Source of the DNA: a virus
Reading direction: 5' to 3' (one strand)
IMG/VR virus record: IMGVR_UViG_3300020131_000101
Location: 1-64,000 of that record
Length of the DNA stretch: 64,000 nucleotides
Every line of letters starts with the position of its first letter. Positions within the stretch are counted from its first letter, which is position 1. Positions 1 through 64,000 of this stretch are shown piece by piece. Under the pieces are notes generated by a model that made no database searches, was not told the origin of the DNA, and saw only the letters and a program-made list of their open reading frames with translations. Made by a program: the position numbers and the translations under genes.

Positions 1-828
1 ATGAGCCGAGAAGCTCCTCCCACCTTTTACAAATACTACCCAGTTGAAGAATGGCTGCCCAAATTTTTTGCCGGCGAGTCACTCAGATTTTCAAGCCGGA
101 CGACGTTCAACGACCCATTCGATTCGCGACCGGCGTTTCAAATTCTCGCCAAGACGGAAGCCGGAAAGAAGTACATTCATAGCAATCTGCGCCGAACGAA
201 TCTATCGCCAGCTGAACGAGTACGAGCCGCTGCACGCATCCGCGCTCAAAGCCAAAAGGCCCGCCCTTTTGGGCACGGCGATATTCAGCGCGTGCTCGAT
301 GAAACGGGAATCCTGAGCCTGACGACGACTTGGGAAAACATTCTCATGTGGTCTCACTATGGGCAGCATCACCAGGGAATCTGTGTTGGGTTCCATAGCG
401 AAATCGACGTGTTTGCCACGGCTTTGCCGGTCGAGTACAGAAAGGAACTTCCGGTGATATATCGCCCCGACGACGAGGGCGACGACATTATCGGGAAAAC
501 GTTCCTTACTAAAGCGAAAGACTGGGAGTACGAGGATGAGTGGCGGATCATTAAAAGAAAGCTATCCACACGAGAACAGCAAGCCGAGCGGGAAGCTTTG
601 GGATACCTCTCATCGGAGGAAATTCGGGTTCTAGTGGATCACCGCGGTCGGGGAGATTATCAGTTCCACACCAGCGCCATTGAAAGCGTGACTTTGGGAA
701 TGCGCATCCCGAAGCCGGATGAGGAAAAGGTTTGCGCATGGATCCGGGAATCAGGATTAAAAATCCCTGTCTACAAGGTTAATGAACCTTCAACACAATA
801 CGCAATCACCAGAATGAAGCTTCGCTGA
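1..828 (+). CDS. DUF2971 domain protein
   Basis: A 275-residue protein whose N-terminus (FYKYYP, then RFSSRTTFNDPFDSRP) and central LSLTTTWENILMWSHYGQHHQGICVGF segment match the DUF2971 family as I know it; the molecular function of that family is not established. An ATG sits on the first base of the window, so the true start could lie further upstream. The WSHYGQHHQGICVGF block is the most conserved stretch of the family. It stands alone on the plus strand in the accessory block at the left end. Members often occur in mobile and defence-associated loci, but nothing here proves such a role. Confidence 0.75.
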   Translation: MSREAPPTFYKYYPVEEWLPKFFAGESLRFSSRTTFNDPFDSRPAFQILAKTEAGKKYIHSNLRRTNLSPAERVRAAARIRAQSQKARPFGHGDIQRVLDETGILSLTTTWENILMWSHYGQHHQGICVGFHSEIDVFATALPVEYRKELPVIYRPDDEGDDIIGKTFLTKAKDWEYEDEWRIIKRKLSTREQQAEREALGYLSSEEIRVLVDHRGRGDYQFHTSAIESVTLGMRIPKPDEEKVCAWIRESGLKIPVYKVNEPSTQYAITRMKLR

Positions 829-982
829 TGGGCATCACGAAAAATTCGCGCAAGCGAGGGCGTCTCGGTGCTATCGCTTCCCCGGCGCACCGCTATCGAA
901 TCGACCATCGAAAGGCTTAGGTCGACGACACTAGGCCGGCCCTTGAACTGCTCTGCACACTCCCGGCTGCCCATCAACACCG

Positions 983-1300
983 CTACTCATGCGATGTCGA
1001 CAGCACTTCAATGAGCCAGGTCTGCGCATACGTGGGTCCCATGTCTCCACGTTCAAATCCGGAGATCGACATCGTGCTCCCCTTGATATAGAGCACGGCC
1101 GCGTCGACCAAGGGAGGCAACGCATCTGGGTGTCCTCGCTGGCTGAAATCGAACAGGTGGGCCGAGCGCATAAACCGATTCAGGTGGTCGTCCCGGCTTT
1201 CTTGAATGCGCAGCTCTCCGACAACAGGCTTAAGCGTGCTCAACTGCCAGCGTGGAACCTGCTTGCCTTCGTTCCATAAACGGACAACGCTAACTTTCAT
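983..1300 (-). CDS. hypothetical protein, divergent from SRAP gene
   Basis: A 105-residue protein that I do not recognise, with no membrane segment and no clear motif. Its start faces the SRAP gene, with about 97 bp between the two starts, and the consensus LexA box lies in that gap. It could therefore be SOS-inducible along with its neighbour. The opposite strand carries an open frame of similar size (989-1279); I prefer the minus frame because its start falls directly downstream of the shared regulatory region. Confidence 0.45.
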   Translation of the reverse strand: MKVSVVRLWNEGKQVPRWQLSTLKPVVGELRIQESRDDHLNRFMRSAHLFDFSQRGHPDALPPLVDAAVLYIKGSTMSISGFERGDMGPTYAQTWLIEVLSTSHE

Positions 1301-1322
1301 GCCGGCACGTCACACCAATATA

Positions 1323-1338
1323 CTGTATATAAATACAG
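1323..1338. promoter_or_regulatory. LexA (SOS) operator
   Basis: CTGTATATAAATACAG is a perfect match to the CTGT-N8-ACAG LexA box, with an all-AT core and flanking bases (TA on both sides) that extend the symmetry. It lies between the divergent starts at 1300 (minus) and 1398 (plus), so it can repress both genes until DNA damage. Confidence 0.88.
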
Positions 1339-1397
1339 TATATCGCAAACCTGCGCCACAACAAGATCACCTCGGGCAATGACATTACAATAAGGGT

Positions 1398-2036
1398 ATG
1401 TGTGCCAACTACCGCCCCTCTACCCGCGAGCTGCTGCAGCAGCATTTCCAGGTCGCGCCGCCGGATCCTGAGTTCAAGGACGAAGCTTTCCCGGGATACA
1501 TGGCGCCGTTCATCCGGCCGCCGAGCGCTGATTCCGTACTAGGCGATCGAGCATGCACGCTCGGTATGTTCGGCATGGTCCCGCACTGGGCCGATACGAA
1601 GCTCGCGCGGCAGACCTACAACGCCCGCACCGAGACGGTCGCGAGCAAGCCCAGCTTCCGCAACGCATGGAAGCGCCGGCAGTTCTGCATCATCCCGTTG
1701 GTTTCTTTTTATGAGCCGAACTATGAATCCGGCAAAGCTGTGCGCTGGGAGATCGCAGACGCTGACGGCGGGCCGCTGGGAATCGCGGGAATCTGGGACC
1801 ACAAGCAGGAAGGGCCGAACGGCCTCCCCCTCCTATCATTCTCGATGTTGACCATCAACGCCGACGGCCATCCGCTGATGCAGCGCTTCCACAAGCCGGA
1901 CGACGAGAAACGCATGCTGGTCATTCTCCGACCGGATCAGTATGACGAATGGCTGCATGTGCCGGTCAATGACGCGCCGAACTTCTTCGAACGCTATCCA
2001 GCTGAACGCTTGGTGGCAAATCCCGCGCCACGGTGA
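1398..2036 (+). CDS. SOS response-associated SRAP (HMCES/YedK-type) protein
   Basis: A 212-residue SRAP-family protein. The family forms a thiazolidine crosslink between the N-terminal cysteine and abasic sites in single-stranded DNA, shielding them during repair. The start MCANYRPS places Cys2 at the N-terminus after Met removal. The conserved NARTET segment follows at about residues 72-77, then a catalytic-type Glu in SFYEP near 105, and a His in RFHKPDDEKRM near 160, where many relatives have an HxRMP motif. It lies behind a consensus LexA box, which fits the family's SOS link. It appears to be a prophage accessory gene or host cargo. Confidence 0.9.
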   Translation: MCANYRPSTRELLQQHFQVAPPDPEFKDEAFPGYMAPFIRPPSADSVLGDRACTLGMFGMVPHWADTKLARQTYNARTETVASKPSFRNAWKRRQFCIIPLVSFYEPNYESGKAVRWEIADADGGPLGIAGIWDHKQEGPNGLPLLSFSMLTINADGHPLMQRFHKPDDEKRMLVILRPDQYDEWLHVPVNDAPNFFERYPAERLVANPAPR

Positions 2037-2042
2037 CGTGAA

Positions 2043-2228
2043 ATGGAAAAGTCTGCCCTCTCCCTTTTACAGCATGACGAACTGTGCGAAGTCCGCACCG
2101 ATCAAGGCATTCGCGAGGCCAGATGGCGACCGAACAGCCGCATTTTCTACTTCACAGACAACAATGAGCCGCGGTTCATCCCTGCCGAGGATACGCTGGA
2201 ATGGTGGCAGGCGTGGGTGAAATTCTGA
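2043..2228 (+). CDS. small hypothetical protein downstream of SRAP
   Basis: A 61-residue acidic/aromatic protein starting 6 nt after the SRAP stop codon, so probably co-transcribed and under the same LexA control. It ends DTLEWWQAWVKF. I do not recognise the family. The longer overlapping frame 1942-2220 is rejected because it lies mostly inside the SRAP gene. Confidence 0.6.
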   Translation: MEKSALSLLQHDELCEVRTDQGIREARWRPNSRIFYFTDNNEPRFIPAEDTLEWWQAWVKF

Positions 2229-2273
2229 GGCCCTGACCTGCTTATATACCCCTAGCTTCTGGCAACGGCCTCT

Positions 2274-2546
2274 TCACAGGCAAGGCCGGCTGCCAGCGTT
2301 CATTTCCGCGGCGATCGCGTACGGCAGCAGATCTTTCACTTGGCCAGCCAATTCGACAAGCAGCGTTAGCATCGCCTGGCGGACCTCTTCATTGTAATTT
2401 TGAAAAAGCTCGTCTGAAACGATCAATGCCAACGCCTTGATCTGGTCTACAGACCGCAGCAGCACACCCGTTTCCGCCCCCTCCTCAATGACAACGGCTT
2501 TCCCGCCAACGCAGGGAAAATACAATGTTTTCTTCTGGGTATCCAT
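2274..2546 (-). CDS. small hypothetical protein
   Basis: A 90-residue protein. The N-terminal half looks like a compact beta domain (TLYFPCVGGKAVVIEE) and the C-terminal half an amphipathic helix pair. No family recognised. It converges on the 2043-2228 gene and is divergent from the 416-residue gene at 2604. Confidence 0.55.
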   Translation of the reverse strand: MDTQKKTLYFPCVGGKAVVIEEGAETGVLLRSVDQIKALALIVSDELFQNYNEEVRQAMLTLLVELAGQVKDLLPYAIAAEMNAGSRPCL

Positions 2547-2603
2547 ATACTCGTTTCTCGTTAGACTGTTACGACGAACGAAGAATGCCTAAAGGACACG
2601 CTC

Positions 2604-3854
2604 ATGAGTGAGAAAAAATCTACCGGTCACCAAAATCATGACGAGGCCATGGAGAGGGACAGAAAGATTGACCAAGGGACGGACGAGAGAGTGGCCGCGG
2701 GGATCCGGAATGTTCACGACATTGTGGCCGAGTACCACAAAGCCAACGAAAGCAGCATGAGCATGCGGAATATCCTGCCGCTGGTTAGAGAACACGTCGA
2801 TGGCCCGGTACAGGATTGGCTCGCAAAGTACAAGTCAGAGCCGTTTTCATTTTCGACAATGCTGGCAACTGAAGGGCTGCGAGGTTCACTGTGTTTCGAC
2901 CGGCTCTGCGACGCGATGGAAGCGCAGTATGGGTGGGATTTCAATCTGATGTTCCCCGACTTGGGGCCAACAAGCTCCTCGCTCGTCTACTTCTCATTCT
3001 TCTGCTGCGCCCATTACGGGGACACCGAGGAAGTTGTGATGATTTGCACCGTCCGAGAGGAAGGAAAACCTCGTAGCACTTCGATCGACACCAGGCGCAC
3101 AAAACGACGGAACGCCCCCAAGAAGAAGGCCAAGGCAATGCTGCACAGTGAGGTCGATTTTCTAGAAAACGGCCCAGGTGATCGCTACTGCCAGCTGTGC
3201 CACCGATTTACCGAACAAGCCGATGAAGTCCTCCGTGTTTTCCAGAACCCGGATGAAATCAAATTAACGACTGCGCGCGCCAAAGAGCTTTTGAAGAATC
3301 CCAAGGTTCGCTTCTATACGCCAGGATTCAGCGATGAATATTGCAAACACCACTCGCCAAAGAAACAGCCAGTGGCTTACAAAAAGGCGTTGGGACGCCG
3401 ATCGCTTTATTACGCCACTCGAAAATTTCTGATCCTCGTCCGGCAGGCAAGACGGATAGGCGCTGGGCATATTTCCGTTGTGCGCAAAGCGTCATTCCTG
3501 ATCGCGAACGAATGTCCCGACCAGAAACTCATCAAAGAGATCCCATCGATTGTCCGTGGCTGGCGTGATTATGACGACGGCGAAGACGACGAAAACTGGC
3601 GACATCAAATCTCGTCACATATGGACAAGATCATCGCATCATTTCAGTCGGCGGCGCATCCATTAACTCGGCTTACGGAGTCAATTGCAACTGACAGTTT
3701 AGGAGAACTGTACAGTCTCGCAAAGCAAATGGACCTGCTTACCGATCTCGAGGAGGCCCTTGGGGCATCAGGCTTTATCTTCGACCCGTATGTGGTCTCC
3801 CTGAAGAACGGCGGCACGGTTTTTGGCTACCAGCTGAGCAACGAAGGCGACTAA
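2604..3854 (+). CDS. orphan 416-residue protein with Cys/His cluster
   Basis: A soluble protein of unknown family. The N-terminal 60 residues are charged. A basic stretch (RRTKRRNAPKKKAK, near residue 165) is followed by a possible metal site formed by CQLCH near 195 and CKHH near 247. The C-terminal third is helical. A purine-rich stretch (AAAGGACACGCTC) sits ahead of the ATG. It is a lone gene between a small hypothetical and hicAB, which is typical of prophage accessory cargo. I cannot assign a function. Confidence 0.65.
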   Translation: MSEKKSTGHQNHDEAMERDRKIDQGTDERVAAGIRNVHDIVAEYHKANESSMSMRNILPLVREHVDGPVQDWLAKYKSEPFSFSTMLATEGLRGSLCFDRLCDAMEAQYGWDFNLMFPDLGPTSSSLVYFSFFCCAHYGDTEEVVMICTVREEGKPRSTSIDTRRTKRRNAPKKKAKAMLHSEVDFLENGPGDRYCQLCHRFTEQADEVLRVFQNPDEIKLTTARAKELLKNPKVRFYTPGFSDEYCKHHSPKKQPVAYKKALGRRSLYYATRKFLILVRQARRIGAGHISVVRKASFLIANECPDQKLIKEIPSIVRGWRDYDDGEDDENWRHQISSHMDKIIASFQSAAHPLTRLTESIATDSLGELYSLAKQMDLLTDLEEALGASGFIFDPYVVSLKNGGTVFGYQLSNEGD

Positions 3855-3870
3855 AACCAGTAATCGACAA

Positions 3871-4284
3871 TCAACAAACTCCAAGGACAAGCTCTTTACC
3901 CAGTGCCCGCAATGCCTCCTGAATCGTGTCGATCTTGGTAGCGTGCCCAAGGTCGATCAGCCGATTCACGTCCTGCGGCCTGGCACCTAGCCGACGCGCC
4001 AGCTCAACCGGCTTCACTTGCTGCGCCAGCATCTCGTTCAGCAAAAGCACCTTGGCCGACATGCTGGCCGGCAGTTCGACATACTGGAATTTGCCGCGCA
4101 TCTTGCTCGGCAACGGCACCGGCCGGCGATCATCAAAATAGAACTCCATCGCCGTTTCCAGCGCGTCCTTGGCCATCTGCAGCGCTTCCTCTTCAGTCGA
4201 TCCAGAAGTCAGCGCCTCCGGAATATCCGGGAACGACACGCAAAAGCCGTCGCCGTCACGCTCGATCGTTACAGGGTATCGCAT
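3871..4284 (-). CDS. hicB: HicB-family antitoxin
   Basis: A 137-residue antitoxin. The N-terminal HicB fold (RYPVTIERDGDGFCVSFPDI, then GSTEEEALQMAKDALETAMEFY) is a degraded RNase-H-like domain that binds the HicA toxin. The C-terminal part (VKPVELARRLGARPQDVNRLID) is an HTH/RHH-type DNA-binding domain expected to autorepress the operon. It follows hicA on the same strand with 89 nt between them, including a strong hairpin. Gene order (toxin first) and sizes are standard for type II hicAB. Confidence 0.92.
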   Translation of the reverse strand: MRYPVTIERDGDGFCVSFPDIPEALTSGSTEEEALQMAKDALETAMEFYFDDRRPVPLPSKMRGKFQYVELPASMSAKVLLLNEMLAQQVKPVELARRLGARPQDVNRLIDLGHATKIDTIQEALRALGKELVLGVC

Positions 4285-4349
4285 ACGCTTTTCTCCATCA
4301 TTGGTTCGAAAATCGAACCACGAGGGCCGTGAAATATCGCGAGTTACCG

Positions 4350-4370
4350 GAAGCCCCTTTCGGGGCTCCC
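4350..4370 (-). terminator. hairpin between hicA and hicB
   Basis: GGAGCCCCGAAAGGGGCTTCC on the transcribed strand folds into a very stable GC stem with a short loop. There is no U-run after it, so it is more likely an attenuator or mRNA-processing element than a full terminator. It could lower hicB expression relative to hicA, or protect the 3' end of hicA mRNA. Confidence 0.5.
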
Positions 4371-4373
4371 TCC

Positions 4374-4550
4374 TTACTTGATCCCGAGTTGTTTCAGAAT
4401 CCTCTGCCTGAGTCCTTCGCCAATTTCATGGCTTGGGTGCCTCGGCAGGGTGGTCTGTTTGCCTTGGTAGTAGAGCTTCAGGTGCTTGCTGCCGTCCTTC
4501 GTTTCTACCCCTTGAGCCTCCAGCCACCGCCGGAACTCGCTTTGCTTCAC
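4374..4550 (-). CDS. hicA: HicA-family mRNA interferase toxin
   Basis: A 58-residue HicA toxin, a double-stranded-RNA-binding-like ribonuclease that cleaves mRNA. It reads KQSEFRRWLEAQGVETK, then GSKHLKLYYQGKQTTLPRHPSHEIGEGLRQRILKQLGI; the His of the GSKH motif is the family's catalytic residue. I chose the GTG at 4550 because AGGGAGGT lies just upstream and the resulting length is typical. The longer reading from 4592 adds 14 residues of non-family sequence. A consensus promoter precedes it. Confidence 0.9.
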   Translation of the reverse strand: MKQSEFRRWLEAQGVETKDGSKHLKLYYQGKQTTLPRHPSHEIGEGLRQRILKQLGIK

Positions 4551-4581
4551 CGCACCTCCCTTATTCGTTGAACATGGAGAA

Positions 4582-4610
4582 AGTATAAGCAATTTCGTTT
4601 ATATACGCAA
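4582..4610 (-). promoter_or_regulatory. hicAB promoter
   Basis: On the minus strand, TTGCGT (4605-4610) and TATACT (4582-4587) are separated by exactly 17 bp, giving a near-consensus sigma-70 promoter about 30 bp ahead of the hicA start. The AT-rich surroundings contain imperfect repeats that may be the HicB operator. Confidence 0.7.
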
Positions 4611-4653
4611 GAACTTTTTTAAACTTTTTTGTTTATTTTTTTAGGAGCATTAC

Positions 4654-5472
4654 TTACGCAGCCTGCGCGGCAACCATCCTTGCAAGCACGTCTGCTGCAG
4701 CGTTGTAGCCGTCGTCCAGCAGCCGCTGGCGCAGATCAAGCGGCATGTTCCTGTCCAGGCTCGAAGCGTATCCAGTCTCCACGAATGCCACTTTCGCTCC
4801 GGCCGCTGCCGCCAGATCGACGTGCGTGTTCTCGTTCGACGCCATCATGAGATCGATCACCCGCGGCACAATATCCAGGAATGAGTACACTCCGGGCTGC
4901 ATCGGCGAGGCCTTGGAAACAAGCTGGATGCCAAGTCGCGGCACTGAATCGATCTCCAGCCGGTCGACCGGGATATTGTTCACCATGCCACCATCCATCA
5001 GCATGGCGCCGCTGATCTGGATGGGGGAGTACACGAACGGGATCGCGGCGGAGGCACGCGCAGCGAGGGCTACCGACGCGAACGGTGTCGTCTCCTTGCT
5101 GAACTCAAAAGTCACCTGGTTCGCTACGTCGGACGCCATCACCACCAGATCCACATCAAGGTCGGCAAAGGTCTTGCGACCGGTATTCTCTTCCAGCCAC
5201 TCCTGAAGCGTGTTGCCGGAGCAGTAGCCGAGATTGGTCATGAGCGCCCACAAGGAGAAGCTGAGCATGTCGGACCAGTCACGCGATAGGGTCAGCTCGC
5301 GCATCTGCTCAAGCGGCATGCCGCAGGCCGCCATCGTGCCGACGATCGAGCCACCGGACGTGCCAGCGTACTGGACCGGCGTGAAACCCGCATCCCGGAT
5401 GGCCAGCAGCGCGCCAACATGAGCCGGAAACTTGAACCCCGAACCGCTCAAGGCAATACGGATCGGCTTCAT
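4654..5472 (-). CDS. patatin-like phospholipase
   Basis: A 272-residue patatin-family lipid acyl hydrolase with a Ser-Asp dyad. An oxyanion-type glycine loop (LSGSGFKFPAHVGAL) is at residues 7-21, the nucleophile elbow GTSGGS follows at about 40, and the catalytic DGG motif is in MDGGMVNNIP near 175. The start at 5472 is chosen because it overlaps the TGA of the upstream lipoprotein gene (ATGA) and because patatin sequence begins directly after it; the longer frame to 5703 adds unrelated residues. It is the last gene of the lysis cluster, so it may attack host membrane phospholipids during lysis or act as a lysogenic conversion factor. Confidence 0.85.
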   Translation of the reverse strand: MKPIRIALSGSGFKFPAHVGALLAIRDAGFTPVQYAGTSGGSIVGTMAACGMPLEQMRELTLSRDWSDMLSFSLWALMTNLGYCSGNTLQEWLEENTGRKTFADLDVDLVVMASDVANQVTFEFSKETTPFASVALAARASAAIPFVYSPIQISGAMLMDGGMVNNIPVDRLEIDSVPRLGIQLVSKASPMQPGVYSFLDIVPRVIDLMMASNENTHVDLAAAAGAKVAFVETGYASSLDRNMPLDLRQRLLDDGYNAAADVLARMVAAQAA

Positions 5473-5657
5473 TTCGCGGCCTCGGTCGGCTTTTCGACAG
5501 AAACCGGCGTGCCGGGCGCGGCGTGCGGCGTGTTGTAGGTCGCAATGACGGACCAGGATACGTTCAGGCCAGCGCAACCGGTCAGCCCGGCCATCAGCCC
5601 AACGAGCACCGTAACCAGCAGGCCGACGCGCGCGCAGTAGAACAAATCGAGCTTCAT
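5469..5657 (-). CDS. small predicted lipoprotein of the lysis cluster
   Basis: A 62-residue protein with an N-terminal hydrophobic signal and a lipobox (GLTGC) at about residues 24-28, leaving a mature part of some 35 residues. The size, lipidation signal and position just after the endolysin resemble an outer-membrane spanin (Rz1-like), but no matching inner-membrane spanin is seen and the sequence is not proline-rich. It overlaps both neighbours by 4 nt. Confidence 0.65.
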   Translation of the reverse strand: MKLDLFYCARVGLLVTVLVGLMAGLTGCAGLNVSWSVIATYNTPHAAPGTPVSVEKPTEAAK

Positions 5658-6175
5658 CCAAGAACCTCCCTTGCTTTTTCATGCAGCGCGACGCGCTGCT
5701 CATAGTGGGTGTATCCGCCGTTGATCAGCTTCGTGATCCGGCGGAAGTTGCCGGCGTCGGCCAGCGCGTTGAGCCCGTGGGAATGCCAGAACCAGGCGGC
5801 CGACCGGCACGCGTTGCGCGGATCTTCGAGCAGTTCTGGGAAGTGCAACAGCCGGTCATCGCCGAAAAGCGCCATCGAACAGGACAGGTAGTTCGCCCGG
5901 CCCGTGACCTGGATCAGGCCGCGCCCCTTGAAGCGGACACCGTCGCCCTCCTCCGAATTGCCGAGGTCCTTCCGGTTCTCGTAGGCCTCGCCACTCGCCA
6001 GCTCACGCACGTAGAGCAGCTGACCGGATTCGTGGCCAATCTGCGCTAGGAAGGCAGCCTGCCGCGCGGGCGTGTTGATCTCGTACTCGGCCATTGCTGC
6101 GACCAGGTGCGGAAGGAACAGGTCCACGCGCCGCTTTGCCAGCGGCATGATGGCCAGCAGCTGGTCGCCGGTCAT
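5654..6175 (-). CDS. GH19 (chitinase-like) endolysin
   Basis: A 173-residue glycoside hydrolase family 19 enzyme that cleaves peptidoglycan glycan strands. The catalytic Glu is in QIGHESGQL near residue 50, and the family signature FKGRGLIQVTGRANY is near 80-95. ACRSAAWFWHSHGLN and KLINGGYTHYEQR complete the fold. It is a single domain of normal phage length with no signal peptide, so release should depend on the two holin-like proteins encoded just upstream. Confidence 0.92.
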   Translation of the reverse strand: MTGDQLLAIMPLAKRRVDLFLPHLVAAMAEYEINTPARQAAFLAQIGHESGQLLYVRELASGEAYENRKDLGNSEEGDGVRFKGRGLIQVTGRANYLSCSMALFGDDRLLHFPELLEDPRNACRSAAWFWHSHGLNALADAGNFRRITKLINGGYTHYEQRVALHEKAREVLG

Positions 6176-6438
6176 TGGGCGCCCCGCTTGTCAGCGCAGA
6201 CGCGACGGCGGTTTGTGACCACGAACGCGGCAATACCGACATTCAGCACGACATCCGACCAGGTCGGCGTCGGGCTGCCGTAGACGGGCCCGAGCAGGAC
6301 CGCGCCCGCACCGGTCACCATCACCACCCACGCGAAGCGGATGCCGTGCTTGGTGCACCTGGACATGTTGTTGATGGCGCCGAACAGACCAACGCCGAAG
6401 ATCACCGCCGCCGCGGCGAGATTCACGGCAAGGATCAT
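6172..6438 (-). CDS. holin-like small membrane protein
   Basis: An 88-residue protein with three hydrophobic segments (residues about 2-22, 32-50 and 60-76) and a short basic tail, placed directly before the endolysin. I chose the ATG at 6438 because it overlaps the TGA of the previous gene and begins with a membrane segment. It may be the second component of a holin/antiholin pair. Confidence 0.7.
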   Translation of the reverse strand: MILAVNLAAAAVIFGVGLFGAINNMSRCTKHGIRFAWVVMVTGAGAVLLGPVYGSPTPTWSDVVLNVGIAAFVVTNRRRVCADKRGAQ

Positions 6439-6797
6439 TTGACATCCCCCTGCTTCCGCAGCCAGTTCAGCCCAGCAGGAATGAGCACCTGAGCTGTGAG
6501 ACCGAGGCCCGCTGCACAGGCCATACGGACACCACCTCCGGTACCGACGAGCCAAGGGAAGTAATGGACAGCAGCGGCCGCAATCACTGGGGCAAAAAAG
6601 CCTGCCAGGATGGATGAGCTCGCGACCGTCCCGGCAATCTTCAGCGCCGGCATAGACGGCAGATAGGAAAGCGACACGAGACCGCCGAAGAACCCGGCAA
6701 GCAGTGCGTCATAGTGCACACCGAGGATTGACCCGGTTAGCGTGATCGTCCCGGCCGCGATCGTCACGCCGACCGTGGAGCTTGCTGGTTCAGCCAT
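6435..6797 (-). CDS. putative holin
   Basis: A 120-residue hydrophobic protein with about three to four transmembrane segments (residues 8-28, 32-46, 53-78 and 88-110) ending in WLRKQGDVK. It is the first gene of the lysis cassette and lies behind a strong terminator hairpin. The topology and context fit a phage holin; the exact class is uncertain. Confidence 0.7.
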   Translation of the reverse strand: MAEPASSTVGVTIAAGTITLTGSILGVHYDALLAGFFGGLVSLSYLPSMPALKIAGTVASSSILAGFFAPVIAAAAVHYFPWLVGTGGGVRMACAAGLGLTAQVLIPAGLNWLRKQGDVK

Positions 6798-6824
6798 TGA
6801 GAGCCTTTCTTATTGTTGAGGCAA

Positions 6825-6848
6825 TAAAAAAGCCGCCCTTGGGCGGCC
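6825..6848 (-). terminator. rho-independent terminator upstream of the holin gene
   Basis: GCCGCCC-AA-GGGCGGC followed by six U on the minus-strand transcript. It lies between the tail gene 6869-7402 and the holin gene, so late transcription must read through it. Confidence 0.85.
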
Positions 6849-6868
6849 TGCATGGGGATGGGTTGGCA

Positions 6869-7402
6869 CTACAGCGGCTCTTGCTCCGGCGCCGGGGCGG
6901 CGGCCTCAATCTCGGCCAGAAGCTCTTCCTCAGTCGGGATCGCCCGCTGATGTGCTTTCACGGCATTGAGGATGCCAGCAGCCGTGTTCCAGACAAGCGA
7001 GCGCCAGGCGCGCAGCGCGCGGCCTTCATTCTGGAAGCGAGGAACTGCTGGCTCTTCGGCGTAGCTGATCGCGTGAAGGATCGGGGAAACCTCCGGTCGG
7101 TTCGGATCTCCGTAGCCGAACAAGCGCGCCACGTCGTCCAGTCGCTTCTGCACTACGCCGTCGTAATGTTTGATCAACTGCTCCTGGGTCGGCTGCAGCG
7201 CTGCATTGTGTTCGTCCATCCGTATCTGACTAAACACCAGTGAACTGCCCTGCCTAACCATCCCGCCAAGCGTGATTTCCGGCAGCGGGCCGTCCTTACG
7301 CTCGTCCCAAAGAACGCGCGACTGGTCAAAGTACCCACCGCCCTCGCCGATCTCTATCACCTCTTGTGTTCCAATCGGTGAGTTGACAAGTAATTTACTC
7401 AT
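6869..7402 (-). CDS. phage tail-associated protein (fibre assembly-like)
   Basis: A 177-residue soluble protein located right after the fibre gene with a 4-nt overlap. The middle part (GVVQKRLDDVARLFGYGDPNRPEV) and the PRFQNEGRALRAWRSLVW segment resemble the conserved C-terminal region of phage proteins that sit next to tail fibres. The C-terminus is an Ala/Glu/Pro-rich acidic tail. A chaperone for fibre trimerisation is a reasonable guess from position only. Confidence 0.6.
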   Translation of the reverse strand: MSKLLVNSPIGTQEVIEIGEGGGYFDQSRVLWDERKDGPLPEITLGGMVRQGSSLVFSQIRMDEHNAALQPTQEQLIKHYDGVVQKRLDDVARLFGYGDPNRPEVSPILHAISYAEEPAVPRFQNEGRALRAWRSLVWNTAAGILNAVKAHQRAIPTEEELLAEIEAAAPAPEQEPL

Positions 7403-8799
7403 GCTCCAACCTTTCGAATAGAGAACGATGACCCCGCGCTTACGCCGAGATTAGTTCCATCTGTGTGCGCCCGAATAACATCACCCGCGGTGCAATAGGC
7501 GGTAGCGGTGACGTGTGAATATGTGTTGTCTGCCGGACAGTACTGCGCTACCAGTCGGTCGGAGACATTGATCGAGGTAACGCCTGTTGTCAGTTGCGCA
7601 GAATTGAGTGAAACGCCGATTGAGGCAGTTCCACCGTCTGTTCGATCTACGTAGGTAATGGAATAAAACCCGGTCTCGTTGATCGTAAACGTTGCACCCA
7701 ACGTAGCGCTGTCTGCGTAAGTTATCGCGGTGCCAACGCTTGTAATCGTTGTGGTGAATCGCCGGATCTTATTGTTGGTTGACCCGTGGCCATTAGACCC
7801 AGATAGAACAACCGCGTGATTTCCAACACTGGACGTCCCGGCGTCACCAGTCCTATAAAAATTAACCGTAACTGCGTCACCGTCAGTAATCGAACCTGCG
7901 CCCGTTACATAGGTCAAGTTGAACGTATTCCAGGTGCCGTTATCGGTCACGCTTCCAGTGATCCGGTAGATCGCAAACTTCGTCGGGTCGGTCGATTTCG
8001 CAACCTTCAATGTACCCTTGACGGTCGATGTTGAGTCATCCCATGTTGCAAGCTCTGCCGCGATTCCGTTTGTGTCGGCATCGGTTTCAGAAATGTAAAG
8101 TTTCGTGGCCGAGGCGAGCGTCGTGTTGTCGAATTTAAGCTTGCCGGCGGTAGGGTCAGTCGCCGAAGTGTTGTTCGAATAGGTGTATGCCAGACCTGCA
8201 TTTTTTCCATTCGTACCGTTTGTGCCGGGGTTGCCTGTCTCACCCTTGTCGCCCGTCCTTGTGAAAAGTAGAAGCAGCGAATCCCCATTCGTGAAGGGAC
8301 TTCCTGAACTCGATGCAACCTTAACGACGGTCAGATTCCGATAACCTGACTCCGAGCCCTTCGCTGTCAGATTGAAATCGATCCACTTCGTAGGATCAGC
8401 CATCTTCACTAAGCGGATTTGTCCCTTTACTGCGCTGGTACTATCGTCAAACGAGTCAATCAGATCAGTGTACGTTGACAAATCCGCCCCAGACAAATCG
8501 ACGCGAATCGCGGTAGATGTGTCCTGCGCCGACTGATTCAGCCGAAGCTTTCCAGCGCCGGGATCCTCATCAGTCGTTGCACTATCGAACGTGTAAGGAA
8601 TAGCAAACGCAGTACCTGCGGCAATAGCGTTCAATGCGGCAGCCAACGCGTTCACCTGATCCTTCCATGTATTTACCTCGGTGATATGCGTCGGCATGGC
8701 AGCGATCCATGCTGCCCACGCTGCATCGAACGTGGACTGGGATTGCGTGCGCGCCGGTGCCGGAGTTGGCATCGCAGTGATGGTTTGCGTAACGGACAT
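7399..8799 (-). CDS. tail fibre with collagen-like segment and C1q-like tip
   Basis: A 466-residue fibre. After an N-terminal helical part (1-70) come two related beta modules of about 100 residues (YTFDSATTDEDPGAGKLRLN near 70 and YTYSNNTSATDPTAGKLKFD near 205). A short Gly-X-Y run (GDKGETGNPGTNGTNGKN, about 182-199) lies between them. The C-terminal 140 residues (FTINETGFYSITY, AYCTAGDVIRAHTDG) look like a C1q/TNF-like jelly roll. It is probably a trimeric receptor-binding fibre. Its start overlaps the previous stop by one base (TGATG). Confidence 0.75.
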   Translation of the reverse strand: MSVTQTITAMPTPAPARTQSQSTFDAAWAAWIAAMPTHITEVNTWKDQVNALAAALNAIAAGTAFAIPYTFDSATTDEDPGAGKLRLNQSAQDTSTAIRVDLSGADLSTYTDLIDSFDDSTSAVKGQIRLVKMADPTKWIDFNLTAKGSESGYRNLTVVKVASSSGSPFTNGDSLLLLFTRTGDKGETGNPGTNGTNGKNAGLAYTYSNNTSATDPTAGKLKFDNTTLASATKLYISETDADTNGIAAELATWDDSTSTVKGTLKVAKSTDPTKFAIYRITGSVTDNGTWNTFNLTYVTGAGSITDGDAVTVNFYRTGDAGTSSVGNHAVVLSGSNGHGSTNNKIRRFTTTITSVGTAITYADSATLGATFTINETGFYSITYVDRTDGGTASIGVSLNSAQLTTGVTSINVSDRLVAQYCPADNTYSHVTATAYCTAGDVIRAHTDGTNLGVSAGSSFSIRKVGA

Positions 8800-9941
8800 C
8801 AGACTCTCCCTTCAATTTGTAGTGACGCTCGGGAGCGAGGGAAGCTTTCAATAACTACCTTGAAGCTTGAGAACGTCCCGTAGATCATGGTGGTTTCGAA
8901 TTTCGTTGATCCGATCCAGACGACCGGAGTCTGGCGGTAGGAGGCGAGTTGGTTTTCTATCGCATCCTTTATGTCGTTGTCGACGATGCAATCGACGGTC
9001 ATCCGCTTCGCGTAGTCGCGCACGACCGTTGTGCTTGTCCCATCGGCGTTGAAGGTTGTGCTCGAGTAGTCCTTGATGTCTGTGCTAACGTTGCGCTCGG
9101 TAATACCAACGTTGACCACAGGCCCGAGGCAGCACATACCGCACTTGGCTGTTCCGCCGGGTTTGTCGATCGAGATTGAGACTGTGGCAGCGACATACGG
9201 AGGCAAATTCGTAAATGCCAGCGCCGTCCTTTTCAGGATGCGGTTGAATCCCCACCCCCAAAAGCTGCTGCCCGAATTCGAGATCAGCAAGCTCTTCGTC
9301 TCTGAATAGACAATCCCATCGGTAGGATCGGTGACCGTGACCGTGACGCTGTCGCCGTCCAGACCTCCGAGAAACACGCCGGTCGCGATCGATGCCGGCA
9401 CAAGGTCAACTTCAATTGAGTCAGTGTTTGTTGTCTGGGTATTGTTTTGCGCGTCGAACATCTTCCATTTGTTCGTAGCACTGACTTCGGTCCAGAACGT
9501 GGTATTCGTATCTGGGCTGCGGTTGTAGTTCGACTGAGCGGTCGCTGTGTGCGTGCCGGACTGGCTGCCAGACGTGTTGATCGCGGCACCACCAGCCGTA
9601 GCCGCAACCTGGAAGGTATCCGTCGTCGGATTGACGACGTAGTAAGTAGTTGCGGCTGCCAGCCCCGTAGGCAAGGCACCCGATGTCGCAAAGGAAACCG
9701 GAGTCCCGGACGATAGGCCATGGGCGGCCCATGTCACAACGCCCGGACTCGCGATCGAGATCGTGACCGCGAGCGACGACGTTGCCTTCACCGACTCGTA
9801 GATCTTGTGGGTCGATGTCAGGATGCGGCGGTCACCCAGTGCATATGCGACATTGTTCGCCCATGCCGGATAGTCGTTCTCGAAAACGTTGCTCGCAAAG
9901 AGCACCGAGTCGGTCACCGAGATCGGTTCAATGACGTCCAT
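8799..9941 (-). CDS. distal tail protein with inserted FCCH-like domain
   Basis: A 380-residue tail protein starting 2 nt after the tape measure stop. Residues about 52-135 (VVTWAAHGLSSGTPVSFATS, TYYVVNPTTDTFQVAAT) match a module often found inserted in phage tail proteins and seen again in this phage's tail tube gene. The C-terminal part is a beta-rich domain (DYAKRMTVDCIVDNDIKDAI). The position between tape measure and fibre suggests a tail-tip or fibre-connector role. The 9941 start is preferred over 10052, which would overlap the tape measure gene deeply. Confidence 0.65.
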   Translation of the reverse strand: MDVIEPISVTDSVLFASNVFENDYPAWANNVAYALGDRRILTSTHKIYESVKATSSLAVTISIASPGVVTWAAHGLSSGTPVSFATSGALPTGLAAATTYYVVNPTTDTFQVAATAGGAAINTSGSQSGTHTATAQSNYNRSPDTNTTFWTEVSATNKWKMFDAQNNTQTTNTDSIEVDLVPASIATGVFLGGLDGDSVTVTVTDPTDGIVYSETKSLLISNSGSSFWGWGFNRILKRTALAFTNLPPYVAATVSISIDKPGGTAKCGMCCLGPVVNVGITERNVSTDIKDYSSTTFNADGTSTTVVRDYAKRMTVDCIVDNDIKDAIENQLASYRQTPVVWIGSTKFETTMIYGTFSSFKVVIESFPRSRASLQIEGRV

Positions 9942-9943
9942 TT

Positions 9944-12900
9944 TTAGGCAATTTCCACTTTGATTGGTCGGCCGCCGAACGTCGCCGCGTCGATCGCTTC
10001 GGCAGTAGAACTGGTGTGAAGGGCAACTGAATACAGGCCGTCCTCGATGCACTTCCTGAGTTCAGCGTTCTCAGCGCGCAATGCACGTATTTCCGCAACC
10101 AACGCCGAGTCATCCCGACCTGGATTTGTCAAACTGCGCAACAGTGCTGTACTGACGGCATTGCTGAAGATCGTTTCAGGACCGGTGTAAGCGAGTTCCG
10201 GCCCCTTCTCGCCAACCAGTCGCCAGCCACCTGGGTGGTATCCGCCGGTCGCATACCCGTGAATCTTTTTGAACTCATCACTGTTGATGAAACCTTGAAT
10301 GACATCGGACGGCGTCAATGCGCCACTGCCAAGAAGATTGGTCCAGTGCGCCAAGCCGGCTGCGTCGCTGGCACGTCCGAGATATTGCGAGTAGAGCGAT
10401 TCGACGAACTGCTGATCGGCCGAAGGCGCTACTGCCGAGGCGCCGCTGCCGGCACCTTGGTTTGGCACGGCTACCGGCCGCCCTCCGGCCGCAACGAGGA
10501 CCCGATTCAGACTCTCGATCGCATCCCGCACCGACAGCACGCCGAGATTCACACCGTTCAAGGCGTCAATCTGCGTCTGTGCCGATTCCAGGATGCCGTC
10601 GAGACGTCCCATCTCGTCGTTGTAGCGTTGCTCGGCCAGATTGGTCTGATTCTCCAGTTCGCGCAGCGTCTCTTCCTCGATGCTCAACTGAGAGTCCGTC
10701 AAATCCGCGAGCTCCGTGATGCTGTTGCGCTGCCGCTGCAGTTCGCGCTGATAGTCGGAGAACGACACGAACATTTCCTGCGTCGGCTCTCCAAGCGCGC
10801 TGATCGCCGCCTGAATCGACTCCGAATCTGGGAACACGCCACCTGCACGAGCGATCGCCTTCGCGGCCTCGATCTGCGCCAGTGCCATTTCGCGGGCTGT
10901 GCTGACGTCGCTCGGCGCGCGCATGGCGTTGACTGCAGACCGGAGCGTGCTCGACAGGCTGGACAGCCTACTGACCGACTGATTGACGATCTTCAGCCTC
11001 TCGTTCAGATCGCCGAGGATGCCTTCGTAGTTTTCGGTGATCGCCTTGCGCTGTGCGTCGATAGAACGCTGCAGGCTGCCGTATTGGTTCTGAACGCTAT
11101 CCAGGGCAGCCTGCCTCTTGTCCATCGCTGCCTGCTTCACCTTTTCTGCCGAGGACTCGGTAGAGTTGGCGACGAGAAGAAATGCCTCCTGGATACCCAT
11201 CAGCTGGGCGTACGCTTTCGCCCCGGCCTCGCTGGACAGATCCAGCGATTTCACCAGGGCGGCAAACTGTTCCTTTGTCCGGATACCAGACCAGCCCACC
11301 GTCGCCAGCACCTCATCCACCTGTTTGATCACAGGGGCAAGGCGCTCCTCTTCTGATAGGAAGTTCTGCGAGAAGAAGTCAGTTCCGGCTGCCAGCTTGT
11401 CGATTCCGCCGGCGAGGTCGATGATGCGCTGGCGCGCTGCCGCCGAAGCCAGGCCGGCAACGCCGAATGCCGTTTCCGCGTTCTTGCCGAGGAGCTGTGC
11501 GACCGAATTGGTTGCTGCGAAGACCGTACTGAGTCGCGCGAAGGTGTCGATGACGGTTTCGCCCTTGGAAGCAGCCCCTTCCAGCTTCTTGAAGTCGATG
11601 GCTTCGCCAAAGACCTTGGCAAACCCGGCATTCTTGACGAACTCGCCGCCCAGGCTAAACAGCTGGGACGTGAACGCCGCAAGCTGGCCTTCCACACCCT
11701 CCACTCCGGCCAGCGCTGCCCGGCGCGCATCGAAGATCCGGACAATGTCATCAATGAATGGCTCGATCGCGGATGCGACGCGGCTCTTGGAAACAGTCTC
11801 TCCCGTGCCGAAGTTGCGCTCGCCGTCGATCGTGTTGGTGAAGTACCGGTTCGCCGCCTGCTCGGCTGTATCGATCGAGGTACGGAAGGCATCGACGAAT
11901 TCCCGCGCCATGCTGTCCGACATGGAGGACAGGGCGCGCTGGATCTCTTCTTGCTTTCCTGCATCGTCGAAGTCGCGGAGGGCTAGGCGGAATTCGTACG
12001 AAAACCCCTTTAATAGGTCGCCGCCGGCGCCAATGGTGTCGCCGAGGGACGAGAAGTTGTCGTACATGCTCTTCACGGCAGACGAGAACGTCTGGTCGAC
12101 GGCTGTGTCCAGCGCCGATGTGACGGTCTTGTCGCCGCGGAGGAATCCCCCCTTTCTGAACTCGTACGACTGACCGGAGAACTGATCACCCGTAATGGAA
12201 CCGAGCACGCCCGAGCCGGCAAGCTTCGTGCCGAATGCGCGGTTGATCGTCCCAGTGACCAGGCCACCGATCGGGCCGAACAGCATGCCGATATTGTTCA
12301 GCGCCTGGCCATGATTGATCTTGTAGCCGTTCGAGATCAGCGAGGAAATACCTCGGCTGGCGAGCATAGAAGCAACAATGCTTGCCACCTGGCCGGCGGC
12401 GGAGGCAAACGGCGTCGCACCAGTTTCCGCGGCACTTGGCAAGCCGGCCTCGAAAGCGGCGTCAGAGAAGCGTGTGGCGTTCCCGGTCCAGCCGACGGCG
12501 TCCATGGCACGTTGAACAGCTGCGGTAACTGTATTGCCGACACCACTGAATCCCGTACTGAAGCCGTCCCAAAGCGTCCTGCCCATTGAGAACAAGTTTG
12601 AAGTCTGCATCAAACCGCTGACGCCGCCAGTAGCTGGTACGGCAGCCGGATTCAGAATGGAAGCGCCGAATGCTGCAATCGGCTGAATGATTGGACTGAA
12701 TACCAGGCGCGCAAAGGATGCCTTCAGGCCATCGATCAGACTCTTGAAGATGTCCTTCCCTTTTGTGACGCCGCGACCGATCGCATCCCCAATCCAGTCC
12801 TCAATGCGATCAAAATCGCGCTTCCACTGGTCCGACAATTTCTTCGCAGCATCCAGCGCGTCGACCTTGGACAGAGCGGCCGCACTACGCCTTTTCGCGT

Positions 12901-14821
12901 CAATCAGCTTTTCGAGACTTTCAATCTCGTCCAACGTGAGGCCGAGCGAAGATCTTTGGGCGTACTGTTCTTCCAGGCGCGCCAGTTCTACTGCCGCGAT
13001 CTCGCCACGGGTCATTCCGTATGTCTCAGCCAGGCGTTCGTTTGAGTCTGCTTCCCGTTGCGCACTCTCGACAGCCTTTTTCGATTCGGATGCGATCGAG
13101 CTGTAAAGCCGCTCAATTTCAACCTTTGCGGCCTTCGACCGCTCGAGCGTTTCCAGGGTGCCGAGCCTTGCAAGGGCGAGATCCTTCTCCTTGCTGGTGA
13201 GGCTAATTGCGCCGGACGCCAAGTCGGCATACAGCTTCGCACGCATCTTCTCCGCTTCGGTCAGCTTCTCGGAAGACGACAGCGCGGCATTCTCAACGGC
13301 GATCTTTTCCGATATGGTGCGGATCAGCTTCTCATAATCACTGATCGCATCTGACACATCCTTCTTGTTTCCACTCGTATAGCCGAGAGTCTTCTTCTGT
13401 GGCGGAGTAGCGGCCACTTCGCCAGAAAACCGTCGATCATTGAAGACAACACGACCTAGATTTGCATTAACGGCATCTTCATAGGCTTTAGTGTTTGACT
13501 TGCCCAGCGCGGCCCAAGCGGCATCGGTTTCTTTCCGAACCTTGCCATTGCGCATGTTGTCAATGAATCGTCCCCAGCGCTCTGAGAAAGTCGTGTCTTC
13601 GTTTGGCGTCAAACCAGGCAGAAGAGCAATCGCGACTCCCTTTGAGTTTTCCAGCCAGTTCCTACCTTCGGCGCGAAGAGCTGCAATTACCCGTTTTGCG
13701 TATAAGGCCTTGTCAATGACGGTTGCGATGCTTGATGCGACATCATCCGCCCACTCTTTGAGCCCGCTTCCCTTAGCCATGCCTTCTGATGCGGCATTGT
13801 TATCGTTAATTGCCTTCAAAAGCGCATTCATAGCCGGCACCAAGGCCTCTGCGATGGATGTGTACAGCTCCTGTGACTGCACACGCATGATGCCGAGTTG
13901 ATCCTTGAACTCAGACGCCCTCTTTGCAGCATCGGATGAGGCACCGCCGAACTTGTCGACGTTCTCCGCCAGATCGTTTAGGTATGGCAACAAGTCGGCG
14001 CCGGCCTTGCCGAAGAGGTCAGTAGCCAGCGCTGCTTTTGATGCGCCGTCTTCGTAGTTCTGTAGATTCCGAGCGATGTCAACCATCACCTCGGACGGGT
14101 CTCGCAACTTACCGGCAGCATCCCGCGCGGAGACGCCAATTGCTGAAAGTGCGCGGTTGACCTTATTCGACTCGTCATCGACGGTAGCCATGCCCTTGGC
14201 CAGCTTACTAATGGCACTGTCAACCGAACCAAAGTCGGTATCAAATGCAGCTGCAACCTTCTGTAGCCTGCTCAGATTTTCGACGGACGAACCGGTTTTT
14301 TGGGCTACGTCGTCCAGGCGTGCAAGAGTGTCGATCGCGGCGTTTATCTGACTGATGATTGTTCCGACGCTTACGAGCGTTGCGATAGATGCAGCGGCGA
14401 CCTTTGCATAGTCAGAGATCGATCCAAAGGCACGCCCAAGACCATCCGCTGATTGCTCAACAGCTTTATGCTTGGCATTTACCTGATCAAGCCGATCCAG
14501 GTAAGGCCTCAACTGGTTAAGGTCTGCGCCGCGAATACGGGCCAGCGCCTCTTGGTACTCACGAGAGGTCTTGCTTCCCGCTTCAAGTGATGCGACAAGG
14601 CGCTGAATCGAATTGATCTGGTTGCGCGTCGCTGCGTCGACCTTGGCGGCAGAGCCTGCAGCGTTCTCGCCAATCTTCGAAAATCCGGCAGCGGCAGACT
14701 TGCCCGAAGCCGCGGCCGATGCGCCAAGATCATTGAGCGATTTCTTCGCTCTGCCGACACCAGCTTCAACGCCGGAGGCGTCCGCACTGATCTCGATCTG
14801 CGCTTTCAAATCACCTGACAT
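9944..14821 (-). CDS. tail tape measure protein
   Basis: A 1625-residue protein, the largest in the window. The N-terminal part (MSGDLKAQIEISADASGVEAG) and long Ala/Ser/Lys-rich helices are typical of tape measures. A tail-minor-protein-like core lies at about 150-330, hydrophobic helices near 720-860, and coiled coil at about 1290-1480. Near the C-terminus, FVESLYSQYLGRASDAAGLAHW is a DUF4214-type module, followed by GGYHPGGWRLVGEKGPELAY. The length predicts a tail of roughly 240 nm (about 0.15 nm per residue). I start at 14821, since the upstream extension crosses terminator hairpins. Confidence 0.93.
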   Translation of the reverse strand: MSGDLKAQIEISADASGVEAGVGRAKKSLNDLGASAAASGKSAAAGFSKIGENAAGSAAKVDAATRNQINSIQRLVASLEAGSKTSREYQEALARIRGADLNQLRPYLDRLDQVNAKHKAVEQSADGLGRAFGSISDYAKVAAASIATLVSVGTIISQINAAIDTLARLDDVAQKTGSSVENLSRLQKVAAAFDTDFGSVDSAISKLAKGMATVDDESNKVNRALSAIGVSARDAAGKLRDPSEVMVDIARNLQNYEDGASKAALATDLFGKAGADLLPYLNDLAENVDKFGGASSDAAKRASEFKDQLGIMRVQSQELYTSIAEALVPAMNALLKAINDNNAASEGMAKGSGLKEWADDVASSIATVIDKALYAKRVIAALRAEGRNWLENSKGVAIALLPGLTPNEDTTFSERWGRFIDNMRNGKVRKETDAAWAALGKSNTKAYEDAVNANLGRVVFNDRRFSGEVAATPPQKKTLGYTSGNKKDVSDAISDYEKLIRTISEKIAVENAALSSSEKLTEAEKMRAKLYADLASGAISLTSKEKDLALARLGTLETLERSKAAKVEIERLYSSIASESKKAVESAQREADSNERLAETYGMTRGEIAAVELARLEEQYAQRSSLGLTLDEIESLEKLIDAKRRSAAALSKVDALDAAKKLSDQWKRDFDRIEDWIGDAIGRGVTKGKDIFKSLIDGLKASFARLVFSPIIQPIAAFGASILNPAAVPATGGVSGLMQTSNLFSMGRTLWDGFSTGFSGVGNTVTAAVQRAMDAVGWTGNATRFSDAAFEAGLPSAAETGATPFASAAGQVASIVASMLASRGISSLISNGYKINHGQALNNIGMLFGPIGGLVTGTINRAFGTKLAGSGVLGSITGDQFSGQSYEFRKGGFLRGDKTVTSALDTAVDQTFSSAVKSMYDNFSSLGDTIGAGGDLLKGFSYEFRLALRDFDDAGKQEEIQRALSSMSDSMAREFVDAFRTSIDTAEQAANRYFTNTIDGERNFGTGETVSKSRVASAIEPFIDDIVRIFDARRAALAGVEGVEGQLAAFTSQLFSLGGEFVKNAGFAKVFGEAIDFKKLEGAASKGETVIDTFARLSTVFAATNSVAQLLGKNAETAFGVAGLASAAARQRIIDLAGGIDKLAAGTDFFSQNFLSEEERLAPVIKQVDEVLATVGWSGIRTKEQFAALVKSLDLSSEAGAKAYAQLMGIQEAFLLVANSTESSAEKVKQAAMDKRQAALDSVQNQYGSLQRSIDAQRKAITENYEGILGDLNERLKIVNQSVSRLSSLSSTLRSAVNAMRAPSDVSTAREMALAQIEAAKAIARAGGVFPDSESIQAAISALGEPTQEMFVSFSDYQRELQRQRNSITELADLTDSQLSIEEETLRELENQTNLAEQRYNDEMGRLDGILESAQTQIDALNGVNLGVLSVRDAIESLNRVLVAAGGRPVAVPNQGAGSGASAVAPSADQQFVESLYSQYLGRASDAAGLAHWTNLLGSGALTPSDVIQGFINSDEFKKIHGYATGGYHPGGWRLVGEKGPELAYTGPETIFSNAVSTALLRSLTNPGRDDSALVAEIRALRAENAELRKCIEDGLYSVALHTSSTAEAIDAATFGGRPIKVEIA

Positions 14822-14834
14822 CTCGTCTGCCCAT

Positions 14835-14858
14835 AAAAAAAGCCCGCCGAAGCGAGCT
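14835..14858 (-). terminator. rho-independent terminator just before the tape measure gene
   Basis: AGCTCGC-UUCG-GCGGGCU followed by U7 on the minus-strand transcript, a stable UUCG tetraloop. It is the second of two tandem hairpins ahead of the tape measure start. Confidence 0.8.
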
Positions 14859-14866
14859 CTATAAGT

Positions 14867-14898
14867 AAAAAGGCCCACCGGGATACCCCTGGTGGGCC
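14867..14898 (-). terminator. rho-independent terminator (first of tandem pair)
   Basis: GGCCCACC stem with an 11-nt loop, then GGTGGGCC and a U5 run on the minus strand. It ends the unit containing the small membrane protein gene at 14918-15115. Confidence 0.85.
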
Positions 14899-14917
14899 AA
14901 TACGTACTGCTTACATC

Positions 14918-15115
14918 CTAATCTGATTTATTTGCAATGCCTTCCATTGCCCGAGTAAATACATACGGAATCACTACCATTGCCAAAGCCATCGCAGCGC
15001 CTGCGGCCTCTTGCGGAGCGCTCTTAGAATCCAGCATCGCAGACAAGAACAATGAAACTGCTGGCAGTGACGATAGCGCCGTAATAATCCAACACACCTT
15101 TACAAACCACCTCAT
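14918..15115 (-). CDS. small two-helix membrane protein
   Basis: A 65-residue protein with two hydrophobic segments (about residues 4-24 and 36-54) and a short polar tail. Start chosen at 15115 because GGGAGGGGG immediately precedes the ATG; the longer frame overlaps the HNH gene. It belongs to the cassette inserted between tail chaperone and tape measure genes. It could be a superinfection-exclusion or lysis-accessory protein; no direct evidence. Confidence 0.6.
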   Translation of the reverse strand: MRWFVKVCWIITALSSLPAVSLFLSAMLDSKSAPQEAAGAAMALAMVVIPYVFTRAMEGIANKSD

Positions 15116-15156
15116 ACCCCCTCCCAGTGAAAGGGGTATGTTACTACAGCGTCTCC

Positions 15157-15657
15157 TTACAGCATGCACCCCTCATGAAGCCGACGCTTTGCGCAGACAT
15201 ACGCTTCATGCGCCTCTTCCTTTGTCTCCCATAGACCAAGATGCTTGTTCTTACGATTAACTCTGATGCTGGCGGCCCACTTCTTATGACGACCAGACCA
15301 GGTTACCCCTAGAAGCCCGCTTGATCGATTATTGCACTGAGCTTCTCGGCGATTCTCATTATTGGTTCGCCTAGATACATCGCGGAGATTGGCGATTCGA
15401 TTGTCTGAGCGCACGCCATTGATATGGTCCACCTCATTTTTCGGCCACTCCCCACAAACATATAGCCATGCCAATCGATGCGCTCGAAAACGACCTTCGG
15501 GGAGTCCAATAAGGATATATCCATGGCCGTTCTTCGACCCGGCCATGTCCCCTACCCTTGTGTTCCGCGAAATGCTGACCTTTCTCGTAAATATTCCTGT
15601 TTCAGGGTCATAGGATAAAAGTTCCCGCAATCGCTCCGCGGTAAGCTCCTTAGCCAT
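15157..15657 (-). CDS. HNH homing-type endonuclease with AP2 DNA-binding domain
   Basis: A 166-residue protein with an N-terminal segment typical of these nucleases (LLSYDPETGIFTRK). The HNH core is in EVDHINGVRSDNRIANLRDV near residues 75-95, and a C-terminal AP2-like DNA-binding module (GLLGVTWSGRHKKWAASIRV) near 115-160. It is a selfish or intron-free homing enzyme, common as an invader of phage structural operons. Its start overlaps the preceding stop by one base. Confidence 0.88.
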   Translation of the reverse strand: MAKELTAERLRELLSYDPETGIFTRKVSISRNTRVGDMAGSKNGHGYILIGLPEGRFRAHRLAWLYVCGEWPKNEVDHINGVRSDNRIANLRDVSRRTNNENRREAQCNNRSSGLLGVTWSGRHKKWAASIRVNRKNKHLGLWETKEEAHEAYVCAKRRLHEGCML

Positions 15658-16244
15658 CAGGCCACCCTCCGCAGGTACTGACTTTCAATGAACTGTCCCA
15701 TGCGCGCATTCGCGAGCTCGACGACCTTATTGAGAAGCGATATTGGCACGTATTCATTGATCAACGTGCTCAAGTCACCGAAGGCGGCCGGATCGATAAT
15801 CGCGGCGTTCAATGGGACTTCAGTAAATTGCTCTTGCCCATTCGAACTGAAACTGACTAGCCAGCGGCGGCTCAAGATACTGACCGGCTGGGTCTGCGCC
15901 TTGTACTGACCAGTCTTTCGAATGGCCGGCAGCACCTCACCTGTCACCCACTTTCTGAAACGGTACGGCACCGTTCCCGGCTTCACTGCATTCCGGCACC
16001 GAAGAATCACCGTGTACAGCCCAGATTCGCTGATCACATTAATTTTCTGCTTGCCACGAACGGTGTCACTTAAAGTTACACCCTTTTCATCGGCGTCCAG
16101 ATTCGAAATCGCTTTTCGTGGATTTTCCAAGCCAAGCGCGCCGCACACGTCATTTGCAGAAAACCAAGGCTCACCGTCCTTCAGGAACGTCCTTACCCAA
16201 TGGTTATCAAATTTAAAAACGTCATGCTCTGTGCTAATATTCAT
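15657..16244 (-). CDS. BRO-N domain antirepressor-like protein
   Basis: A 195-residue protein with an N-terminal BRO-N DNA-binding domain (residues about 10-105: WFSANDVCGALGLENPRKAI, SESGLYTVILRCRNA, PYRFRKWVTGEVLPAIRKTG). An uncharacterised C-terminal half may mediate protein contacts. Such proteins act as phage antirepressors or regulators. The start at 16244 follows GGAAAAGGTG. It is encoded downstream of a ribbon-helix-helix repressor on the same strand, a layout like the Arc/Ant immunity module of P22. Confidence 0.85.
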   Translation of the reverse strand: MNISTEHDVFKFDNHWVRTFLKDGEPWFSANDVCGALGLENPRKAISNLDADEKGVTLSDTVRGKQKINVISESGLYTVILRCRNAVKPGTVPYRFRKWVTGEVLPAIRKTGQYKAQTQPVSILSRRWLVSFSSNGQEQFTEVPLNAAIIDPAAFGDLSTLINEYVPISLLNKVVELANARMGQFIESQYLRRVA

Positions 16245-16281
16245 TCGTTCACCTTTTCCGAGTTGAACACCAAAGCCCTGA

Positions 16282-16464
16282 CTACTGCTTCCCGGCACTG
16301 TTCAGGGCTTTTTCCTTTTGAGCCTCGGCTGCAGCCACGCCAGCCTTAAGCAAGCTCACCATCTGCCAATTCAGACTTCTCTCCGCCCCCCTTGCCAGCG
16401 CGACTGCTTGCGCATGCACGTCTGCCGGTATCCGGAGTGTGATCCTCACCTGGTCCTTCTTCAC
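16282..16464 (-). CDS. ribbon-helix-helix (Arc/CopG-like) regulator
   Basis: A 60-residue RHH protein. The beta strand VRITLRIPADVHAQAV is followed by two helices (LARGAERSLNWQMVSLLKAGV). It is divergent from a second RHH gene at 16542, with a cluster of GTCACT half-sites between them. Likely an autoregulator of the BRO gene downstream. Confidence 0.8.
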   Translation of the reverse strand: MKKDQVRITLRIPADVHAQAVALARGAERSLNWQMVSLLKAGVAAAEAQKEKALNSAGKQ

Positions 16465-16478
16465 TCATCCCCCTTTCC

Positions 16479-16541
16479 GTCACTAATGTAGTGACATGCA
16501 GTCACTATACAGTCACTGATGCCTAGTGTCAACATAGTGAC
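16479..16541. promoter_or_regulatory. operator array of GTCACT/AGTGAC half-sites
   Basis: Within 63 bp there are half-sites at 16479-16484, 16490-16495, 16501-16506, 16512-16517 and 16536-16541, plus a near match AGTGTC at 16525-16530. The first two form the palindrome GTCACT-N5-AGTGAC, and starts recur about every 11 bp, one helical turn. This suits cooperative binding of Arc-type dimers on one DNA face and controls both divergent RHH genes. Confidence 0.75.
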
Positions 16542-16787
16542 ATGGAAGATCAATATCGAAGCCAGTTTCGGCTCCCGTACCCCCTATATGAGCGCCTGAA
16601 GGATGCCGCAAGCGCATCTGGACGCTCCTTGAATTCAGAAGTCGTGTTCCGACTGGAACAAAGCTTCAACCTTGCAGGCGACCTCACTACTGTTTCCGAC
16701 GCCCAGATTCTTCAGGAAATGGTTAAGAGGTTCGGGGGCGGCGTCCAGATTACTGTCACCAAGGTTGATCCGGACCAAGCTCCCTAA
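16542..16787 (+). CDS. Arc-family DNA-binding repressor
   Basis: An 81-residue Arc-family protein. The RHH core SQFRLPYPLYERLKDAASASGRSLNSEVVFRL spans residues 6-37, with a strand then two helices, followed by a 40-residue C-terminal extension. It is one of the few plus-strand genes inside the late region. Its start codon overlaps the last operator half-site, implying tight autoregulation. It is probably a local repressor of the opposite BRO/HNH cassette. Confidence 0.85.
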   Translation: MEDQYRSQFRLPYPLYERLKDAASASGRSLNSEVVFRLEQSFNLAGDLTTVSDAQILQEMVKRFGGGVQITVTKVDPDQAP

Positions 16788-17095
16788 CTTTTTTCGTGCA
16801 TGACTTCCAGCGCCACCCGCTCAAGCACTTGAAGATCGTCGAATAGCGCGCTCCACTCCTCGTCGGTCAATCCCATACGGTTCATCAACGGGATGACCGC
16901 CTCATAACAAAGTCCAGTTGCGCCGCCCACGCCCACGCGCCACTGAGTTGAGAGGCGCTGGAACAACTCCACCGCCCGGACGTTTTCCGGCCATAACTCG
17001 ACGGGTTCCTGCACATCGTCGAGTGTGAGCCCGAACATCTCAAGTTCTTTAGCGTCCGGAGGCGGGGTATATATCGCGCGGGCGACTTCCGCTAG
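16784..17095 (-). CDS. tail assembly chaperone, GT extension (DUF1799-like), -1 frame
   Basis: This frame is open from the slippery site at 17095-17101 to the stop at 16784 and encodes 103 residues beginning LAEVARAIYTPPPDAKELE, then FGLTLDDVQEPVELWPENV. The C-terminal part resembles DUF1799, which sits at this position in many long-tailed phages. The ATG at 17038 has no good ribosome-binding site, supporting synthesis as a fusion to the upstream protein (about 210 residues in total). By analogy with lambda gpGT it should bind the tape measure and recruit tail tube subunits. Confidence 0.85.
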   Translation of the reverse strand, partial: LAEVARAIYTPPPDAKELEMFGLTLDDVQEPVELWPENVRAVELFQRLSTQWRVGVGGATGLCYEAVIPLMNRMGLTDEEWSALFDDLQVLERVALEVMHEKS

Positions 17096-17415
17096 TTTTT
17101 TTGGCGGTACCCGGCGCCAGTGGATTCGCGCAGATAAGTTTCGAAGATCGCCTGGCTAGAACCGACATATTGCTGAGCCAGTTGCTCGACGTGCTCCTCA
17201 TCAAACGGCTCAGCCAGCTCCCATCCAGAGCACATGTCCATGATCACTTCGACATCTCCCCTCCCATCGTTCGACTCCATGAACTCCTTCAGCTGGTCTT
17301 TCGACCTGTGCTTGAACGTGAACTCGACATCGGTAGTGCCGGCACCAGGGACGGGGATTGCTACCTTTGCCTTGAAGGTAGGATTCGGGGTCAGTACGAG
17401 CTTTGCTTTTGCCAT
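17092..17415 (-). CDS. tail assembly chaperone (G-like)
   Basis: A 107-residue protein directly downstream of the tail tube gene, with features of the phage tail assembly chaperone family: a beta-rich N-terminus (VAIPVPGAGTTDVEFTFKHR) and a helical C-terminus (EEHVEQLAQQYVGSSQAIFE). The reading ends RQKN-stop, and the CAA AAA AAC TAG context contains the slippery heptamer that lets a fraction of ribosomes continue into the GT frame. Confidence 0.85.
   Translation of the reverse strand: MAKAKLVLTPNPTFKAKVAIPVPGAGTTDVEFTFKHRSKDQLKEFMESNDGRGDVEVIMDMCSGWELAEPFDEEHVEQLAQQYVGSSQAIFETYLRESTGAGYRQKN
17095..17101 (-). promoter_or_regulatory. -1 programmed ribosomal frameshift site
   Basis: The minus-strand sequence reads C-CAA-AAA-AAC-TAG. 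A AAA AAC is a classical X XXY YYZ heptamer in the zero frame, with the zero-frame stop immediately after it. The -1 frame is open both sides of the site and runs into the DUF1799-like frame. GC-rich sequence downstream could form a stimulatory stem. Confidence 0.88.
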
Positions 17416-17524
17416 GGTTAAAACCTTTCGCGTGGTATCGAAGATTGCCCGTGTCCAGCCCGCCCGCCACGCGAATGGCGAAGCGAGCCGGATCGGTGCT
17501 CTGTGGTTGTGGTGCTATCAGTGA

Positions 17525-18172
17525 TTAGCTGGCATACCGGACGGGGCGCGACAGGAGGGACAGCGTCGCCTGAACGGCCATGACCTGGTTTTTGGTCATC
17601 GACGGCGTTTCGTTGAAGCCGACATAACCGTTGTAGAGCGCGATCGCGCTGTTCGGGAACGTAATCTTCGACGCACGGGTTGCGCGCGCTTCGGCTGCCG
17701 TTTTCAGCGTGGTGTAGCCGGTCTGGGACGGGTCGTCAGCGATGCTGAGTGTGATCGTCTGCGGGCTTGCCTGCGTCGGCAGCTGAGTCTCGAAGTCCTG
17801 CTCGAGGAAGCTGTAGCTGGTGAACTGCATATCGCCGCCGCTGGTCTGGCAGTCGAGGATCTGGGTGATCTGCGTCCAGGTCGTGACTTTCTGCACGCTG
17901 CCGGTGCCAGAGCCCGCCGGGTAATCGGTAGTGCTCGACGTGTCGTAACCTTCGAGGTTGAAGGTGTTGGCAGTCACGCCGGAGACACGCACCACGCGGT
18001 TGTTGAGCTTCGCCCAGCCACTGGTCACGACAACATAGTCGCCGTTGCTCAGGCCGTGAGCAGTCGAGGTTGCGACAGCCGGATTGGCATTGGTCAGCGC
18101 GGTCACGGTCAGCGCCGAGCCATACGCCGTCGCAAGGGCAATGGTGATGCCATTCGGGAGAGATACAGCCAT
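17525..18172 (-). CDS. major tail tube protein
   Basis: A 215-residue protein in the usual tail-tube position, between head-tail joining genes and the tail chaperones. Residues about 28-85 (PAVATSTAHGLSNGDYVVVT, VSGVTANTFNLEGYD) form a module related to the insert in the 8799-9941 tail protein. The rest (MQFTSYSFLEQDFETQLPTQ, DPSQTGYTTLKTAAEARATR) matches the tail tube fold of siphophages. It polymerises as stacked rings around the tape measure. Two terminator hairpins precede its start. Confidence 0.88.
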   Translation of the reverse strand: MAVSLPNGITIALATAYGSALTVTALTNANPAVATSTAHGLSNGDYVVVTSGWAKLNNRVVRVSGVTANTFNLEGYDTSSTTDYPAGSGTGSVQKVTTWTQITQILDCQTSGGDMQFTSYSFLEQDFETQLPTQASPQTITLSIADDPSQTGYTTLKTAAEARATRASKITFPNSAIALYNGYVGFNETPSMTKNQVMAVQATLSLLSRPVRYAS

Positions 18173-18199
18173 GATTTACCTTTCTTGCCCACTTGGGCA

Positions 18200-18222
18200 T
18201 AAAAAAAGCCCCTTGAGGGGGC
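18200..18222 (-). terminator. rho-independent terminator before tail tube gene
   Basis: GCCCCCTCAAGGGGC followed by U7 on the minus-strand transcript, about 28 bp ahead of the tail tube start. Confidence 0.82.
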
Positions 18223-18254
18223 AAGAAACGTCGGTCACACGATCGACGGAAACG

Positions 18255-18287
18255 AAAAAGCCGCCGAGGATCGCTCCTGGGCGGCTT
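18255..18287 (-). terminator. rho-independent terminator after tail terminator gene
   Basis: AAGCCGCCCAGG and the near-complementary CCTCGGCGGCTT form the stem, followed by U5. With the hairpin at 18200 it makes a tandem pair between the DUF3168 gene and the tail tube gene. Confidence 0.75.
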
Positions 18288-18314
18288 TACTGGGTGGCCT
18301 TTCGGCCGAAGTCT

Positions 18315-18671
18315 TTATCTATCTGACCAGATGCTGAAGTCTTGCTGCGCTCCATACACAGGCCCGTCAGGCTCGTACCTGGCCGTCGGCGCTCCGAGTG
18401 GACGCGCCTGAAAAGCGACGGCAGTTGTCAAGCTGTTTTCAACCTGAAGCGCGAGTGTTGCTGCTGCCGCGCGTGTCGCAGCCCAAGTGGAGAACTGAAA
18501 TCGGCCGTTCTGTTTGCTCGGCACCATGTTGTCCACGAATGTCACAACATCGCCGCCTACCTGCTGATAGACGATATATGGCTTGGCAACGTTTGCTGGA
18601 GCCACATCGGGATACACCCGGGTCGAAACCAGACCCTTCAGCAAGTCGAAAATTGATGCCTCGACTGTCAT
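18315..18671 (-). CDS. tail completion / terminator protein (DUF3168)
   Basis: A 118-residue DUF3168 protein (SIFDLLKGLVSTRVYPDVAP, KPYIVYQQVGGD, RFQFSTWAATRAAAATLALQ). The family includes the lambda U/SPP1 gp17-type tail terminator that caps the tail tube and joins it to the head. It overlaps the HK97-gp10-like gene by 4 nt. Confidence 0.88.
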   Translation of the reverse strand: MTVEASIFDLLKGLVSTRVYPDVAPANVAKPYIVYQQVGGDVVTFVDNMVPSKQNGRFQFSTWAATRAAAATLALQVENSLTTAVAFQARPLGAPTARYEPDGPVYGAQQDFSIWSDR

Positions 18672-19123
18672 CTCCGAACTCCTGAAATCGCACCCTCCAT
18701 CAGCGCCGCGAAGGTGTCATTTGCGACGATCAGCGAAAGGTCTTTTGCTGCGTCATATGCTGGACGCAGGAATGGGTGAGCCGGCGCTCTGCTCGTTCCG
18801 TACTCGACCATGAATCCATAGGGGGCACGTTGGTGGTTCCACGCGACGTGATAAGTCGCATGCCCATCCCATGAGTTATCCCGAGAGAAAACTTGGTAGA
18901 TGCTGTCCCTGAGCGTGCCGGCCGGGAACCTGTACTTCTGATGCGTTCCGTAGAAGACGTGTGGCTTATCACCAACCGGCACACGTAGACGGACCTCGCC
19001 GTAAAGCACCGCGGCGCCAGCCTGCGCTGCCGGTCGGACAAATTCCTCCGCCTTTTCTGTGATGTTGTCCAGCTGGGCATCCAAGGATCGCGTGTCAAGC
19101 TTGATCCTCATCGACTCAGCCAC
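18668..19123 (-). CDS. HK97 gp10-like head-tail joining protein
   Basis: A 151-residue protein of the HK97-gp10 family (RSLDAQLDNITEKAEEFVRP, VLYGEVRLRVPVGD, YGFMVEYGTSRAPAHPFLRPAYD). The VEYGT...PAHPFLRPA signature is characteristic. It takes part in the connector between head and tail. It overlaps the upstream gene by 8 nt; MRIKLD at 19111 is an alternative start. Confidence 0.9.
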   Translation of the reverse strand: MAESMRIKLDTRSLDAQLDNITEKAEEFVRPAAQAGAAVLYGEVRLRVPVGDKPHVFYGTHQKYRFPAGTLRDSIYQVFSRDNSWDGHATYHVAWNHQRAPYGFMVEYGTSRAPAHPFLRPAYDAAKDLSLIVANDTFAALMEGAISGVRR

Positions 19124-19436
19124 TTACCACCTCGCACGCGAGATCAACGCATTCCTTCTTGGCCACGTCCGGCAGAACTGCCGTGATGTTATAGACCGTC
19201 TGTCCATGCACAACGCGCATACCTGAGTTGATACCGGTGCGGTACCTGATTCGAATACTGGCCTTGACAACGGGTGTCAGCGCAGTAGCTTTCACTGTCT
19301 CAATGCCGTTCAAATGGCGGATGTCTGCCCAGACCGATGCGACATCGGTCCACGTGTTCACCGGCTGCCCGTCCGGCTCCTGGCCGACTGCCTTTTGCTG
19401 GATCGTTACAAGGCTACTAAGCTTTCCGGCGTTCAC
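19116..19436 (-). CDS. head-tail adaptor / closure protein
   Basis: A 106-residue small beta-barrel protein of the SPP1 gp16/HK97 head-closure type (LSSLVTIQQKAVGQEPDGQP, VWADIRHLNGIE, RIRYRTGINSGMRVVHGQTV, YNITAVLPD). Size, motif spacing and position are standard. Confidence 0.9.
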   Translation of the reverse strand: MNAGKLSSLVTIQQKAVGQEPDGQPVNTWTDVASVWADIRHLNGIETVKATALTPVVKASIRIRYRTGINSGMRVVHGQTVYNITAVLPDVAKKECVDLACEVVSG

Positions 19437-19444
19437 TTAGGGCC

Positions 19445-20017
19445 TCATGCCAAGACAACGCAGAAAGGATCGAGCATGCGATCCACGTGCGGAAGCGGCG
19501 TAACGACGCCGGCCGCATTCTCCCCGCGGTGCTCGAACATTGTCTCGACACGGAGAAGAATCCAGTTCCGAATGCCAGCTGGCACGTCTGAAGCAACGTC
19601 GCCGTAGCCAGCGGTGTAATCAATACGGACACTGCCGATCTGCGGCAAGGTTTGTGGCCAAGCCTGGCCAAAGGCCTCGGAAACGAGTCCAGGGCAGCCA
19701 GATAGCTCCGTTGCATAGACGGACGAATCGAGTGTTTGCCATTGCCCGGCCATATCCCGATACGTGATCGCGGAGATCGTTTGCACGACTCCCTTCTCCA
19801 ACTCGACACATCGAGGGAATCCATCCAGAACCAGCCGCCAGCCCTGCGTTATGAAGCTCCGGCCGGTATATGCCTCCGCGTACTGCCGAGCCGCGCTGAT
19901 ATACGTTTCGATCAGCGGATCCTCAGTCGTGGGGTCGTCGGCTGTCAGCTTCAACTGCAGTCGTGCCTCCGCAAGGCTGATCGGCTCCTCTGCAGGTGGC
20001 GTGGTCTGGACTAGCAT
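19445..20017 (-). CDS. head-tail connector protein (gp6-like)
   Basis: A 190-residue connector. PISLAEARLQLKL and DPLIETYISAARQYAEAYTG are the hallmark N-terminal helices; IDYTAGYGDVASDVPAGIRNWILLRV and a C-terminal HRGE/LDPF segment complete the family pattern. It forms the first ring beneath the portal. Confidence 0.92.
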   Translation of the reverse strand: MLVQTTPPAEEPISLAEARLQLKLTADDPTTEDPLIETYISAARQYAEAYTGRSFITQGWRLVLDGFPRCVELEKGVVQTISAITYRDMAGQWQTLDSSVYATELSGCPGLVSEAFGQAWPQTLPQIGSVRIDYTAGYGDVASDVPAGIRNWILLRVETMFEHRGENAAGVVTPLPHVDRMLDPFCVVLA

Positions 20018-20028
20018 GGCTACGATCT

Positions 20029-20292
20029 TTACTTGGACGTTTTCTTACCAGCAGGCGCTTGCGTAGGAGCAGACTCATCCGTGGTGGCGGCCTGAGCTTC
20101 AGCAGCATCGGAAGATGCTTCCTGTTCTGCAGCCGCTGCCTTCGCGGAGACGTCGTCCATCGCATCCACTTCAACAGCCGCACCGCGCGTGATGCACAGG
20201 CGGGTTTCGTCAGTCAGGTCGTATGCTTCACCTGCCTTGAATTTCTCGACGCCGGCATCAAAGTGCGAGACCAGGAATTTAGCTTTCTTCAT
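20029..20292 (-). CDS. small head-region hypothetical protein
   Basis: An 87-residue protein with a compact N-terminal half (KAKFLVSHFDAGVEKFKAGE) and a low-complexity Ala/Glu/Thr-rich C-terminal half. Such short proteins often lie between decoration and connector genes. Function unknown. Confidence 0.7.
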   Translation of the reverse strand: MKKAKFLVSHFDAGVEKFKAGEAYDLTDETRLCITRGAAVEVDAMDDVSAKAAAAEQEASSDAAEAQAATTDESAPTQAPAGKKTSK

Positions 20293-20363
20293 ATCGGTTC
20301 TCCGAGTGTTTGGAAGTGAAGGCGGCCTCGCAGTGTGGCCGCCTTCATGCGTTGCTTAGCCGA

Positions 20364-20807
20364 TCAGGTCTTGATCTCGGCCACGCTGGAAAGGTCGTTG
20401 TCGACCTCCGGCTGGTAGCGGCCATCCACGCCGACCACAGAGACGGCAGCCGGGCCGCCGGTGGCGCCACCAGTGACGAGACCGAACTTGACATACTGCT
20501 TGCCCAACGGGCCGAGCTCGTCGGCGCGCACCTGGATTGCGATTTGCTTGTTATCGTTGTTCGAGGCATGCGCGGCGAGTTGCGTGGCAGCCTTGAGCTG
20601 CGTTGCACCGGAACCATCCGAGTTGCAGGTGTAAGCCTTGAAGTCGATGGTCTCAGCGGCCATGTTGCCAAGGAAGGCTGTAGCCAGTACCTGATGGAAT
20701 TTCGACATGTCCACCACGTCGGTGAACAGTTCCGTATTGGCCACGGTTTGGGGGTCGATAGTGCCCACGAGTGCCAGCTTTTCGCCAGCGCCAGCGTTGA
20801 CGGTCAT
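20364..20807 (-). CDS. putative head decoration or structural protein
   Basis: A 147-residue beta-rich protein directly after the capsid gene (NAGAGEKLALVGTIDPQTVA, HQVLATAFLGNMAAETIDFK, VRADELGPLGKQYVKFGLVT). The position and fold-like composition suggest a capsid decoration protein; the family is not recognised with certainty. A strong GC hairpin without U-run follows the gene at about 20319-20347. Confidence 0.65.
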   Translation of the reverse strand: MTVNAGAGEKLALVGTIDPQTVANTELFTDVVDMSKFHQVLATAFLGNMAAETIDFKAYTCNSDGSGATQLKAATQLAAHASNNDNKQIAIQVRADELGPLGKQYVKFGLVTGGATGGPAAVSVVGVDGRYQPEVDNDLSSVAEIKT

Positions 20808-20887
20808 GATGTTCTCCTTAAGATAAGCGGGAATGCGTTAGATGCGCCGCGAGCACGAGACCCGCGGCACATCAGGGGCTGCTCGGA

Positions 20888-22291
20888 TTACGAGCGGGTC
20901 TGCAGTTGGACGAAGTGCGACAGGGTATTGCTGCCGTTCGCCGGAGTGACGGCGGCGGACGATTTCGGCTGGCCATCCACGCGGAACGTGGCACGGAACG
21001 CAACCGCGTCGGCGTCGAAGTACAGGTGCATCGACGCAGCCGTCTGGATGCCGCCGGATCCCTCGATGGACTGATAGCCGCGCAGGTCAACAAGCGAGAC
21101 GTCGCCCTGGGTGCCGATCGACTTGGCGTGCTGGGTGACGATGACCGGGCGGCCAAGCAGGAAGCCGTAGGGATTCTGCTTCGCGCCCTCGCTCGCCGGG
21201 ATGTACACCGGCTGATTGCCGAGAGTCATGGTGAACAACTGCGGCAGCACGTCGTTGTTGATCAGCCAGACAGCACTGCCGTAGGCACCAGGCAGCAGAC
21301 GGGCAACCATCTTGGACGCGTTGGTGATGTTGAACGTCGCCGCAGCCTGTCCGGATTCCTTGTCTTGCGTCACAACACCGCCGCCGATCAGGGCGCCGAG
21401 GGGAACGCCAGCGCCAACGCCGAACAGGATGGCTTCGTCCGTCTTCCAGCGGATGGAGCGCGACATGTTGGGCGTGAGGTATGCGCCCAAGGCGGTGGCG
21501 TCGGCCATTAGCTCGTCGGACATCGGAACCAGAGCCATCAGTTTTTTCAGCTTGAGCTCCATGCGGCCGAGGACGGGCTTTGTCGGCGTGCCAGCCGCAG
21601 CCTCACTCTGCCAGTAGGCACGGATGCCGTTGGAGCCCCAGGGCGTGGTCTCGTCCTTCGGCAGCGACATGCTGTTGCCCTCGATAGGAAGGCGATCAGT
21701 AAGCGGCAGAAGCGCCTGCTCTTCGAGAGACAGGCTCCACAGGTTCGAGGAGAAGCCCGGAGGAATCAGGAAGCCGCCATCGGCACCATTGGCCTCGCCG
21801 CCGTACGTGCTCGGAGCAGCCGCATTGGGCGTCATGATCGGGCCACCGGCACCGACCAGCGGCACAAGGCGCGGGTCCATACCGGCACCGGTGCGAACAC
21901 CGAAACCAGCAGAGCGCACGGAGCGGGCGAAGTCGCCCAAACTACGGAAACCGCGATTCGGATCGTGGTCGGCGTTGTGTTCGACCGAGATGCGGCCGTT
22001 GGGGAGGGTCACGCTGGAGGCAACCGGCGGCGCGTTCTGGCCAGCGGCGCCACCGGCCATCTGGCTGGTTGCGTTCAGACCTGCTTCTTCAGCAATCAGG
22101 GCCTGCTCACGCTCGATTGCAGCGCTGGTGGCAGCAATGCCGTCGCGCATGGCAGCGTATTTCGCCTGTTCTTCGTCGGTCCAGGCGCGATTTTCGGCCT
22201 GCGCCTTGGCGTCGACTTCATCATTGAACTTGCGGGCGGCTGCTACCTGTTCGACTTTCTTCGCCTGCAGAGCACGGAGTTTTGCGGACAT
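20888..22291 (-). CDS. major capsid protein (HK97 fold)
   Basis: A 467-residue HK97-type capsid protein. The N-terminal about 100 residues are a charged coiled-coil delta/scaffold domain (LRALQAKKVEQVAAARKFND), expected to be removed by the S49 protease. The mature part has the family signature LPKDETTPWG, LKLKKLMALVPMSDELMADA, RSIRWKTDEAILFGVGAG and the PVIVTQHAK/GYQSIEG C-terminal A-domain. I start at 22291, where coiled-coil sequence begins; the longer frame to 22372 runs through terminator hairpins. Confidence 0.95.
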   Translation of the reverse strand: MSAKLRALQAKKVEQVAAARKFNDEVDAKAQAENRAWTDEEQAKYAAMRDGIAATSAAIEREQALIAEEAGLNATSQMAGGAAGQNAPPVASSVTLPNGRISVEHNADHDPNRGFRSLGDFARSVRSAGFGVRTGAGMDPRLVPLVGAGGPIMTPNAAAPSTYGGEANGADGGFLIPPGFSSNLWSLSLEEQALLPLTDRLPIEGNSMSLPKDETTPWGSNGIRAYWQSEAAAGTPTKPVLGRMELKLKKLMALVPMSDELMADATALGAYLTPNMSRSIRWKTDEAILFGVGAGVPLGALIGGGVVTQDKESGQAAATFNITNASKMVARLLPGAYGSAVWLINNDVLPQLFTMTLGNQPVYIPASEGAKQNPYGFLLGRPVIVTQHAKSIGTQGDVSLVDLRGYQSIEGSGGIQTAASMHLYFDADAVAFRATFRVDGQPKSSAAVTPANGSNTLSHFVQLQTRS

Positions 22292-22306
22292 ATCGGTTCT
22301 CCAAAA

Positions 22307-22326
22307 TAAAAACCGCCCGTAGGCGG
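22307..22326 (-). terminator. rho-independent terminator before capsid gene
   Basis: CCGCC-TACGGG-CGG-type stem followed by U5 on the minus strand, about 16 bp ahead of the capsid start. Confidence 0.7.
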
Positions 22327-22334
22327 CCAGAAAT

Positions 22335-22359
22335 GAAAAAGCCCGCTCAAGGCGGGCTT
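22335..22359 (-). terminator. rho-independent terminator before capsid gene (first of pair)
   Basis: AAGCCCGCC-TTGA-GCGGGCTT stem followed by U5 on the minus-strand transcript; tandem with the hairpin at 22307. Confidence 0.8.
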
Positions 22360-22442
22360 CGGGGATGCACAACGGCCCAAAGGGGCCTCACGTTCAGATC
22401 AACGGACCTGTCAGCGAATGGGCCGTGCCAGCCCTGAAAGAC

Positions 22443-23381
22443 TTATAGGGAAAGGAGTTCGAGTTCGTTTCGGTTTGCCTGTGCGGACCGACCTGAGCGG
22501 CGGCCAGATTTCGCATCACGCTGCATCTTCCGCACGATGTCATCCATGGTCATGATTCCATCAACCATGCCTTCGGCCAGCGCCGACTTGGCGCCGAGGA
22601 CGCGCCCCTGCCCCATTCCGTCGCGCACTTGGGCGACCGGAACATTGCGGCCCTTGGCAACTGCGCTAGTAAAAGCAGCGTAGTAATCATCGATGCGCGA
22701 CTGCATGAAGGCCATTGCTTCGTCCGACAGTGCGTCGTAGGGATGACCTTCCACCTTGAATTTGCCTGCGGAGATAAGCTTGATGTCGACGCCTTCCTTC
22801 TCCAGGTACCCCTTGATGTTCTGGTGCGCGCTCCAGACGCCGATGGATCCGACTTCGCCGCCTGGCGTAACGTAGAACTCGCTTGCCGAAGCGCCAATCC
22901 AGTAAGCAGCGCTAGCGGCGAGGCTGGATGCGAAGGCAACAATCGGCTTTTCCTTGCGAGCCTCGCAGATCTCATCGCCCAGTTCCTGCACGCCGTACAC
23001 GCTTCCACCCGGGCTGTGAATGTGCAAGAGGACTTGGCCGACGGAGGAGTCAGCCATCGCCATGCGCAGGGCTTGGCTGATGTCCTCGGTACTGGTGCCA
23101 CCCTCGCACAGACCGAGTTGATCGGCTCGCTGGACAATTGTGCCGCGGATCGGGATGACGGCAATGGAACCGCCACGAGTCTCGCCGCCGCCAACTTTCG
23201 ACATCACTGTCGTAGGTCCGGACGGCTCGTGATCATCGTCCTCCATGGCCCGCGGCGGACGCTGGGCAATCCCCTCCTTGACGGCGACGCGCCGTGCCAG
23301 TACTGCTGCATAGGCAGCCATGACTTCCGGACGCAGTGCCCAAGGCTGCGACAATGCAAAGGCGATGAGGTGGTGGTTCAT
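22443..23381 (-). CDS. S49-family head maturation protease
   Basis: A 312-residue SppA/protein-C-like serine peptidase that cleaves the capsid delta domain and itself during prohead maturation. GSIAVIPIRGTIVQRAD is the first strand, HSPGGSVYGVQELGDEI holds the oxyanion loop, and the nucleophile Ser lies in FASSLAASAAYWIGASA. GEVGSIGVWSAHQNIK and the Lys-containing GVDIKLISAGKFK follow. It overlaps the portal gene by 4 nt. Confidence 0.92.
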   Translation of the reverse strand: MNHHLIAFALSQPWALRPEVMAAYAAVLARRVAVKEGIAQRPPRAMEDDDHEPSGPTTVMSKVGGGETRGGSIAVIPIRGTIVQRADQLGLCEGGTSTEDISQALRMAMADSSVGQVLLHIHSPGGSVYGVQELGDEICEARKEKPIVAFASSLAASAAYWIGASASEFYVTPGGEVGSIGVWSAHQNIKGYLEKEGVDIKLISAGKFKVEGHPYDALSDEAMAFMQSRIDDYYAAFTSAVAKGRNVPVAQVRDGMGQGRVLGAKSALAEGMVDGIMTMDDIVRKMQRDAKSGRRSGRSAQANRNELELLSL

Positions 23382-24811
23382 GCTGGAACTCCTAGGGAAA
23401 TGAGGGCAGCAGTGAGCTGCTCCTCGGTGTCAGATGGGTCGGGGCTCCACGCGGCAGCCCGCTCTTCGCTGATGCCGAGCGCCTCGGCCAGAACAGCTGC
23501 GTCGACAGACTTCCCAGCCTTGAGTCGGCGCGCCATGCGCGCTGCGTTGCCCTGCAGCACTCGCGCGAGCCGTGCGCCCGTATCGTCGACGGGCCCGGCC
23601 GGCTGGCTCGGCCGCTGCTGCTCCTGCTTTTCAGCCTGCTCCAGCGTCATCATGTTCGCCGGCTGCATCGGCTCATCGAGGCCATCGATAGGGTCGTAAC
23701 CCTCTTCCTCGCGCGCCTCGTTGCGCAGCAAGATGCCGGACAGTACAAGGCGGGCGAGACGTTCGGCACGGGACTTGCCGTCGCCCAGCATCATCACGGT
23801 GTGATCGAAGCAAGGCTCGAGATCGCTTTCCTCGCCGAGCAAAAAGAAGGAAATTGACGACTCCCACAACCGGATCCACGGTAGCATGGTGTCGTTCCAG
23901 AACTCGATACCTTGGTGCTCGATGTTGTTGTTCGTGGACCGTTCGAGGTCCATGATTTTGTGCGGAGGCACGCGGAAGATGCTTGCGATCTCGGACCGCT
24001 TTGCACCTCGGCTCTCTAAGAACTGGGCATCACTGTGTTTCACGCCAAGTTCGTGGAACTTCATTCCCTTCTCAAGTACCGCGACCTTCCCCCGGTTGGC
24101 ACCGCCTTGGTTCTCCTGCCAGGAGTCCCGGAATTTCTTTTTCGCCTCGTTCGTTGCGAAGCTCCCCGGGTATTCAATCCAGCCGCCGCCAGGTTTCGCG
24201 TCGTTTGAGAAGAACCGGCTCGCGTAGGACTGCATGGCCAGACCCTCGCCGATTGCTTCGCGAGCCAGCTGGATCATGCTCAAGCCCATGTAGCCGTCGT
24301 CGCTCATGCCGCGCAGGTGCCAGATTTCATGTCGTGCAAAGGGCAAGGTCCGTCCGTCCTCGGACAGGTAGACGTATCTGTAGCTGCCGTTGGACAACGG
24401 CTCAATCGACATCCGGTCAGGGTGCAATGGCAGCAGTTCCGTGATCTCGCCGCGGCTGTTCGCTGCAATCTGGCAGAAGGCATTACCACGCAAGGCCAAA
24501 TGCCCCATGAGCATGAGCCGAAATTCGTAAGGCGACTGGAAGCGGTTCGGTGCCTTGGCGAGCAGCCGGTATAGCCAATGATTTCGCACCTGTGGGCCAC
24601 GACCGCGAGCCCGCGGCTGAAACAGCATGAATGGCAGCACGGCAAATGACTCCGCGAGAACTCGCACGCAAGCAAGCACCGCCGGCAAGGTCATGGCCGT
24701 GGATGGCGTGACTCTCGCACCGGAGCGCGTGAGCAGTCCGATCGGCTCGAACCAGAATCGCCCAAATGGCGATCGATCATTCGCCTCGGACCTGACGCGG
24801 CTGATAAACAT
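23378..24811 (-). CDS. portal protein (HK97 family)
   Basis: A 477-residue portal with family landmarks: TPSTAMTLPAVLACVRVLAE, HWLYRLLAKAPNRFQSPYEF, MGHLALRGNAFCQIAANSRG, LLPLHPDRM, HEIWHLRGMSDDGYMGLS and FRVPPHKIMDLERSTNNNIE. The C-terminal tail (about 380-477) is polar and variable. It forms the dodecameric DNA channel at the head vertex. One-base overlap with the preceding small gene. Confidence 0.95.
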   Translation of the reverse strand: MFISRVRSEANDRSPFGRFWFEPIGLLTRSGARVTPSTAMTLPAVLACVRVLAESFAVLPFMLFQPRARGRGPQVRNHWLYRLLAKAPNRFQSPYEFRLMLMGHLALRGNAFCQIAANSRGEITELLPLHPDRMSIEPLSNGSYRYVYLSEDGRTLPFARHEIWHLRGMSDDGYMGLSMIQLAREAIGEGLAMQSYASRFFSNDAKPGGGWIEYPGSFATNEAKKKFRDSWQENQGGANRGKVAVLEKGMKFHELGVKHSDAQFLESRGAKRSEIASIFRVPPHKIMDLERSTNNNIEHQGIEFWNDTMLPWIRLWESSISFFLLGEESDLEPCFDHTVMMLGDGKSRAERLARLVLSGILLRNEAREEEGYDPIDGLDEPMQPANMMTLEQAEKQEQQRPSQPAGPVDDTGARLARVLQGNAARMARRLKAGKSVDAAVLAEALGISEERAAAWSPDPSDTEEQLTAALISLGVPA

Positions 24812-25005
24812 CAGTCGGTCTCCGCCTTAGATTTTGCGGTCTCATCAGGCTGCTCCCAGCCTGCAATATAGGCAGCAGCAAGTGTCAGGACGATAAGCAA
24901 AGCGCCAGCGATAGCGATGCCCCAGCCAGGATGAATAACGATACCGCCTGCCAGCACCATCAGCCAGCCAAGAAACAGGCAAATGTTGAAAATTTTTACA
25001 TTCAT
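24811..25005 (-). CDS. small membrane protein between terminase and portal
   Basis: A 64-residue protein with two hydrophobic segments (residues 4-22 and 28-48) and an acidic polar tail. Small membrane proteins at this site occur in other HK97-type phages; role unknown. Confidence 0.65.
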   Translation of the reverse strand: MNVKIFNICLFLGWLMVLAGGIVIHPGWGIAIAGALLIVLTLAAAYIAGWEQPDETAKSKAETD

Positions 25006-26681
25006 GCGGTCACCAGTTCATAGTCCTCGCCAATCACCATGGCGGAAGGGTTGAGCGCCATCAGGGAAACGGCGTTGAAGCCAGCCATAAGGGGGTCAAT
25101 CTTTGCCTTCCCTGATGCCTGCTTCGTGATCAGGATGGCGTTGCCTTTGTCCTCGACACGCGCATTACCGACGCACCAGGGCATAAGTCCGCTCTTTGCG
25201 ACCAGAATCTCGCCGCCGGCTAGCTTTCGCTCCGTCGTCTTGATCGCTCCGTTCAGCTTCCAGCCCTGGGAGATCGCCACGATCTGCTCAAGCTTGATCC
25301 CGCGCTCTTCCGTCGTGAGTTCGTCGACGACATCGCCAATACCCGCCGGATCCACGCCGATTGCTTTTTCGTCAGGCAGCAGGCCAGCTTCTTTCACCTG
25401 GCAGATCATGTCGGCGAGCTGTTCGACGTCATCCCCTGGCTGCTTGACGATCGTCAGATCGCCCTCCTTTTCGAAATCCCGGAGGCGCTCTGCAATTTCC
25501 TTGCGGCGCTCGAGCACGATTTCATGCGCCCATGCATGCGACCACCACAACCATTTCCGCGTCACCTTCTCGCGGCCGATAAACGTCAGGCCGAGAAGGT
25601 CATCCAAGCCGCCGCCGTCAATCCCGGCGGTCACAACCTCACAGCGGTCCAGCAGGTCTGCGAGGCTGAAGAGCTCGGTTGCGTGTTGCTCCCAAAAGTC
25701 AGCGCCGGCCCATCGATCGGACCGCAGATTCAAGCCGATTTCGACGTTCAGATGCTTTGCCAGGAACGTCTGGAACGAACCGTCCAGCTTGTGCTGCAGC
25801 TTCCTCAGCTGATCTTCCAGCCATTCGCGGCTAACCGACCGGCCGATATTCGGGTTCGTAATGTAGAAGGTGTCCGAATCGAGGTAAGCCTTCTCCTTGA
25901 TCATCTCCGGCGGGTACTCGTAGAGCACGCCGAGCGACTTCGGATCGACAATCTTTCCGTCCCGGACGTCGCGGTAATACTGCAGCTTGTCCTTGAAGAC
26001 GCCAGCCGGTGGTTCGTCGCTCTGGGTCGACAGGTAGATCACCCACCCCTCATCGCGAGAGATCTGTCCACCGGTCGCCTCTTGGAACATCGACTCGGAG
26101 TTTGCTCGTTTGCCGAAAATCCAGTGCTCGTCCACCAGAATCCGCCCCGACTTTTTGCCGGAGACCGTGTCGGTATCAGCTGCCACCACCTTAAGTGAAG
26201 CCCGAGTGACGCGATGCGTGATTGTCCGGATGTGGTCCTGGATATGGAACATGGCCGACAGCTCGTCGTCGGCTCGAACCATACCGGCCGCCGGTTTGAA
26301 GCTGTTGTCCGCGACTTCCTTCGTCGGCGCGAGGATCAGGTGCTCCTCGTCCTCACGCCAGCAAAGGATGACGGCCGTCAGCATGATGCCGGCGGCAATC
26401 GTCGATTTTGTGTTCTTCTTACTGATCAGCAGGAAGAATTCCCGGATCAGCTGCTTTCCGGTCTCCGCGTCGTAGGCTCCGAAGATCGCGGCTACGAAGT
26501 CAAAAACCCACTGTTCGCTGCACTCGCCGAACGTCGGCCGGCCAGGCAGATCGACCACCCTCAACTCCTTGAAGATCGCCAGAGCGTGCTGTGCAGTGTC
26601 CTTATAGATTGGCGGCGGAATAATGGACTTCCCGGCCTTGAGCCGTTCAGCCCAGTCCGGGCATGCCGTGGTCCAGTTCAT
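25002..26681 (-). CDS. terL: terminase large subunit
   Basis: A 559-residue Terminase_1-type packaging motor. The Walker A variant LISKKNTKST is near residues 86-96, a DEH-type acidic motif lies in GRILVDEHWIFGK near 175, and the nuclease domain has acidic residues in AGIDGGGLDDLLGL near 350 and IGVDPAGIGDV near 445. It cuts the concatemer and pumps DNA through the portal. The KKN-type P-loop is typical of HK97/phi-C31-like phages with cos ends. Confidence 0.95.
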   Translation of the reverse strand: MNWTTACPDWAERLKAGKSIIPPPIYKDTAQHALAIFKELRVVDLPGRPTFGECSEQWVFDFVAAIFGAYDAETGKQLIREFFLLISKKNTKSTIAAGIMLTAVILCWREDEEHLILAPTKEVADNSFKPAAGMVRADDELSAMFHIQDHIRTITHRVTRASLKVVAADTDTVSGKKSGRILVDEHWIFGKRANSESMFQEATGGQISRDEGWVIYLSTQSDEPPAGVFKDKLQYYRDVRDGKIVDPKSLGVLYEYPPEMIKEKAYLDSDTFYITNPNIGRSVSREWLEDQLRKLQHKLDGSFQTFLAKHLNVEIGLNLRSDRWAGADFWEQHATELFSLADLLDRCEVVTAGIDGGGLDDLLGLTFIGREKVTRKWLWWSHAWAHEIVLERRKEIAERLRDFEKEGDLTIVKQPGDDVEQLADMICQVKEAGLLPDEKAIGVDPAGIGDVVDELTTEERGIKLEQIVAISQGWKLNGAIKTTERKLAGGEILVAKSGLMPWCVGNARVEDKGNAILITKQASGKAKIDPLMAGFNAVSLMALNPSAMVIGEDYELVTA

Positions 26682-26683
26682 CC

Positions 26684-27154
26684 TTAGACTTTTTTGCCGC
26701 CAGCCGCAACCAGTTTAGGCGGCGCCGATGCCGCGAACCTGCCCGCAACCTTCTGCGCCGCCTCTGCCTGCTGCTCCTTTTTCCCGCCCTCGCCCAGCTT
26801 CTTGTGCTCAAACGGCATCAAAGCCTTGGCAGCCTCAACCCGAAGCTTCGGCTCGAGCAAAAGGTCATTCATAGCCGCCTTCAAGAAGGCCTTCGGATCA
26901 GAAAACTGCAACTTCAGCAGATCAAACCCATTGCTTGTGGGAATGTCCTTCTGTGGCTCTTTCGCCTGATCCTTCTTGGCTTTTTTGCATCTCGCAACGT
27001 AGGCGACGACATCCTTGTCTTTAACAAGTCGTGACCCGGCGGCCGATGCCGTTTTAACGCTGTAGCCTGCCGTGATCGCCGCGTCTTTATTCGACTTTCC
27101 GGCCAAAACGGCATCGGCGAACTTCTGCTTTCCGCCTGTTAAAGCCATTAACAA
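26684..27154 (-). CDS. terS: terminase small subunit
   Basis: A 156-residue protein. GGKQKFADAVLAGKSNKDAAITAGYSVKTASAAGSRLVKDKDVVAYV is the Terminase_2 helix-turn-helix that recognises the packaging site. A helical oligomerisation part and a basic Ala/Lys tail follow. It ends 2 nt before terL. Start may be 27154 or the Met two codons on (27148). Confidence 0.92.
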   Translation of the reverse strand: MLMALTGGKQKFADAVLAGKSNKDAAITAGYSVKTASAAGSRLVKDKDVVAYVARCKKAKKDQAKEPQKDIPTSNGFDLLKLQFSDPKAFLKAAMNDLLLEPKLRVEAAKALMPFEHKKLGEGGKKEQQAEAAQKVAGRFAASAPPKLVAAGGKKV

Positions 27155-27286
27155 ATCTCCCTATGGGGAAAATTTTCTCTGCGTGGGGAACCGTGCGGTT
27201 TCCAGGGATGGAATCCCCAAGGATTTGAGGGGCATACCCCCTATTGACCATCCTTGCGGGTCGCACCAACAGCGCCAGGGCGACGA

Positions 27287-27679
27287 TCACGCACCAACCC
27301 GGCTTTGCACGTCATCAGCGGGCAAATGCCGCCCGCATGTGCAGAGCTCCGGATCGTAACCACCTGCGGTCCGCATCCTAGCTTCGCACCCGGTCTTTGC
27401 CTTGTGGCAATCCCTATTGATTGCATACCTGTTGCTATCATCTTCAGCACCGCCGGCCCACAGCGGAATACGGTGCTCGACCTCATGCGCCATGGCCGCA
27501 TGCTCGGACTGAAGGCATTGATCGCACCTGCAGATACCACAGTCACGGGCAAGTATCCTGTCGCGAATCTTCTGCAGCGCACTCCCACGAATGCGATCCG
27601 TCCCGACGGTGTGCGATATGTGCGACAACCGATTCGGAGCAGCTTGCAGGCGCGACTTCAAGGTTTGAAGCTTAGGCAT
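27287..27679 (-). CDS. HNH endonuclease next to terminase
   Basis: A 130-residue HNH nuclease: CGICRCDQCLQSEHAAMAHEVEHRIPLWAGGAEDDSN contains the zinc Cys pairs and the VEHRIPLW histidine, and CHKAKTGCEARMR the second half. HNH proteins encoded beside TerS/TerL in HK97-type phages assist terminase cutting at cos. The 132-bp gap to terS holds short inverted repeats (GGGGAAC...GTTTCC) and is a candidate cos region. Confidence 0.9.
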   Translation of the reverse strand: MPKLQTLKSRLQAAPNRLSHISHTVGTDRIRGSALQKIRDRILARDCGICRCDQCLQSEHAAMAHEVEHRIPLWAGGAEDDSNRYAINRDCHKAKTGCEARMRTAGGYDPELCTCGRHLPADDVQSRVGA

Positions 27680-27690
27680 GGCATCAGCCT

Positions 27691-28143
27691 TTAGCCGCGT
27701 TCAGCAGCTTCACCAAGGCGATTTCCGAGCACAGGCCCAGACGCAATCACTCCATTGCCGCCGAAGAATCCGCCGCTTGCAAAAGCGCTAACGACCTTTT
27801 TCGACACCTCACTCACCGCAGCATGCATGCGTAGATTTACGTCGATCCGCCACATGGCGCGATAGCGCGACAGCATGGCTTCATGCGCCAGCTTCTTGCG
27901 CCCTTCCATCCACGCATCGAAGTCGACCGGCTCCGATCCATGCGCAACCGTGCGCTCGACTACCTCATACTTAGTAAGGATCGATTCAAATTCCTGTCCG
28001 TCCTGCTTATCCGGGTAATACTCACACCGGATTGAAATAGGCTCGCCGGCCGCGCAACGCAGTTCAAACCAGACGCACTGATTTGGCAGCCCAAGCGCCT
28101 TGACCAGTTGAGCGCCAAGCTGGTGACCAAGTTGGACGGCCAT
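27691..28143 (-). CDS. phage hypothetical protein
   Basis: A 150-residue protein starting MAVQLGHQLGAQLVKALGLP; the start at 28143 lies 4 nt after the stop of the upstream gene, whereas the longer frame would overlap it entirely. The middle (VWFELRCAAGEPISIRCEYY) is a beta sheet, and the C-terminal end has a Gly-rich hydrophobic stretch. Conserved-looking but function unknown. Confidence 0.65.
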   Translation of the reverse strand: MAVQLGHQLGAQLVKALGLPNQCVWFELRCAAGEPISIRCEYYPDKQDGQEFESILTKYEVVERTVAHGSEPVDFDAWMEGRKKLAHEAMLSRYRAMWRIDVNLRMHAAVSEVSKKVVSAFASGGFFGGNGVIASGPVLGNRLGEAAERG

Positions 28144-28147
28144 GCTG

Positions 28148-28354
28148 TCAGCCCTCAGCCTCGGCCGCACTGATCTTGGCCAGCGTCGCTCCCCCATCGA
28201 GGATGATGCACCTTGCGCCTTTGGGGATGATCGGTGCAAGCATTGCACGCACTCGATCATGTGCTTCGCTTGGTAAGACCTGCTGACACAACAAGACCAG
28301 CGTGTCACCCGCCTTCAGCTCCAGCTTTGTGACTTGCACAGTCATTGCATCCAT
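28148..28354 (-). CDS. phage hypothetical protein
   Basis: A 68-residue protein with alternating beta/alpha pattern (KLELKAGDTLVLLCQQVLPS, GARCIILDGGATLAKI). Function unknown. It is the first gene after a terminator hairpin. Confidence 0.6.
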   Translation of the reverse strand: MDAMTVQVTKLELKAGDTLVLLCQQVLPSEAHDRVRAMLAPIIPKGARCIILDGGATLAKISAAEAEG

Positions 28355-28367
28355 GATGGACCTCGAA

Positions 28368-28402
28368 TAAAAAGGCCCGACACGGGAATCCCCGCATCGG
28401 GC
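28368..28402 (-). terminator. rho-independent terminator
   Basis: GCCCGA arms enclose a second GGGG/CCCC pair, followed by UUUUUAUU on the minus-strand transcript. It follows the 28436-28714 gene. Confidence 0.82.
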
Positions 28403-28435
28403 TAAACCAACCGTTTCTGGCTGGCAGAGACACTG

Positions 28436-28714
28436 TTAATCAGGCGCTTCCGTGAAGGTCACGTAGTACTTCTTACCCTCTCTCAGCTTTTCCACAACGC
28501 CTGCATTCCGGACCGACGCCGTGAATTCCGCGCACGGAGTCCAATGGCCGAAGATCGCGTTTTCCGACATCTGCTGCTTCTCCGTCGATCCTTCCCATAC
28601 GGCGCCGAAGCGCAGGCGAGATGCCGGAATTGGGGAGTTATCCGACGCGCACAACGTGCCGCCGGATTGAATCGAGTGGAGCTGCAGCTTGCAAACCATG
28701 ATGGCTTCAGACAT
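28436..28714 (-). CDS. phage hypothetical protein
   Basis: A 92-residue soluble protein (VCKLQLHSIQSGGTLCASDN, FGHWTPCAEFTASVRNAG, KYYVTFTEAPD) with the pattern of a small beta-barrel. Preceded by a short GCCCGAAAGGGC hairpin about 20 bp ahead of its start, possibly a translation control element. Function unknown. Confidence 0.65.
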   Translation of the reverse strand: MSEAIMVCKLQLHSIQSGGTLCASDNSPIPASRLRFGAVWEGSTEKQQMSENAIFGHWTPCAEFTASVRNAGVVEKLREGKKYYVTFTEAPD

Positions 28715-29146
28715 ATGTCACCTATAAGAGAAGATGCCCTTTCGGGCTGATATAGGGGTTTTGTCTTACAGTCTTGCGCCCCAGATTGAAGAGGGAGTCC
28801 GCAAACGGCACTGACGTTATTTCGCGCCATAACCTAAGAAGCGGCGGGCCGATCATGGTGCCGCATACCTGCGGCTGTTCCTACCCCGGTCTTTGGGAAG
28901 CCTTGGAACAATGGATGCAATCAGCGCTGTCACCCTCATGACAGGCCACTACCCCATTCCGTCCGCCTCACCAGTGGGACTGGCTTGTCAGGTTTAGGCA
29001 GTGACCTTTCATGAAGGCCCGAAATAAAAAACCCGGGCACCTTTCGGCTACCCGGGCGAACACTCGGAGGAGTTGGGAGACAACTCAAATAAAGTACCCC
29101 GCGCGAGCGGGGAAATGGGCTCGTCTACGCAACGCACCCTTGGAGT
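28715..29146. other. 432-bp region without a confirmed gene
   Basis: No frame here looks like a standard gene. It contains the terminator at 29026-29056, GC-rich inverted repeats, and on the minus strand two micro-frames with an ATGA overlap: 28853-28939 (28 codons, MRVTALIASIVPRLPKDRGR...) and 28722-28856 (44 codons). It lies between a possible late regulator and the packaging genes, where a late promoter, leader RNA or cos-related element would be expected. Confidence 0.5.
29026..29056 (-). terminator. rho-independent terminator
   Basis: CCCGGGTAGCC-GAAA-GGTGCCCGGG with U6 on the minus strand, a very stable stem. It lies 90 bp after the 29147-29335 gene. Confidence 0.88.
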
Positions 29147-29335
29147 TCAGTCGGCAAAACCAAGAACTGTGCCTTTTAATACTTCGGCACTCACACCTTC
29201 GCACTGCTCATCCTGCGTCTTGCGCTGGTCTGACTTCAGTACTTGACTGATCGGCCGACATTCAGCAGCACGCCTGGCAGCCTCGATCAGATCAAAGCCC
29301 AGCTCGCGCCGGCGCTGGTCGTTTGCCGCGCTCAT
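29147..29335 (-). CDS. small hypothetical protein
   Basis: A 62-residue charged helical protein (NDQRRRELGFDLIEAARRAA). Overlaps the upstream gene by 4 nt. No family recognised. Confidence 0.5.
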   Translation of the reverse strand: MSAANDQRRRELGFDLIEAARRAAECRPISQVLKSDQRKTQDEQCEGVSAEVLKGTVLGFAD

Positions 29336-29478
29336 GACAGGCTCGCCTTCCGATCACGCTCCTGCACTGGCCAGAGTTGGCTGCGGATGACTTCAGGATC
29401 CGGAGGCGGCTTGTGCGACTCAACAATCTCGCGCATCCACTCGCGCACCTGCTCCTTCGACGGTTGATGATGTTCCAT
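29332..29478 (-). CDS. small hypothetical protein
   Basis: A 48-residue protein beginning MEHHQPSKEQVREWMREIVE. The start at 29478 is chosen for the strong GAGGAGGT seven bases upstream; the longer frame would run through a hairpin. Function unknown. Confidence 0.6.
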   Translation of the reverse strand: MEHHQPSKEQVREWMREIVESHKPPPDPEVIRSQLWPVQERDRKASLS

Positions 29479-29508
29479 GACTACCTCCTCAGCAGGTGTG
29501 TAAATGCG

Positions 29509-29541
29509 AAAGCCCCGCAACTTTCGCTGCGAGGCTTTTTC
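29509..29541 (-). terminator. hairpin terminator, possibly bidirectional
   Basis: AGCCTCGCAGCGAAAGTTGCGGGGCTTT on the minus strand folds into a GC stem ending in a short U-run; the plus strand has GGCTTTTT. It follows the putative late regulator gene. Confidence 0.6.
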
Positions 29542-29648
29542 AAGTGACACTTATACACCTTATCCGATAAGTGCCTATTTTCCGCATTTTTCGATCGAGC
29601 GGTTCGAAGACATTACACATTTTCGGAGAATGTGACATTTCCGTCTGC

Positions 29649-30293
29649 TCAGCGATTGATAGCGCCGATGAAGCCAGCCTGCCAAAGGGCCTCACTCGCC
29701 GCTGTGATAGCCCTGAAAATCTCGCCAATCTTCCGATTCGGGACGTCCCTCTTCTTGTCGCCGGTGAGCCACATGGTTAGGATCATGTTGTGGGCAGAGG
29801 CGGTGTCGCGATCAACGCCGCACTCATCCGCCATGTCGCCAATCTTGTGCTTTACACCGAATTGGCGCTCAACAATACTCCGGCGGAGCTTGTAGTGGGA
29901 CAGCTTGCCGGTCAGATGCTGCATCGCTTCCGTCGTGACGATGTCTATTGCAGCAGACCACTCCTTGTTCACTTTGGCCCCAGAGCAGCACGGAGCTCGG
30001 CACTCGCAGGGGATGTCGCGCGGGGCGTAATTGGCGATGACGATCGCCTCATAGAATGGACCGAGAGCGGCCATCTCCCGACGGATCATCCCAGCCTGCC
30101 CAGAGCCGTCCAGGCCTGCCAGACCCTTGCCGCTTCTCGATGTCTTGTCAGCCATGCGGTTCATGAGCGGCCGGTCATATTGCTGCGCCGAGAAGTGATA
30201 GGCAAATCTCAGTGCGTCGTCCGCACTCTTGAAAAGCGGCTCGATACAGAGCTGCTTCACTTCGTTGTCATCTGCTGTTAGTTCTATCGTCAT
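29649..30293 (-). CDS. Cys-cluster protein in late-regulator (Q-like) position
   Basis: A 214-residue protein with a Cys cluster (IPCECRAPCCSGAKVNKEW, near residues 94-112) suggesting a zinc site. A C-terminal HTH-like region follows (IVERQFGVKHKIGDMADECG, VDRDTASAHNMILTMW). In lambda-type order this is where the late antiterminator Q is encoded: last of the early leftward operon, before the terminase genes. I infer, but cannot show, an antitermination or late activation role. It would explain the terminators found inside the late operon. Confidence 0.55.
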   Translation of the reverse strand: MTIELTADDNEVKQLCIEPLFKSADDALRFAYHFSAQQYDRPLMNRMADKTSRSGKGLAGLDGSGQAGMIRREMAALGPFYEAIVIANYAPRDIPCECRAPCCSGAKVNKEWSAAIDIVTTEAMQHLTGKLSHYKLRRSIVERQFGVKHKIGDMADECGVDRDTASAHNMILTMWLTGDKKRDVPNRKIGEIFRAITAASEALWQAGFIGAINR

Positions 30294-30371
30294 CTCGGCA
30301 CCTTATGAAAAGCCCCGGTTGAGGTTTACGTGCATATTCTATTTCCGGTCAGCACGACCTCGGATAGCCCT

Positions 30372-30575
30372 TTAGTCGATGTCGACGGATGCCTTGACTT
30401 GGCCGACAACGTATTGCCTGCTTGCACCAATGACCGTTACGTCGAGCATGGGGACACTGATCGAGTATGGCGTGTGATGCGTAGCACCACGGAACTTGGC
30501 AACAGCCTGGGTGACTGCATCCCTGATCTCCTGCTCCATCGCGGCCTTCGCCTCTTTGAATTCCTCTAGATCCAT
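30372..30575 (-). CDS. small hypothetical protein
   Basis: A 67-residue protein: N-terminal helix DLEEFKEAKAAMEQEIRDAV then beta region (YSISVPMLDVTVIGASRQYV). Start at 30575 fits the TAATG overlap with the upstream gene. Function unknown. Confidence 0.6.
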   Translation of the reverse strand: MDLEEFKEAKAAMEQEIRDAVTQAVAKFRGATHHTPYSISVPMLDVTVIGASRQYVVGQVKASVDID

Positions 30576-30760
30576 TACCGCTGCCTTTCGAACTGTGTCA
30601 TCCAATCAATTGCCTCGATGAACTTGTCAGCCATCCACATGAACCCCTTATAGAGGCACCATAGGATGATCCCCACCGATAGCAATGCGACGATCACCGT
30701 CACAAGTACATCTGCCGCGCCGTTCATTACCGGCACGCCAACGAAATCTTCAATTTTCAT
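30575..30760 (-). CDS. small single-pass membrane protein
   Basis: A 61-residue protein with one long hydrophobic helix (ADVLVTVIVALLSVGIILWC). Start at 30760 is preceded by GGAG at good spacing. Function unknown. Confidence 0.6.
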   Translation of the reverse strand: MKIEDFVGVPVMNGAADVLVTVIVALLSVGIILWCLYKGFMWMADKFIEAIDWMTQFERQR

Positions 30761-31196
30761 CGCTTGCTCCATCTACAGTCCAAATTCCCGTTTCACGGTT
30801 ACGAATGAGAAGAAGTCCGCTCTCTTTGCGAACCTTCACCTGCGGCAGCCTTGTCCATACCTCCGGGAAGGCCTCGATCGATCCCCTCATGAGCTCCTCA
30901 ACCCCCATTTCCGCGCGCGGCGCGAAGAACGTGCTGTTCGAACCTGGCCGGCTGTCGACGGAGTAGTCCCAGAATGACAACGCCGTGAAGCCCCAGCCGC
31001 CGAGGCTCGTAATAACAGCGATGTAACCGTCCCGAGTATCCTGTGGCGCCAGCATCTGATCCAAGCGATTGAGCTTCTCAAGGTGCCGATTGAAGTAAAG
31101 CGGCCGCATCCCCCTTGTGAAGAGATAGTGCCCAGGCTCTCGATGGCAGCCGAAGTACAGCCACTCCCTTGCGAATTGGTTCATGCCATATCCCAT
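30750..31196 (-). CDS. phage hypothetical protein
   Basis: A 148-residue soluble protein (WLYFGCHREPGHYLFTRGMR, AVITSLGGWGFTALSFWDYS). Starts within a TGATG overlap with the upstream stop. The same kind of protein occurs in early operons of other Burkholderiales phages, but no function is known to me. Confidence 0.6.
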   Translation of the reverse strand: MGYGMNQFAREWLYFGCHREPGHYLFTRGMRPLYFNRHLEKLNRLDQMLAPQDTRDGYIAVITSLGGWGFTALSFWDYSVDSRPGSNSTFFAPRAEMGVEELMRGSIEAFPEVWTRLPQVKVRKESGLLLIRNRETGIWTVDGASDEN

Positions 31197-31501
31197 CAGC
31201 TGAATGCATCCAATGCCGGATACTTGAATTGAAAAATGCGCGTCTTCGGGCCTGGTCGCTTCTCATCGACGTGCCCGGTAATCTGGATCAGCCCGGACTC
31301 AATCAGGATGTTCAGCTTTCGGTACTGGCTTGGCTCGAGCTTGTATCCGAACTGCCTGAAGATGCCGTCCTCGGCAGTGAAGCACTCGCAGTCCGAGAAC
31401 ATGTGGTAGAGCTGATGTAGGAAATCGCGGTTGATGGGCGGGAGGGTTCGGTACTCCGTGGCCTCGAATAGCGCCGTTGGCAATGCAATAAAGTCCGTCA
31501 T
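31196..31501 (-). CDS. winged-helix-like hypothetical protein
   Basis: A 101-residue protein; the C-terminal half (KLEPSQYRKLNILIESGLIQITG) has the pattern of a winged helix. It may be a transcriptional or replication accessory factor; not assigned. Confidence 0.55.
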   Translation of the reverse strand: MTDFIALPTALFEATEYRTLPPINRDFLHQLYHMFSDCECFTAEDGIFRQFGYKLEPSQYRKLNILIESGLIQITGHVDEKRPGPKTRIFQFKYPALDAFS

Positions 31502-31965
31502 GATCCCTCCCTCTCCTGAAACTTCAGCCCCATATCGGCACGACGCTTGAACTCGGCGATGGCCTTGTTGATGTCGTCGCGCAGCGCGACCTTCAGCTGC
31601 GCTTCGTGCAGATCGTAGAAATCGCGCAGCGCCTGAATCCCCAGGCCATCAAGCCCATAATGGCCGTGCGCCTCGCCGCGGTCGGAACACCGCTTAACGG
31701 CCGCCATGGCGCTGTAAATCATCTCGCCGTATTCCTCACCGACTCCCGCCTCAGCCAGGAGCAGGGCGATGTTCACGGCATAGACCAGTGTGGCCAGGTG
31801 CTTCGCCGTGCCTCTGCCTTGTGTCATGGCGTCAATGACGCAGCAGTAGTCGATCAGGACCGCCGCGCGCTGCTCGTCGGTAAGCGGCATGCGCTGCTCA
31901 TGAGCCTTTCGCTCCGCTTCTGCTCGTCGAGCCTTGCGCTCCTGCGCCCGCTTCCTGGTGGTCAC
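31498..31965 (-). CDS. helical hypothetical protein
   Basis: A 155-residue all-helical protein with a strongly basic/acidic N-terminus (RKRAQERKARRAEAERKAHE) and a middle that resembles a helical bundle (YAVNIALLLAEAGVGEEYGE). Resembles unassigned phage proteins. 4-nt overlaps on both sides. Confidence 0.55.
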   Translation of the reverse strand: MTTRKRAQERKARRAEAERKAHEQRMPLTDEQRAAVLIDYCCVIDAMTQGRGTAKHLATLVYAVNIALLLAEAGVGEEYGEMIYSAMAAVKRCSDRGEAHGHYGLDGLGIQALRDFYDLHEAQLKVALRDDINKAIAEFKRRADMGLKFQEREGS

Positions 31966-32177
31966 GCCCGCCCCTTCCGCTTTCTCAAATAGGGCCGGTC
32001 ATTCACCCACTTCCGCGACTCATCCTTGCCCCAAAAACGACTAGCCTCATTCATTTCGAGATGTAGCCGTGGCATCTTGTCAATAACGACAACCTTCCCG
32101 AGGCGGACCGATTCCACGATCAGCTCTTCAATCTGGCCGGCAGCCTTGCCATTGATGAAAAGAAGGATCGGCATCAT
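31962..32177 (-). CDS. small hypothetical protein
   Basis: A 71-residue protein (PILLFINGKAAGQIEELIVE, KVVVIDKMPRLHLEMNEASR), alpha/beta in pattern with a basic tail RKRKGRA. Coupled to the helicase gene by a 4-nt overlap. Function unknown. Confidence 0.55.
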   Translation of the reverse strand: MMPILLFINGKAAGQIEELIVESVRLGKVVVIDKMPRLHLEMNEASRFWGKDESRKWVNDRPYLRKRKGRA

Positions 32178-33874
32178 GCGGCCTCGAACATGCTTGGCTG
32201 GGCCACCACTTGACCGCTGCGGCGCTTAGACAGGAATTGCTGAGCCAGCGCCTTGATGCGCGAGTCGTCCGAGTGGACGGCCTCGAATACGGCGCCAGGG
32301 TCAACGATGCCTGATGCCTGAGATGCTTTGATTCCAAGCAAATCCACCATTGGCGGGTCGGAACCGTCCTCGCTGTTCAGGTAGATCGCCGTTACCTGCT
32401 CAGTCTGGCCTTCCCGATCAAGACGGCCGATGACCTGCTCATGAACCTTCGGCGACCAGTCCAGCTCGCCAAACACGACCGTCGAGCACCGAAACTGCAG
32501 ACCGTCAAGACCGGCGCCGGAGCGCAGGGACATGATGAAGAGATTTGTCTTCCCTTCAATGAATGCCTGCTTGGAAGCCTCTTTCTGGGTCGGGCTTTCG
32601 CTGCCCGTGTACATCACAGGGTTAAAGTCCGCCAACTCCTTGAGCCAGATCTCGTACACATCGCGGTGCCAGCCCATGAGCAGCAGCGGGACGCCGGCCT
32701 CGAGCAGGATGCGGACGTATGCAGCGACCGCGCGAGCTTTGCCGACACCGGTTGCGTGGCGCGCCAGCAGATCAAGCTCCCGGGCGGCCTGGCCGCGTTC
32801 GACAAACGATCCGGTGGTTGCCTTGATGGCCAATGCCTGCGCCAGGGCAGCAATGTCCTGCAGCGCCTTCTCGTCGCTTTCCACGATCTCGACGATCCGG
32901 TTGATGGGCGGAACCTGCTGGCCGACCTCGCGCTTGGTGCGCCGGATGAAGGCATGCTGTTCCCGCAGATAGGTGCCGAGCGCCTCCGGATCCCTGATGC
33001 GGCCATTGTCGTCCGTCCACTCCCGCATGAAGTCTGGATACTCGCCGAGAACGAACCGGTCGATGCATCGCATGATGTTCCAGATCTCGGTGCCGTAGTT
33101 GTAGATCGGGGTTGCGGACAGGCCGAGCCGGAACTCAGCGTTTTCAGCCAGATGGAAGGCAGCATTCCCCTTTCCACTTGCCGAGCCGGTACGGAGTTCC
33201 TGCACTTCATCGAACGCCACTGCCTTGAACACCCGCTCCTTGAAGAAGTCAACCCAGCCGAGCAACTGGCTGTACTTGAAGATGTACACGTCCGCATCCG
33301 GCAGGTTGTATGGCTTGGTGCCCTTGATCTTATGGGTTCGCAACGTGGTGAACGCTGCGAGTTTCTCCGCCCATTGCCCCTGGAGGTGGGTCTGCACCAC
33401 TGCAGCTGCTGGCCGCGCCTCCGAAATAAGGAAGAAACCTGCGGCCGTGTAGGTTTTCCCGAGTCCGAGGTCGTCACCAAGCAGGAGGCCACGACGGCGG
33501 CGCAGCACCTCAATCGCCTGGCACTGATACGGACGGATCAACTGCCCCTCTCGCAATCCGACGTACGCCGGCGGCTGGTAGTCTGGCTTGAGGATTCGCT
33601 CCATCTCGGCAAGCTGCGCCTCGAACGCAAGATGACCGTTATGCAGGTCGGTCGCGTCCGCATCGGATATGACCATCGGGTACCGCGAACAGAACCATGC
33701 CAGGTCTGCACAGGTCGCGAAGTCGTTCTGGAACTCGAAGCTGTCGGTCTGGTGCTTCGGGATCCGCGGGAATAGCTGCTTCAGGCGGATGGCCACGTGC
33801 GGCTCAATGCCGGTCATGACCCAGCGCGCGCGGTCGACGCGAAGTCCCAGCTTTCCATATGTGCGGAAGGACAT
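32174..33874 (-). CDS. SNF2-type DNA helicase/translocase
   Basis: A 566-residue superfamily 2 enzyme. Motif I is LLLGDDLGLGKTYTAAGF near residue 130, motif II is a DEVQ-type Walker B (AVAFDEVQELRTG), motif III GLSATPIYNYG, motif V FIMSLRSGAGLDGLQF and motif VI IGRLDREGQTEQVTA. The start at 33874 overlaps the previous stop (TAATG); the longer frame to 33946 adds unrelated residues. It may remodel the replication fork or drive recombination, together with the adjacent nuclease and clamp-like proteins. Confidence 0.92.
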   Translation of the reverse strand: MSFRTYGKLGLRVDRARWVMTGIEPHVAIRLKQLFPRIPKHQTDSFEFQNDFATCADLAWFCSRYPMVISDADATDLHNGHLAFEAQLAEMERILKPDYQPPAYVGLREGQLIRPYQCQAIEVLRRRRGLLLGDDLGLGKTYTAAGFFLISEARPAAAVVQTHLQGQWAEKLAAFTTLRTHKIKGTKPYNLPDADVYIFKYSQLLGWVDFFKERVFKAVAFDEVQELRTGSASGKGNAAFHLAENAEFRLGLSATPIYNYGTEIWNIMRCIDRFVLGEYPDFMREWTDDNGRIRDPEALGTYLREQHAFIRRTKREVGQQVPPINRIVEIVESDEKALQDIAALAQALAIKATTGSFVERGQAARELDLLARHATGVGKARAVAAYVRILLEAGVPLLLMGWHRDVYEIWLKELADFNPVMYTGSESPTQKEASKQAFIEGKTNLFIMSLRSGAGLDGLQFRCSTVVFGELDWSPKVHEQVIGRLDREGQTEQVTAIYLNSEDGSDPPMVDLLGIKASQASGIVDPGAVFEAVHSDDSRIKALAQQFLSKRRSGQVVAQPSMFEAA

Positions 33875-34245
33875 TACAGCCACCCCTTGCTTAATGAAGC
33901 CACGCTCGCCGGTTTGCCGCCGATGTCGGCCGGCAGATGCATACAAACCGATGTCACCAACACAATCGCCTTGACCGACTCATGCGCGGAATACCGCTCA
34001 AGCTGTCGATAGATCGCCTTCCGCTGCCCCTTGATCTTCACCTCGACGGCAACACCGCCATCAACAAGGAAGTCCACGATGTCCTTGTCCGAGAGCCGTG
34101 CCTCACGCTCGAACTCAACACCGCCAGCGTCCAGCACCGTCGCAATCTGGACTTGAGTTTGCTTCTCATCAGTGAGTGAAAGCTTGCTCACTTCGATCAG
34201 ATTGGTGACTGCACGAACTGCAGCCTGGATGTCAGCGGCGATCAT
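33874..34245 (-). CDS. predicted PD-(D/E)XK nuclease
   Basis: A 123-residue protein. FEREARLSDKDIVDFLVDGGVAVEVKIKG supplies the D-(X)n-EXK core of the PD-(D/E)XK fold (Asp in DIVDFL, Glu and Lys in VEVKIK, near residues 65-80). IYRQLERYSAHESVKAIVLV is the following helix and strand. The N-terminal helix (AADIQAAVRAVTNLIEVSKL) may mediate dimerisation. Coupled by TAATG to the SNF2 helicase, suggesting that the two act together on DNA ends or branches. Confidence 0.75.
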   Translation of the reverse strand: MIAADIQAAVRAVTNLIEVSKLSLTDEKQTQVQIATVLDAGGVEFEREARLSDKDIVDFLVDGGVAVEVKIKGQRKAIYRQLERYSAHESVKAIVLVTSVCMHLPADIGGKPASVASLSKGWL

Positions 34246-34895
34246 GCTGAAGCTCCATCGGCAACTGGCCGCCGGCACATCCGCATCCACTCTTCCGGCA
34301 CCTGCTCGTATGACTTACCGGCAATCGGCATCAACACCGCGACACACTCGGGAGCCCCATCGAACTGGACGATAATCGGTTTCTGCGCCTCGTCCGGCTC
34401 CTGCCAAAAGCGAATCACTGGATAGCCCTCCCGCTTTCCATTCAGCGGATGAGCCTTAATGATCTTGGCCAGCAGCGTGCAATTGATGAATGAGGCGACG
34501 GTACGCTTGAGCTTGCTGAAATCCGGCATAACGACGCGGAAGTCAGGGAATCGATGCCCGTCACGCATCTCGACCATGCATTTGCGGGGCTGGACGTATA
34601 ACTCCTGCTCCAGGCTGTCGACGACGATCAGGCGCTGCTCCTCGAGGTGGATATGGACCTCGCGCGCCTTGTTGCAGTGCTTGATGGCGTCCGGATGCAC
34701 CGAGAAAGTCGCCGGCACAGGGCAGACTGCCTCGGCGTCGATAATCGCCATCAGCATGTGGCCATTGGTTGCGACCAGCACAGCACCTCCATCTGGATGC
34801 GGCTCGATGTGGATGGCATTCAGCCAATAGCGGACGTCCTTGCTGCCCATGAAGTGGGCGAGGGACGGAAGGTACTTGGCTTGGAAACGGATCAT
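34242..34895 (-). CDS. sliding-clamp-like protein (partial DnaN fold)
   Basis: A 217-residue protein with a DnaN-like signature: NAIHIEPHPDGGAVLVATNGHMLMAII corresponds to the LVATDGHRLA region of bacterial beta clamps, and VEMRDGHRFPDFRVVMPDFS to the EFPDF segment. At 217 residues it has room for about two of the three clamp domains. The same phage also encodes a 351-residue full clamp. It could be a clamp modulator, a trimeric clamp, or a decoy that displaces the host clamp. Confidence 0.7.
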   Translation of the reverse strand: MIRFQAKYLPSLAHFMGSKDVRYWLNAIHIEPHPDGGAVLVATNGHMLMAIIDAEAVCPVPATFSVHPDAIKHCNKAREVHIHLEEQRLIVVDSLEQELYVQPRKCMVEMRDGHRFPDFRVVMPDFSKLKRTVASFINCTLLAKIIKAHPLNGKREGYPVIRFWQEPDEAQKPIIVQFDGAPECVAVLMPIAGKSYEQVPEEWMRMCRRPVADGASA

Positions 34896-34920
34896 TTTTG
34901 CCTCTGTTCATTTCCTCTTG

Positions 34921-35484
34921 TTACGCCGGCAGACCGCGCAGCTCGTAGTACCGGTTCATGAACATCGTGTATGCCTGCTTGTCATTAACAGGGACAATGA
35001 TCTCCGGCAGCTCTGGTATCCCGTCCGTCGACTCCCAGTCCTCATCGTCTTCAGGCATGAGGTCGCGACGCTCCGTGGCGAGCATGACCAGATCGGCATA
35101 CTTGACGTAGTCCGGTAGTGGATTGCGTACACCAAATCGCGCAAAAACCACCCGCTCGACGCGCTTCTCGATGATCTTGAAGTCTGGCAATAGGTTCTTC
35201 AGCGGCTTCGAGACGTCGCCCGTGAAGGCCTCTGCCGCATCGTGCATGAGCGCGTCATAGGCGAATTCAGGCGGGACGATGTAGCTGGCCATGACTGAAT
35301 GCTGCGCAACAGAGTAGAACTCGTTGCAATGTCCGGTGAACCGGCACAGCTTCGAAATGCTCGCCGCGATGTCGTAGATGGAGAACTGGTTAGTATCTGG
35401 CTCCACGAAGTCGAAGTACCGGCCTGAGCGGATCTGTATCTCATCTCGGCGAGCAGGCCGGTTGCTGTCAATAGACGTATTCAT
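34921..35484 (-). CDS. HD-domain phosphohydrolase (YfbR-like)
   Basis: A 187-residue HD enzyme: CRFTGHCNEFYSVAQHSVMA and LMHDAAEAFTGDVSKPLKNL give the H...HD...D metal-binding set. The C-terminal KYADLVMLATERRDLMPED matches the family. Relatives dephosphorylate nucleoside monophosphates; in a phage this supports nucleotide pool remodelling, alongside the broken dUTPase in the other early operon. Confidence 0.85.
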   Translation of the reverse strand: MNTSIDSNRPARRDEIQIRSGRYFDFVEPDTNQFSIYDIAASISKLCRFTGHCNEFYSVAQHSVMASYIVPPEFAYDALMHDAAEAFTGDVSKPLKNLLPDFKIIEKRVERVVFARFGVRNPLPDYVKYADLVMLATERRDLMPEDDEDWESTDGIPELPEIIVPVNDKQAYTMFMNRYYELRGLPA

Positions 35485-35485
35485 T

Positions 35486-35911
35486 TCAATATTCCTCGAT
35501 CTTCCACCCGCCGCCTTGCTTCGCCGGCAGCTTGATGCACTTGAAAAAGCGGAACCAGGGGAGAACCTCAGCGCACAGCTTGATCTTCATCTGCCCCTTG
35601 TCGGTCGTGAAACCGCCCTTTGTTTCGTGAATCCCAACAGTCATGTCCGCGTGCAGGACAAGGAAATCTGGCTCGTAGTACGTGTTGTCAGCCAGCCGGA
35701 CGCGCAGCGCGTGAAACTTGTAATCGATGATCAGACCCTGCGCCTTCTGTGCCTCGAGCTTGTCGGAGTACTCACGCTCGGTCTTATTCATCCGATCCTT
35801 CGGCAGGCGGCCAAGCGCCTGGAAGCGCTTTACAGCCGCCTGCGCCTGCTCAGCCTTCTGGCGCGCCTCGAAACCCGCCAGCTGCCCCTCACTCCACCGC
35901 ACTCCCTTCAT
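35486..35911 (-). CDS. DUF1064 PD-(D/E)XK-type nuclease
   Basis: A 141-residue protein of the DUF1064 family. MNKTEREYSDKLEAQKAQGL is the signature; YYEPDFLVLHADMTVGIHETKGGF carries the D...E-T-K catalytic core. Members are thought to be Holliday-junction-type or structure-specific nucleases. Start at 35911 chosen for GGAGGAAG upstream and a 4-nt overlap. Confidence 0.85.
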   Translation of the reverse strand: MKGVRWSEGQLAGFEARQKAEQAQAAVKRFQALGRLPKDRMNKTEREYSDKLEAQKAQGLIIDYKFHALRVRLADNTYYEPDFLVLHADMTVGIHETKGGFTTDKGQMKIKLCAEVLPWFRFFKCIKLPAKQGGGWKIEEY

Positions 35912-36141
35912 GCGCACTTCCTCCGGAACCAGAAATTCCACAGGCCGTACAACCAGCCCATGGCCGACGCGAGCGCCGTGATGAACACGCCCCATGACTC
36001 AGGATTGAACGAAGTCCATAGCCACACCGGCACCCCGGCGACACCGAACAGGCACGCCGTGCGCTGGAGGCGTTGCGACCTGGACTGCGACAGGAAGATG
36101 GCGGGGACGGTCGTCACGGCGATCAGGAACTGTTCGATCAT
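35908..36141 (-). CDS. small membrane protein
   Basis: A 77-residue protein with hydrophobic segments at residues 5-18, 31-43 and 49-70. Start at 36141 overlaps the upstream TGA; the longer frame adds unrelated sequence. Function unknown. Confidence 0.6.
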   Translation of the reverse strand: MIEQFLIAVTTVPAIFLSQSRSQRLQRTACLFGVAGVPVWLWTSFNPESWGVFITALASAMGWLYGLWNFWFRRKCA

Positions 36142-36470
36142 GCGCAGCGATGCGTGCGCGTCTTGGATGCGGTCGGCTGGAACGACGCCACCGTCGACAC
36201 GATGCCGGCCAGTTCGCGGATTTCCCTGATCGTCATGCCGGACACGTCGTGCATGCGCACCATCAGGGCCGCCGAGAGCTCCGCCTTCTTGCTGCGCAGC
36301 TTGCTGACCATCGCCGGGTCGATCCGGAGCGCTTTCGACAACTGGGCATCGTTCGGGACCTTCAGGCGTGCAGCGAGGACGTCCAGGAGGTTCTCCGGCG
36401 TATAAGCTGGGTTGGTCAGGTTGTCGTCGACAAGCGAGACAACTCGCTTTTCTTGAACGCTTGCATTCAT
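36138..36470 (-). CDS. HTH DNA-binding protein
   Basis: A 110-residue protein; LAARLKVPNDAQLSKALRIDPAMVSKLRSK contains a recognisable HTH, followed by a helical tail. Paired with the following HTH gene, which has the same architecture (LGVSHALISKARKR), so the two may be paralogues acting as regulators or replication accessory factors. Confidence 0.7.
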   Translation of the reverse strand: MNASVQEKRVVSLVDDNLTNPAYTPENLLDVLAARLKVPNDAQLSKALRIDPAMVSKLRSKKAELSAALMVRMHDVSGMTIREIRELAGIVSTVASFQPTASKTRTHRCA

Positions 36471-36760
36471 GCTTCTTCTCCATTGTTATGCTGCTCCTGC
36501 AGCGGATAAACACCTGACAGCCTCCGCAACTCATCCATCGGCTTGCCGGTTACCTTGTTGATCTTCTCGAGCAGGGCATCGCCTATCGGCAGCACACGCT
36601 TCCTGGCCTTGCTGATGAGGGCATGGGAGACGCCGAGCTTTTCTGCCATGGCGGAGTCGTTCTTGACACCCATCCACTCGATAACGTGGTTCAACAGCAG
36701 GTTCGGCCGGTAGAACGGCGAATCGAGCAGATGACGCCTACTTGTGTTCGGTATTCCCAT
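36467..36760 (-). CDS. HTH DNA-binding protein
   Basis: A 97-residue protein. WMGVKNDSAMAEKLGVSHALISKARKRVLP is an HTH of the XRE/Cro class, with a C-terminal helix (GKPMDELRRLSGVYPLQEQH). Start at 36760 was preferred over 36910, which would overlap the preceding small gene completely. Confidence 0.7.
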   Translation of the reverse strand: MGIPNTSRRHLLDSPFYRPNLLLNHVIEWMGVKNDSAMAEKLGVSHALISKARKRVLPIGDALLEKINKVTGKPMDELRRLSGVYPLQEQHNNGEEA

Positions 36761-36923
36761 TCCCCTGCTTCTCCCTTTCTTGCTCTTCTCGATCTGCTTT
36801 GCCGTTCGACCAACCCAGCCAAAACGACTGCCCCTTCTCGCGCCTCGGCTCCTCCCCGCCGGCCAGTCCGTGCCTGTATCCGGCGGCATACTCGGCTTGT
36901 CCCTTTGCACCGACTTTGCTCAT
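36738..36923 (-). CDS. small RMF-like protein
   Basis: A 61-residue protein, AAGYRHGLAGGE then FWLGWSNGKADREEQE, reminiscent of phage-encoded ribosome modulation factor-like peptides (GYxxG and WLxGW patterns). It is short, so the family call is weak. Confidence 0.55.
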   Translation of the reverse strand: MSKVGAKGQAEYAAGYRHGLAGGEEPRREKGQSFWLGWSNGKADREEQEREKQGNGNTEHK

Positions 36924-37663
36924 GAAAGCGTCGAGAGGTTTCTGCCAGTAGCCACCTCCTGCGCCAACCGAGCAGCGATTGGCGGTACGGAGCGATCACC
37001 ATGGCTGATCCGGTCGAGGAGCTTGCCGACCCAAGCGCGGTGATCCACCTTGTCGCTGTTGAATGCCTCCGCCGCGCCGTAGTCCTGAACCAACTGCTCA
37101 GCTCGCTCCTTGGATAAGGCCGTTTGACCAGGCGCCGGAAGTGAAAGGGTCGGCTGCGGGATGTCCCCCCATGCGCCCTTTGCAAGCTCGGCCGCCAGCG
37201 CCTTCTCCCACCGGACCTTGATCTGCGAATAACCCAAGTTCTTCAGGTCGAAAGCGCCGACCGCGATTGCTGCGAAGAAAATCGCCGGGTGCGACCACTC
37301 CCCTACCTCGCCCCGATCCCGCGCCGTAACGCCGTTCACTGCCTCGTAATAGGCGGCCAATGGATCCAGCCTCGGCTTACACATCTCGAGAAACTCCGAC
37401 CAAGTCGGAGGAAACTGCGCCTTGTCGCATGCCTTGAGTCCACGCTTGATGTCGGCGAATGTCATGCCGTTCTCGCGTATCTTCTGCGCCCAAACCTGCT
37501 TCATGTTCTCGATACCCGTGTCCTTCCCCGACACCACATGGCCGCTGCGCCACTTGTCCAGGAACTGGTTGCCGAAGGCTCCATGCAGTTGGCCGAACAG
37601 CCAATCCATCGGATCACCCGACGATCCGGCAGTCTGCATCGAGGGTAATTGGCTGTTTGTCAT
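36920..37663 (-). CDS. replication protein P-like helicase loader
   Basis: A 247-residue protein directly downstream of the O-like gene, the order seen in lambda. MDWLFGQLHGAFGNQFLDKW, QVWAQKIRENGMTFADIKRG and FPPTWSEFLEMCKPRLDPLA match the N-terminal half of phage P-type helicase loaders, which bring host DnaB to the phage origin. It overlaps the O-like gene by 50 nt; a Met at 37639 is an alternative start with less overlap. Confidence 0.8.
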   Translation of the reverse strand: MTNSQLPSMQTAGSSGDPMDWLFGQLHGAFGNQFLDKWRSGHVVSGKDTGIENMKQVWAQKIRENGMTFADIKRGLKACDKAQFPPTWSEFLEMCKPRLDPLAAYYEAVNGVTARDRGEVGEWSHPAIFFAAIAVGAFDLKNLGYSQIKVRWEKALAAELAKGAWGDIPQPTLSLPAPGQTALSKERAEQLVQDYGAAEAFNSDKVDHRAWVGKLLDRISHGDRSVPPIAARLAQEVATGRNLSTLS

Positions 37664-38534
37664 CTTGTGTCACTCCCAATCCGATTGAATTTGCTGCTGC
37701 TGCCCTTGACTCGTCCCTAGCACTCCGTGGCGATGCGCGGGGTGCATTGGCACCATGCGCCTGCATTTCCGCCGCCTCCGCCGCCCAACGCTCAATGATC
37801 GCGACGACGTACCCAAGAGCAAATGTGCCGCCTTGCTTCGCCCGCTTTGCCTCTGCGCATGCAGACTCGACTGTTGCAACCGAAACACCCTGCTGCGACA
37901 GCGCGATCAGTCGGGGGTCGGCAGGTTGTGTTTGGACACCTTGCTTCCGAAAAGCTATGGACAGTTCGACCGGCGAGGCAGCCAGCGCCCCCGAAGGGGC
38001 TTGCTCTTGCTCCTGCTCCTGCTCTTGTTCCTGTTCTTGCTCCTGCTCTTGCTCTTGGCTTCGATGGGGCATTGAAGGGGCTTCGGAGGGGCTTGGTAAA
38101 ACTGGCGCCGAACCACGGTTTTTTTTCATGTGAAAGACCGGAGCATATTTCTCGAAAAACCGCGCCAGATAAGGGTTCTGAGGCAGGGCGTTGTACTCGT
38201 TTTGCACCCCTGCGCACCGCTTGTCCTTAGGGTCAAGGAAGTCGGCGATCTGGTATTTCGCCATTTCGAACACCCATACCGTCTCCGTAGTCTCGTCGTA
38301 CTCGCAAAACCCGGCTTCAATGCACCTTTGAAGCCCCTCCGAAGCCCCTTCCATGCCCAATCCGGTCTCGTGGCCGATGCTCACGATCGTCACGTAGTAC
38401 AAGCCAAGCATGTTGGCGTGAGGGCTAGTCAGTAGATACATCGCCACGACCTGGGCAAGCGGGCCGGCCTTTCTCAGCTTCCTTCCGGTATCCCCGATCC
38501 AGAACTTCGGCCCGATTTTTGAGTAATCACGCAT
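37614..38534 (-). CDS. replication initiator O-like protein
   Basis: A 306-residue initiator. The N-terminal winged-helix domain (RDYSKIGPKFWIGDTGRKLRKAGPLAQVVA, MYLLTSPHANMLGLYYV) is typical of phage replisome organisers. A 19-residue alternating Gln-Glu linker (about residues 160-178) separates it from a C-terminal domain. The gene contains a 26-bp inverted repeat (see the repeat entry) that could be part of an internal origin, as in lambda O. Starts at a TAATG overlap. Confidence 0.82.
   Translation of the reverse strand: MRDYSKIGPKFWIGDTGRKLRKAGPLAQVVAMYLLTSPHANMLGLYYVTIVSIGHETGLGMEGASEGLQRCIEAGFCEYDETTETVWVFEMAKYQIADFLDPKDKRCAGVQNEYNALPQNPYLARFFEKYAPVFHMKKNRGSAPVLPSPSEAPSMPHRSQEQEQEQEQEQEQEQEQEQAPSGALAASPVELSIAFRKQGVQTQPADPRLIALSQQGVSVATVESACAEAKRAKQGGTFALGYVVAIIERWAAEAAEMQAHGANAPRASPRSARDESRAAAANSIGLGVTQDDKQPITLDADCRIVG
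38001..38057. repeat. hexamer repeat coding a Gln-Glu linker
   Basis: Nine and a half copies of a degenerate hexamer (TTGCTC/CTGCTC/TTGTTC on the plus strand) encode alternating Q and E in the minus-strand O-like protein. Prone to slippage and usable as a strain marker. Confidence 0.9.
38069..38356. repeat. 26-bp inverted repeat inside the O-like gene
   Basis: Plus-strand 38069-38094 and the reverse complement of 38331-38356 are identical except for one base; the exact core is GAAGGGGCTTCGGAGGGGCT plus T. The arms are 236 bp apart and encode different peptides (EAPSMP and MEGASEGL), so protein conservation does not explain them. A candidate initiator-binding or origin element. Confidence 0.75.
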
Positions 38535-39109
38535 TAATTCGCCACCTTCAATTGACCGCCTTCAATCAATGCCACGATGTGCACCGCGAGCGATTCCCAA
38601 TCCTGTCCATGCTCCTGAAGGCCCAGGACGACGTCTTCACTGCCCTTCAGCTTCCCCTCCCTGATCAGCGCTAGAGCCGTCATGGCGATGTGCTTGTATT
38701 CGAAGTTGTTACGCTCAGCCTTGGCCATCACCCCGCCTTGATCGAGGATCGCGTGGCACCCAACAGCAACGCCTGGAACCGTCTTACAAAGCGCCATGGC
38801 CGTCGCGTCCGATGCTTTCAACCTTCCACCCTTACCGAAGAACAGCTGGTTCGAATGAGCCGCCTCGGTGTATCGCTTATTCCGGCCGCAGCAAACGCAA
38901 TCCAAGGTCCGTACGGCAGCCAAATACGCTTCCGACCGGAATACCTCGTCCCCGTCGAGGACAATGCGCTGGCGGCTGCGCAAACGCTTCGCGCCGGCCT
39001 TCAGTGCCGAACGGTGCTCTTCCTTCCTGCCCTGCCGAAAGCCAGACCGTTTCAGCGTGCTGGTGCCGCGATTCATGGGTGTCTTTCGCTTGAGCTCGGA
39101 ACGCTTCAT
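38534..39109 (-). CDS. YbcO/DUF1364-like HNH nuclease
   Basis: A 191-residue protein with a basic N-terminus (MKRSELKRKTPMNRGTSTLK). A zinc/nuclease core has CVCCGRNKRYTEAAHSNQ and VAVGCHAILDQGG, a CxxC...H...CH arrangement as in YbcO-type phage nucleases. Probably a structure-specific nuclease acting in recombination. Confidence 0.75.
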   Translation of the reverse strand: MKRSELKRKTPMNRGTSTLKRSGFRQGRKEEHRSALKAGAKRLRSRQRIVLDGDEVFRSEAYLAAVRTLDCVCCGRNKRYTEAAHSNQLFFGKGGRLKASDATAMALCKTVPGVAVGCHAILDQGGVMAKAERNNFEYKHIAMTALALIREGKLKGSEDVVLGLQEHGQDWESLAVHIVALIEGGQLKVAN

Positions 39110-39999
39110 GCAACAGAAAGAAGGTTGACGCTGTCGTCAGCAGCCTCTTGAACGGCCTGCGCCAGGTTGCGACGCGCGATCTCGAAATAGCTGCGCTTCA
39201 GTTCGGCGCCAACGAATCGCCGGCCCATCTTGATGGCGCAATACCCTTCCGATCCGATGCCGGTGAACGGCGAAAACACGACATCACCCGGGTTCGTCCA
39301 GAGCTCAATCGACCGCTCGATCACGTCGAGCTGCAGCGGGCAGATATGGCGCTCGTCGTCGCCATCGCGTGCGCACATGTACTGCAGCGTCCTCGACGGA
39401 TTGATGTCCATCCATACCGGGCTGGCGTACTCCTGCCACTTGTCAACCGGAAAACCTGATTCAGTTTTGGTTACCGGATCCGGATTTGCACCGGGCTTGC
39501 GGAAAACGACCAGGTAATCAGGGATACCCTGACGGCTCATAGCGCTGTCCTTCTTGAGCTGCTTGTAGAGCAGGCCAAGTGCCTTAGTGCGCTGCATGGC
39601 GGTTACCGGGTCCTTCCAGATGCACACTTCGGAATGGAAGATGAATCCGGCATCTTCGTAGGCCCGGATGATCTCGCCGCGGAAGTCGCGAATCCCGATA
39701 TAGCCGTCCTTGACCTTCGATGTCGGCAGGTTCATGCAATGGATGGCGACCAGCCGCCCTGGCTTGTGGATGCGAAACTGTTCAGCGATCAGGAACCGGT
39801 AGTGAGCCCAGAATTCCTCAGAATCCTTGCTATTCCCCATGTCACGGTCGATGTTCGAGTAGACATACAGCGACTCAAAAGGCGGAGAGAAAACGCTGAA
39901 GTCGATCGAGTTTTCCGGAATCGTCCTGGCGACTTCCACGCAGTCGGCGTTGTAGATCGCGAATTGATCAGTCACATCCTGATTCATTACGTTGCTCAT
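39106..39999 (-). CDS. DNA adenine/cytosine-N4 methyltransferase
   Basis: A 297-residue beta-class amino-methyltransferase. IDFSVFSPPFESLYVYSN carries the catalytic SPPF motif (near residue 37), and FSPFTGIGSEGYCAIKMGRR the AdoMet-binding FxGxG (near 245), so the order is motif IV before motif I. It modifies phage DNA, probably to evade host restriction. 4-nt overlaps with both neighbours. Confidence 0.9.
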   Translation of the reverse strand: MSNVMNQDVTDQFAIYNADCVEVARTIPENSIDFSVFSPPFESLYVYSNIDRDMGNSKDSEEFWAHYRFLIAEQFRIHKPGRLVAIHCMNLPTSKVKDGYIGIRDFRGEIIRAYEDAGFIFHSEVCIWKDPVTAMQRTKALGLLYKQLKKDSAMSRQGIPDYLVVFRKPGANPDPVTKTESGFPVDKWQEYASPVWMDINPSRTLQYMCARDGDDERHICPLQLDVIERSIELWTNPGDVVFSPFTGIGSEGYCAIKMGRRFVGAELKRSYFEIARRNLAQAVQEAADDSVNLLSVA

Positions 40000-41381
40000 G
40001 CAAACTCCACGTTCTTTGCCAGCCAGGCCGGAACTTCCATCGGCATGGTCGCGTTATAGGTTTCTTGATGGCTGGTCGCGCCAGCGATTTCACGCTTGGT
40101 GATTTCGCGCATGTAGGCGACCATCTGCTCCGACATCTCGTCGTGCTGACGCTGCTTCCGAGCGATGTTGTGCATGACGGCTCCCTCGGTCTCGGCGGCG
40201 ATGATGTGCACGTCGACCGGCCTCGTCTGTCCGAAGCGATAGCAGCGGCGGACGGCTTGGTAATAGCTCTCGAACGAGTCATCCATGCCGGCAAATACCA
40301 TCCGACTGCAGTGCTGCCAGTTCATACCGAAACCAGCAATGCTTGGCTTGGTGACAATGACCCGTGCATCGCCATGGGTGAACGCCATGATCCGACGCTC
40401 TTTTTCCTCCGGCGGAAGTGAGCCGGTTACCTCGACTGCTCCGGTGATTGCCTTCGCCAGGGACTCGGATTCGTCATTCAGATGGCACCAGACGATACAC
40501 GGCTCGTTTTGGGAGTTCGCAAGCTCGGCAGCCAGAGCAACCCGCTCAGCCATGCTGGCGCGCTTCGCCTGACGGCGCTCCGAAAGACTCTGTGCAGCGG
40601 TGGGAATCAGGAAGCCTTCCTGCGCCTCGCTCTTGATCACATGCTCATGCAGATTCAGCGGCGGCAGAACGTAGCGCGACCCGTCAAATCCAAGGTCGGA
40701 CGGGTTCCGGACGCAAATCGCCCAGGACGCCATCCATTCCCAGAAACGCTCTTTCGCATGCCCTTTGAGGCGCCACTTCGACGTATCGCCGCCGTCGTGC
40801 GTGAAGAACATGGCCAGCATCTCGGCCTGGCTCATCACGCCAAGGAACTCGGCCTGGTTACCCAGCTCCATGTAATCATTCGGGCTCGGCGTCGCCGTGC
40901 AGGAAAGCCGATACGGCGTGCACTGGAACGCGTCGGTGATCATCTTGCGCGTCCGGCTGTCATGCGCCTTCAGAATGCTGCTTTCGTCGAGCACGGCGCC
41001 AACGAAGCGCGAGGAATCGAAGTGGGCCAGCATTTCATAGTTCGTGATCGTGATGCCGCTTCGGACTTGATCCTGGTTACGGGCATAGTTGATCTCGATG
41101 CCGAACTTCGCAGCCTCCTCAACAGTTTGCTGCGCAACGCACAACGGAGCGCTGATCAGAACGTCACCGCCGGTGTGCTCATGCACCTTCTGCGCCCAAG
41201 TCGTCTGCATGATGGTCTTACCAAGGCCGGTATCGCCGAAAATCGCCGCACGACCGCGCTTCAGCGCCCACCTGTCTATGGCAGCCTGGAAGTCGAAGAG
41301 ATGGCCTCCAAGGTCGCTGCAGTCGAACCCAGTCGGAATCTCCGCCGTTTTTTTCGTCCTGATGAAATCCACGTAATTCAT
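39996..41381 (-). CDS. second SNF2/DEAD-type helicase
   Basis: A 461-residue helicase. Walker A is AAIFGDTGLGKTIMQTTW (near 48), motif II AVLDESSILKAHDSRTR is a DESS variant of DEAH, motif III LSCTATPSPNDYMELGN, motif V VIVTKPSIAGFGMNWQH and motif VI QAVRRCYRFGQTRPVDVH. The start at 41381 overlaps the preceding stop; the longer frame includes the small Cys-rich gene region. Common next to phage methyltransferases in beta- and gammaproteobacterial phages. Confidence 0.9.
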   Translation of the reverse strand: MNYVDFIRTKKTAEIPTGFDCSDLGGHLFDFQAAIDRWALKRGRAAIFGDTGLGKTIMQTTWAQKVHEHTGGDVLISAPLCVAQQTVEEAAKFGIEINYARNQDQVRSGITITNYEMLAHFDSSRFVGAVLDESSILKAHDSRTRKMITDAFQCTPYRLSCTATPSPNDYMELGNQAEFLGVMSQAEMLAMFFTHDGGDTSKWRLKGHAKERFWEWMASWAICVRNPSDLGFDGSRYVLPPLNLHEHVIKSEAQEGFLIPTAAQSLSERRQAKRASMAERVALAAELANSQNEPCIVWCHLNDESESLAKAITGAVEVTGSLPPEEKERRIMAFTHGDARVIVTKPSIAGFGMNWQHCSRMVFAGMDDSFESYYQAVRRCYRFGQTRPVDVHIIAAETEGAVMHNIARKQRQHDEMSEQMVAYMREITKREIAGATSHQETYNATMPMEVPAWLAKNVEFA

Positions 41382-41587
41382 TTTGTCTCTGTCGGGTTTC
41401 TTTTTGTCGCCTTCGGAGTCGTTATCCCCCGGCGCATGCACGTCAAGCAGTAGTCGATACCATCCTTGAACTGGCCGAGGCTGCGGCGGATCGAACAACC
41501 GATACAGCGCTTCATCGCGTGGTTCAGATAGAGCTGCTTTTCCGTAGACGCCCGGTAGGACTCCGTCGACGCTGGATTAACGCTCAT
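41378..41587 (-). CDS. zinc-ribbon small protein
   Basis: A 69-residue protein; RCIGCSIRRSLGQF and YCLTCMRRG give two CxxC pairs about 20 residues apart, so a structural zinc site. A charged tail follows. Often seen beside phage replication genes; specific role unknown. Confidence 0.7.
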   Translation of the reverse strand: MSVNPASTESYRASTEKQLYLNHAMKRCIGCSIRRSLGQFKDGIDYCLTCMRRGITTPKATKRNPTETK

Positions 41588-41741
41588 GGCTGCGAATCAC
41601 CGGGTACCAGCCAGTGTTGCCGCCATTGCTACGGAAGTACTGAACCATGTACTTCTCGCGGTCGGTCGCCTTCGGATCCATCTCGATGGACTTCAGGACT
41701 TCCTCAAGAGAGGTGTTTCCCGGGATGTTGTTGGTAGTCAT
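41577..41741 (-). CDS. 54-residue hypothetical protein
   Basis: Short frame starting MTTNNIPGNTSLEEVLKSIE and ending GWYPVIRSHER. It fills the gap between the clamp gene and the zinc-ribbon gene, overlaps the latter by 11 nt, and its start lies 2 nt after the clamp stop codon. No other gene explains this stretch. Confidence 0.65.
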   Translation of the reverse strand: MTTNNIPGNTSLEEVLKSIEMDPKATDREKYMVQYFRSNGGNTGWYPVIRSHER

Positions 41742-41743
41742 GG

Positions 41744-42799
41744 TCAGATCCTCACAGGCATGGTGCAGATGATCCGGTCGCCGCCGGTAAGGCGGATTGC
41801 GGTGGTCTTCAGATCGGCCTGGTCGAATTCAATGCCGATCTCGTCTGCCTCAACGGATTTGAGGAAGCTGCCGAAATCGTCCGGATAGGCACCGAAGGTC
41901 ACGCTGTCGCCCTGATACTTGAACGGCGCCGTGGCCTCGTTGTCGGTTGAGCCAGTCAGTTTCACGGAGCACTGCTCGCCGGCGGAAATGACGATCTGCG
42001 GCCGGATCTTGGCTGCGCTGCTGGCAAATGAGCTGGTGAAGTTGATCGCGTCCAGCAGGGACTTTCGGGAAATCGTCCCCTTGTTCGTGTACGTGCGCTG
42101 CCAGAACTTACTCACCTGCAGCGGCTTTGCGACTGCCAGCTTGAACAGAGCGATCGAGTTCGCGCCGCGCAGTTCGACCTGCTCTTCACGCACGACCATG
42201 GATTTGAAATTGCCGACCATCCGGCAGGCGGTGTCCCTTGGGATGCAAATGCCAAACTCAGGAGCAATGTGGTTGACGATGCTTGCGCCCATGCTCTTCG
42301 TGTCCGTAGCGAATACCTCAATCTGCGTGCCGGTGGACTTGATCTGGACGCACTGCGCAGCTGGAACCTGAGCGTTGACGCCGCAGAACTGCGTCGCGAA
42401 GGCGATCTTGTCGGCGAGCGGTGCCCATTCGATTTCGGTGATCACCTTTTCCGCCATGTGGAGTTCGGGGAACTGATCAGCCTCCAGCGTGTTCAGCCTG
42501 GTCTTCGTGTCGCCGAACTCCAGGACTGCCTTCTTGCTCTTGACGGTGAAGCTCACCTCACCATCGCAGAACTGGGCGAACTTCTTCAGCGCTGAAGCAT
42601 CGATGCACGCGGCGAACTTTTCGCCGGCACAGTCGATCCAGTACTGGATCTGAGAATCAGTGTTCGATGCGGTGAAAATGACGCGCTCGCCTGTCGACTC
42701 GACCTTCACATGCGTCAGGATCGGCATGGTCGTCCGAGTTGGAGAGAACGGGGTGACGGCGTCAACAGCGGCTTTGAATTCGTTTCTGGACAAAAGCAT
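41744..42799 (-). CDS. dnaN: DNA polymerase III beta subunit (sliding clamp)
   Basis: A 351-residue complete beta-clamp homologue, slightly shorter than the host form (about 367). Domain 1 has RNEFKAAVDAVTPFSPTRTT; FGDTKTRLNTLEADQFPEL is the FPxL segment; IEVFATDTKSMGASIVNH replaces the usual ATDGHRLA; the C-terminus RLTGGDRIICTMPVRI is the MPVRI signature of clamps (MPMRL in E. coli). It should form a dimeric ring that tethers polymerase to phage DNA. A phage-borne, bacterial-style clamp is unusual. Confidence 0.93.
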   Translation of the reverse strand: MLLSRNEFKAAVDAVTPFSPTRTTMPILTHVKVESTGERVIFTASNTDSQIQYWIDCAGEKFAACIDASALKKFAQFCDGEVSFTVKSKKAVLEFGDTKTRLNTLEADQFPELHMAEKVITEIEWAPLADKIAFATQFCGVNAQVPAAQCVQIKSTGTQIEVFATDTKSMGASIVNHIAPEFGICIPRDTACRMVGNFKSMVVREEQVELRGANSIALFKLAVAKPLQVSKFWQRTYTNKGTISRKSLLDAINFTSSFASSAAKIRPQIVISAGEQCSVKLTGSTDNEATAPFKYQGDSVTFGAYPDDFGSFLKSVEADEIGIEFDQADLKTTAIRLTGGDRIICTMPVRI

Positions 42800-42823
42800 G
42801 GCTTCCTCTCTGAATGGTTCGAG

Positions 42824-43159
42824 TTAGATCTCGAGCAGACTGGGCTGCGCTTCCCGGATCTGCACCGGATGAATCGGCTCGTTCGTGAACTTGCAAGGGC
42901 GAGTGACTTCCTTGCGAACGAGACGCTTTGCGGCGATCAGGTCGTTGACGATCCGGGACACGACGTTCGCCTCAATCTTTTTCCCCTCGGGGACATCGCG
43001 TTGAAATAGCTGGCGGTAGATCATCTTGATTTCGCCGAGGGACATATCCCCGTCGCTCGCACGGACGATGGCCTCGACGCGGTCGTTCTGCGTCTTGAGG
43101 GCGTCGCATTTCATGCGCTTCCATGCGCCGATGCTGGTATCGAGAACCTTCGTCTTCAT
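42824..43159 (-). CDS. winged-helix-like hypothetical protein
   Basis: A 111-residue protein with a predicted winged helix (GEIKMIYRQLFQRDVPEGKK, VVSRIVNDLIAAKRLVRKEV). The C-terminus ending EAQPSLLEI resembles a clamp-binding peptide (QxxLF/L type), notable because the clamp gene is next. This is an inference from sequence pattern only. Confidence 0.6.
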   Translation of the reverse strand: MKTKVLDTSIGAWKRMKCDALKTQNDRVEAIVRASDGDMSLGEIKMIYRQLFQRDVPEGKKIEANVVSRIVNDLIAAKRLVRKEVTRPCKFTNEPIHPVQIREAQPSLLEI

Positions 43160-43446
43160 GCTGGCTCCAGTTCAGGCTGGATGACTGGCTTAACGACACT
43201 AATCACCTTCAGCACAGCCCACTCCAGATCGGACTGCGGCGGATACTTCTTGCGAAGTTGATGAGCGCCCGCCAAATACTCACGGCCGTCTTCGCACGCA
43301 ACACGGTAGATGTGCGCGACTCCATCGATGTAGATTGGATGGTTCACATGCTCAATGACTTCGCATTCGGTGTTCTCCAGGTAACGCAGAGACCCCGCCG
43401 TGTTCTGGACGATGGCGATTTCGCCAACTTCAAATCGTGCGCTCAT
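43156..43446 (-). CDS. small beta-barrel hypothetical protein
   Basis: A 96-residue protein starting MSARFEVGEIAIVQNTAGSL with a KOW/SH3-like pattern (CEVIEHVNHPIYIDGVAHIY). Start 43446 avoids most of the overlap with the upstream gene. Function unknown. Confidence 0.55.
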   Translation of the reverse strand: MSARFEVGEIAIVQNTAGSLRYLENTECEVIEHVNHPIYIDGVAHIYRVACEDGREYLAGAHQLRKKYPPQSDLEWAVLKVISVVKPVIQPELEPA

Positions 43447-43867
43447 ATGCAAATTCCTCAAGTGCCCATTCCTTGAAATCGCGCAGCGGCATGGTCCCGT
43501 TCGGCCTGTCGGTGCGCGACTGCTCGAAGTAATTGGCGGTGCGCGGCTGGCTGTCCCACGTCACTGCCGTGTGCTGGAATCGCGGATGAATGTCGATGAC
43601 GTAGCGGACATCGCCATTCACGCCACGGTACGCCTTGCCGACCTCGACATGGAACCCGCCATTCGGCCTTGCCATGCGTTTGCGCGCCAGGTCGACGAGC
43701 ACCTGCATTTCACCGCGCATCGTCGCAAAGGCGTTGTCCAGCAGCTTTTCGTACCCGTTCGGGCAGCCGGCCAGATCGATCATTCGGTTGACGCGCCACG
43801 CCGCAAACAACGCCTTCGGCGTCTTGCAGTGCTTGTCGCAGTAGTTGATGAGTTCCATGTCAGTCAT
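43430..43867 (-). CDS. phage hypothetical protein
   Basis: A 145-residue protein starting MTDMELINYCDKHCKTPKAL; basic helices (LVDLARKRMARPNGGF) and a beta-rich C-terminal half (VGKAYRGVNGDVRYVIDIHP). Start 43867 chosen since the 43972 frame lies across the preceding gene. Function unknown. Confidence 0.55.
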   Translation of the reverse strand: MTDMELINYCDKHCKTPKALFAAWRVNRMIDLAGCPNGYEKLLDNAFATMRGEMQVLVDLARKRMARPNGGFHVEVGKAYRGVNGDVRYVIDIHPRFQHTAVTWDSQPRTANYFEQSRTDRPNGTMPLRDFKEWALEEFAYERTI

Positions 43868-43871
43868 GAAG

Positions 43872-44267
43872 CTACTTGTCTCGTGCTGCAGATTGGATCT
43901 TGATTCCCTGCCAGGACAGGTTCTGGAAGTAGCACTGGCGGCCGTTCGTCCTGTCGCGCCAGCATTTGCCATCCCAGTCGGCGAGCTGGATCGACTCGAC
44001 GGTCACCCATGGCATGCGAACGCGGTAGCGCCCTGGATAGAGCGGCTTGTGCTCGTCATCCGGTGGATACCATTCGGTAAGTTCTGCCGGCTCCCAGTCC
44101 GATGCGACCAGGAGGCTCGCAGAATTCGGAACCAGTGCGATGTGGATCAACGCGCCGCCGCTGGATTTGCGGTAAGCGGCACCACAGATGAAAACGAGCA
44201 GGAGCGCGAAAATTGCAACCGCGATGTAGAAGTCGGCCTGTTCAGGCGTGATGGTTGGGAGGCTCAT
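43872..44267 (-). CDS. membrane-anchored hypothetical protein
   Basis: A 131-residue protein with one N-terminal transmembrane segment (ADFYIAVAIFALLLVFICGAAY without its first residues) and a soluble beta domain containing WEPAELTEWYPPDDEHKPLY and WVTVESIQLADWDGKCW, a DUF551-like pattern. Start overlaps the upstream TGA. Confidence 0.6.
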   Translation of the reverse strand: MSLPTITPEQADFYIAVAIFALLLVFICGAAYRKSSGGALIHIALVPNSASLLVASDWEPAELTEWYPPDDEHKPLYPGRYRVRMPWVTVESIQLADWDGKCWRDRTNGRQCYFQNLSWQGIKIQSAARDK

Positions 44268-44614
44268 GCCGGCACCACGAAGTGCATTGACCATGCGATG
44301 GAATTTGCGAAGCGCGGTGCGGTGATTCGCGGCGCCTCGGCCGCCGGAATGCGCTTGACGATCTGCGGGAGCGGATCAACTTGCTTCGGGTTGTCGTTCC
44401 AGTAGTACTTGTAATGACACGGCTTCCCCTCCGGCTTCACGTAGCCCTCGTGCGACGCTTCGCACAGAGCCTTTTCTGCAGTCGACGAATGGCAGCCGGC
44501 GGCTTGAGCAACGTGTTGAATAATCGCTGCACGCGATGCGCCAGGCGAGCGCATCAAGAATTCGCGGAGGACGCGTGCCGCGCGGTCGAGAGACGGAAGA
44601 ATTTGCGTATTCAT
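44264..44614 (-). CDS. winged-helix-like regulator
   Basis: A 116-residue protein with a helix-turn-helix pattern (LREFLMRSPGASRAAIIQHV, CHSSTAEKALCEASHEGYVK) and a wing-like YYWNDN. Possibly a transcription factor of the early operon. Confidence 0.6.
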   Translation of the reverse strand: MNTQILPSLDRAARVLREFLMRSPGASRAAIIQHVAQAAGCHSSTAEKALCEASHEGYVKPEGKPCHYKYYWNDNPKQVDPLPQIVKRIPAAEAPRITAPRFANSIAWSMHFVVPA

Positions 44615-45051
44615 TCGGCCATTCCCTCCAAACGCATCAGCATTTCGTTCAGCGCCTGCTGCGTTTTGTAGATCGCCTGGCGGACGCGGGCGAGCTCGTG
44701 CTTCTCAACCTTGCCGTCCGCCAGGGTCTGGTGAACCGCGGCGCCGACATCACCGTTGCGGGTCCAGACGTGCGTCACCAGCTCGAGGATGGCCATGTCG
44801 CACGCGTCACCATCGGCCGGAATCTCGACGCATACGCGGTTGTGGTTCGCGGCCAGCGCATCGAGGATCCGGTAGTCGCCGGTGATGCCCATGATCTTGT
44901 CGGCGTCGGACAGCAGCGGCTTGTTGTGCTCTTTGTTCGGGTCTGCCTTGTTGAGCAGGACTGCGCGGCTCATGCCCAGGCGTGCGGCGAGCGCATCGGT
45001 GCCGTCCTTGTAGTCGTGAACCGTGTGATAGAAGGCGTCCTGGCTATTCAT
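44611..45051 (-). CDS. phage regulatory protein, CII (CP76) family
   Basis: A 146-residue protein: YHTVHDYKDGTDALAARLGM, SRAVLLNKADPNKEHNKPLL and ADKIMGITGDYRILDALAAN follow the CP76/CII family pattern. Such proteins help the lysis-lysogeny decision by activating the repressor or integrase promoter. First gene after cro in the leftward operon, 170 nt downstream. Confidence 0.85.
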   Translation of the reverse strand: MNSQDAFYHTVHDYKDGTDALAARLGMSRAVLLNKADPNKEHNKPLLSDADKIMGITGDYRILDALAANHNRVCVEIPADGDACDMAILELVTHVWTRNGDVGAAVHQTLADGKVEKHELARVRQAIYKTQQALNEMLMRLEGMAE

Positions 45052-45220
45052 CCTTGCTCCCTGAAAATTTGATGGTGTTTTTGATATTTCTTTTTGTTAA
45101 TCTGGCTTCATGACAACGAAATTCCCTGCCTCTTCCCTGCTTGTAATGCGGTTGATAAATCGCAAGAACCGCATTTCAGGCAAAAAAATGCCGCTGACCG
45201 AAGCCAGCGGCCGAGTGCCT

Positions 45221-45475
45221 TCAGGGAGATTCTTTATCGCCGACGCGACGGCCGTACTTCACATCACCGATTGGCGCCTCACCAAAGACCGTCGGGTTCA
45301 AGTCGTAGCGCGTGACTGCGCCGTCAAACTCGCTTTCAATAGCGCGGCAGCGCTCCGCCGGCGCGTAGCCTTGCTCTACCCACTTCTGCACCGCCTGTGG
45401 CGTCACACCCAGCCGATTCGCAAGTGCTGTTTGGCTTCCGGCAAGCTGCACTGCCCTGTTAATTCCAGTTTCCAT
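45221..45475 (-). CDS. Cro/YdaS-like repressor
   Basis: An 84-residue HTH protein, METGINRAVQLAGSQTALAN then RLGVTPQAVQKWVEQGYAPA, typical of Cro-like YdaS proteins. Divergent from cI across the shared operator region. The 145-bp stretch downstream up to the CII gene is AT-rich near its end (TTTTTGATATTTCTTTTTG on the plus strand) and may hold the CII leader. Confidence 0.85.
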   Translation of the reverse strand: METGINRAVQLAGSQTALANRLGVTPQAVQKWVEQGYAPAERCRAIESEFDGAVTRYDLNPTVFGEAPIGDVKYGRRVGDKESP

Positions 45476-45487
45476 GTGCAATCCGCA

Positions 45488-45570
45488 GTTGTATTACAAC
45501 TGTAGGTTACAACAAAAAGTGCCTTGCTACAACTTATATTTGCAGTGCGCTTTACAACCAATGCTTGTAA
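45488..45570. promoter_or_regulatory. cI-cro operator region
   Basis: A perfect palindrome GTTGTA-T-TACAAC (45488-45500) is followed by TACAAC half-sites at 45508, 45528 and 45553, and by TTACAA-N7-TTGTAA (45552-45570). This is the expected binding array for CI and Cro. Promoters for both directions lie within it; TATATT at 45535-45540 is a possible -10 for cI. Confidence 0.8.
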
Positions 45571-45589
45571 CCTCTTGGGGATGGAAACA

Positions 45590-46276
45590 ATGGCAAATCG
45601 AATATCTCTTGCGTTGCAGAAAAAGAACGGCGGGAATCAGTCCGAAATGGCAAGGTTTATCGGCGTATCACCGCAAGCGGTGCAGAAATGGATCGCCGGC
45701 GATGCAGTGCCACGCGGCGCCAACCTGCAGAAGGCGGCCGAGTTTCTAGGCGTGCCCGCCTCGTACTTGGTATTCGGGGATAAGGGCCGAGTGGAGATGT
45801 TGCAAGCCCTCAACGAAGTGCGTAAGCCTGTCAGCGAGGTCGATGACGCGCCAGAGGTCATGGGAAACCAACGCTGGCTACCGGTCGTGGGAGTTGTTCA
45901 AGCAGGTCCCGACGGCCTGCTTACGATTGATGATCACCCAGTTGGCTTCGGCGACGGTGCTGTGCTCTATTGGGCGAAGTGCGAGAACGCTTATGCACTT
46001 AGAGTCCGCGGGGAAAGCATGAGTCCGCGCTACTTGCCAGGAGAGTTCGTAGCCGTTGATCCATGCTTTGAAGTGCAGCCTAGCCAGGAGGTCATTGTCA
46101 TCCTGAAAGATGGCACAAGGATGATCAAGCGCCTACTGTGGCAACGCGATGGTTTTGCCTGCTTTGAGTCGATCAATAAAGATTACAAAAACATCACCCT
46201 CGAGCTTGGAGAGATCGACGCACTCCATCGAGTCCTTGGAACAGTTCCGAGCTTCGCGTTCAAGGCAGCATACTAA
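45590..46276 (+). CDS. CI-like repressor with S24 autoprotease domain
   Basis: A 228-residue lytic repressor. The N-terminal HTH (NQSEMARFIGVSPQAVQKWI, residues 15-34) is followed by a linker. The C-terminal LexA-like domain has the nucleophile Ser in VRGESMSPRYLPGEFVAVDP (near 145) and the Lys in DGTRMIKRLLW (near 180). RecA-induced self-cleavage would allow SOS induction. Start at 45590 chosen for GGGGATGG upstream; 45581 is possible. Confidence 0.92.
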   Translation: MANRISLALQKKNGGNQSEMARFIGVSPQAVQKWIAGDAVPRGANLQKAAEFLGVPASYLVFGDKGRVEMLQALNEVRKPVSEVDDAPEVMGNQRWLPVVGVVQAGPDGLLTIDDHPVGFGDGAVLYWAKCENAYALRVRGESMSPRYLPGEFVAVDPCFEVQPSQEVIVILKDGTRMIKRLLWQRDGFACFESINKDYKNITLELGEIDALHRVLGTVPSFAFKAAY

Positions 46277-46280
46277 TCAG

Positions 46281-46296
46281 TCCCATATATATGGGA
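46281..46296. promoter_or_regulatory. 16-bp perfect palindrome downstream of cI
   Basis: TCCCATATATATGGGA, symmetric across all 16 bases, five bases after the cI stop and ahead of the lysogenic module. Probably a protein-binding site; no U-run, so not a terminator. Confidence 0.55.
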
Positions 46297-46354
46297 TGAC
46301 CGGACAGGACGTTTACGCTCTAATTTCCTTTTGGCAACCATTCGAGCCGAAGCA

Positions 46355-46624
46355 ATGGATTTTTTACTGTTCTGGTTTATCTGCGCCGTTCTGACAGGTT
46401 TTGTCGCGGCTGCAAAGGGAAGATCTGGGTTCGGGTGGTTCATCATAGGCTTGTTCTTCGGATTCATTTCCCTGCTCGCAGTTGGCCTAGCGCCTGGCCC
46501 TAAAAAAGCTGACCCCAATGCCCCCCACCCTGATACCCACGTTCGCTGTCCAGAATGCCGCGAGTTTGTCTACAAGGACGCATCGAAATGCAAGCATTGC
46601 GGCACCAAGCTCGTGCCACAGTAA
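46355..46624 (+). CDS. membrane protein with zinc ribbon
   Basis: An 89-residue protein with two transmembrane segments (residues 2-20 and 27-45) and a C-terminal zinc ribbon, VRCPECREFVYKDASKCKHC (two CxxC pairs). Start at 46355 (MDFLLFWF). First gene of the module expressed with cI from the lysogen, so it may act in superinfection exclusion or be a host-like moron. Confidence 0.7.
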   Translation: MDFLLFWFICAVLTGFVAAAKGRSGFGWFIIGLFFGFISLLAVGLAPGPKKADPNAPHPDTHVRCPECREFVYKDASKCKHCGTKLVPQ

Positions 46625-47061
46625 TCAAGCTGATTTGCGCCGGCATTCTTCTGCCGTTTGACGCCGCAGCCGCCCCAGTTGTCGGCATCAGCGATGGGGA
46701 TACCCTGACCGTGCTGGAAGACCGCCGATCGGTGAAGATCCGCCTAGCCAACATCGACGCGCCGGAGAAGGCCCAGCCGTTCGGCCAGCGGTCCAAGGAA
46801 TCCCTCTCGGAACTTTGCTACGGGAAGAATGCGAGCTACCAGGTGCAGGACATTGACCGGTACGGCCGAACCGTCGCTATAGTTACCTGTGCCGGCGTGC
46901 AGGCAAACCGCGCACAAGTCGAGCGAGGTCTCGCCTGGGTTTATCCGAAGTACAACAGGGATGAATCGCTCCCTCCACTGCAGGAGGATGCCCGAACCAG
47001 CCGGCGCGGACTGTTTGCCGATCCGGATCCAGTGGCGCCGTGGGAATGGCGAAAGAAGTAG
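46588..47061 (+). CDS. exported thermonuclease (SNase-like)
   Basis: A 157-residue staphylococcal-nuclease homologue. A signal peptide (hydrophobic KLICAGILLPFDAAAA, cleavage near residue 28) is followed by VVGISDGDTLTVLE, IRLANIDAPEKAQPFGQRSK and DIDRYGRTVAIV, which carry the catalytic Arg/Glu/Asp set, then ANRAQVERGLAWVYPKY. It probably cleaves DNA in the periplasm or outside. It overlaps the zinc-ribbon gene by 37 nt, so translation is coupled. Confidence 0.88.
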   Translation: MQALRHQARATVIKLICAGILLPFDAAAAPVVGISDGDTLTVLEDRRSVKIRLANIDAPEKAQPFGQRSKESLSELCYGKNASYQVQDIDRYGRTVAIVTCAGVQANRAQVERGLAWVYPKYNRDESLPPLQEDARTSRRGLFADPDPVAPWEWRKK

Positions 47062-48041
47062 ATCGAAAGCTGATGAATCAACAAGTAAAAACTGTCGGCA
47101 TCTCCGAGATCGAGAACCAAATTGAGCTGACGTCGTTCACTCAGAACCTTGCCCATCTCAATTCATTCGTTCTGCAGCTTCAGAAAGAACTCCTTTCTTC
47201 CGAGCCAAACGACAAGCGCATCGCGCACTTCATTGATGAAGCGACGGCATTGCAAGGCACGCTGGTCACGCAGCTAGTCCGTGTCCTAGCGATCAGTGGT
47301 CATGATGCGCCAAACGTGAAGTATCTCGACCAGCTTCTGATAAAGCTAGATTACGTGCGGGACTTGGCAATTGACAGGATTAGAAGCCTGGAGGCGAAGC
47401 GAGATAAGTTAACCGAGGACTATCATGGCGAATTAAGACGTCTGGACGAGCGCCGAGACACGATTGCGGCTTGGCTTGCAGAAGGCAACAATGCCGAGCG
47501 GTTTAGCAAGGCTTTTTCCAAGAGCCCGCCATCCTTGGATGAAATTGAAAAGTTCATGGCTCAAGACGCAGGCCAGCCGCCTGACGGCCCTGTTGACAAC
47601 GGTGGATCTGGCGCGGAAGATGAAGAAATGGAAAAGCGAATTGCTAATCTCGAAAGTTTTGCGAATGATGCGCGCGAGCGCCTCGTTCGTATCGAGACTC
47701 GCCTTGACGGAATCGACATGCGCCTTAACGGCATTGAGTCCAAAATGGCAACTAAGGCTGACATCGCTGCCTTGGCTACAAAGACCGACATTGCGGGTAT
47801 GGCTACAAAGACGGACATTGCAGAAGTCCGAGTCGAAATTCACAAGATGGATTCCAGCATTAAGACCTGGATGATCGTTACTGTCGTGGGCCTCTTCCTC
47901 GGCTTCGGCGGCATGATCTTCACATTGGGCAACTTTCTGAAACCTCTGTCCACAGCCTCAATTTCGCAAAACGGTGAAATAGGCGTTCAGTTGCCTAAAG
48001 CTCACCAACCGTCTCAGCAACCACCTCCGGCGACAAAGTAG
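47040..48041 (+). CDS. coiled-coil membrane protein
   Basis: A 333-residue protein (GTG at 47040; ATG at 47046 or 47073 are possible starts). It is mostly helical. Around residues 200-265 there are heptad-like repeats MATKADIAALATKTDIAGMA, in the style of trimeric coiled-coil stalks. One transmembrane helix (MIVTVVGLFLGFGGMIFTLG) lies near 280-300, with a short Pro-rich tail outside. It overlaps the nuclease gene. Function unknown; possibly a surface exclusion factor. Confidence 0.7.
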   Translation: MGMAKEVDRKLMNQQVKTVGISEIENQIELTSFTQNLAHLNSFVLQLQKELLSSEPNDKRIAHFIDEATALQGTLVTQLVRVLAISGHDAPNVKYLDQLLIKLDYVRDLAIDRIRSLEAKRDKLTEDYHGELRRLDERRDTIAAWLAEGNNAERFSKAFSKSPPSLDEIEKFMAQDAGQPPDGPVDNGGSGAEDEEMEKRIANLESFANDARERLVRIETRLDGIDMRLNGIESKMATKADIAALATKTDIAGMATKTDIAEVRVEIHKMDSSIKTWMIVTVVGLFLGFGGMIFTLGNFLKPLSTASISQNGEIGVQLPKAHQPSQQPPPATK

Positions 48042-48059
48042 ACTTCCATTTGACGTAGA

Positions 48060-48082
48060 AGCCCGCTGCGAGCGGGCTTTTT
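48060..48082 (+). terminator. rho-independent terminator
   Basis: AGCCCGCT-GCG-AGCGGGCT followed by five T, 19 bp after the coiled-coil gene stop. Ends the cI module and insulates the small RNA unit downstream. Confidence 0.9.
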
Positions 48083-48088
48083 CATTTC

Positions 48089-48094
48089 TATAAT
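48089..48094 (+). promoter_or_regulatory. -10 element of the tRNA-like RNA
   Basis: Perfect TATAAT, seven bases before the first base of the folded RNA. No good -35 is visible at 17 bp because the preceding terminator occupies that position. Confidence 0.6.
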
Positions 48095-48100
48095 GACGCT

Positions 48101-48179
48101 GCTGGGCCGTGTCCTCTCGGTGGACGTCCTGGGGTCATCCCAGGAAGACGTGGAGGGTTCGAATCCCTCTCGCCCCAGC
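48101..48179 (+). ncRNA. tRNA-like small RNA
   Basis: The sequence folds as a cloverleaf. Acceptor: GCTGGG with CCCAGC, extended by CG/CG after one mismatch. D-arm: GTCC-TCTCGGT-GGAC. Anticodon-like arm: TCCTGGG-GTCAT-CCCAGGA. T-arm: GAGGG-TTCGAAT-CCCTC, with a canonical T-loop. Against a functional tRNA: the base before the anticodon triplet is G rather than U33, the acceptor is over-long, and no CCA is encoded in register. If read as an anticodon, the loop would be UCA. A TATAAT box lies just upstream and a terminator just downstream. Confidence 0.6.
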
Positions 48180-48187
48180 CACACCTA

Positions 48188-48211
48188 AGCCCGCCCAGAG
48201 CGGGCTTTTTT
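48188..48211 (+). terminator. rho-independent terminator of the small RNA
   Basis: AGCCCGC-CCAGA-GCGGGCT followed by T6, nine bases after the tRNA-like fold. Confidence 0.9.
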
Positions 48212-48248
48212 ACGTCCACATAAATTTTCCACATTTCAATTTAAGCGC

Positions 48249-48319
48249 TACAACTTTTTCACCCCTTATTACAACTTTTACTTGCAATACAGAATCTGCT
48301 GTTGTAACCTGTAGTTGTA
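48249..48319. promoter_or_regulatory. second CI/Cro-type operator array (rightward early operon)
   Basis: TACAAC half-sites at 48249 and 48270, and GTTGTA at 48301 and 48314. GTTGTAACCTGTAGTTGTAAT (from 48301) differs at only two bases from the reverse complement of the cI-cro operator segment ATTACAACTGTAGGTTACAAC (45493-45513). It lies just ahead of the gene at 48371. Confidence 0.8.
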
Positions 48320-48370
48320 ATTAATGCCGAGCAGCATGCATTCAGTTGAGCAACTTGATCGGGGGGTGGG

Positions 48371-48673
48371 ATGAAAGGGAAACATGCAGCAACGCCGTGG
48401 CACTGCAAGCAATTGGTAGGCGTGGTTGAACGCGGCTTTGCAATCTTCCACACCAAGGAAAAGGACACTACCAAGACGACGCATCGCATTGACGATAACG
48501 GCGAGTTTTCCAAGGAAGATGCTGAATTCATCGTCCGCGCCTGCAATGCTCACGATGATCTGGTGAAGGCGTTGCGGGAATATGTGGAGCGGCATGAGGC
48601 GGAGTGTGATCCGTCCGGCTTGCCTGAATACGATCAGGCTCGCTCCGCCCTCGCCAAAGCAGGTGCCGCATGA
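48371..48673 (+). CDS. phage early protein, hypothetical
   Basis: A 100-residue protein of a type frequent at the head of phage early operons: a beta N-terminal half (WHCKQLVGVVERGFAIFHTK) then DAEFIVRACNAHDDLVKALR. A GGGGGTGGG stretch precedes the ATG. Function unknown. Confidence 0.75.
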   Translation: MKGKHAATPWHCKQLVGVVERGFAIFHTKEKDTTKTTHRIDDNGEFSKEDAEFIVRACNAHDDLVKALREYVERHEAECDPSGLPEYDQARSALAKAGAA

Positions 48674-48918
48674 GCCGCACAAACTTCGACCTCGACGATG
48701 AGCTCAAGCGGCGCGGCAATGCCGCAGTAGCGTACGCGCTCATGCTTGCCCGTAAGGCATTCCAAGAAGGACGTTTGGATGCCTACCAGCGCGGCTATTT
48801 CTACGGACAACTCCTCGTCGCCAAATGCGACCTCCGCGCCGAGAAATACATCGAGCAGGGAGCGCTCAACGAAATCAACTTTCTGAAAAATCTGGTGCGG
48901 AAAGGCGGTGCCGCATGA
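48670..48918 (+). CDS. small hypothetical protein
   Basis: An 82-residue helical protein (LDDELKRRGNAAVAYALMLA, GRLDAYQRGYFYGQLLVAKC). 4-nt overlaps on both sides. Function unknown. Confidence 0.65.
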   Translation: MSRTNFDLDDELKRRGNAAVAYALMLARKAFQEGRLDAYQRGYFYGQLLVAKCDLRAEKYIEQGALNEINFLKNLVRKGGAA

Positions 48919-49127
48919 AGCGCTTCTACTCTGCCCTCGCCATCGTACTCATTTTTGCTGTCTACGGGATCGTCGGCACACTTGACCGCATCGACCAGGA
49001 GCGCGCAGAAGCACATCGCGCCGAGATCATAGCCGCAGCCAAAGCTGAATACAAACGCCGCCAGTGGGAAGGGCTCGAAGAAAAAGCCGAGTACCTCACC
49101 TTTCCTATAGCCGCCTACAACAAGTGA
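48915..49127 (+). CDS. small single-pass membrane protein
   Basis: A 70-residue protein with an N-terminal transmembrane helix (FYSALAIVLIFAVYGIVGTL) and a charged helical tail. Start at 48915 in the ATGA overlap. Confidence 0.65.
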   Translation: MKRFYSALAIVLIFAVYGIVGTLDRIDQERAEAHRAEIIAAAKAEYKRRQWEGLEEKAEYLTFPIAAYNK

Positions 49128-49134
49128 CCGGCGC

Positions 49135-49233
49135 ATGCGTGGACTCATCAAGTACTACCGGCAGTTCCGTCGCGGCTGCCGATTCTTACCTGCTATCCGG
49201 AGGGCATGGAATGTCTGGCACAGGGGCTTCTAA
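49135..49233 (+). CDS. possible 32-residue basic peptide
   Basis: Short frame starting MRGLIKYYRQFRRGCRFLPA and ending WNVWHRGF, nine bases after the previous stop, amphipathic and Arg-rich. It overlaps the start of the next gene by 23 nt. Weak ribosome-binding site; support is by position only. Confidence 0.35.
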   Translation: MRGLIKYYRQFRRGCRFLPAIRRAWNVWHRGF

Positions 49234-49501
49234 AGGCGGGATGAATGCGCGCTGGATAGCCATGCGCTGCAAGGAGCCTTTCTTCTGGCGATTCCTTGAG
49301 GAGGCGTTCAGCGAGGAAGTCGAGAGCGAGGAGGCCGCCGTTTCTGTCGTCTATATCTACGGTGGCGTCAGATCGCGCGCGGAGTTCGACATTGATCCGG
49401 CCGCGGCGGATCGCTTTCACATCGTATTCCGCCGTCCTTTTGCCGACTACTCGGATCGGCTCGCATCGCAACAAAACAATCGAAACAGGGAGTTCGTATG
49501 A
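49211..49501 (+). CDS. phage hypothetical protein
   Basis: A 96-residue protein starting MSGTGASKGGMNARWIAMRC at 49211 with GGAGGGC upstream. Compact alpha/beta pattern (KEPFFWRFLEEAFSEEVESE, FHIVFRRPFADYSDRLASQQ). Family not recognised. Confidence 0.6.
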   Translation: MSGTGASKGGMNARWIAMRCKEPFFWRFLEEAFSEEVESEEAAVSVVYIYGGVRSRAEFDIDPAAADRFHIVFRRPFADYSDRLASQQNNRNREFV

Positions 49502-49758
49502 AAACAGCCCAAGAAGCCGTCGGCTATGCCGTCAATTTTCTCTTCTCGCCCAGCGAGAAGTTGCTGAAAACCGATCCGACGATGGCGGAACTCGGCGCCG
49601 ACAGTCTCGACATGATCGAACTCGCAATGCATGTAGAGGACGAGCTCGGGATCATCATCGTCGACCAGGACATTCCGACCAACCTCGAACTGCGCGTTTC
49701 CCAATACGCGGAGCAGATCGAGAAGCTCATCCCCGCCAAGAACAAAGTTCCTGCCTAA
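49498..49758 (+). CDS. acyl carrier protein
   Basis: An 86-residue acyl carrier protein. MAELGADSLDMIELAMHVED contains the DSL motif whose Ser (near residue 38) takes the 4'-phosphopantetheine arm; LGIIIVDQDIPTNLELRVSQ forms the acidic helix III region. Length and motif are standard. It is embedded in a phage early operon with 4-nt coupling to the upstream gene and 9 nt before rdgC, far from any fatty-acid genes. Likely to carry acyl groups for a host enzyme or to act as a protein partner. Confidence 0.88.
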   Translation: MKTAQEAVGYAVNFLFSPSEKLLKTDPTMAELGADSLDMIELAMHVEDELGIIIVDQDIPTNLELRVSQYAEQIEKLIPAKNKVPA

Positions 49759-49767
49759 GGTGCCGCC

Positions 49768-50673
49768 ATGTGGTTCAAGAACATTCAAATCTACATGCTG
49801 ACCGCACCGTGGTCGATGACATCCGAGCAGCTGGAGGCCGCGCTGGCGCCGCAGGCATTTGTCCCCTGCGGTAGTCTAGATCTGCAGACGCAAGGCTGGG
49901 TCTCGCCCCGCGACAACGGCATGCTGGTGCACACGGTCAACCGCCAGATGCTGCTGCAGCTCGGCACAGAGAAAAAGCTCCTACCGGCCAAGGTCATTGC
50001 CGCGAAGACGAAGGAACGCGTTGACGAACTGGAAGTGCAGCAAGGCTTCAGGCCTGGCCGCAAACAGATCCGCGAGATCAAGGAACAGGTAACGGACGAG
50101 CTCTTGCCGCAGGCTTTCGCCGTCCGCCGGGACACGCGTGTCTGGATCGATCCGGTACATGGGCTGCTGGTTGTCGATTCTGCGGCACCAGCGCGCGCCG
50201 ATGAAGTCTTCAAGATGCTGCTCAAGTCCCTGGAAGTCCTCCCCTTCGCCGCACTGCGCACCGAGCGTTCGCCGCTGTCCGCGATGACCGACTGGCTTGC
50301 TGCTGACGAAGCGCCGGCCGGATTCACCGTCGACCAGGACACAGAACTGCGCTCCAGCGGCGAAGGTAAGGCTACCGTGCGCTACCTGCGCCACACCCTG
50401 GAGCCAACCGACATCAACCGCCACATCGCCGCCGGCAAGCAGGTTACACGCCTCGCCCTCACATGGGCTGACCGTGTCTCTTTTGTGCTGACCGAGAAGC
50501 TGGCGATCAAGCGTATCGCGCCGCTGGATGTCCTAAAGGAAAACACCGACTCCAGCACGCAGAACGAGGATGAGCGCTTCGATAGTGACTTCCTCCTGAT
50601 GGCTGGTGAACTGGCCAAGCTAGTTGACAACCTTGTCACGGCGCTTGGCGGGCAAGAAGCCCAAAGCAAGTAA
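49768..50673 (+). CDS. rdgC: recombination-associated protein RdgC
   Basis: A 301-residue RdgC homologue: [75 protein letters not shown] and the C-terminal [20 protein letters not shown] all fit. RdgC forms a ring around duplex DNA and restrains RecA. On a phage it may protect replicating DNA or set recombination mode. Confidence 0.94.
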
Positions 50674-50713
50674 TACCGGCTTTACATCTACAACGAGATC
50701 GGCAGGGAGAACC

Positions 50714-52744
50714 ATGATCACCACTGAAGTTCGCCATTTTCACTTCTGCTGCGGCATCGGCGGCGCAGCCAAGGGCTTCAACAAGGCAAACCCACGCGTT
50801 GGCAACGTGCAGGCGACCTTCCGCTGCCTCGGCGGCGTAGACGTCGACGCATCTGCAATCCGAGACTTCAATCGTCTGGTCGGGGTGCCGGGCACGGTAA
50901 TGGACCTGTTCACTCGAGACCAGTACATCCGGTTCCACTGTAAGGAGCCGCCGCCAGAGTGGCGCGAGATGGGGCCGGCAGACATCCGGCGCGCCGCCGG
51001 TAACGAGCGCCCGCATATCGTATTCATCTCATCCCCGTGCAAGGGTGCTTCCGGGCTGCTATCCGAAGCGACCAGCAAGACGCCAAAGTACCAGGCGCTC
51101 AACGAGCTGACGCTGCGCTGTATCTGGCTGATGTCCGAGGCTTGGCAGGACGACCCGGTAGACCTGATCGTGTTCGAGAACGTGCCGAGACTGGCCACAC
51201 GCGGCCGGCACTTGTTGGACCAGATCAACCAGCTCCTGCAGCGCTACGGCTACGCGGTTGCTGAAACGACACACGACTGCGGCGAACTGGGTGGTCTGGC
51301 GCAGTCCCGCAAGCGCTTCCTCCTGGTCGCGCGCCACGCCGAGAAAGTGCCGCCGTTCCTGTATGAGCCTGAAAAGAAGAGCTTGCGTGCCGTCGGCGAC
51401 ATCCTCGGCCGCATGCCGTTCCCGGGTGACGAGGTAGGCGGCCCGATGCACCGAATTCCGCGCCTGCAGTGGAAAACGTGGGTTCGCCTGGCGTTCGTCG
51501 AAGCCGGCAGCGACTGGCGCAGTCTGAACAAGCTGGCTGTCGAAAATGGCCACCTTCGCGACTATCTGATCCTGCCGGAATACCGTTCTGACTATCTGGG
51601 CGTCAACCGCTGGGAAGAACCGGTCGGAGCGGTGTCCGGACGTGCCGGACCGAGCAACGGCGCCTATTCAGTGGCCGACCCACGTTTCGATCAGTCCAAG
51701 AAATGGAACGACGGGCAAGCTTATGGTGTGCGAATGTGGCAGGAGGCAACAGGGACGATTGCAGGGCAGCAGACTCCAGGTCAAGGCGCATATTCGGTAG
51801 CGGATCCGCGCTCCAGTGGCGAGCACCACAAGAACGTGTACCGAATTGTCGCGTGGGACCAGGCATCGGGCACCGTAACCGGCGGATTCAAGGCAAGCAG
51901 TGGCGGAGGTGTCGCCGATCCTCGCCCGCCATCCGGACCACTGTTCAGCAAGTATGCGGTGACCGAGTGGAATCAGCGGACAGGTACGGTGATCGGCGGC
52001 GATGACTCTGGCGCCTACGCTGTCGCGGATCCTCGCACGGGAAAATCCAGCCATTCCGGATTCGGTGTGACCGAATGGAACGAACCGGCCGGGACCGTGG
52101 CCGGAGAATCCCTGCCGTCGAACGGACAGTTTGCCGTCGCCGATCCACGTCCAGGGTGGGACCGGCACGCCGGCAACCTGGTCGTGACCGACTGGAATGG
52201 CCCCTCGAACACGGTAATTGCAGGCGGCAAGGGTGTTCAAGGCGGATGGCTGTCCGTCGCAGACCCGCGCACTGGCATGACCCGTGAAAAGGGCGACAAC
52301 TACCTGACGGCCGGGCATTACGGTGTGATCCCGTGGGACCAGCCGAGTGGCGCGGTCAGCGCGGCAGCCGGGCACGACAACGGCCGCTGGTCGGTCGCTG
52401 ACCCCCGCATCGACGTCCTCCCGGCGCTCGATCAGAAGACTGTGGCAATTATCCGCGCGCTCGACGGTACGTGGCACCGCCCGTTCACCACCTTGGAGCT
52501 GGCGGCCCTGCAGTCGCTGATCGAGCCGGAAGAATTCCTCCTGCTCGACGGCATGAGCGACAGCCTATGGCGTGAGCACATTGGAAACCTCGTGCCGCCG
52601 GATGCCGCGACCGCTATTGCCGACGTTATGGGTACAACGCTTCTCCTCGCGTGGTCCGGCGAAACGTTCGTTCTCAGCGCCACGCCGGTATGGGTTCGCA
52701 ATGTCGCGATTGCGCTGTCTCTTTCCCAGAAGGACGCAGCATGA
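50714..52744 (+). CDS. cytosine-5 DNA methyltransferase with seven tandem repeats
   Basis: A 676-residue Dcm-type enzyme. Motif I is HFCCGIGGAAKGFNKA (8-23), motif IV SSPCKGASG with catalytic Cys near 107 (Lys in place of the usual Gln), motif VI VFENVPRL near 153, motif VIII QSRKRFLLVA near 196. Residues about 288-566 hold seven repeats of about 39 residues ending in VADPR (for example YGVRMWQEATGTIAG then GAYSVADPR). The C-terminus has TTLELAALQSL and HIGNLVPPDAATAIAD (motifs IX-X). Start at 50714 follows GGGAGAACC. Confidence 0.9.
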   Translation: MITTEVRHFHFCCGIGGAAKGFNKANPRVGNVQATFRCLGGVDVDASAIRDFNRLVGVPGTVMDLFTRDQYIRFHCKEPPPEWREMGPADIRRAAGNERPHIVFISSPCKGASGLLSEATSKTPKYQALNELTLRCIWLMSEAWQDDPVDLIVFENVPRLATRGRHLLDQINQLLQRYGYAVAETTHDCGELGGLAQSRKRFLLVARHAEKVPPFLYEPEKKSLRAVGDILGRMPFPGDEVGGPMHRIPRLQWKTWVRLAFVEAGSDWRSLNKLAVENGHLRDYLILPEYRSDYLGVNRWEEPVGAVSGRAGPSNGAYSVADPRFDQSKKWNDGQAYGVRMWQEATGTIAGQQTPGQGAYSVADPRSSGEHHKNVYRIVAWDQASGTVTGGFKASSGGGVADPRPPSGPLFSKYAVTEWNQRTGTVIGGDDSGAYAVADPRTGKSSHSGFGVTEWNEPAGTVAGESLPSNGQFAVADPRPGWDRHAGNLVVTDWNGPSNTVIAGGKGVQGGWLSVADPRTGMTREKGDNYLTAGHYGVIPWDQPSGAVSAAAGHDNGRWSVADPRIDVLPALDQKTVAIIRALDGTWHRPFTTLELAALQSLIEPEEFLLLDGMSDSLWREHIGNLVPPDAATAIADVMGTTLLLAWSGETFVLSATPVWVRNVAIALSLSQKDAA

Positions 52745-53826
52745 CACTCACCAAAGGACGCATTGACCGCGCCGGGGTCATCAAATTCAACGATGCCAGC
52801 CTTACCGTCTGGGAGGAAGGCCTCGCCGACGCGCGCAGGAATGGTGGCTGGGACAGCGAACAGCGCTGGAGACGACAGTTCAAGCGGCAGGTATTCGCAC
52901 GCGTCGTTCAACAGCTGCGTCGTCTTGGCTGGGATTGCGTCGTTCCAGAGGAAATGATCAAGCAGTACAGCCTGGACTTCGCACGAGACCATCGGTATTG
53001 CCGAAAAGGTGATCTGCAGGCAGACCTGTCCATAAGTGGACGATGCATTGAGTTCGAGATGTTCCAGAACGTGAATGCACCCGATCGCCCAGATCATGGT
53101 GGCCGCTACCAGAACGATAAGGAAAGGCACATGCCGTACTTGATGCGCCTCGAAATGGAGCGCACGCGTCGAAGGATCCGTGATTACCTCTGCAACGTTT
53201 TCACCGAGTACGTGTTCGATCCGCCAAAGCCAAAGCTTGGCTTCAATGGCGTCACGGCGGTGGAGTATGCCGCCTATGAACGCCGCACCACGGGGCATTA
53301 CGTTGCCGAGCTTGATCGCGCCAGGATCAGCAATCCAGGCTATGACGACAAGTCGGCCGATGGTCACAAGCTCGAGCACGGCATGCGCGCCTACGGGAAG
53401 GATCGCAAAGGTCGAATCATCGTGGGGACCTTGCTGTATCGCCTCGGCGGAAACTGGACGCTGGTGACTGGTCGCTATGGCCTGACATACCTCTATCACA
53501 ACGAAGTATGGGTCGAGAATCCCGGAAATCTGCGCGTCAAGCGCAACACTGTCGAGCGCCGGAAACGCCTCGAGGCTGAACTGCACAAGGCGGTCACCGC
53601 CATGAAGTTCGAGCGCGCCGCCGTGCTGCGCGACATCCTGTTTCCAGGTGATCAGACGCTGTATGTCGTCTGGAACAACGAGCGCCAGCTCTACCACTGC
53701 ACCGGCTTTCGCGGATACACCGCCGATCACTCCAAGGCTGGCAAATTCACGGCGGATGAGGTTCGAGGCTGGGATTGCAAGCCGAACAGGGTAATCCCTT
53801 TGCAAGCAGATAAGGAAGCCGCATGA
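52741..53826 (+). CDS. hypothetical protein with UVR-like motif
   Basis: A 361-residue protein coupled to the methyltransferase by ATGA. The N-terminal third (RRQFKRQVFARVVQQLRRLG, YSLDFARDHRYCRKGDLQAD) is alpha/beta. Near residues 275-300, LEAELHKAVTAMKFERAAVL resembles the UVR helical hairpin of UvrB/UvrC. The C-terminal part has YHCTGFRGYTADH. Possibly a DNA-end or mismatch-related partner of the methyltransferase; not assigned. Confidence 0.65.
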   Translation: MTLTKGRIDRAGVIKFNDASLTVWEEGLADARRNGGWDSEQRWRRQFKRQVFARVVQQLRRLGWDCVVPEEMIKQYSLDFARDHRYCRKGDLQADLSISGRCIEFEMFQNVNAPDRPDHGGRYQNDKERHMPYLMRLEMERTRRRIRDYLCNVFTEYVFDPPKPKLGFNGVTAVEYAAYERRTTGHYVAELDRARISNPGYDDKSADGHKLEHGMRAYGKDRKGRIIVGTLLYRLGGNWTLVTGRYGLTYLYHNEVWVENPGNLRVKRNTVERRKRLEAELHKAVTAMKFERAAVLRDILFPGDQTLYVVWNNERQLYHCTGFRGYTADHSKAGKFTADEVRGWDCKPNRVIPLQADKEAA

Positions 53827-54271
53827 ACCAGCTCAAAGTAAAGCGCCTTCATCCTGAAGCCATCATCCCGAAGTACGCACCTCTGGCGCCGCATGCTTTG
53901 ACTTGCATGCCTGTATTCCTGAAATGGAGCGCGGTCCGGCAAAGCTCGATCCCAGCGTTGCCAGGACCTTCAGGACAGGTCTTTCCTTCGAGATCCCGTC
54001 TGGCTGGGTAATGCTGATCTACTCGCGTAGTGGGCACGGATTCAAGCACGGAGTTCGCCTTGCCAACGCCGTCGGTGTCATCGATTCCGATTACCGCGGC
54101 GAAGTTCAGGTGAAGCTGGTCAACGACGGCGGGATGCCGTTCTATGTGAACAAGGGCGATCGCATTGCACAGGCCATGCTCGTTCCCGTCCAGCAATTCC
54201 AGCTGGCGGAAGTCGAGGACCTGAGTGAAACGGCGCGCGGCGCCGGCGGATTTGGGAGCACTGGATCATGA
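53823..54271 (+). pseudogene. dut: frameshifted dUTPase
   Basis: The first 19 codons (MNQLKVKRLHPEAIIPKYA) match the dUTPase N-terminus. Then the family sequence (TSGAACFDLHACIPEME) continues in the -1 frame, so one base appears to be missing around 53877-53880. The rest is intact: LIYSRSGHGFKHGVRLANA, GVIDSDYRGEVQVKLVN with the catalytic Asp, DRIAQAMLVP and the C-terminal GAGGFGSTGS loop. The 449-bp span is one base short of a normal 149-residue enzyme. The site is not a slippery heptamer. Either a real mutation or a sequencing error. Confidence 0.9.
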
Positions 54272-54771
54272 GCCTTACTGCAGAACAAAAGCGCGCCGCA
54301 TTGAAAGGCGTGGACATTCTGGATCCTGAGCAGGTATTTGACGCAGTTGCTGCCGCCCTCTCCCATCTCACGCAGAAGCTGGTTGGCGAAGTCCAAGCAA
54401 TGCCTGGTGCGGAGGGCTTCACAACTGCGGTGTTCGTAGCTGATGAAGTCCCTGCCGGAACCAAGCTCTACACCCACTCCATCGCAAGCGGGATGGATGC
54501 GGAAGTACTCGCATGGCCACCTGAGTTGACGCCCGACCTTGAAGAAGTGCTCGGCTGGCCGAACTTCCGCTGCGGCCCGGTTGCTCACCTGTTCCAAGCC
54601 GCTGGCTACGACATCAAGAAGAAGGCCGAGAGCGAGCAGGCATTTGTCCTGCACTGGCTTGCATCGCTGGTGCTGAAGCATGGCGAAAACTGGCGCGACA
54701 AGGCATCTGAAAAGCTCCGCGAGCTGCAGGATCAGGTCGCCGCCCTCTCGAAGAAGGGGGACGGAAAGTGA
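54268..54771 (+). CDS. phage hypothetical protein
   Basis: A 167-residue soluble protein (TAEQKRAALKGVDILDPEQV, AAGYDIKKKAESEQAFVLHW) with helical ends. Common in phage early operons; function unknown. 4-nt overlaps. Confidence 0.65.
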   Translation: MSLTAEQKRAALKGVDILDPEQVFDAVAAALSHLTQKLVGEVQAMPGAEGFTTAVFVADEVPAGTKLYTHSIASGMDAEVLAWPPELTPDLEEVLGWPNFRCGPVAHLFQAAGYDIKKKAESEQAFVLHWLASLVLKHGENWRDKASEKLRELQDQVAALSKKGDGK

Positions 54772-55175
54772 ACCCGCGCATCTACAAGAAGCAGGCAAAG
54801 CGCTCAGTTGAACTCCTGCGATCGCATGAAGGCTGGACCATGCCACTCAAGAACATGGAGATATACGGCCCGTCACGCCACGATCATCCATACAGCGGCT
54901 GGAAAAGCAATATTGGAATAGATGGCTCTCCCGTCCTCGGCTACTGGTCATCGACGATGGACGGCCGCGAATGGGATGAGCGCTGTGCGCGTAGTGAGTG
55001 GTGCGATCTCCATTACTGGACGTTTGTTGTTCCGGAGGATCATTTCAAAACTGGCAATGAGCCTCTGCCGAAGATGACTATTCAGCAGTGCCGACAGCGC
55101 TTCTCTACAAAGATGATTGCCACAGGTTGGCGTTGGCGTGGCAATCGAGCAATCAAGGATGATCGCAATGTCTGA
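54768..55175 (+). CDS. phage hypothetical protein
   Basis: A 135-residue Trp/Tyr-rich protein (GWKSNIGIDGSPVLGYWSST, WCDLHYWTFVVPEDHF) with a basic C-terminal end. Function unknown. Overlaps the next gene by 8 nt. Confidence 0.6.
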   Translation: MNPRIYKKQAKRSVELLRSHEGWTMPLKNMEIYGPSRHDHPYSGWKSNIGIDGSPVLGYWSSTMDGREWDERCARSEWCDLHYWTFVVPEDHFKTGNEPLPKMTIQQCRQRFSTKMIATGWRWRGNRAIKDDRNV

Positions 55176-56388
55176 CCACAAACAAAACGTGAGTGCGCCG
55201 GCGGAGTCGGAACTGAAGCCGTGCCCGTTCTGCGGCGGCGACGCATGTCTGGACCAAGTCGACAGCGACGACTGCTGGTCTGTAGGCTGCGAAGCCTGTG
55301 ACTTTCAGCTTATGACCGGCGAGTGGAACTTGGGCTGGCACAAGTCGAAAGAGAAGGCCATCTCCGCCTGGAACTACCGCGCCCTTATCGCCTCTGCGCC
55401 AGCATCGACAGCGCAGCCCCCTAGCATTGGCGAGATTACTGCGTCCCATATCGCCGCGCAGCTTCATTATCCGGAGCATTGGGATACGGCAGCGTACCCG
55501 ACTGTGGCGGATGCCTTTATTGAGGTCATTGCGCACTTCCAATGCACAAGCGAGGATCATGCGGCAGCGCAGCCTGACACTGCTTACACCTACGCAAGTA
55601 CACAGGCGACGAATTGCGCCGGGTGCGGACAGCACAAGCATACACCGCTGCGTATTGACGCGATGGGAGGCTATGTGTGCCTGACCTGCATCGACCAGAA
55701 ACTAGGCTCCATGCTCGGAGAGTTTGGCTACGAGCAGCCTGACACTGCGGAGCGGCAGGCGTTTGAAAAGTGGGCGGTTAATTACTGTGCGCCATTGGTC
55801 AAGAAGGGCGAAGTTCTGCGGCGCTCCCCAGATGGCACCTATGCGATGTTCTCCGTTCAATGGAATTGGGATGCATGGCAAGCTCGTGCCGTCCTCACCG
55901 CCCCGCAGGATGCGCAGGAGCGGGATGCAAAGCGACTTGCGTACATTTTGGAATGCTGCCCTCCTTCTGACTGGGCGTTGCTTGGGGCGCTCAGTGCAGA
56001 CAATGCCCGCGCAAAAATTGATGACTGGATGGCGCATGATGCCGCCCTCACCACCGCACAGCCATCCAAGCCGCAGGATGCGCGGCAAGCCACAGATCAT
56101 CTATCCGACGAGGTGCGCGCCATCATGGAAGATGCGCGATATGTGGCATCAATGTTCCACGCAACGACAGTAGAGACTGAATCGGATGCTTACGACATTT
56201 CCGATACGGTCGTACAGCGAATAGACGCGCTGTTAAACAGACCTTCTACATCTAGTGCAGGTGATCAAAGCACTGCACAGCCAGCGGATAAGCCGACACT
56301 GATCTGTAACTCGTGTGGCGCTGATCGTTTCAAGGAAGATTGTAAAGGCGCGCGTGAGAGTTGCCCGATTAAAGGAGTCGCACTGTGA
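55168..56388 (+). CDS. Lar-type restriction alleviation protein, long modular form
   Basis: A 406-residue protein. ELKPCPFCGGDACLDQVDSD and VGCEACDF (residues 14-48) form the Lar zinc domain, which in Rac prophage Lar alleviates type I restriction. The remaining 350 residues hold a second CxxC pair (CAGCGQHKHTPLR, VCLTCIDQ, about 152-185), a beta module (FEKWAVNYCAPLVKKGEVLR) and a third Cys set (LICNSCGADRFKED) at the end. Typical Lar proteins are under 100 residues, so this is a fused form. Start at 55168; the 55117 frame overlaps the previous gene further. Confidence 0.75.
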   Translation: MSDHKQNVSAPAESELKPCPFCGGDACLDQVDSDDCWSVGCEACDFQLMTGEWNLGWHKSKEKAISAWNYRALIASAPASTAQPPSIGEITASHIAAQLHYPEHWDTAAYPTVADAFIEVIAHFQCTSEDHAAAQPDTAYTYASTQATNCAGCGQHKHTPLRIDAMGGYVCLTCIDQKLGSMLGEFGYEQPDTAERQAFEKWAVNYCAPLVKKGEVLRRSPDGTYAMFSVQWNWDAWQARAVLTAPQDAQERDAKRLAYILECCPPSDWALLGALSADNARAKIDDWMAHDAALTTAQPSKPQDARQATDHLSDEVRAIMEDARYVASMFHATTVETESDAYDISDTVVQRIDALLNRPSTSSAGDQSTAQPADKPTLICNSCGADRFKEDCKGARESCPIKGVAL

Positions 56389-56963
56389 ACGAATCCGTAC
56401 GTATTGCCGAACTCGAAGGAAAGCTGGATGCAATTGCCGCCGCCCTTGGGATGCCAGCCGAAAGTTGGCGAATTGCTGGCTGTGACGTTCTCGCGCATCA
56501 GGTGGCAGACACCGTTCGGAATAGCCGCAAGTGGTTTGGAGAACTCCTGCAGGCTCGTGCATCCATTGCAGCAGCGGATAAGCCGGAAGGCAAGGCCGAG
56601 CAGCAGGCGGAGCCGGTAGCGTGGCTTGCGACGGATTTGGATGGCCGTGGCGATGTGGCATTCACCAAAGAAGAAGCGCGGCGGCGAGCAGGGGAAGGCT
56701 GCACGTACTTCTACCCGCTGATTGAACCTGTCGCCCACCCACCCGCGCAGCCGCAGCAAGGGCTGACGGATGCCGAAATCCTAGATGCCGTGAAAACAGC
56801 GCTTCCTGAGTTCCGACATCATGACGACTATCTGCTGTCGCCTACGGCATCGCTGATGAGTAGCGACAGCCACGAAATCATCCATATCGATACAGCATGC
56901 AAGATCGTCCGCGCCCTTCTCTCCCGCCATAAGGTGAGCGGGGAGGATAAGGAAGGAGGATGA
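56385..56963 (+). CDS. phage hypothetical protein
   Basis: A 192-residue protein: coiled N-terminal helix (ESVRIAELEGKLDAIAAALG), central PVAWLATDLDGRGDVAFTKE, and a helical C-terminus. The PVAWL segment recurs in many phage early proteins. Function unknown. Confidence 0.65.
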   Translation: MNESVRIAELEGKLDAIAAALGMPAESWRIAGCDVLAHQVADTVRNSRKWFGELLQARASIAAADKPEGKAEQQAEPVAWLATDLDGRGDVAFTKEEARRRAGEGCTYFYPLIEPVAHPPAQPQQGLTDAEILDAVKTALPEFRHHDDYLLSPTASLMSSDSHEIIHIDTACKIVRALLSRHKVSGEDKEGG

Positions 56964-57724
56964 AAAGAATGAATGGTTTTCACTTTTCGCAAAGTGCACC
57001 CGTAAGTGCACCTGAGCAGCCACTAACCGAGCGCGTCGCTGCGCTTGAAAAACAGAACGCCGACCTGCTGCTGGCGCTGCAGGATGCCTATGAAGCGGCT
57101 GCGCAGGTAGTGGAGAACTTGCACCCCTATGTGTTCGTCGGGCACATGAACGATTACCGCAGGAACCAGGCCGATGCTGCGAAGGCCATTCGGGCACTGA
57201 AGCGCACCCCTACTGCTGCCAACGCAGGCGGTCAGCAGGATGATGAACTGCGTTTCAACGCCACGCGCTTGCGAAACGTGGCAAAGCTGGTGGGGCTGGG
57301 AAGCGCCGTGCCGCAAGATGATGCAACGCTAGACTGGGCGCGTGGTTCGGTGCTGGGAATGATCGCTGGCAAGCTGCGAGCAACTGCCACCAGCGCAGGC
57401 TATCGCATGGACCCTGCATTCGCTTGCCCTGACAGTGCCAATGGGTGCGATGCGCTTTGTGACCACGCCAGCAACACACCTGCTGCTGTGGGCGGCGCAG
57501 ATGAACTGCCCTGGGTGAGCGTAACTGAACGGCTGCCTGAGCAAGACGCGGACGTGCTGGTGTATAGGCCCCATGCCGCAGACGCGCCCGCTTTCGACCC
57601 GACATTTTGCATTCGAAACTACATCGGCGGCGGCAAGTTTTCCGGCGAACACGCTGTGACGCACTGGCTACCCCTGCACACACCTGCTGCCAAGGGTGCG
57701 GGTCAGGAAGGCGGCAAGGCATGA
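56960..57724 (+). CDS. DUF551-containing phage protein
   Basis: A 254-residue protein with an N-terminal coiled coil (LTERVAALEKQNADLLLALQ) and a C-terminal DUF551 domain (WVSVTERLPEQDADVLVYRP ... HAVTHWLPL). DUF551 is a small beta domain widespread in phage early proteins, function unknown. Confidence 0.75.
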   Translation: MKRMNGFHFSQSAPVSAPEQPLTERVAALEKQNADLLLALQDAYEAAAQVVENLHPYVFVGHMNDYRRNQADAAKAIRALKRTPTAANAGGQQDDELRFNATRLRNVAKLVGLGSAVPQDDATLDWARGSVLGMIAGKLRATATSAGYRMDPAFACPDSANGCDALCDHASNTPAAVGGADELPWVSVTERLPEQDADVLVYRPHAADAPAFDPTFCIRNYIGGGKFSGEHAVTHWLPLHTPAAKGAGQEGGKA

Positions 57725-57939
57725 GCACAAAAGCCACCATCGCCCACGGCGAGCGGTTTCACTTTTACAAGGACGGCATGCCCGACATGCGCGGGCTGGT
57801 CTGCCTGGAAATCAGTGGCGCCGAAATCGAGTTCGACAGCCAATCGAAGACGGTCACGATTTTTCTGCCAGAGCAGCAGGCGGGCGAAATGTTCGCGGCC
57901 ATCGCCAGGGCTACTGCCCAGGGGGCAGGTGATCTATGA
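57721..57939 (+). CDS. small hypothetical protein
   Basis: A 72-residue beta-rich protein (ERFHFYKDGMPDMRGLVCLE, KTVTIFLPEQQAGEMFAAIA). Starts in an ATGA overlap. Function unknown. Confidence 0.6.
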   Translation: MSTKATIAHGERFHFYKDGMPDMRGLVCLEISGAEIEFDSQSKTVTIFLPEQQAGEMFAAIARATAQGAGDL

Positions 57940-58145
57940 AAGCGGCGCGCAATTCGCAGGTTGGCGATAAGGTTTGCACGGACTTTTCAGGCCGCCTGAC
58001 GGTGCACACCATCGTTGACCGGCGCGACGGCTGGCAGTCGCAGAGCCGCATCGGCTTCAAGCTGTCGCCGATTGTTCCAGGTTCGCAGGGCAGCTGGATC
58101 GATGCGGACTGGTTCGTGCCATTCAACACACCTGCTGCCGGATAG
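57936..58145 (+). CDS. small beta-barrel hypothetical protein
   Basis: A 69-residue protein (GDKVCTDFSGRLTVHTIVDR, SWIDADWFVPFN) with an SH3-like pattern. Function unknown. Confidence 0.6.
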   Translation: MKAARNSQVGDKVCTDFSGRLTVHTIVDRRDGWQSQSRIGFKLSPIVPGSQGSWIDADWFVPFNTPAAG

Positions 58146-58169
58146 GCAGGCGATCAACGAAGGGAAGAC

Positions 58170-58367
58170 ATGAGAAAGGACACTGAAGTGCGCGAGCACA
58201 AAGACAAGAGCGATGCCGAACTGGCCGCCGATGCGCGAATGGTTGTGCAGGAGCTTTCAGCCCTGCTGACCGAGTTCAAGCATCGCGGCATCGAATGGGA
58301 TGCCAGAGCCTACGCCAGCGGCAGGATGGAAATCGACATCTACCGCAACAGCCGGGAAGACCTGTAA
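58170..58367 (+). CDS. small hypothetical protein
   Basis: A 65-residue protein with a helical centre (LAADARMVVQELSALLTEFK) and MEIDIYRN near its C-terminus. A purine-rich GAAGGGAAGA stretch lies upstream. Function unknown. Confidence 0.6.
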   Translation: MRKDTEVREHKDKSDAELAADARMVVQELSALLTEFKHRGIEWDARAYASGRMEIDIYRNSREDL

Positions 58368-58420
58368 GCACAACAGACCACCTGCCGAACAGGCGGCAGG
58401 ACACAGATGAAAGGCCAACC

Positions 58421-59002
58421 ATGACCACCGACAAGCAGATGGAAAGGGAGCGTGCGGAGTTCGAGGACGCGTACAAAGAGCGATTCCCTTGCATGATCAG
58501 CAGCATGCATAAATTTGACCGTGATGCAGATGGCGACTACAGGGGTAGCAGCGTTTTCGCCGCATGGGAAATGTGGCAAGCCGCTCGCCGCTCCCAAGGG
58601 CGGGAAGTGCCGGAGGGTCAATCAGTCCACGAATGGTTCGGCCTGACCTATGCACAGTTCCTCACCCTGCCCCGCGTCATCATGGAAGCCATGCCGATGG
58701 AATGGCAACTCAAAATGACGGTGCTTCTGGATGAAATGGACGCCGCATTCGACTGGCTGCCAGCCAGCGGGAACATGTATTACGTCCGCGTCGGCAAGCC
58801 TATCGAGTGGCCGTATGAAGATGATGACGGCAATCCCATTGAGCCAACGCTGCAAGAGCCTGACGCCGACTTGTGCAACTATCGCCGGCCTCGCATTGAG
58901 CATCGAAGGAAGATCGCCACCGGACCTGGTGAAGGGAGAGAGAATCCAACCATGGTTCCATTTTCAAACCAGCCAATCCAAAAAAAGAATGGATCGACAT
59001 GA
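58421..59002 (+). CDS. phage hypothetical protein
   Basis: A 193-residue protein; MTTDKQMERERAEFEDAYKE and FAAWEMWQAARRSQG are typical of a widespread but uncharacterised phage early family. Start at 58421 chosen because the longer frame overlaps the preceding gene. Confidence 0.7.
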   Translation: MTTDKQMERERAEFEDAYKERFPCMISSMHKFDRDADGDYRGSSVFAAWEMWQAARRSQGREVPEGQSVHEWFGLTYAQFLTLPRVIMEAMPMEWQLKMTVLLDEMDAAFDWLPASGNMYYVRVGKPIEWPYEDDDGNPIEPTLQEPDADLCNYRRPRIEHRRKIATGPGEGRENPTMVPFSNQPIQKKNGST

Positions 59003-59076
59003 TGTGGAACTCCGTCTGGTTGCAGTTCAATATCGACATGGCACAACGGCCGAAGTTCAAGCGGCAAGCCGGCTAG
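58999..59076 (+). CDS. possible 25-residue peptide
   Basis: MMWNSVWLQFNIDMAQRPKF, starting in an ATGA overlap with the upstream stop and ending 20 nt before the AlpA start. It keeps the operon's packing rule, but is too short to judge. Confidence 0.3.
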   Translation: MMWNSVWLQFNIDMAQRPKFKRQAG

Positions 59077-59095
59077 GCACCAGGAGGGAAGAATC

Positions 59096-59332
59096 GTGGC
59101 AGCAGTATTGAAGCCGATCTACATCGACCTGCCGGACGTGTCGGCAGCGGTATCGCTTGGCGAGACCACAATCCAGAGAATGATTCGCGAAGGCGAGTTC
59201 CCTGCACCTCGACAGCTATCAGGTCGCAGAGTCGCCTGGCTCGTGAGAGAAATTGAGGAGTGGGCAGAAAACCGTCCGGTCTCAGACTTACCGCCTCCGC
59301 CGAATACAGGGAAGCGCAAGGATGGGAAATAA
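59096..59332 (+). CDS. AlpA-family regulator / excisionase
   Basis: A 78-residue MerR-like HTH protein: VSLGETTIQRMIREGEFPAP then RVAWLVREIEEWAENRP is the AlpA signature. The GTG start has AGGAGG upstream. As last gene of the rightward operon before the integrase, it is the likely excisionase or integrase activator. Confidence 0.85.
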   Translation: MAAVLKPIYIDLPDVSAAVSLGETTIQRMIREGEFPAPRQLSGRRVAWLVREIEEWAENRPVSDLPPPPNTGKRKDGK

Positions 59333-59402
59333 CGGGAAATGACGTCGCGGAATTCGACCTACACCATCGCTCAGTGGTTGGGGGCCACGAAAAGCCAAGT
59401 TG

Positions 59403-60911
59403 CTAGACTGAACTTAGCTGTCCCGCACGGCTTACCCGACCATGATATTCCCTGATCGCAAATGGCAATCGCTTGTTACGGCGCTCCTGAGAATGTCCCT
59501 TCATTAGTGAAAACAGGATGCGCCCCGGATATTCAACGGCGTTAAGGTGGTCACGGATCGTCGTTTCGTCCCACTCAAGACGGCTCAGGTACTCGTTCAC
59601 AAGGCTGAAGATCGATACGGAGTTGATAGCATTATTCACATAACTGTGATGAATCACGTACTCGGTATCCATGATTCCTTTCACCGCCTGCTTCAATGCA
59701 TCCCCATTAAAGCTTGGGTTTGACAATCGATCAAATATTGCAGCTGACTTCTGCTTGATCATTAAGTAGAACAGCACTAACGGGAGGTGCATCGGTTCAC
59801 CTTGCGGCCAACTGAAGGCGAGCGCTTGCAGTGCCGACGCAATTTGATCTTGGCAGCGAAAGCTGATCCCGAAAGCGGCCGAGAATTCGGTGAATAACAC
59901 GTGCGCGTCAGGAGTACTACCGTATGTGTTGCTATAGACACCTGGATCGAGCGGAGAAAAGAAGCGATCGAAAGCAATCAAGGCATGGCGCTCGAAAAGA
60001 ACCTCGGTATATCGCACAGCATTGGGTTGCGGAAGAACGTACTCCTGATCGAAGAATCGTTTCAGGTATGACTCCGCGTCAAACTTCTCTCCGTACACTG
60101 CGCCGATCGAATGTCCAAGCTGGTCGAGGTTCGTCGCAGTGATAAAGTAGATGCCATGCACACCGAATAGGTGCTTGATGCCTTCAAGCAGCTCAATCGC
60201 GTAGCTTGGGCGACAACGATCTAATTCATCGACGAACACAAACATAGGCAACTGAACATTCGGCAGATCCTCCAAAGCAGAAACGAGCCTTCCAAGTCGT
60301 AATTTGAAGATTCTGATCGTTTCTCGTTTGCTTAAGTGCTCCTTTATCGCCGCTTCCGCGCACTTGGAAACAATGGACTTTATATCGTTCACCGCCGTCT
60401 CAGCGCGTTCGGCTCCGGAATCTTCGGAATCCTGGTCAATGTCAACATCATCCTCCGCAAGCGCTTCCTTTATCTGATCGATCGATATACCCGTTAGATT
60501 TTTTGTCAGCACACCAACAAGGCCCATGCTGACCGGCTTTACGAGCTTCTTCACCACGCTCAGGGTGCGATCAATCTGACGGGCGATTGCGGGAACATTC
60601 TTGAAATGAGACTTCAGTGCATCGTCCATGGACGCAATGAAACCGATAAGTGGATCCTCGGAAAAGTCGTTCGCCCAAGCATCAAAATGGACGATGGGAT
60701 GTCCCGCCCTCTTAAGATCGTTACTCCACCGTTCAATAAAAAAGGTTTTCCCGAACCCCCAATTGGCTCGTACGTTCAACACCAAGGTGTCCTGTTTCTT
60801 CGCGGTTCTCGCAAGGGTGTAGCGCTTCTGCAGGTAATTCGTCAGGAATCTGGCGCACTCCTCACGGTCAAGCTTGTCATCAGTCCACAGCTTCGTCACA
60901 TCAATCTCCAA
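59403..60911 (-). CDS. KAP-family P-loop NTPase
   Basis: A 502-residue KAP NTPase. Walker A is NWGFGKTFFIERW (residues about 49-61), followed by HFDAWANDFSEDPLIGFIAS. Walker B is PMFVFVDELDRCRPSYAIEL near 218-235, with KHLFGVHGIYFITATNLDQL after it. No transmembrane pair interrupts the domain, unlike many KAP proteins, although residues 115-135 are mildly hydrophobic. It stands alone between the excisionase-like gene and integrase, in the opposite direction to the early operon, a typical place for a lysogenic cargo or defence gene. Confidence 0.88.
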   Translation of the reverse strand: MEIDVTKLWTDDKLDREECARFLTNYLQKRYTLARTAKKQDTLVLNVRANWGFGKTFFIERWSNDLKRAGHPIVHFDAWANDFSEDPLIGFIASMDDALKSHFKNVPAIARQIDRTLSVVKKLVKPVSMGLVGVLTKNLTGISIDQIKEALAEDDVDIDQDSEDSGAERAETAVNDIKSIVSKCAEAAIKEHLSKRETIRIFKLRLGRLVSALEDLPNVQLPMFVFVDELDRCRPSYAIELLEGIKHLFGVHGIYFITATNLDQLGHSIGAVYGEKFDAESYLKRFFDQEYVLPQPNAVRYTEVLFERHALIAFDRFFSPLDPGVYSNTYGSTPDAHVLFTEFSAAFGISFRCQDQIASALQALAFSWPQGEPMHLPLVLFYLMIKQKSAAIFDRLSNPSFNGDALKQAVKGIMDTEYVIHHSYVNNAINSVSIFSLVNEYLSRLEWDETTIRDHLNAVEYPGRILFSLMKGHSQERRNKRLPFAIREYHGRVSRAGQLSSV

Positions 60912-60943
60912 ATTAATTAGTCGGCCGATTCACCGTGGAGTCA

Positions 60944-62239
60944 TTACCCACGTCTCCCAACAATCTCCTCAAGCTTGGCATCGAGACGGGAAAGCCACTC
61001 CCGGCGTTCCTTGTCGTAGGTGTGGCGGTTATACACACCCTTCACACCAGGCTGCATATGCCCAAGAATCGCCTCGGCAACGGGGTCAGGGCAGCCCAGC
61101 GCCGCAAGTAGCGTCCGCGAGGTACGGCGCAGATCATGAGGCGCCCAGTGCGTCACTGGTAACCGCGGCCGCTCCTGCTCTGGTCGCGTCTTCGAATATG
61201 GCATGTGGTACCAAACCGCCGTCTGTATCATTTTCTGCTGCACGTGCTCAACTTCTCCACGCATCGCAGGGAAAATGTACCCCCCCTTCGCCGTGGATAG
61301 CCTGCGTCGCACGATCCTCTCCGCGCGACCGATCAGCGGCACACGTAGGTCGGTGGCATTCGATATGCGTGCGTTCTTAGTCTTGGCCTTCGGGATGGTC
61401 CACCACAGTCCGTCCGCCTCTTCAGTGATTTCTTTTGCCTCCATCGCACATATTTCGGAGCCGCGCGTGCATGTCCAGGAATACAGCGTCAGGGCGTCCT
61501 CGATAGTGCGCGTAAAGTTCGGCAGCCAGGCAAAGAGATCCCGTAATTCTTGCTCCGAAAGGTGCCGCTTCGCAGTGCCGATCTTCTCGCCAGCAATCGC
61601 CTTGCCCTTGCTGCGGAGTTTCCCCCGTAAGATTTGCCGCCACCAGTTCGGCGTCGTGTCAGGCAACTTCCCTGCGTCGATGGAATAGTCCCATGCTGCT
61701 GCCAATTCAGTGCGCAACTTGGCGCACTGCACCGGATGATCGAAATGGCGCTCGAGCAAATCGAATGCGTTGGCTCGTGTGTAGGTAGCCGCCGGCAGAT
61801 CTGCGTGGTCGCCGAGCATCGTATCAAACGTCCTGCGCACCTCTTTCGCCCCTTTGGGCTTGCGATGGCGATCGATGTATCCGTCCAGGTACAGGTCACA
61901 CACCTTCCGAACAGTAAAGGCAGCGTTGCGCTTCTCTTCGCGACGCAGCTCCACTGCGGCTCGCGCCTCGACACGAGCGTTCCGCCGCTCAAGCGCCGGA
62001 TCCGCTCCATTCTTCCGAGCTTTCGACAACTCCTCCCATTCGGACATGGCTTTGGCGATCGACATGGCCGGCCATTCCCCGATCTTGACCTGGCGCATTT
62101 TCTGATCGACTGGGCTCTTGTAACGGTAGGTCCATGCCTTGGTACTATTCGTGGCTTCCAGGCGTAGCCCGGGTGCGCCATCAATGGTAATGTGTGCACC
62201 CGGCGCCAGCAGCTTTGCTTCCCGCGCGTCGAAATTCAT
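60944..62239 (-). CDS. int: tyrosine-type integrase
   Basis: A 431-residue P4-type site-specific recombinase. The N-terminal DUF4102-like arm domain is at residues 1-90 (LEATNSTKAWTYRYKSPVDQ). The catalytic Arg is in SWTCTRGSEICAME near 258, then HDLRRTSRTLLAALG near 367-381, GH in AILGHMQPG, and the tyrosine nucleophile in VYNRHTYDKERREWL near 407. It faces away from mutS, 155 bp from its start, so attR should lie within that interval. Confidence 0.94.
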   Translation of the reverse strand: MNFDAREAKLLAPGAHITIDGAPGLRLEATNSTKAWTYRYKSPVDQKMRQVKIGEWPAMSIAKAMSEWEELSKARKNGADPALERRNARVEARAAVELRREEKRNAAFTVRKVCDLYLDGYIDRHRKPKGAKEVRRTFDTMLGDHADLPAATYTRANAFDLLERHFDHPVQCAKLRTELAAAWDYSIDAGKLPDTTPNWWRQILRGKLRSKGKAIAGEKIGTAKRHLSEQELRDLFAWLPNFTRTIEDALTLYSWTCTRGSEICAMEAKEITEEADGLWWTIPKAKTKNARISNATDLRVPLIGRAERIVRRRLSTAKGGYIFPAMRGEVEHVQQKMIQTAVWYHMPYSKTRPEQERPRLPVTHWAPHDLRRTSRTLLAALGCPDPVAEAILGHMQPGVKGVYNRHTYDKERREWLSRLDAKLEEIVGRRG

Positions 62240-62251
62240 GCATCCCTCACG

Positions 62252-62293
62252 GCGTAACTTTTATTGATCCGCGGAGATTGTAGCGTAACTTTT
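62252..62293. repeat. direct repeat upstream of int
   Basis: GCGTAACTTTT occurs at 62252-62262 and again at 62283-62293, 31 bp apart, within the int-mutS gap. Candidate arm-type integrase sites or an operator at the int promoter. Confidence 0.5.
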
Positions 62294-62393
62294 GAAATAC
62301 CAACCCAAAAACCTACGCCATTTTGTGGAGTGTTGCGGGGTGCTGTGGAGTGTAGTGGTTAGTAGGCCAAAAACAGGAAACAGGCAAAAAGAA

Positions 62394-64000
62394 TTGAGTA
62401 ATCAGGCACTTAAAGAGATTTCCACGGAAAAACAAGGATTTACCGAGGCGGACATTTCCAGACACACGCCGATGATGCAGCAATACTTGCGCATCAAGGC
62501 CGATCACCCGGACATGCTGGTGTTCTACCGCATGGGGGATTTCTACGAACTGTTCTTCGACGATGCGGAAAAATCCGCGCGCCTGCTGGGCATCACGCTG
62601 ACGCAGCGTGGCGCATCGAACGGCAATCCGATCAAGATGGCCGGCGTGCCCTTCCATTCGGTCGAACAGTACCTTGCCAAACTGGTCAAGCTGGGCGAAT
62701 CGGTCGCGATCTGCGAGCAGATCGGCGATCCCGCCACCAGCAAGGGTCCGGTCGAGCGCAAGGTGGTGCGTATCGTGACGCCGGGCACGCTGACCGACTC
62801 CGACCTGCTGCCCGAAAAGGCGGAACGTCCCCTGCTCGCGCTCTGTATCACATCGCAGCGCAAGAACGTGACTGTCGGCCTGGCATGGCTGTCGATGGCG
62901 AGCGGTTCGCTGCGGGTGATGGAATTCAACGGCGACGCCCGGAGCTTCGATGTCCGTCTCAAGCAGGAACTCGAGCGCATCGCACCAGCCGAAATCCTGG
63001 TCGCCGACAACCCGGACCTGTTCGCCGTCCAGACATCGACCAGCAAGTTCACCAACGTGCCGGACTGGCACTTCGACCTCAACGCCGGCACGAAGGCGCT
63101 GCAGGAACAATTATCGGTCGCCACGCTGAGCGGTTTCGGCGCCGACGGCCTGAGTGCCGCCATCGGCGCGGCAGGCGCACTGTTGCGCTACGCGCAGTCG
63201 ACGCAGGGCAAGGGCTTGCAGCATGTGCGCACGCTCTCAGTCGAATCCGAAAACGAATTCATCGGCCTCGATGCATCGACCCGCCGCAATCTGGAACTGA
63301 CGGAAACCTTGCGCGGCCAGGAAGGCAACACCGCCGCGCCTACCCTCTTTTCCCAGCTCGACCATTGCCGAACGGCGATGGGATCGCGCATGCTGCGGCA
63401 CTGGCTGCACCATGCCCGGCGCGACCAGGACGTTGCGCGTGCCCGCCATGCCGCCATCAATGCCCTCATGCGTGCGGACGCCGCCTCCGGCCTGTCCGCA
63501 GCGCTGGCCGCGGTGCCCGACATCGAACGCATCACGACCCGCATCGCCCTGCTATCGGCCCGCCCGCGCGACCTCGCCGGCATGCGCGGCGGCTTGCAGC
63601 AACTGCCGTCGCTGCGCGCCTATGTCGCCATGTGCAACAAGGATGCCGATGCGCCCCTGCTGCGCACCATCCACGACGCCATCGCCACGCCGTCCGAAGT
63701 CCTGGAATTGCTGGAACGCGCCATCGCCCTCGAGCCGGCCGCCATGGTGCGGGACGGCGGCGTCATCGCGCGCGGCTTTGATGCCGAACTGGACGAACTG
63801 CGCGCCCTTTCCGAAAACGCAGGACAGTTCCTCGTCGATCTCGAGACGCGCGAACGCGCGCGTACCGGCATCGCCAACCTGCGCGTCGAATACAACAAGG
63901 TGCACGGCTTCTATATCGAAGTCACCCATGGCCAAGCCGACAAGGTGCCCGAGGATTACCGCCGCCGCCAGACACTGAAGAATGCCGAACGCTACATCAC
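62394..64000 (+). CDS. mutS: DNA mismatch repair protein MutS (5' part, runs off window)
   Basis: Host gene. The N-terminal domain [20 protein letters not shown] continues into [15 protein letters not shown], containing the mismatch-reading Phe-X-Glu. The connector and lever domains follow ([34 protein letters not shown]). No stop occurs before the window end. In this frame the likely start is TTG at 62394 (TTG AGT AAT CAG), about 20 codons before the conserved HTPMMQQY; the in-frame ATG at 62472 would cut into it. The frame stays open upstream to at least 62340. The prophage integrated just upstream, so the native promoter may be displaced. Confidence 0.93.

What the first reader, a model, noticed from the sequence alone, without database searches (positions are those of the whole stretch)
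48089..48211. Free-standing tRNA-like small RNA between two terminators
Between the cI module and the rightward early operon is a 79-nt cloverleaf with a canonical T-arm, its own TATAAT box and its own terminator, and another terminator insulating it upstream. It breaks tRNA rules (no U33, over-long acceptor, no CCA in register) while keeping T-loop and D-loop features. If the loop acts as an anticodon it would read UGA. It may be a regulatory tRNA mimic, a suppressor-type tRNA relic or an RNA decoy made in lysogens.
Basis: partly seen in the sequence, partly recalled or inferred. Interest (0 to 1): 0.72.

Follow-up and report, generated by a model that had tools for sequence, protein, structure and literature searches.

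The report
Orphan phage tRNA-like RNA gene
Beside its lysogeny-control genes this bacterial virus carries a tiny, self-contained gene that would make an RNA folded like a tRNA but unable to read codons; the fold is far from chance, yet no relative of it was found, so its function remains open.

Summary
Bases 48101-48179 form a 79-nt cloverleaf with 24 Watson-Crick pairs, no G-U pairs, a canonical T-arm and GG in the D-loop. A cloverleaf descriptor finds only this site in the window and none in 400 randomised windows. Rfam's tRNA-Sec model matches it below its cut-off (28.4 bits; E 4e-5 for the record). RF00005 and default ARAGORN miss it. The only TATAAT in 64 kb puts a start at G48101, the first acceptor base, but there is no -35 box. 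Terminators lie at 48057-48081 and 48187-48207. It sits where lambda keeps rexAB, between the cI operon and the rightward early operon.
It should not decode: a closed 7-bp anticodon hairpin, no U33, U37, and an acceptor that pairs over the discriminator. 'No CCA in register' is only partly right. The integrase is 13 kb away, so attP is unlikely. UGA suppression is unlikely, since 30 of 50 genes end in UGA.
No homolog appeared in viral contigs, phages, plasmids, 46 related phage records or about 1,160 bacterial genomes, so covariation cannot be tested. Best reading: a tRNA-derived small-RNA moron acting as a non-decoding tRNA mimic. Main rival: a recent tRNA relic.

The parts
48057..48081 (+). 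Upstream intrinsic terminator, ends the cI/moron transcript after the 47040-48041 gene
   Evidence: 11-pair stem, 3-nt loop, T-run; 24-nt direct repeat with the downstream terminator
48089..48094 (+). TATAAT -10 box; predicted start at G48101
   Evidence: only TATAAT on either strand of the window, 4.7 expected; no -35 match
48101..48179 (+). tRNA-like cloverleaf (79 nt); 48179-48181 reads CCA
   Evidence: sequence; descriptor scan 1 in window, 0 in 400 randomised windows; RF01852 28.4 bits, E 4.3e-5
48101..48109 (+). 5' acceptor strand GCUGGGCCG, pairs with 48171-48179 (8 of 9)
   Evidence: sequence
48111..48125 (+). compact D-arm, 4 bp, 7-nt loop UCUCGGU
   Evidence: sequence
48127..48145 (+). 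closed anticodon-like hairpin, 7 bp, loop GUCAU (7-nt reading GGUCAUC, UCA)
   Evidence: sequence
48153..48169 (+). canonical T-arm GAGGG-UUCGAAU-CCCUC
   Evidence: sequence; 3' half about 90% alike to tRNA-Ser 3' ends
48171..48179 (+). 3' acceptor strand CGCCCCAGC, pairs with 48101-48109
   Evidence: sequence
48187..48207 (+). downstream intrinsic terminator of the element
   Evidence: near-identical terminators in L003 and, directly after a cI gene, in L019

Best explanation
A stand-alone small-RNA gene derived from a tRNA, carried as a moron in the rex position of a temperate phage (between the cI operon and the early operon). Shown: a cloverleaf far beyond chance, with an intact T-arm and D-loop GG, a uniquely placed TATAAT, flanking terminators, and several features that rule out ordinary decoding. 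Inferred: RNA polymerase starts at G48101, so the RNA needs no 5' trimming, and stops at about 48213. The closed anticodon hairpin and the acceptor paired over the discriminator would keep it out of translation while the elbow still binds tRNA-handling proteins (RNase P, elbow-modifying enzymes, or tRNA-targeting defence nucleases). It would thus act as a stable tRNA mimic or decoy.
For: Descriptor hit unique in the window and 0 in 400 randomised windows. RF01852 E 4.3e-5. Global alignment to tRNAs beats every shuffle (28.2 against a null maximum of 22.7). All 24 pairs are Watson-Crick. The anticodon stem is two pairs longer than in a standard tRNA, which decay would not produce. The only TATAAT is placed exactly for a start at the acceptor's first base. 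Two strong terminators. Position beside cI 45524-46276 and cro 45221-45481, with moron-like genes in between.
Against: No homolog in any collection searched, so there is no conservation or covariation. No -35 box. Fold energy of the cloverleaf alone is unremarkable. The descriptor was written after seeing the element. No transcript data. The decoy step rests on anatomy only.
Confidence: 0.42

Rival explanations
1. Relic of a phage-borne tRNA: a recently inactivated tRNA gene that kept its terminator and most of its fold, with no present function.
For: Relatives of this phage carry ordinary tRNA genes, including tRNA-Gly with compact D-arms like this one. The 3' half is close to tRNA-Ser or tRNA-Pro and still ends in CCA. 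C107xC173 mismatch and extra U170. No homologs.
Against: All helices are intact and the anticodon stem has grown to 7 bp. Own -10 box placed on the acceptor's first base. Flanked by terminators and not part of a tRNA cluster; no other tRNA in the record.
Confidence: 0.33
2. Immunity-region base-pairing RNA that works like the C4/CI RNAs of P1, P7 and P4, pairing with mRNA through its loops (GUCAU is complementary to AUGAC).
For: Location by the immunity genes. C4 RNA is a ~77-nt immunity RNA processed by RNase P (PMC5320573).
Against: No RF01695 match up to E 10. Complements of the hairpin loop occur at chance frequency, and none lies on the sense strand of a phage gene as read here.
Confidence: 0.12
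3. Working unorthodox tRNA with anticodon UCA (opal suppressor or selenocysteine type).
For: Best Rfam model is tRNA-Sec. Relaxed ARAGORN reads TCA. G178 could be a Ser/Sec-type discriminator followed by CCA. Elongated anticodon stems exist in tRNA-Pyl (PMC7609411).
Against: G33 and U37 in the loop, no long variable arm, below the RF01852 cut-off. UGA ends 30 of 50 genes.
Confidence: 0.04
4. Host tRNA 3' fragment at the attachment site (attP).
For: Relatives carry tRNA 3' halves that look like att sites, e.g. L020, L027, L040.
Against: Integrase is at 60944-62239, 13 kb away. The segment occurs once in the window. The matching tRNA 3' ends differ by an indel.
Confidence: 0.03
5. Chance fold between two terminators.
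For: Energy z-score of the cloverleaf alone is -1.45.
Against: 0 in 400 randomised windows and the CM E-value.
Confidence: 0.03

Closest known systems
Phage-encoded tRNA genes, including compact-D-arm tRNA-Gly(UCC) of related phages (L052, L190, L191)
   Same: Cloverleaf, T-arm, compact D-arm, 3' half
   Different: Closed 7-bp anticodon hairpin, no U33, overlong mismatched acceptor, own terminators, not in a tRNA cluster
Bacterial tRNA-Sec (RF01852) and allo-tRNAs
   Same: 8-nt 3' acceptor strand, G before CCA, UCA in the loop, best Rfam score
   Different: No long variable arm, below cut-off, no U33, two mismatches in an 8-bp acceptor
C4/CI immunity RNAs of P1, P7 and P4 (RF01695)
   Same: About 80-nt structured RNA in the immunity region; C4 is handled by RNase P
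   Different: No RF01695 match, four-way tRNA-type fold, no sense target found in the phage
tRNA-Pyl and type I mitochondrial tRNA-Ser (PMC7609411)
   Same: Elongated anticodon stem, one nucleotide between acceptor and D-stem, compact D-loop
   Different: Those keep a decoding loop; this keeps T-arm and GG but has no U33
T4 RNAs C and D (from memory)
   Same: Stable phage small RNAs of unknown role with tRNA connections
   Different: No sequence comparison made here; those lie within the T4 tRNA cluster

Membership tests
Canonical tRNA (RF00005) | Reaches the family's curated score (29 bits) | tested here: not met
   No match up to E 1 in the record; nothing at cut-offs in the window
Canonical tRNA (RF00005) | 7-nt anticodon loop with U33 and purine 37 | tested here: not met
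   Loop GGUCAUC has G33 and U37 and closes to a 5-nt loop
Canonical tRNA (RF00005) | T-arm with 5 bp and UUCRANN loop, GG in D-loop | tested here: met
   48153-48169 and 48115-48121
Canonical tRNA (RF00005) | 7-bp acceptor with free discriminator and CCA | tested here: not met
   CCA at 48179-181 fits an 8-nt acceptor strand, but G178 and C179 are paired with C102 and G101
tRNA-Sec (RF01852) | Reaches the family's curated score (47 bits) | tested here: not met
   28.4 bits
tRNA-Sec (RF01852) | Long variable arm | tested here: not met
   7-nt unpaired variable region
tRNA-Sec (RF01852) | UCA anticodon in a usable loop | tested here: inconclusive
   UCA present at 48135-48137, but no U33
C4 antisense RNA (RF01695) | Match to the Rfam model | tested here: not met
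   Not among matches up to E 10 in 47900-48400
C4 antisense RNA (RF01695) | Loops complementary to a target leader in the phage | tested here: not met
   Only the anticodon-like loop was tested: complements at chance level, none read on the sense strand of a phage gene
attP tRNA fragment | Adjacent to integrase and identical to a host tRNA 3' end | tested here: not met
   Integrase 13 kb away; best tRNA 3' ends differ by an indel; host itself unknown
Expressed small RNA | A transcript of the predicted size | not testable with these tools
   no RNA-seq available

The most novel reading that the evidence does not exclude
A lysogen-expressed, leaderless tRNA mimic whose anticodon arm has been replaced by a closed hairpin and whose acceptor is sealed, used by a temperate phage in the rex slot to occupy host tRNA enzymes or tRNA-cutting defence systems.
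Probability: 0.2. Interest if true: 0.75.

Novelty: new variant of a known kind. Interest (0 to 1): 0.42.

Why it matters
Phage tRNA genes are usually read as translation helpers or as answers to tRNA-cutting defences. A stand-alone phage RNA that keeps the tRNA elbow but has lost decoding would be a direct candidate for a defence decoy or a regulator built from a tRNA. Such elements are invisible to standard tRNA finders and to Rfam cut-offs, so others could be overlooked.

Tried and rejected
attP fragment: integrase 13 kb away and no second copy. UGA suppressor: loop unfit and UGA the main stop. C4 RNA: no Rfam match and no sense target for the hairpin loop. Chance: descriptor null. Homolog hunts that led nowhere: blastn in phages found mainly the shared terminator; blastn in plasmids found nothing; strict patterns in genome contigs and viral contigs; a looser loop plus T-arm pattern gave 35 sites, none a homolog; the protein next to it and cI had no close viral relatives; the covariance model R1 over related loci, 46 phage records sharing the terminase, and three sets of bacterial genomes hit only ordinary tRNAs where the hits were identified (tRNA-Pro, tRNA-Gly), or nothing. 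A genome-contig search by a downstream protein gave six loci, none with the element.

Full report
What is there. The window is most of a 65,090-base IMG/VR virus record. Bases 48101-48179 form a 79-nt cloverleaf: acceptor GCUGGGCCG/CGCCCCAGC (8 of 9 pairs, one C-C mismatch), a compact D-arm with loop UCUCGGU, a 7-bp anticodon-like hairpin closed by GUCAU, a 7-nt variable region and a textbook T-arm. All 24 pairs are Watson-Crick.

Is it more than chance? A cloverleaf descriptor (T-arm with TTCRANN, perfect D- and anticodon stems, GG in the D-loop, acceptor with at most one mismatch) finds only this place in the window and none in 60 and then 400 first-order Markov versions of the window. In about 1 Mb of fetched viral and bacterial loci every other hit looks like a tRNA gene, apart from one tRNA-Pro 3' half at a probable att site. 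Caution: the descriptor was written after seeing the element, so it is generous to it. An independent test agrees: Rfam's tRNA-Sec model scores 28.4 bits, E 4.3e-5 for the record, though below its cut-off of 47. RF00005 and default ARAGORN miss it. Relaxed ARAGORN on a 2.5-kb stretch lists a TCA/SeC tRNA, but among five calls, so this is weak. Global alignment to 62 tRNAs beats 300 shuffles. Folding energy of the cloverleaf alone is not remarkable.

Gene signals. TATAAT at 48089-48094 is the only one on either strand of the window against 4.7 expected, and its spacing puts +1 on G48101, the first acceptor base. There is no -35 box, so the promoter is weak or regulated. Terminators lie at 48057-48081 and 48187-48207, 24-nt direct repeats of each other at 88%. 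A near-identical terminator follows the cI-like gene directly in L019, which suggests, but does not prove, that the genes and the element between cI and the second terminator are insertions.

Setting. Cro-like 45221-45481 (-) and cI 45524-46276 (+) are followed by a zinc-ribbon protein, a nuclease homologue and a coiled-coil protein, then the element, then a rightward early operon with RdgC and a C5-methylase. This mirrors lambda, where rexAB lies between cI and pL (from general knowledge). The integrase is at 60944-62239, so this is not attP, although relatives do carry tRNA 3' halves that look like att sites.

Can it decode? Unlikely. In the 7-nt register the loop is GGUCAUC: G33, UCA, U37. 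The loop also closes to 5 nt. Contrary to the finding, CCA (48179-181) is in register for an 8-nt 3' acceptor strand with G178 as discriminator, but C102 and G101 pair with G178 and C179. UGA ends 30 of 50 genes examined, so an opal suppressor would be costly.

Origin. The 3' half is about 90% alike to tRNA-Ser 3' ends. The covariance model's best cellular hits are tRNA-Pro and its best hits among related phages are tRNA-Gly(UCC), two of them with compact D-arms. No single parent is clear.

Relatives. None found: blastn in phages and plasmids, patterns, blastn in 399 genomes of the order of a Massilia genome, and covariance searches in those 399, in 398 genomes of the order of a Dokdonella genome and in 369 of its class. 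The large covariance runs used strict filters, and an empty answer there has no positive control beyond the window itself. Metagenome contigs could not be searched. Covariation is therefore untestable at present.

Judgement. Most likely a tRNA-derived, non-decoding small-RNA moron; mimic or decoy action is inference. The strongest rival is a recent relic; against it stand the intact helices and an anticodon stem longer than an ordinary parent tRNA would supply.

Noticed in passing
L028:1147-1243: Another rule-breaking tRNA-like element in a related phage: 13-bp acceptor, no CCA, no clear U33 loop; RF00005 scores its core at 35.8 bits.
   Followed up: partly
L028:1373-1456: Second odd tRNA-like element downstream; ARAGORN gives an undetermined isotype with 8-nt anticodon loop.
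   Followed up: no
L012:1772-1843: tRNA-Cys(GCA)-type call with an apparent 8-bp acceptor, short anticodon stem and no CCA.
   Followed up: partly
L039:1501-1659: RF00005 match stretched over 159 nt, as if a tRNA carried an insertion in its middle.
   Followed up: no
L052, L190, L191: Phage tRNA-Gly(UCC) genes with compact D-arms (ARAGORN places the anticodon at position 31 in L190 and L191).
   Followed up: partly
50624-52744: C5-methylase-like protein with many repeats of a V-A-D-P-R motif in its middle.
   Followed up: no
49498-49758: Small acyl-carrier-like protein (PP-binding domain) in the phage early operon next to rdgC.
   Followed up: no
48014-48184 (-) and 48088-48234 (-): Antisense ORFs read GREGFEPS and GERDSNPP, resembling spurious proteins often annotated on the reverse strand of tRNA genes (resemblance from memory).
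   Followed up: no
window 1-64000: TATAAT occurs once in 64 kb on both strands, against 4.7 expected from dinucleotide composition.
   Followed up: partly
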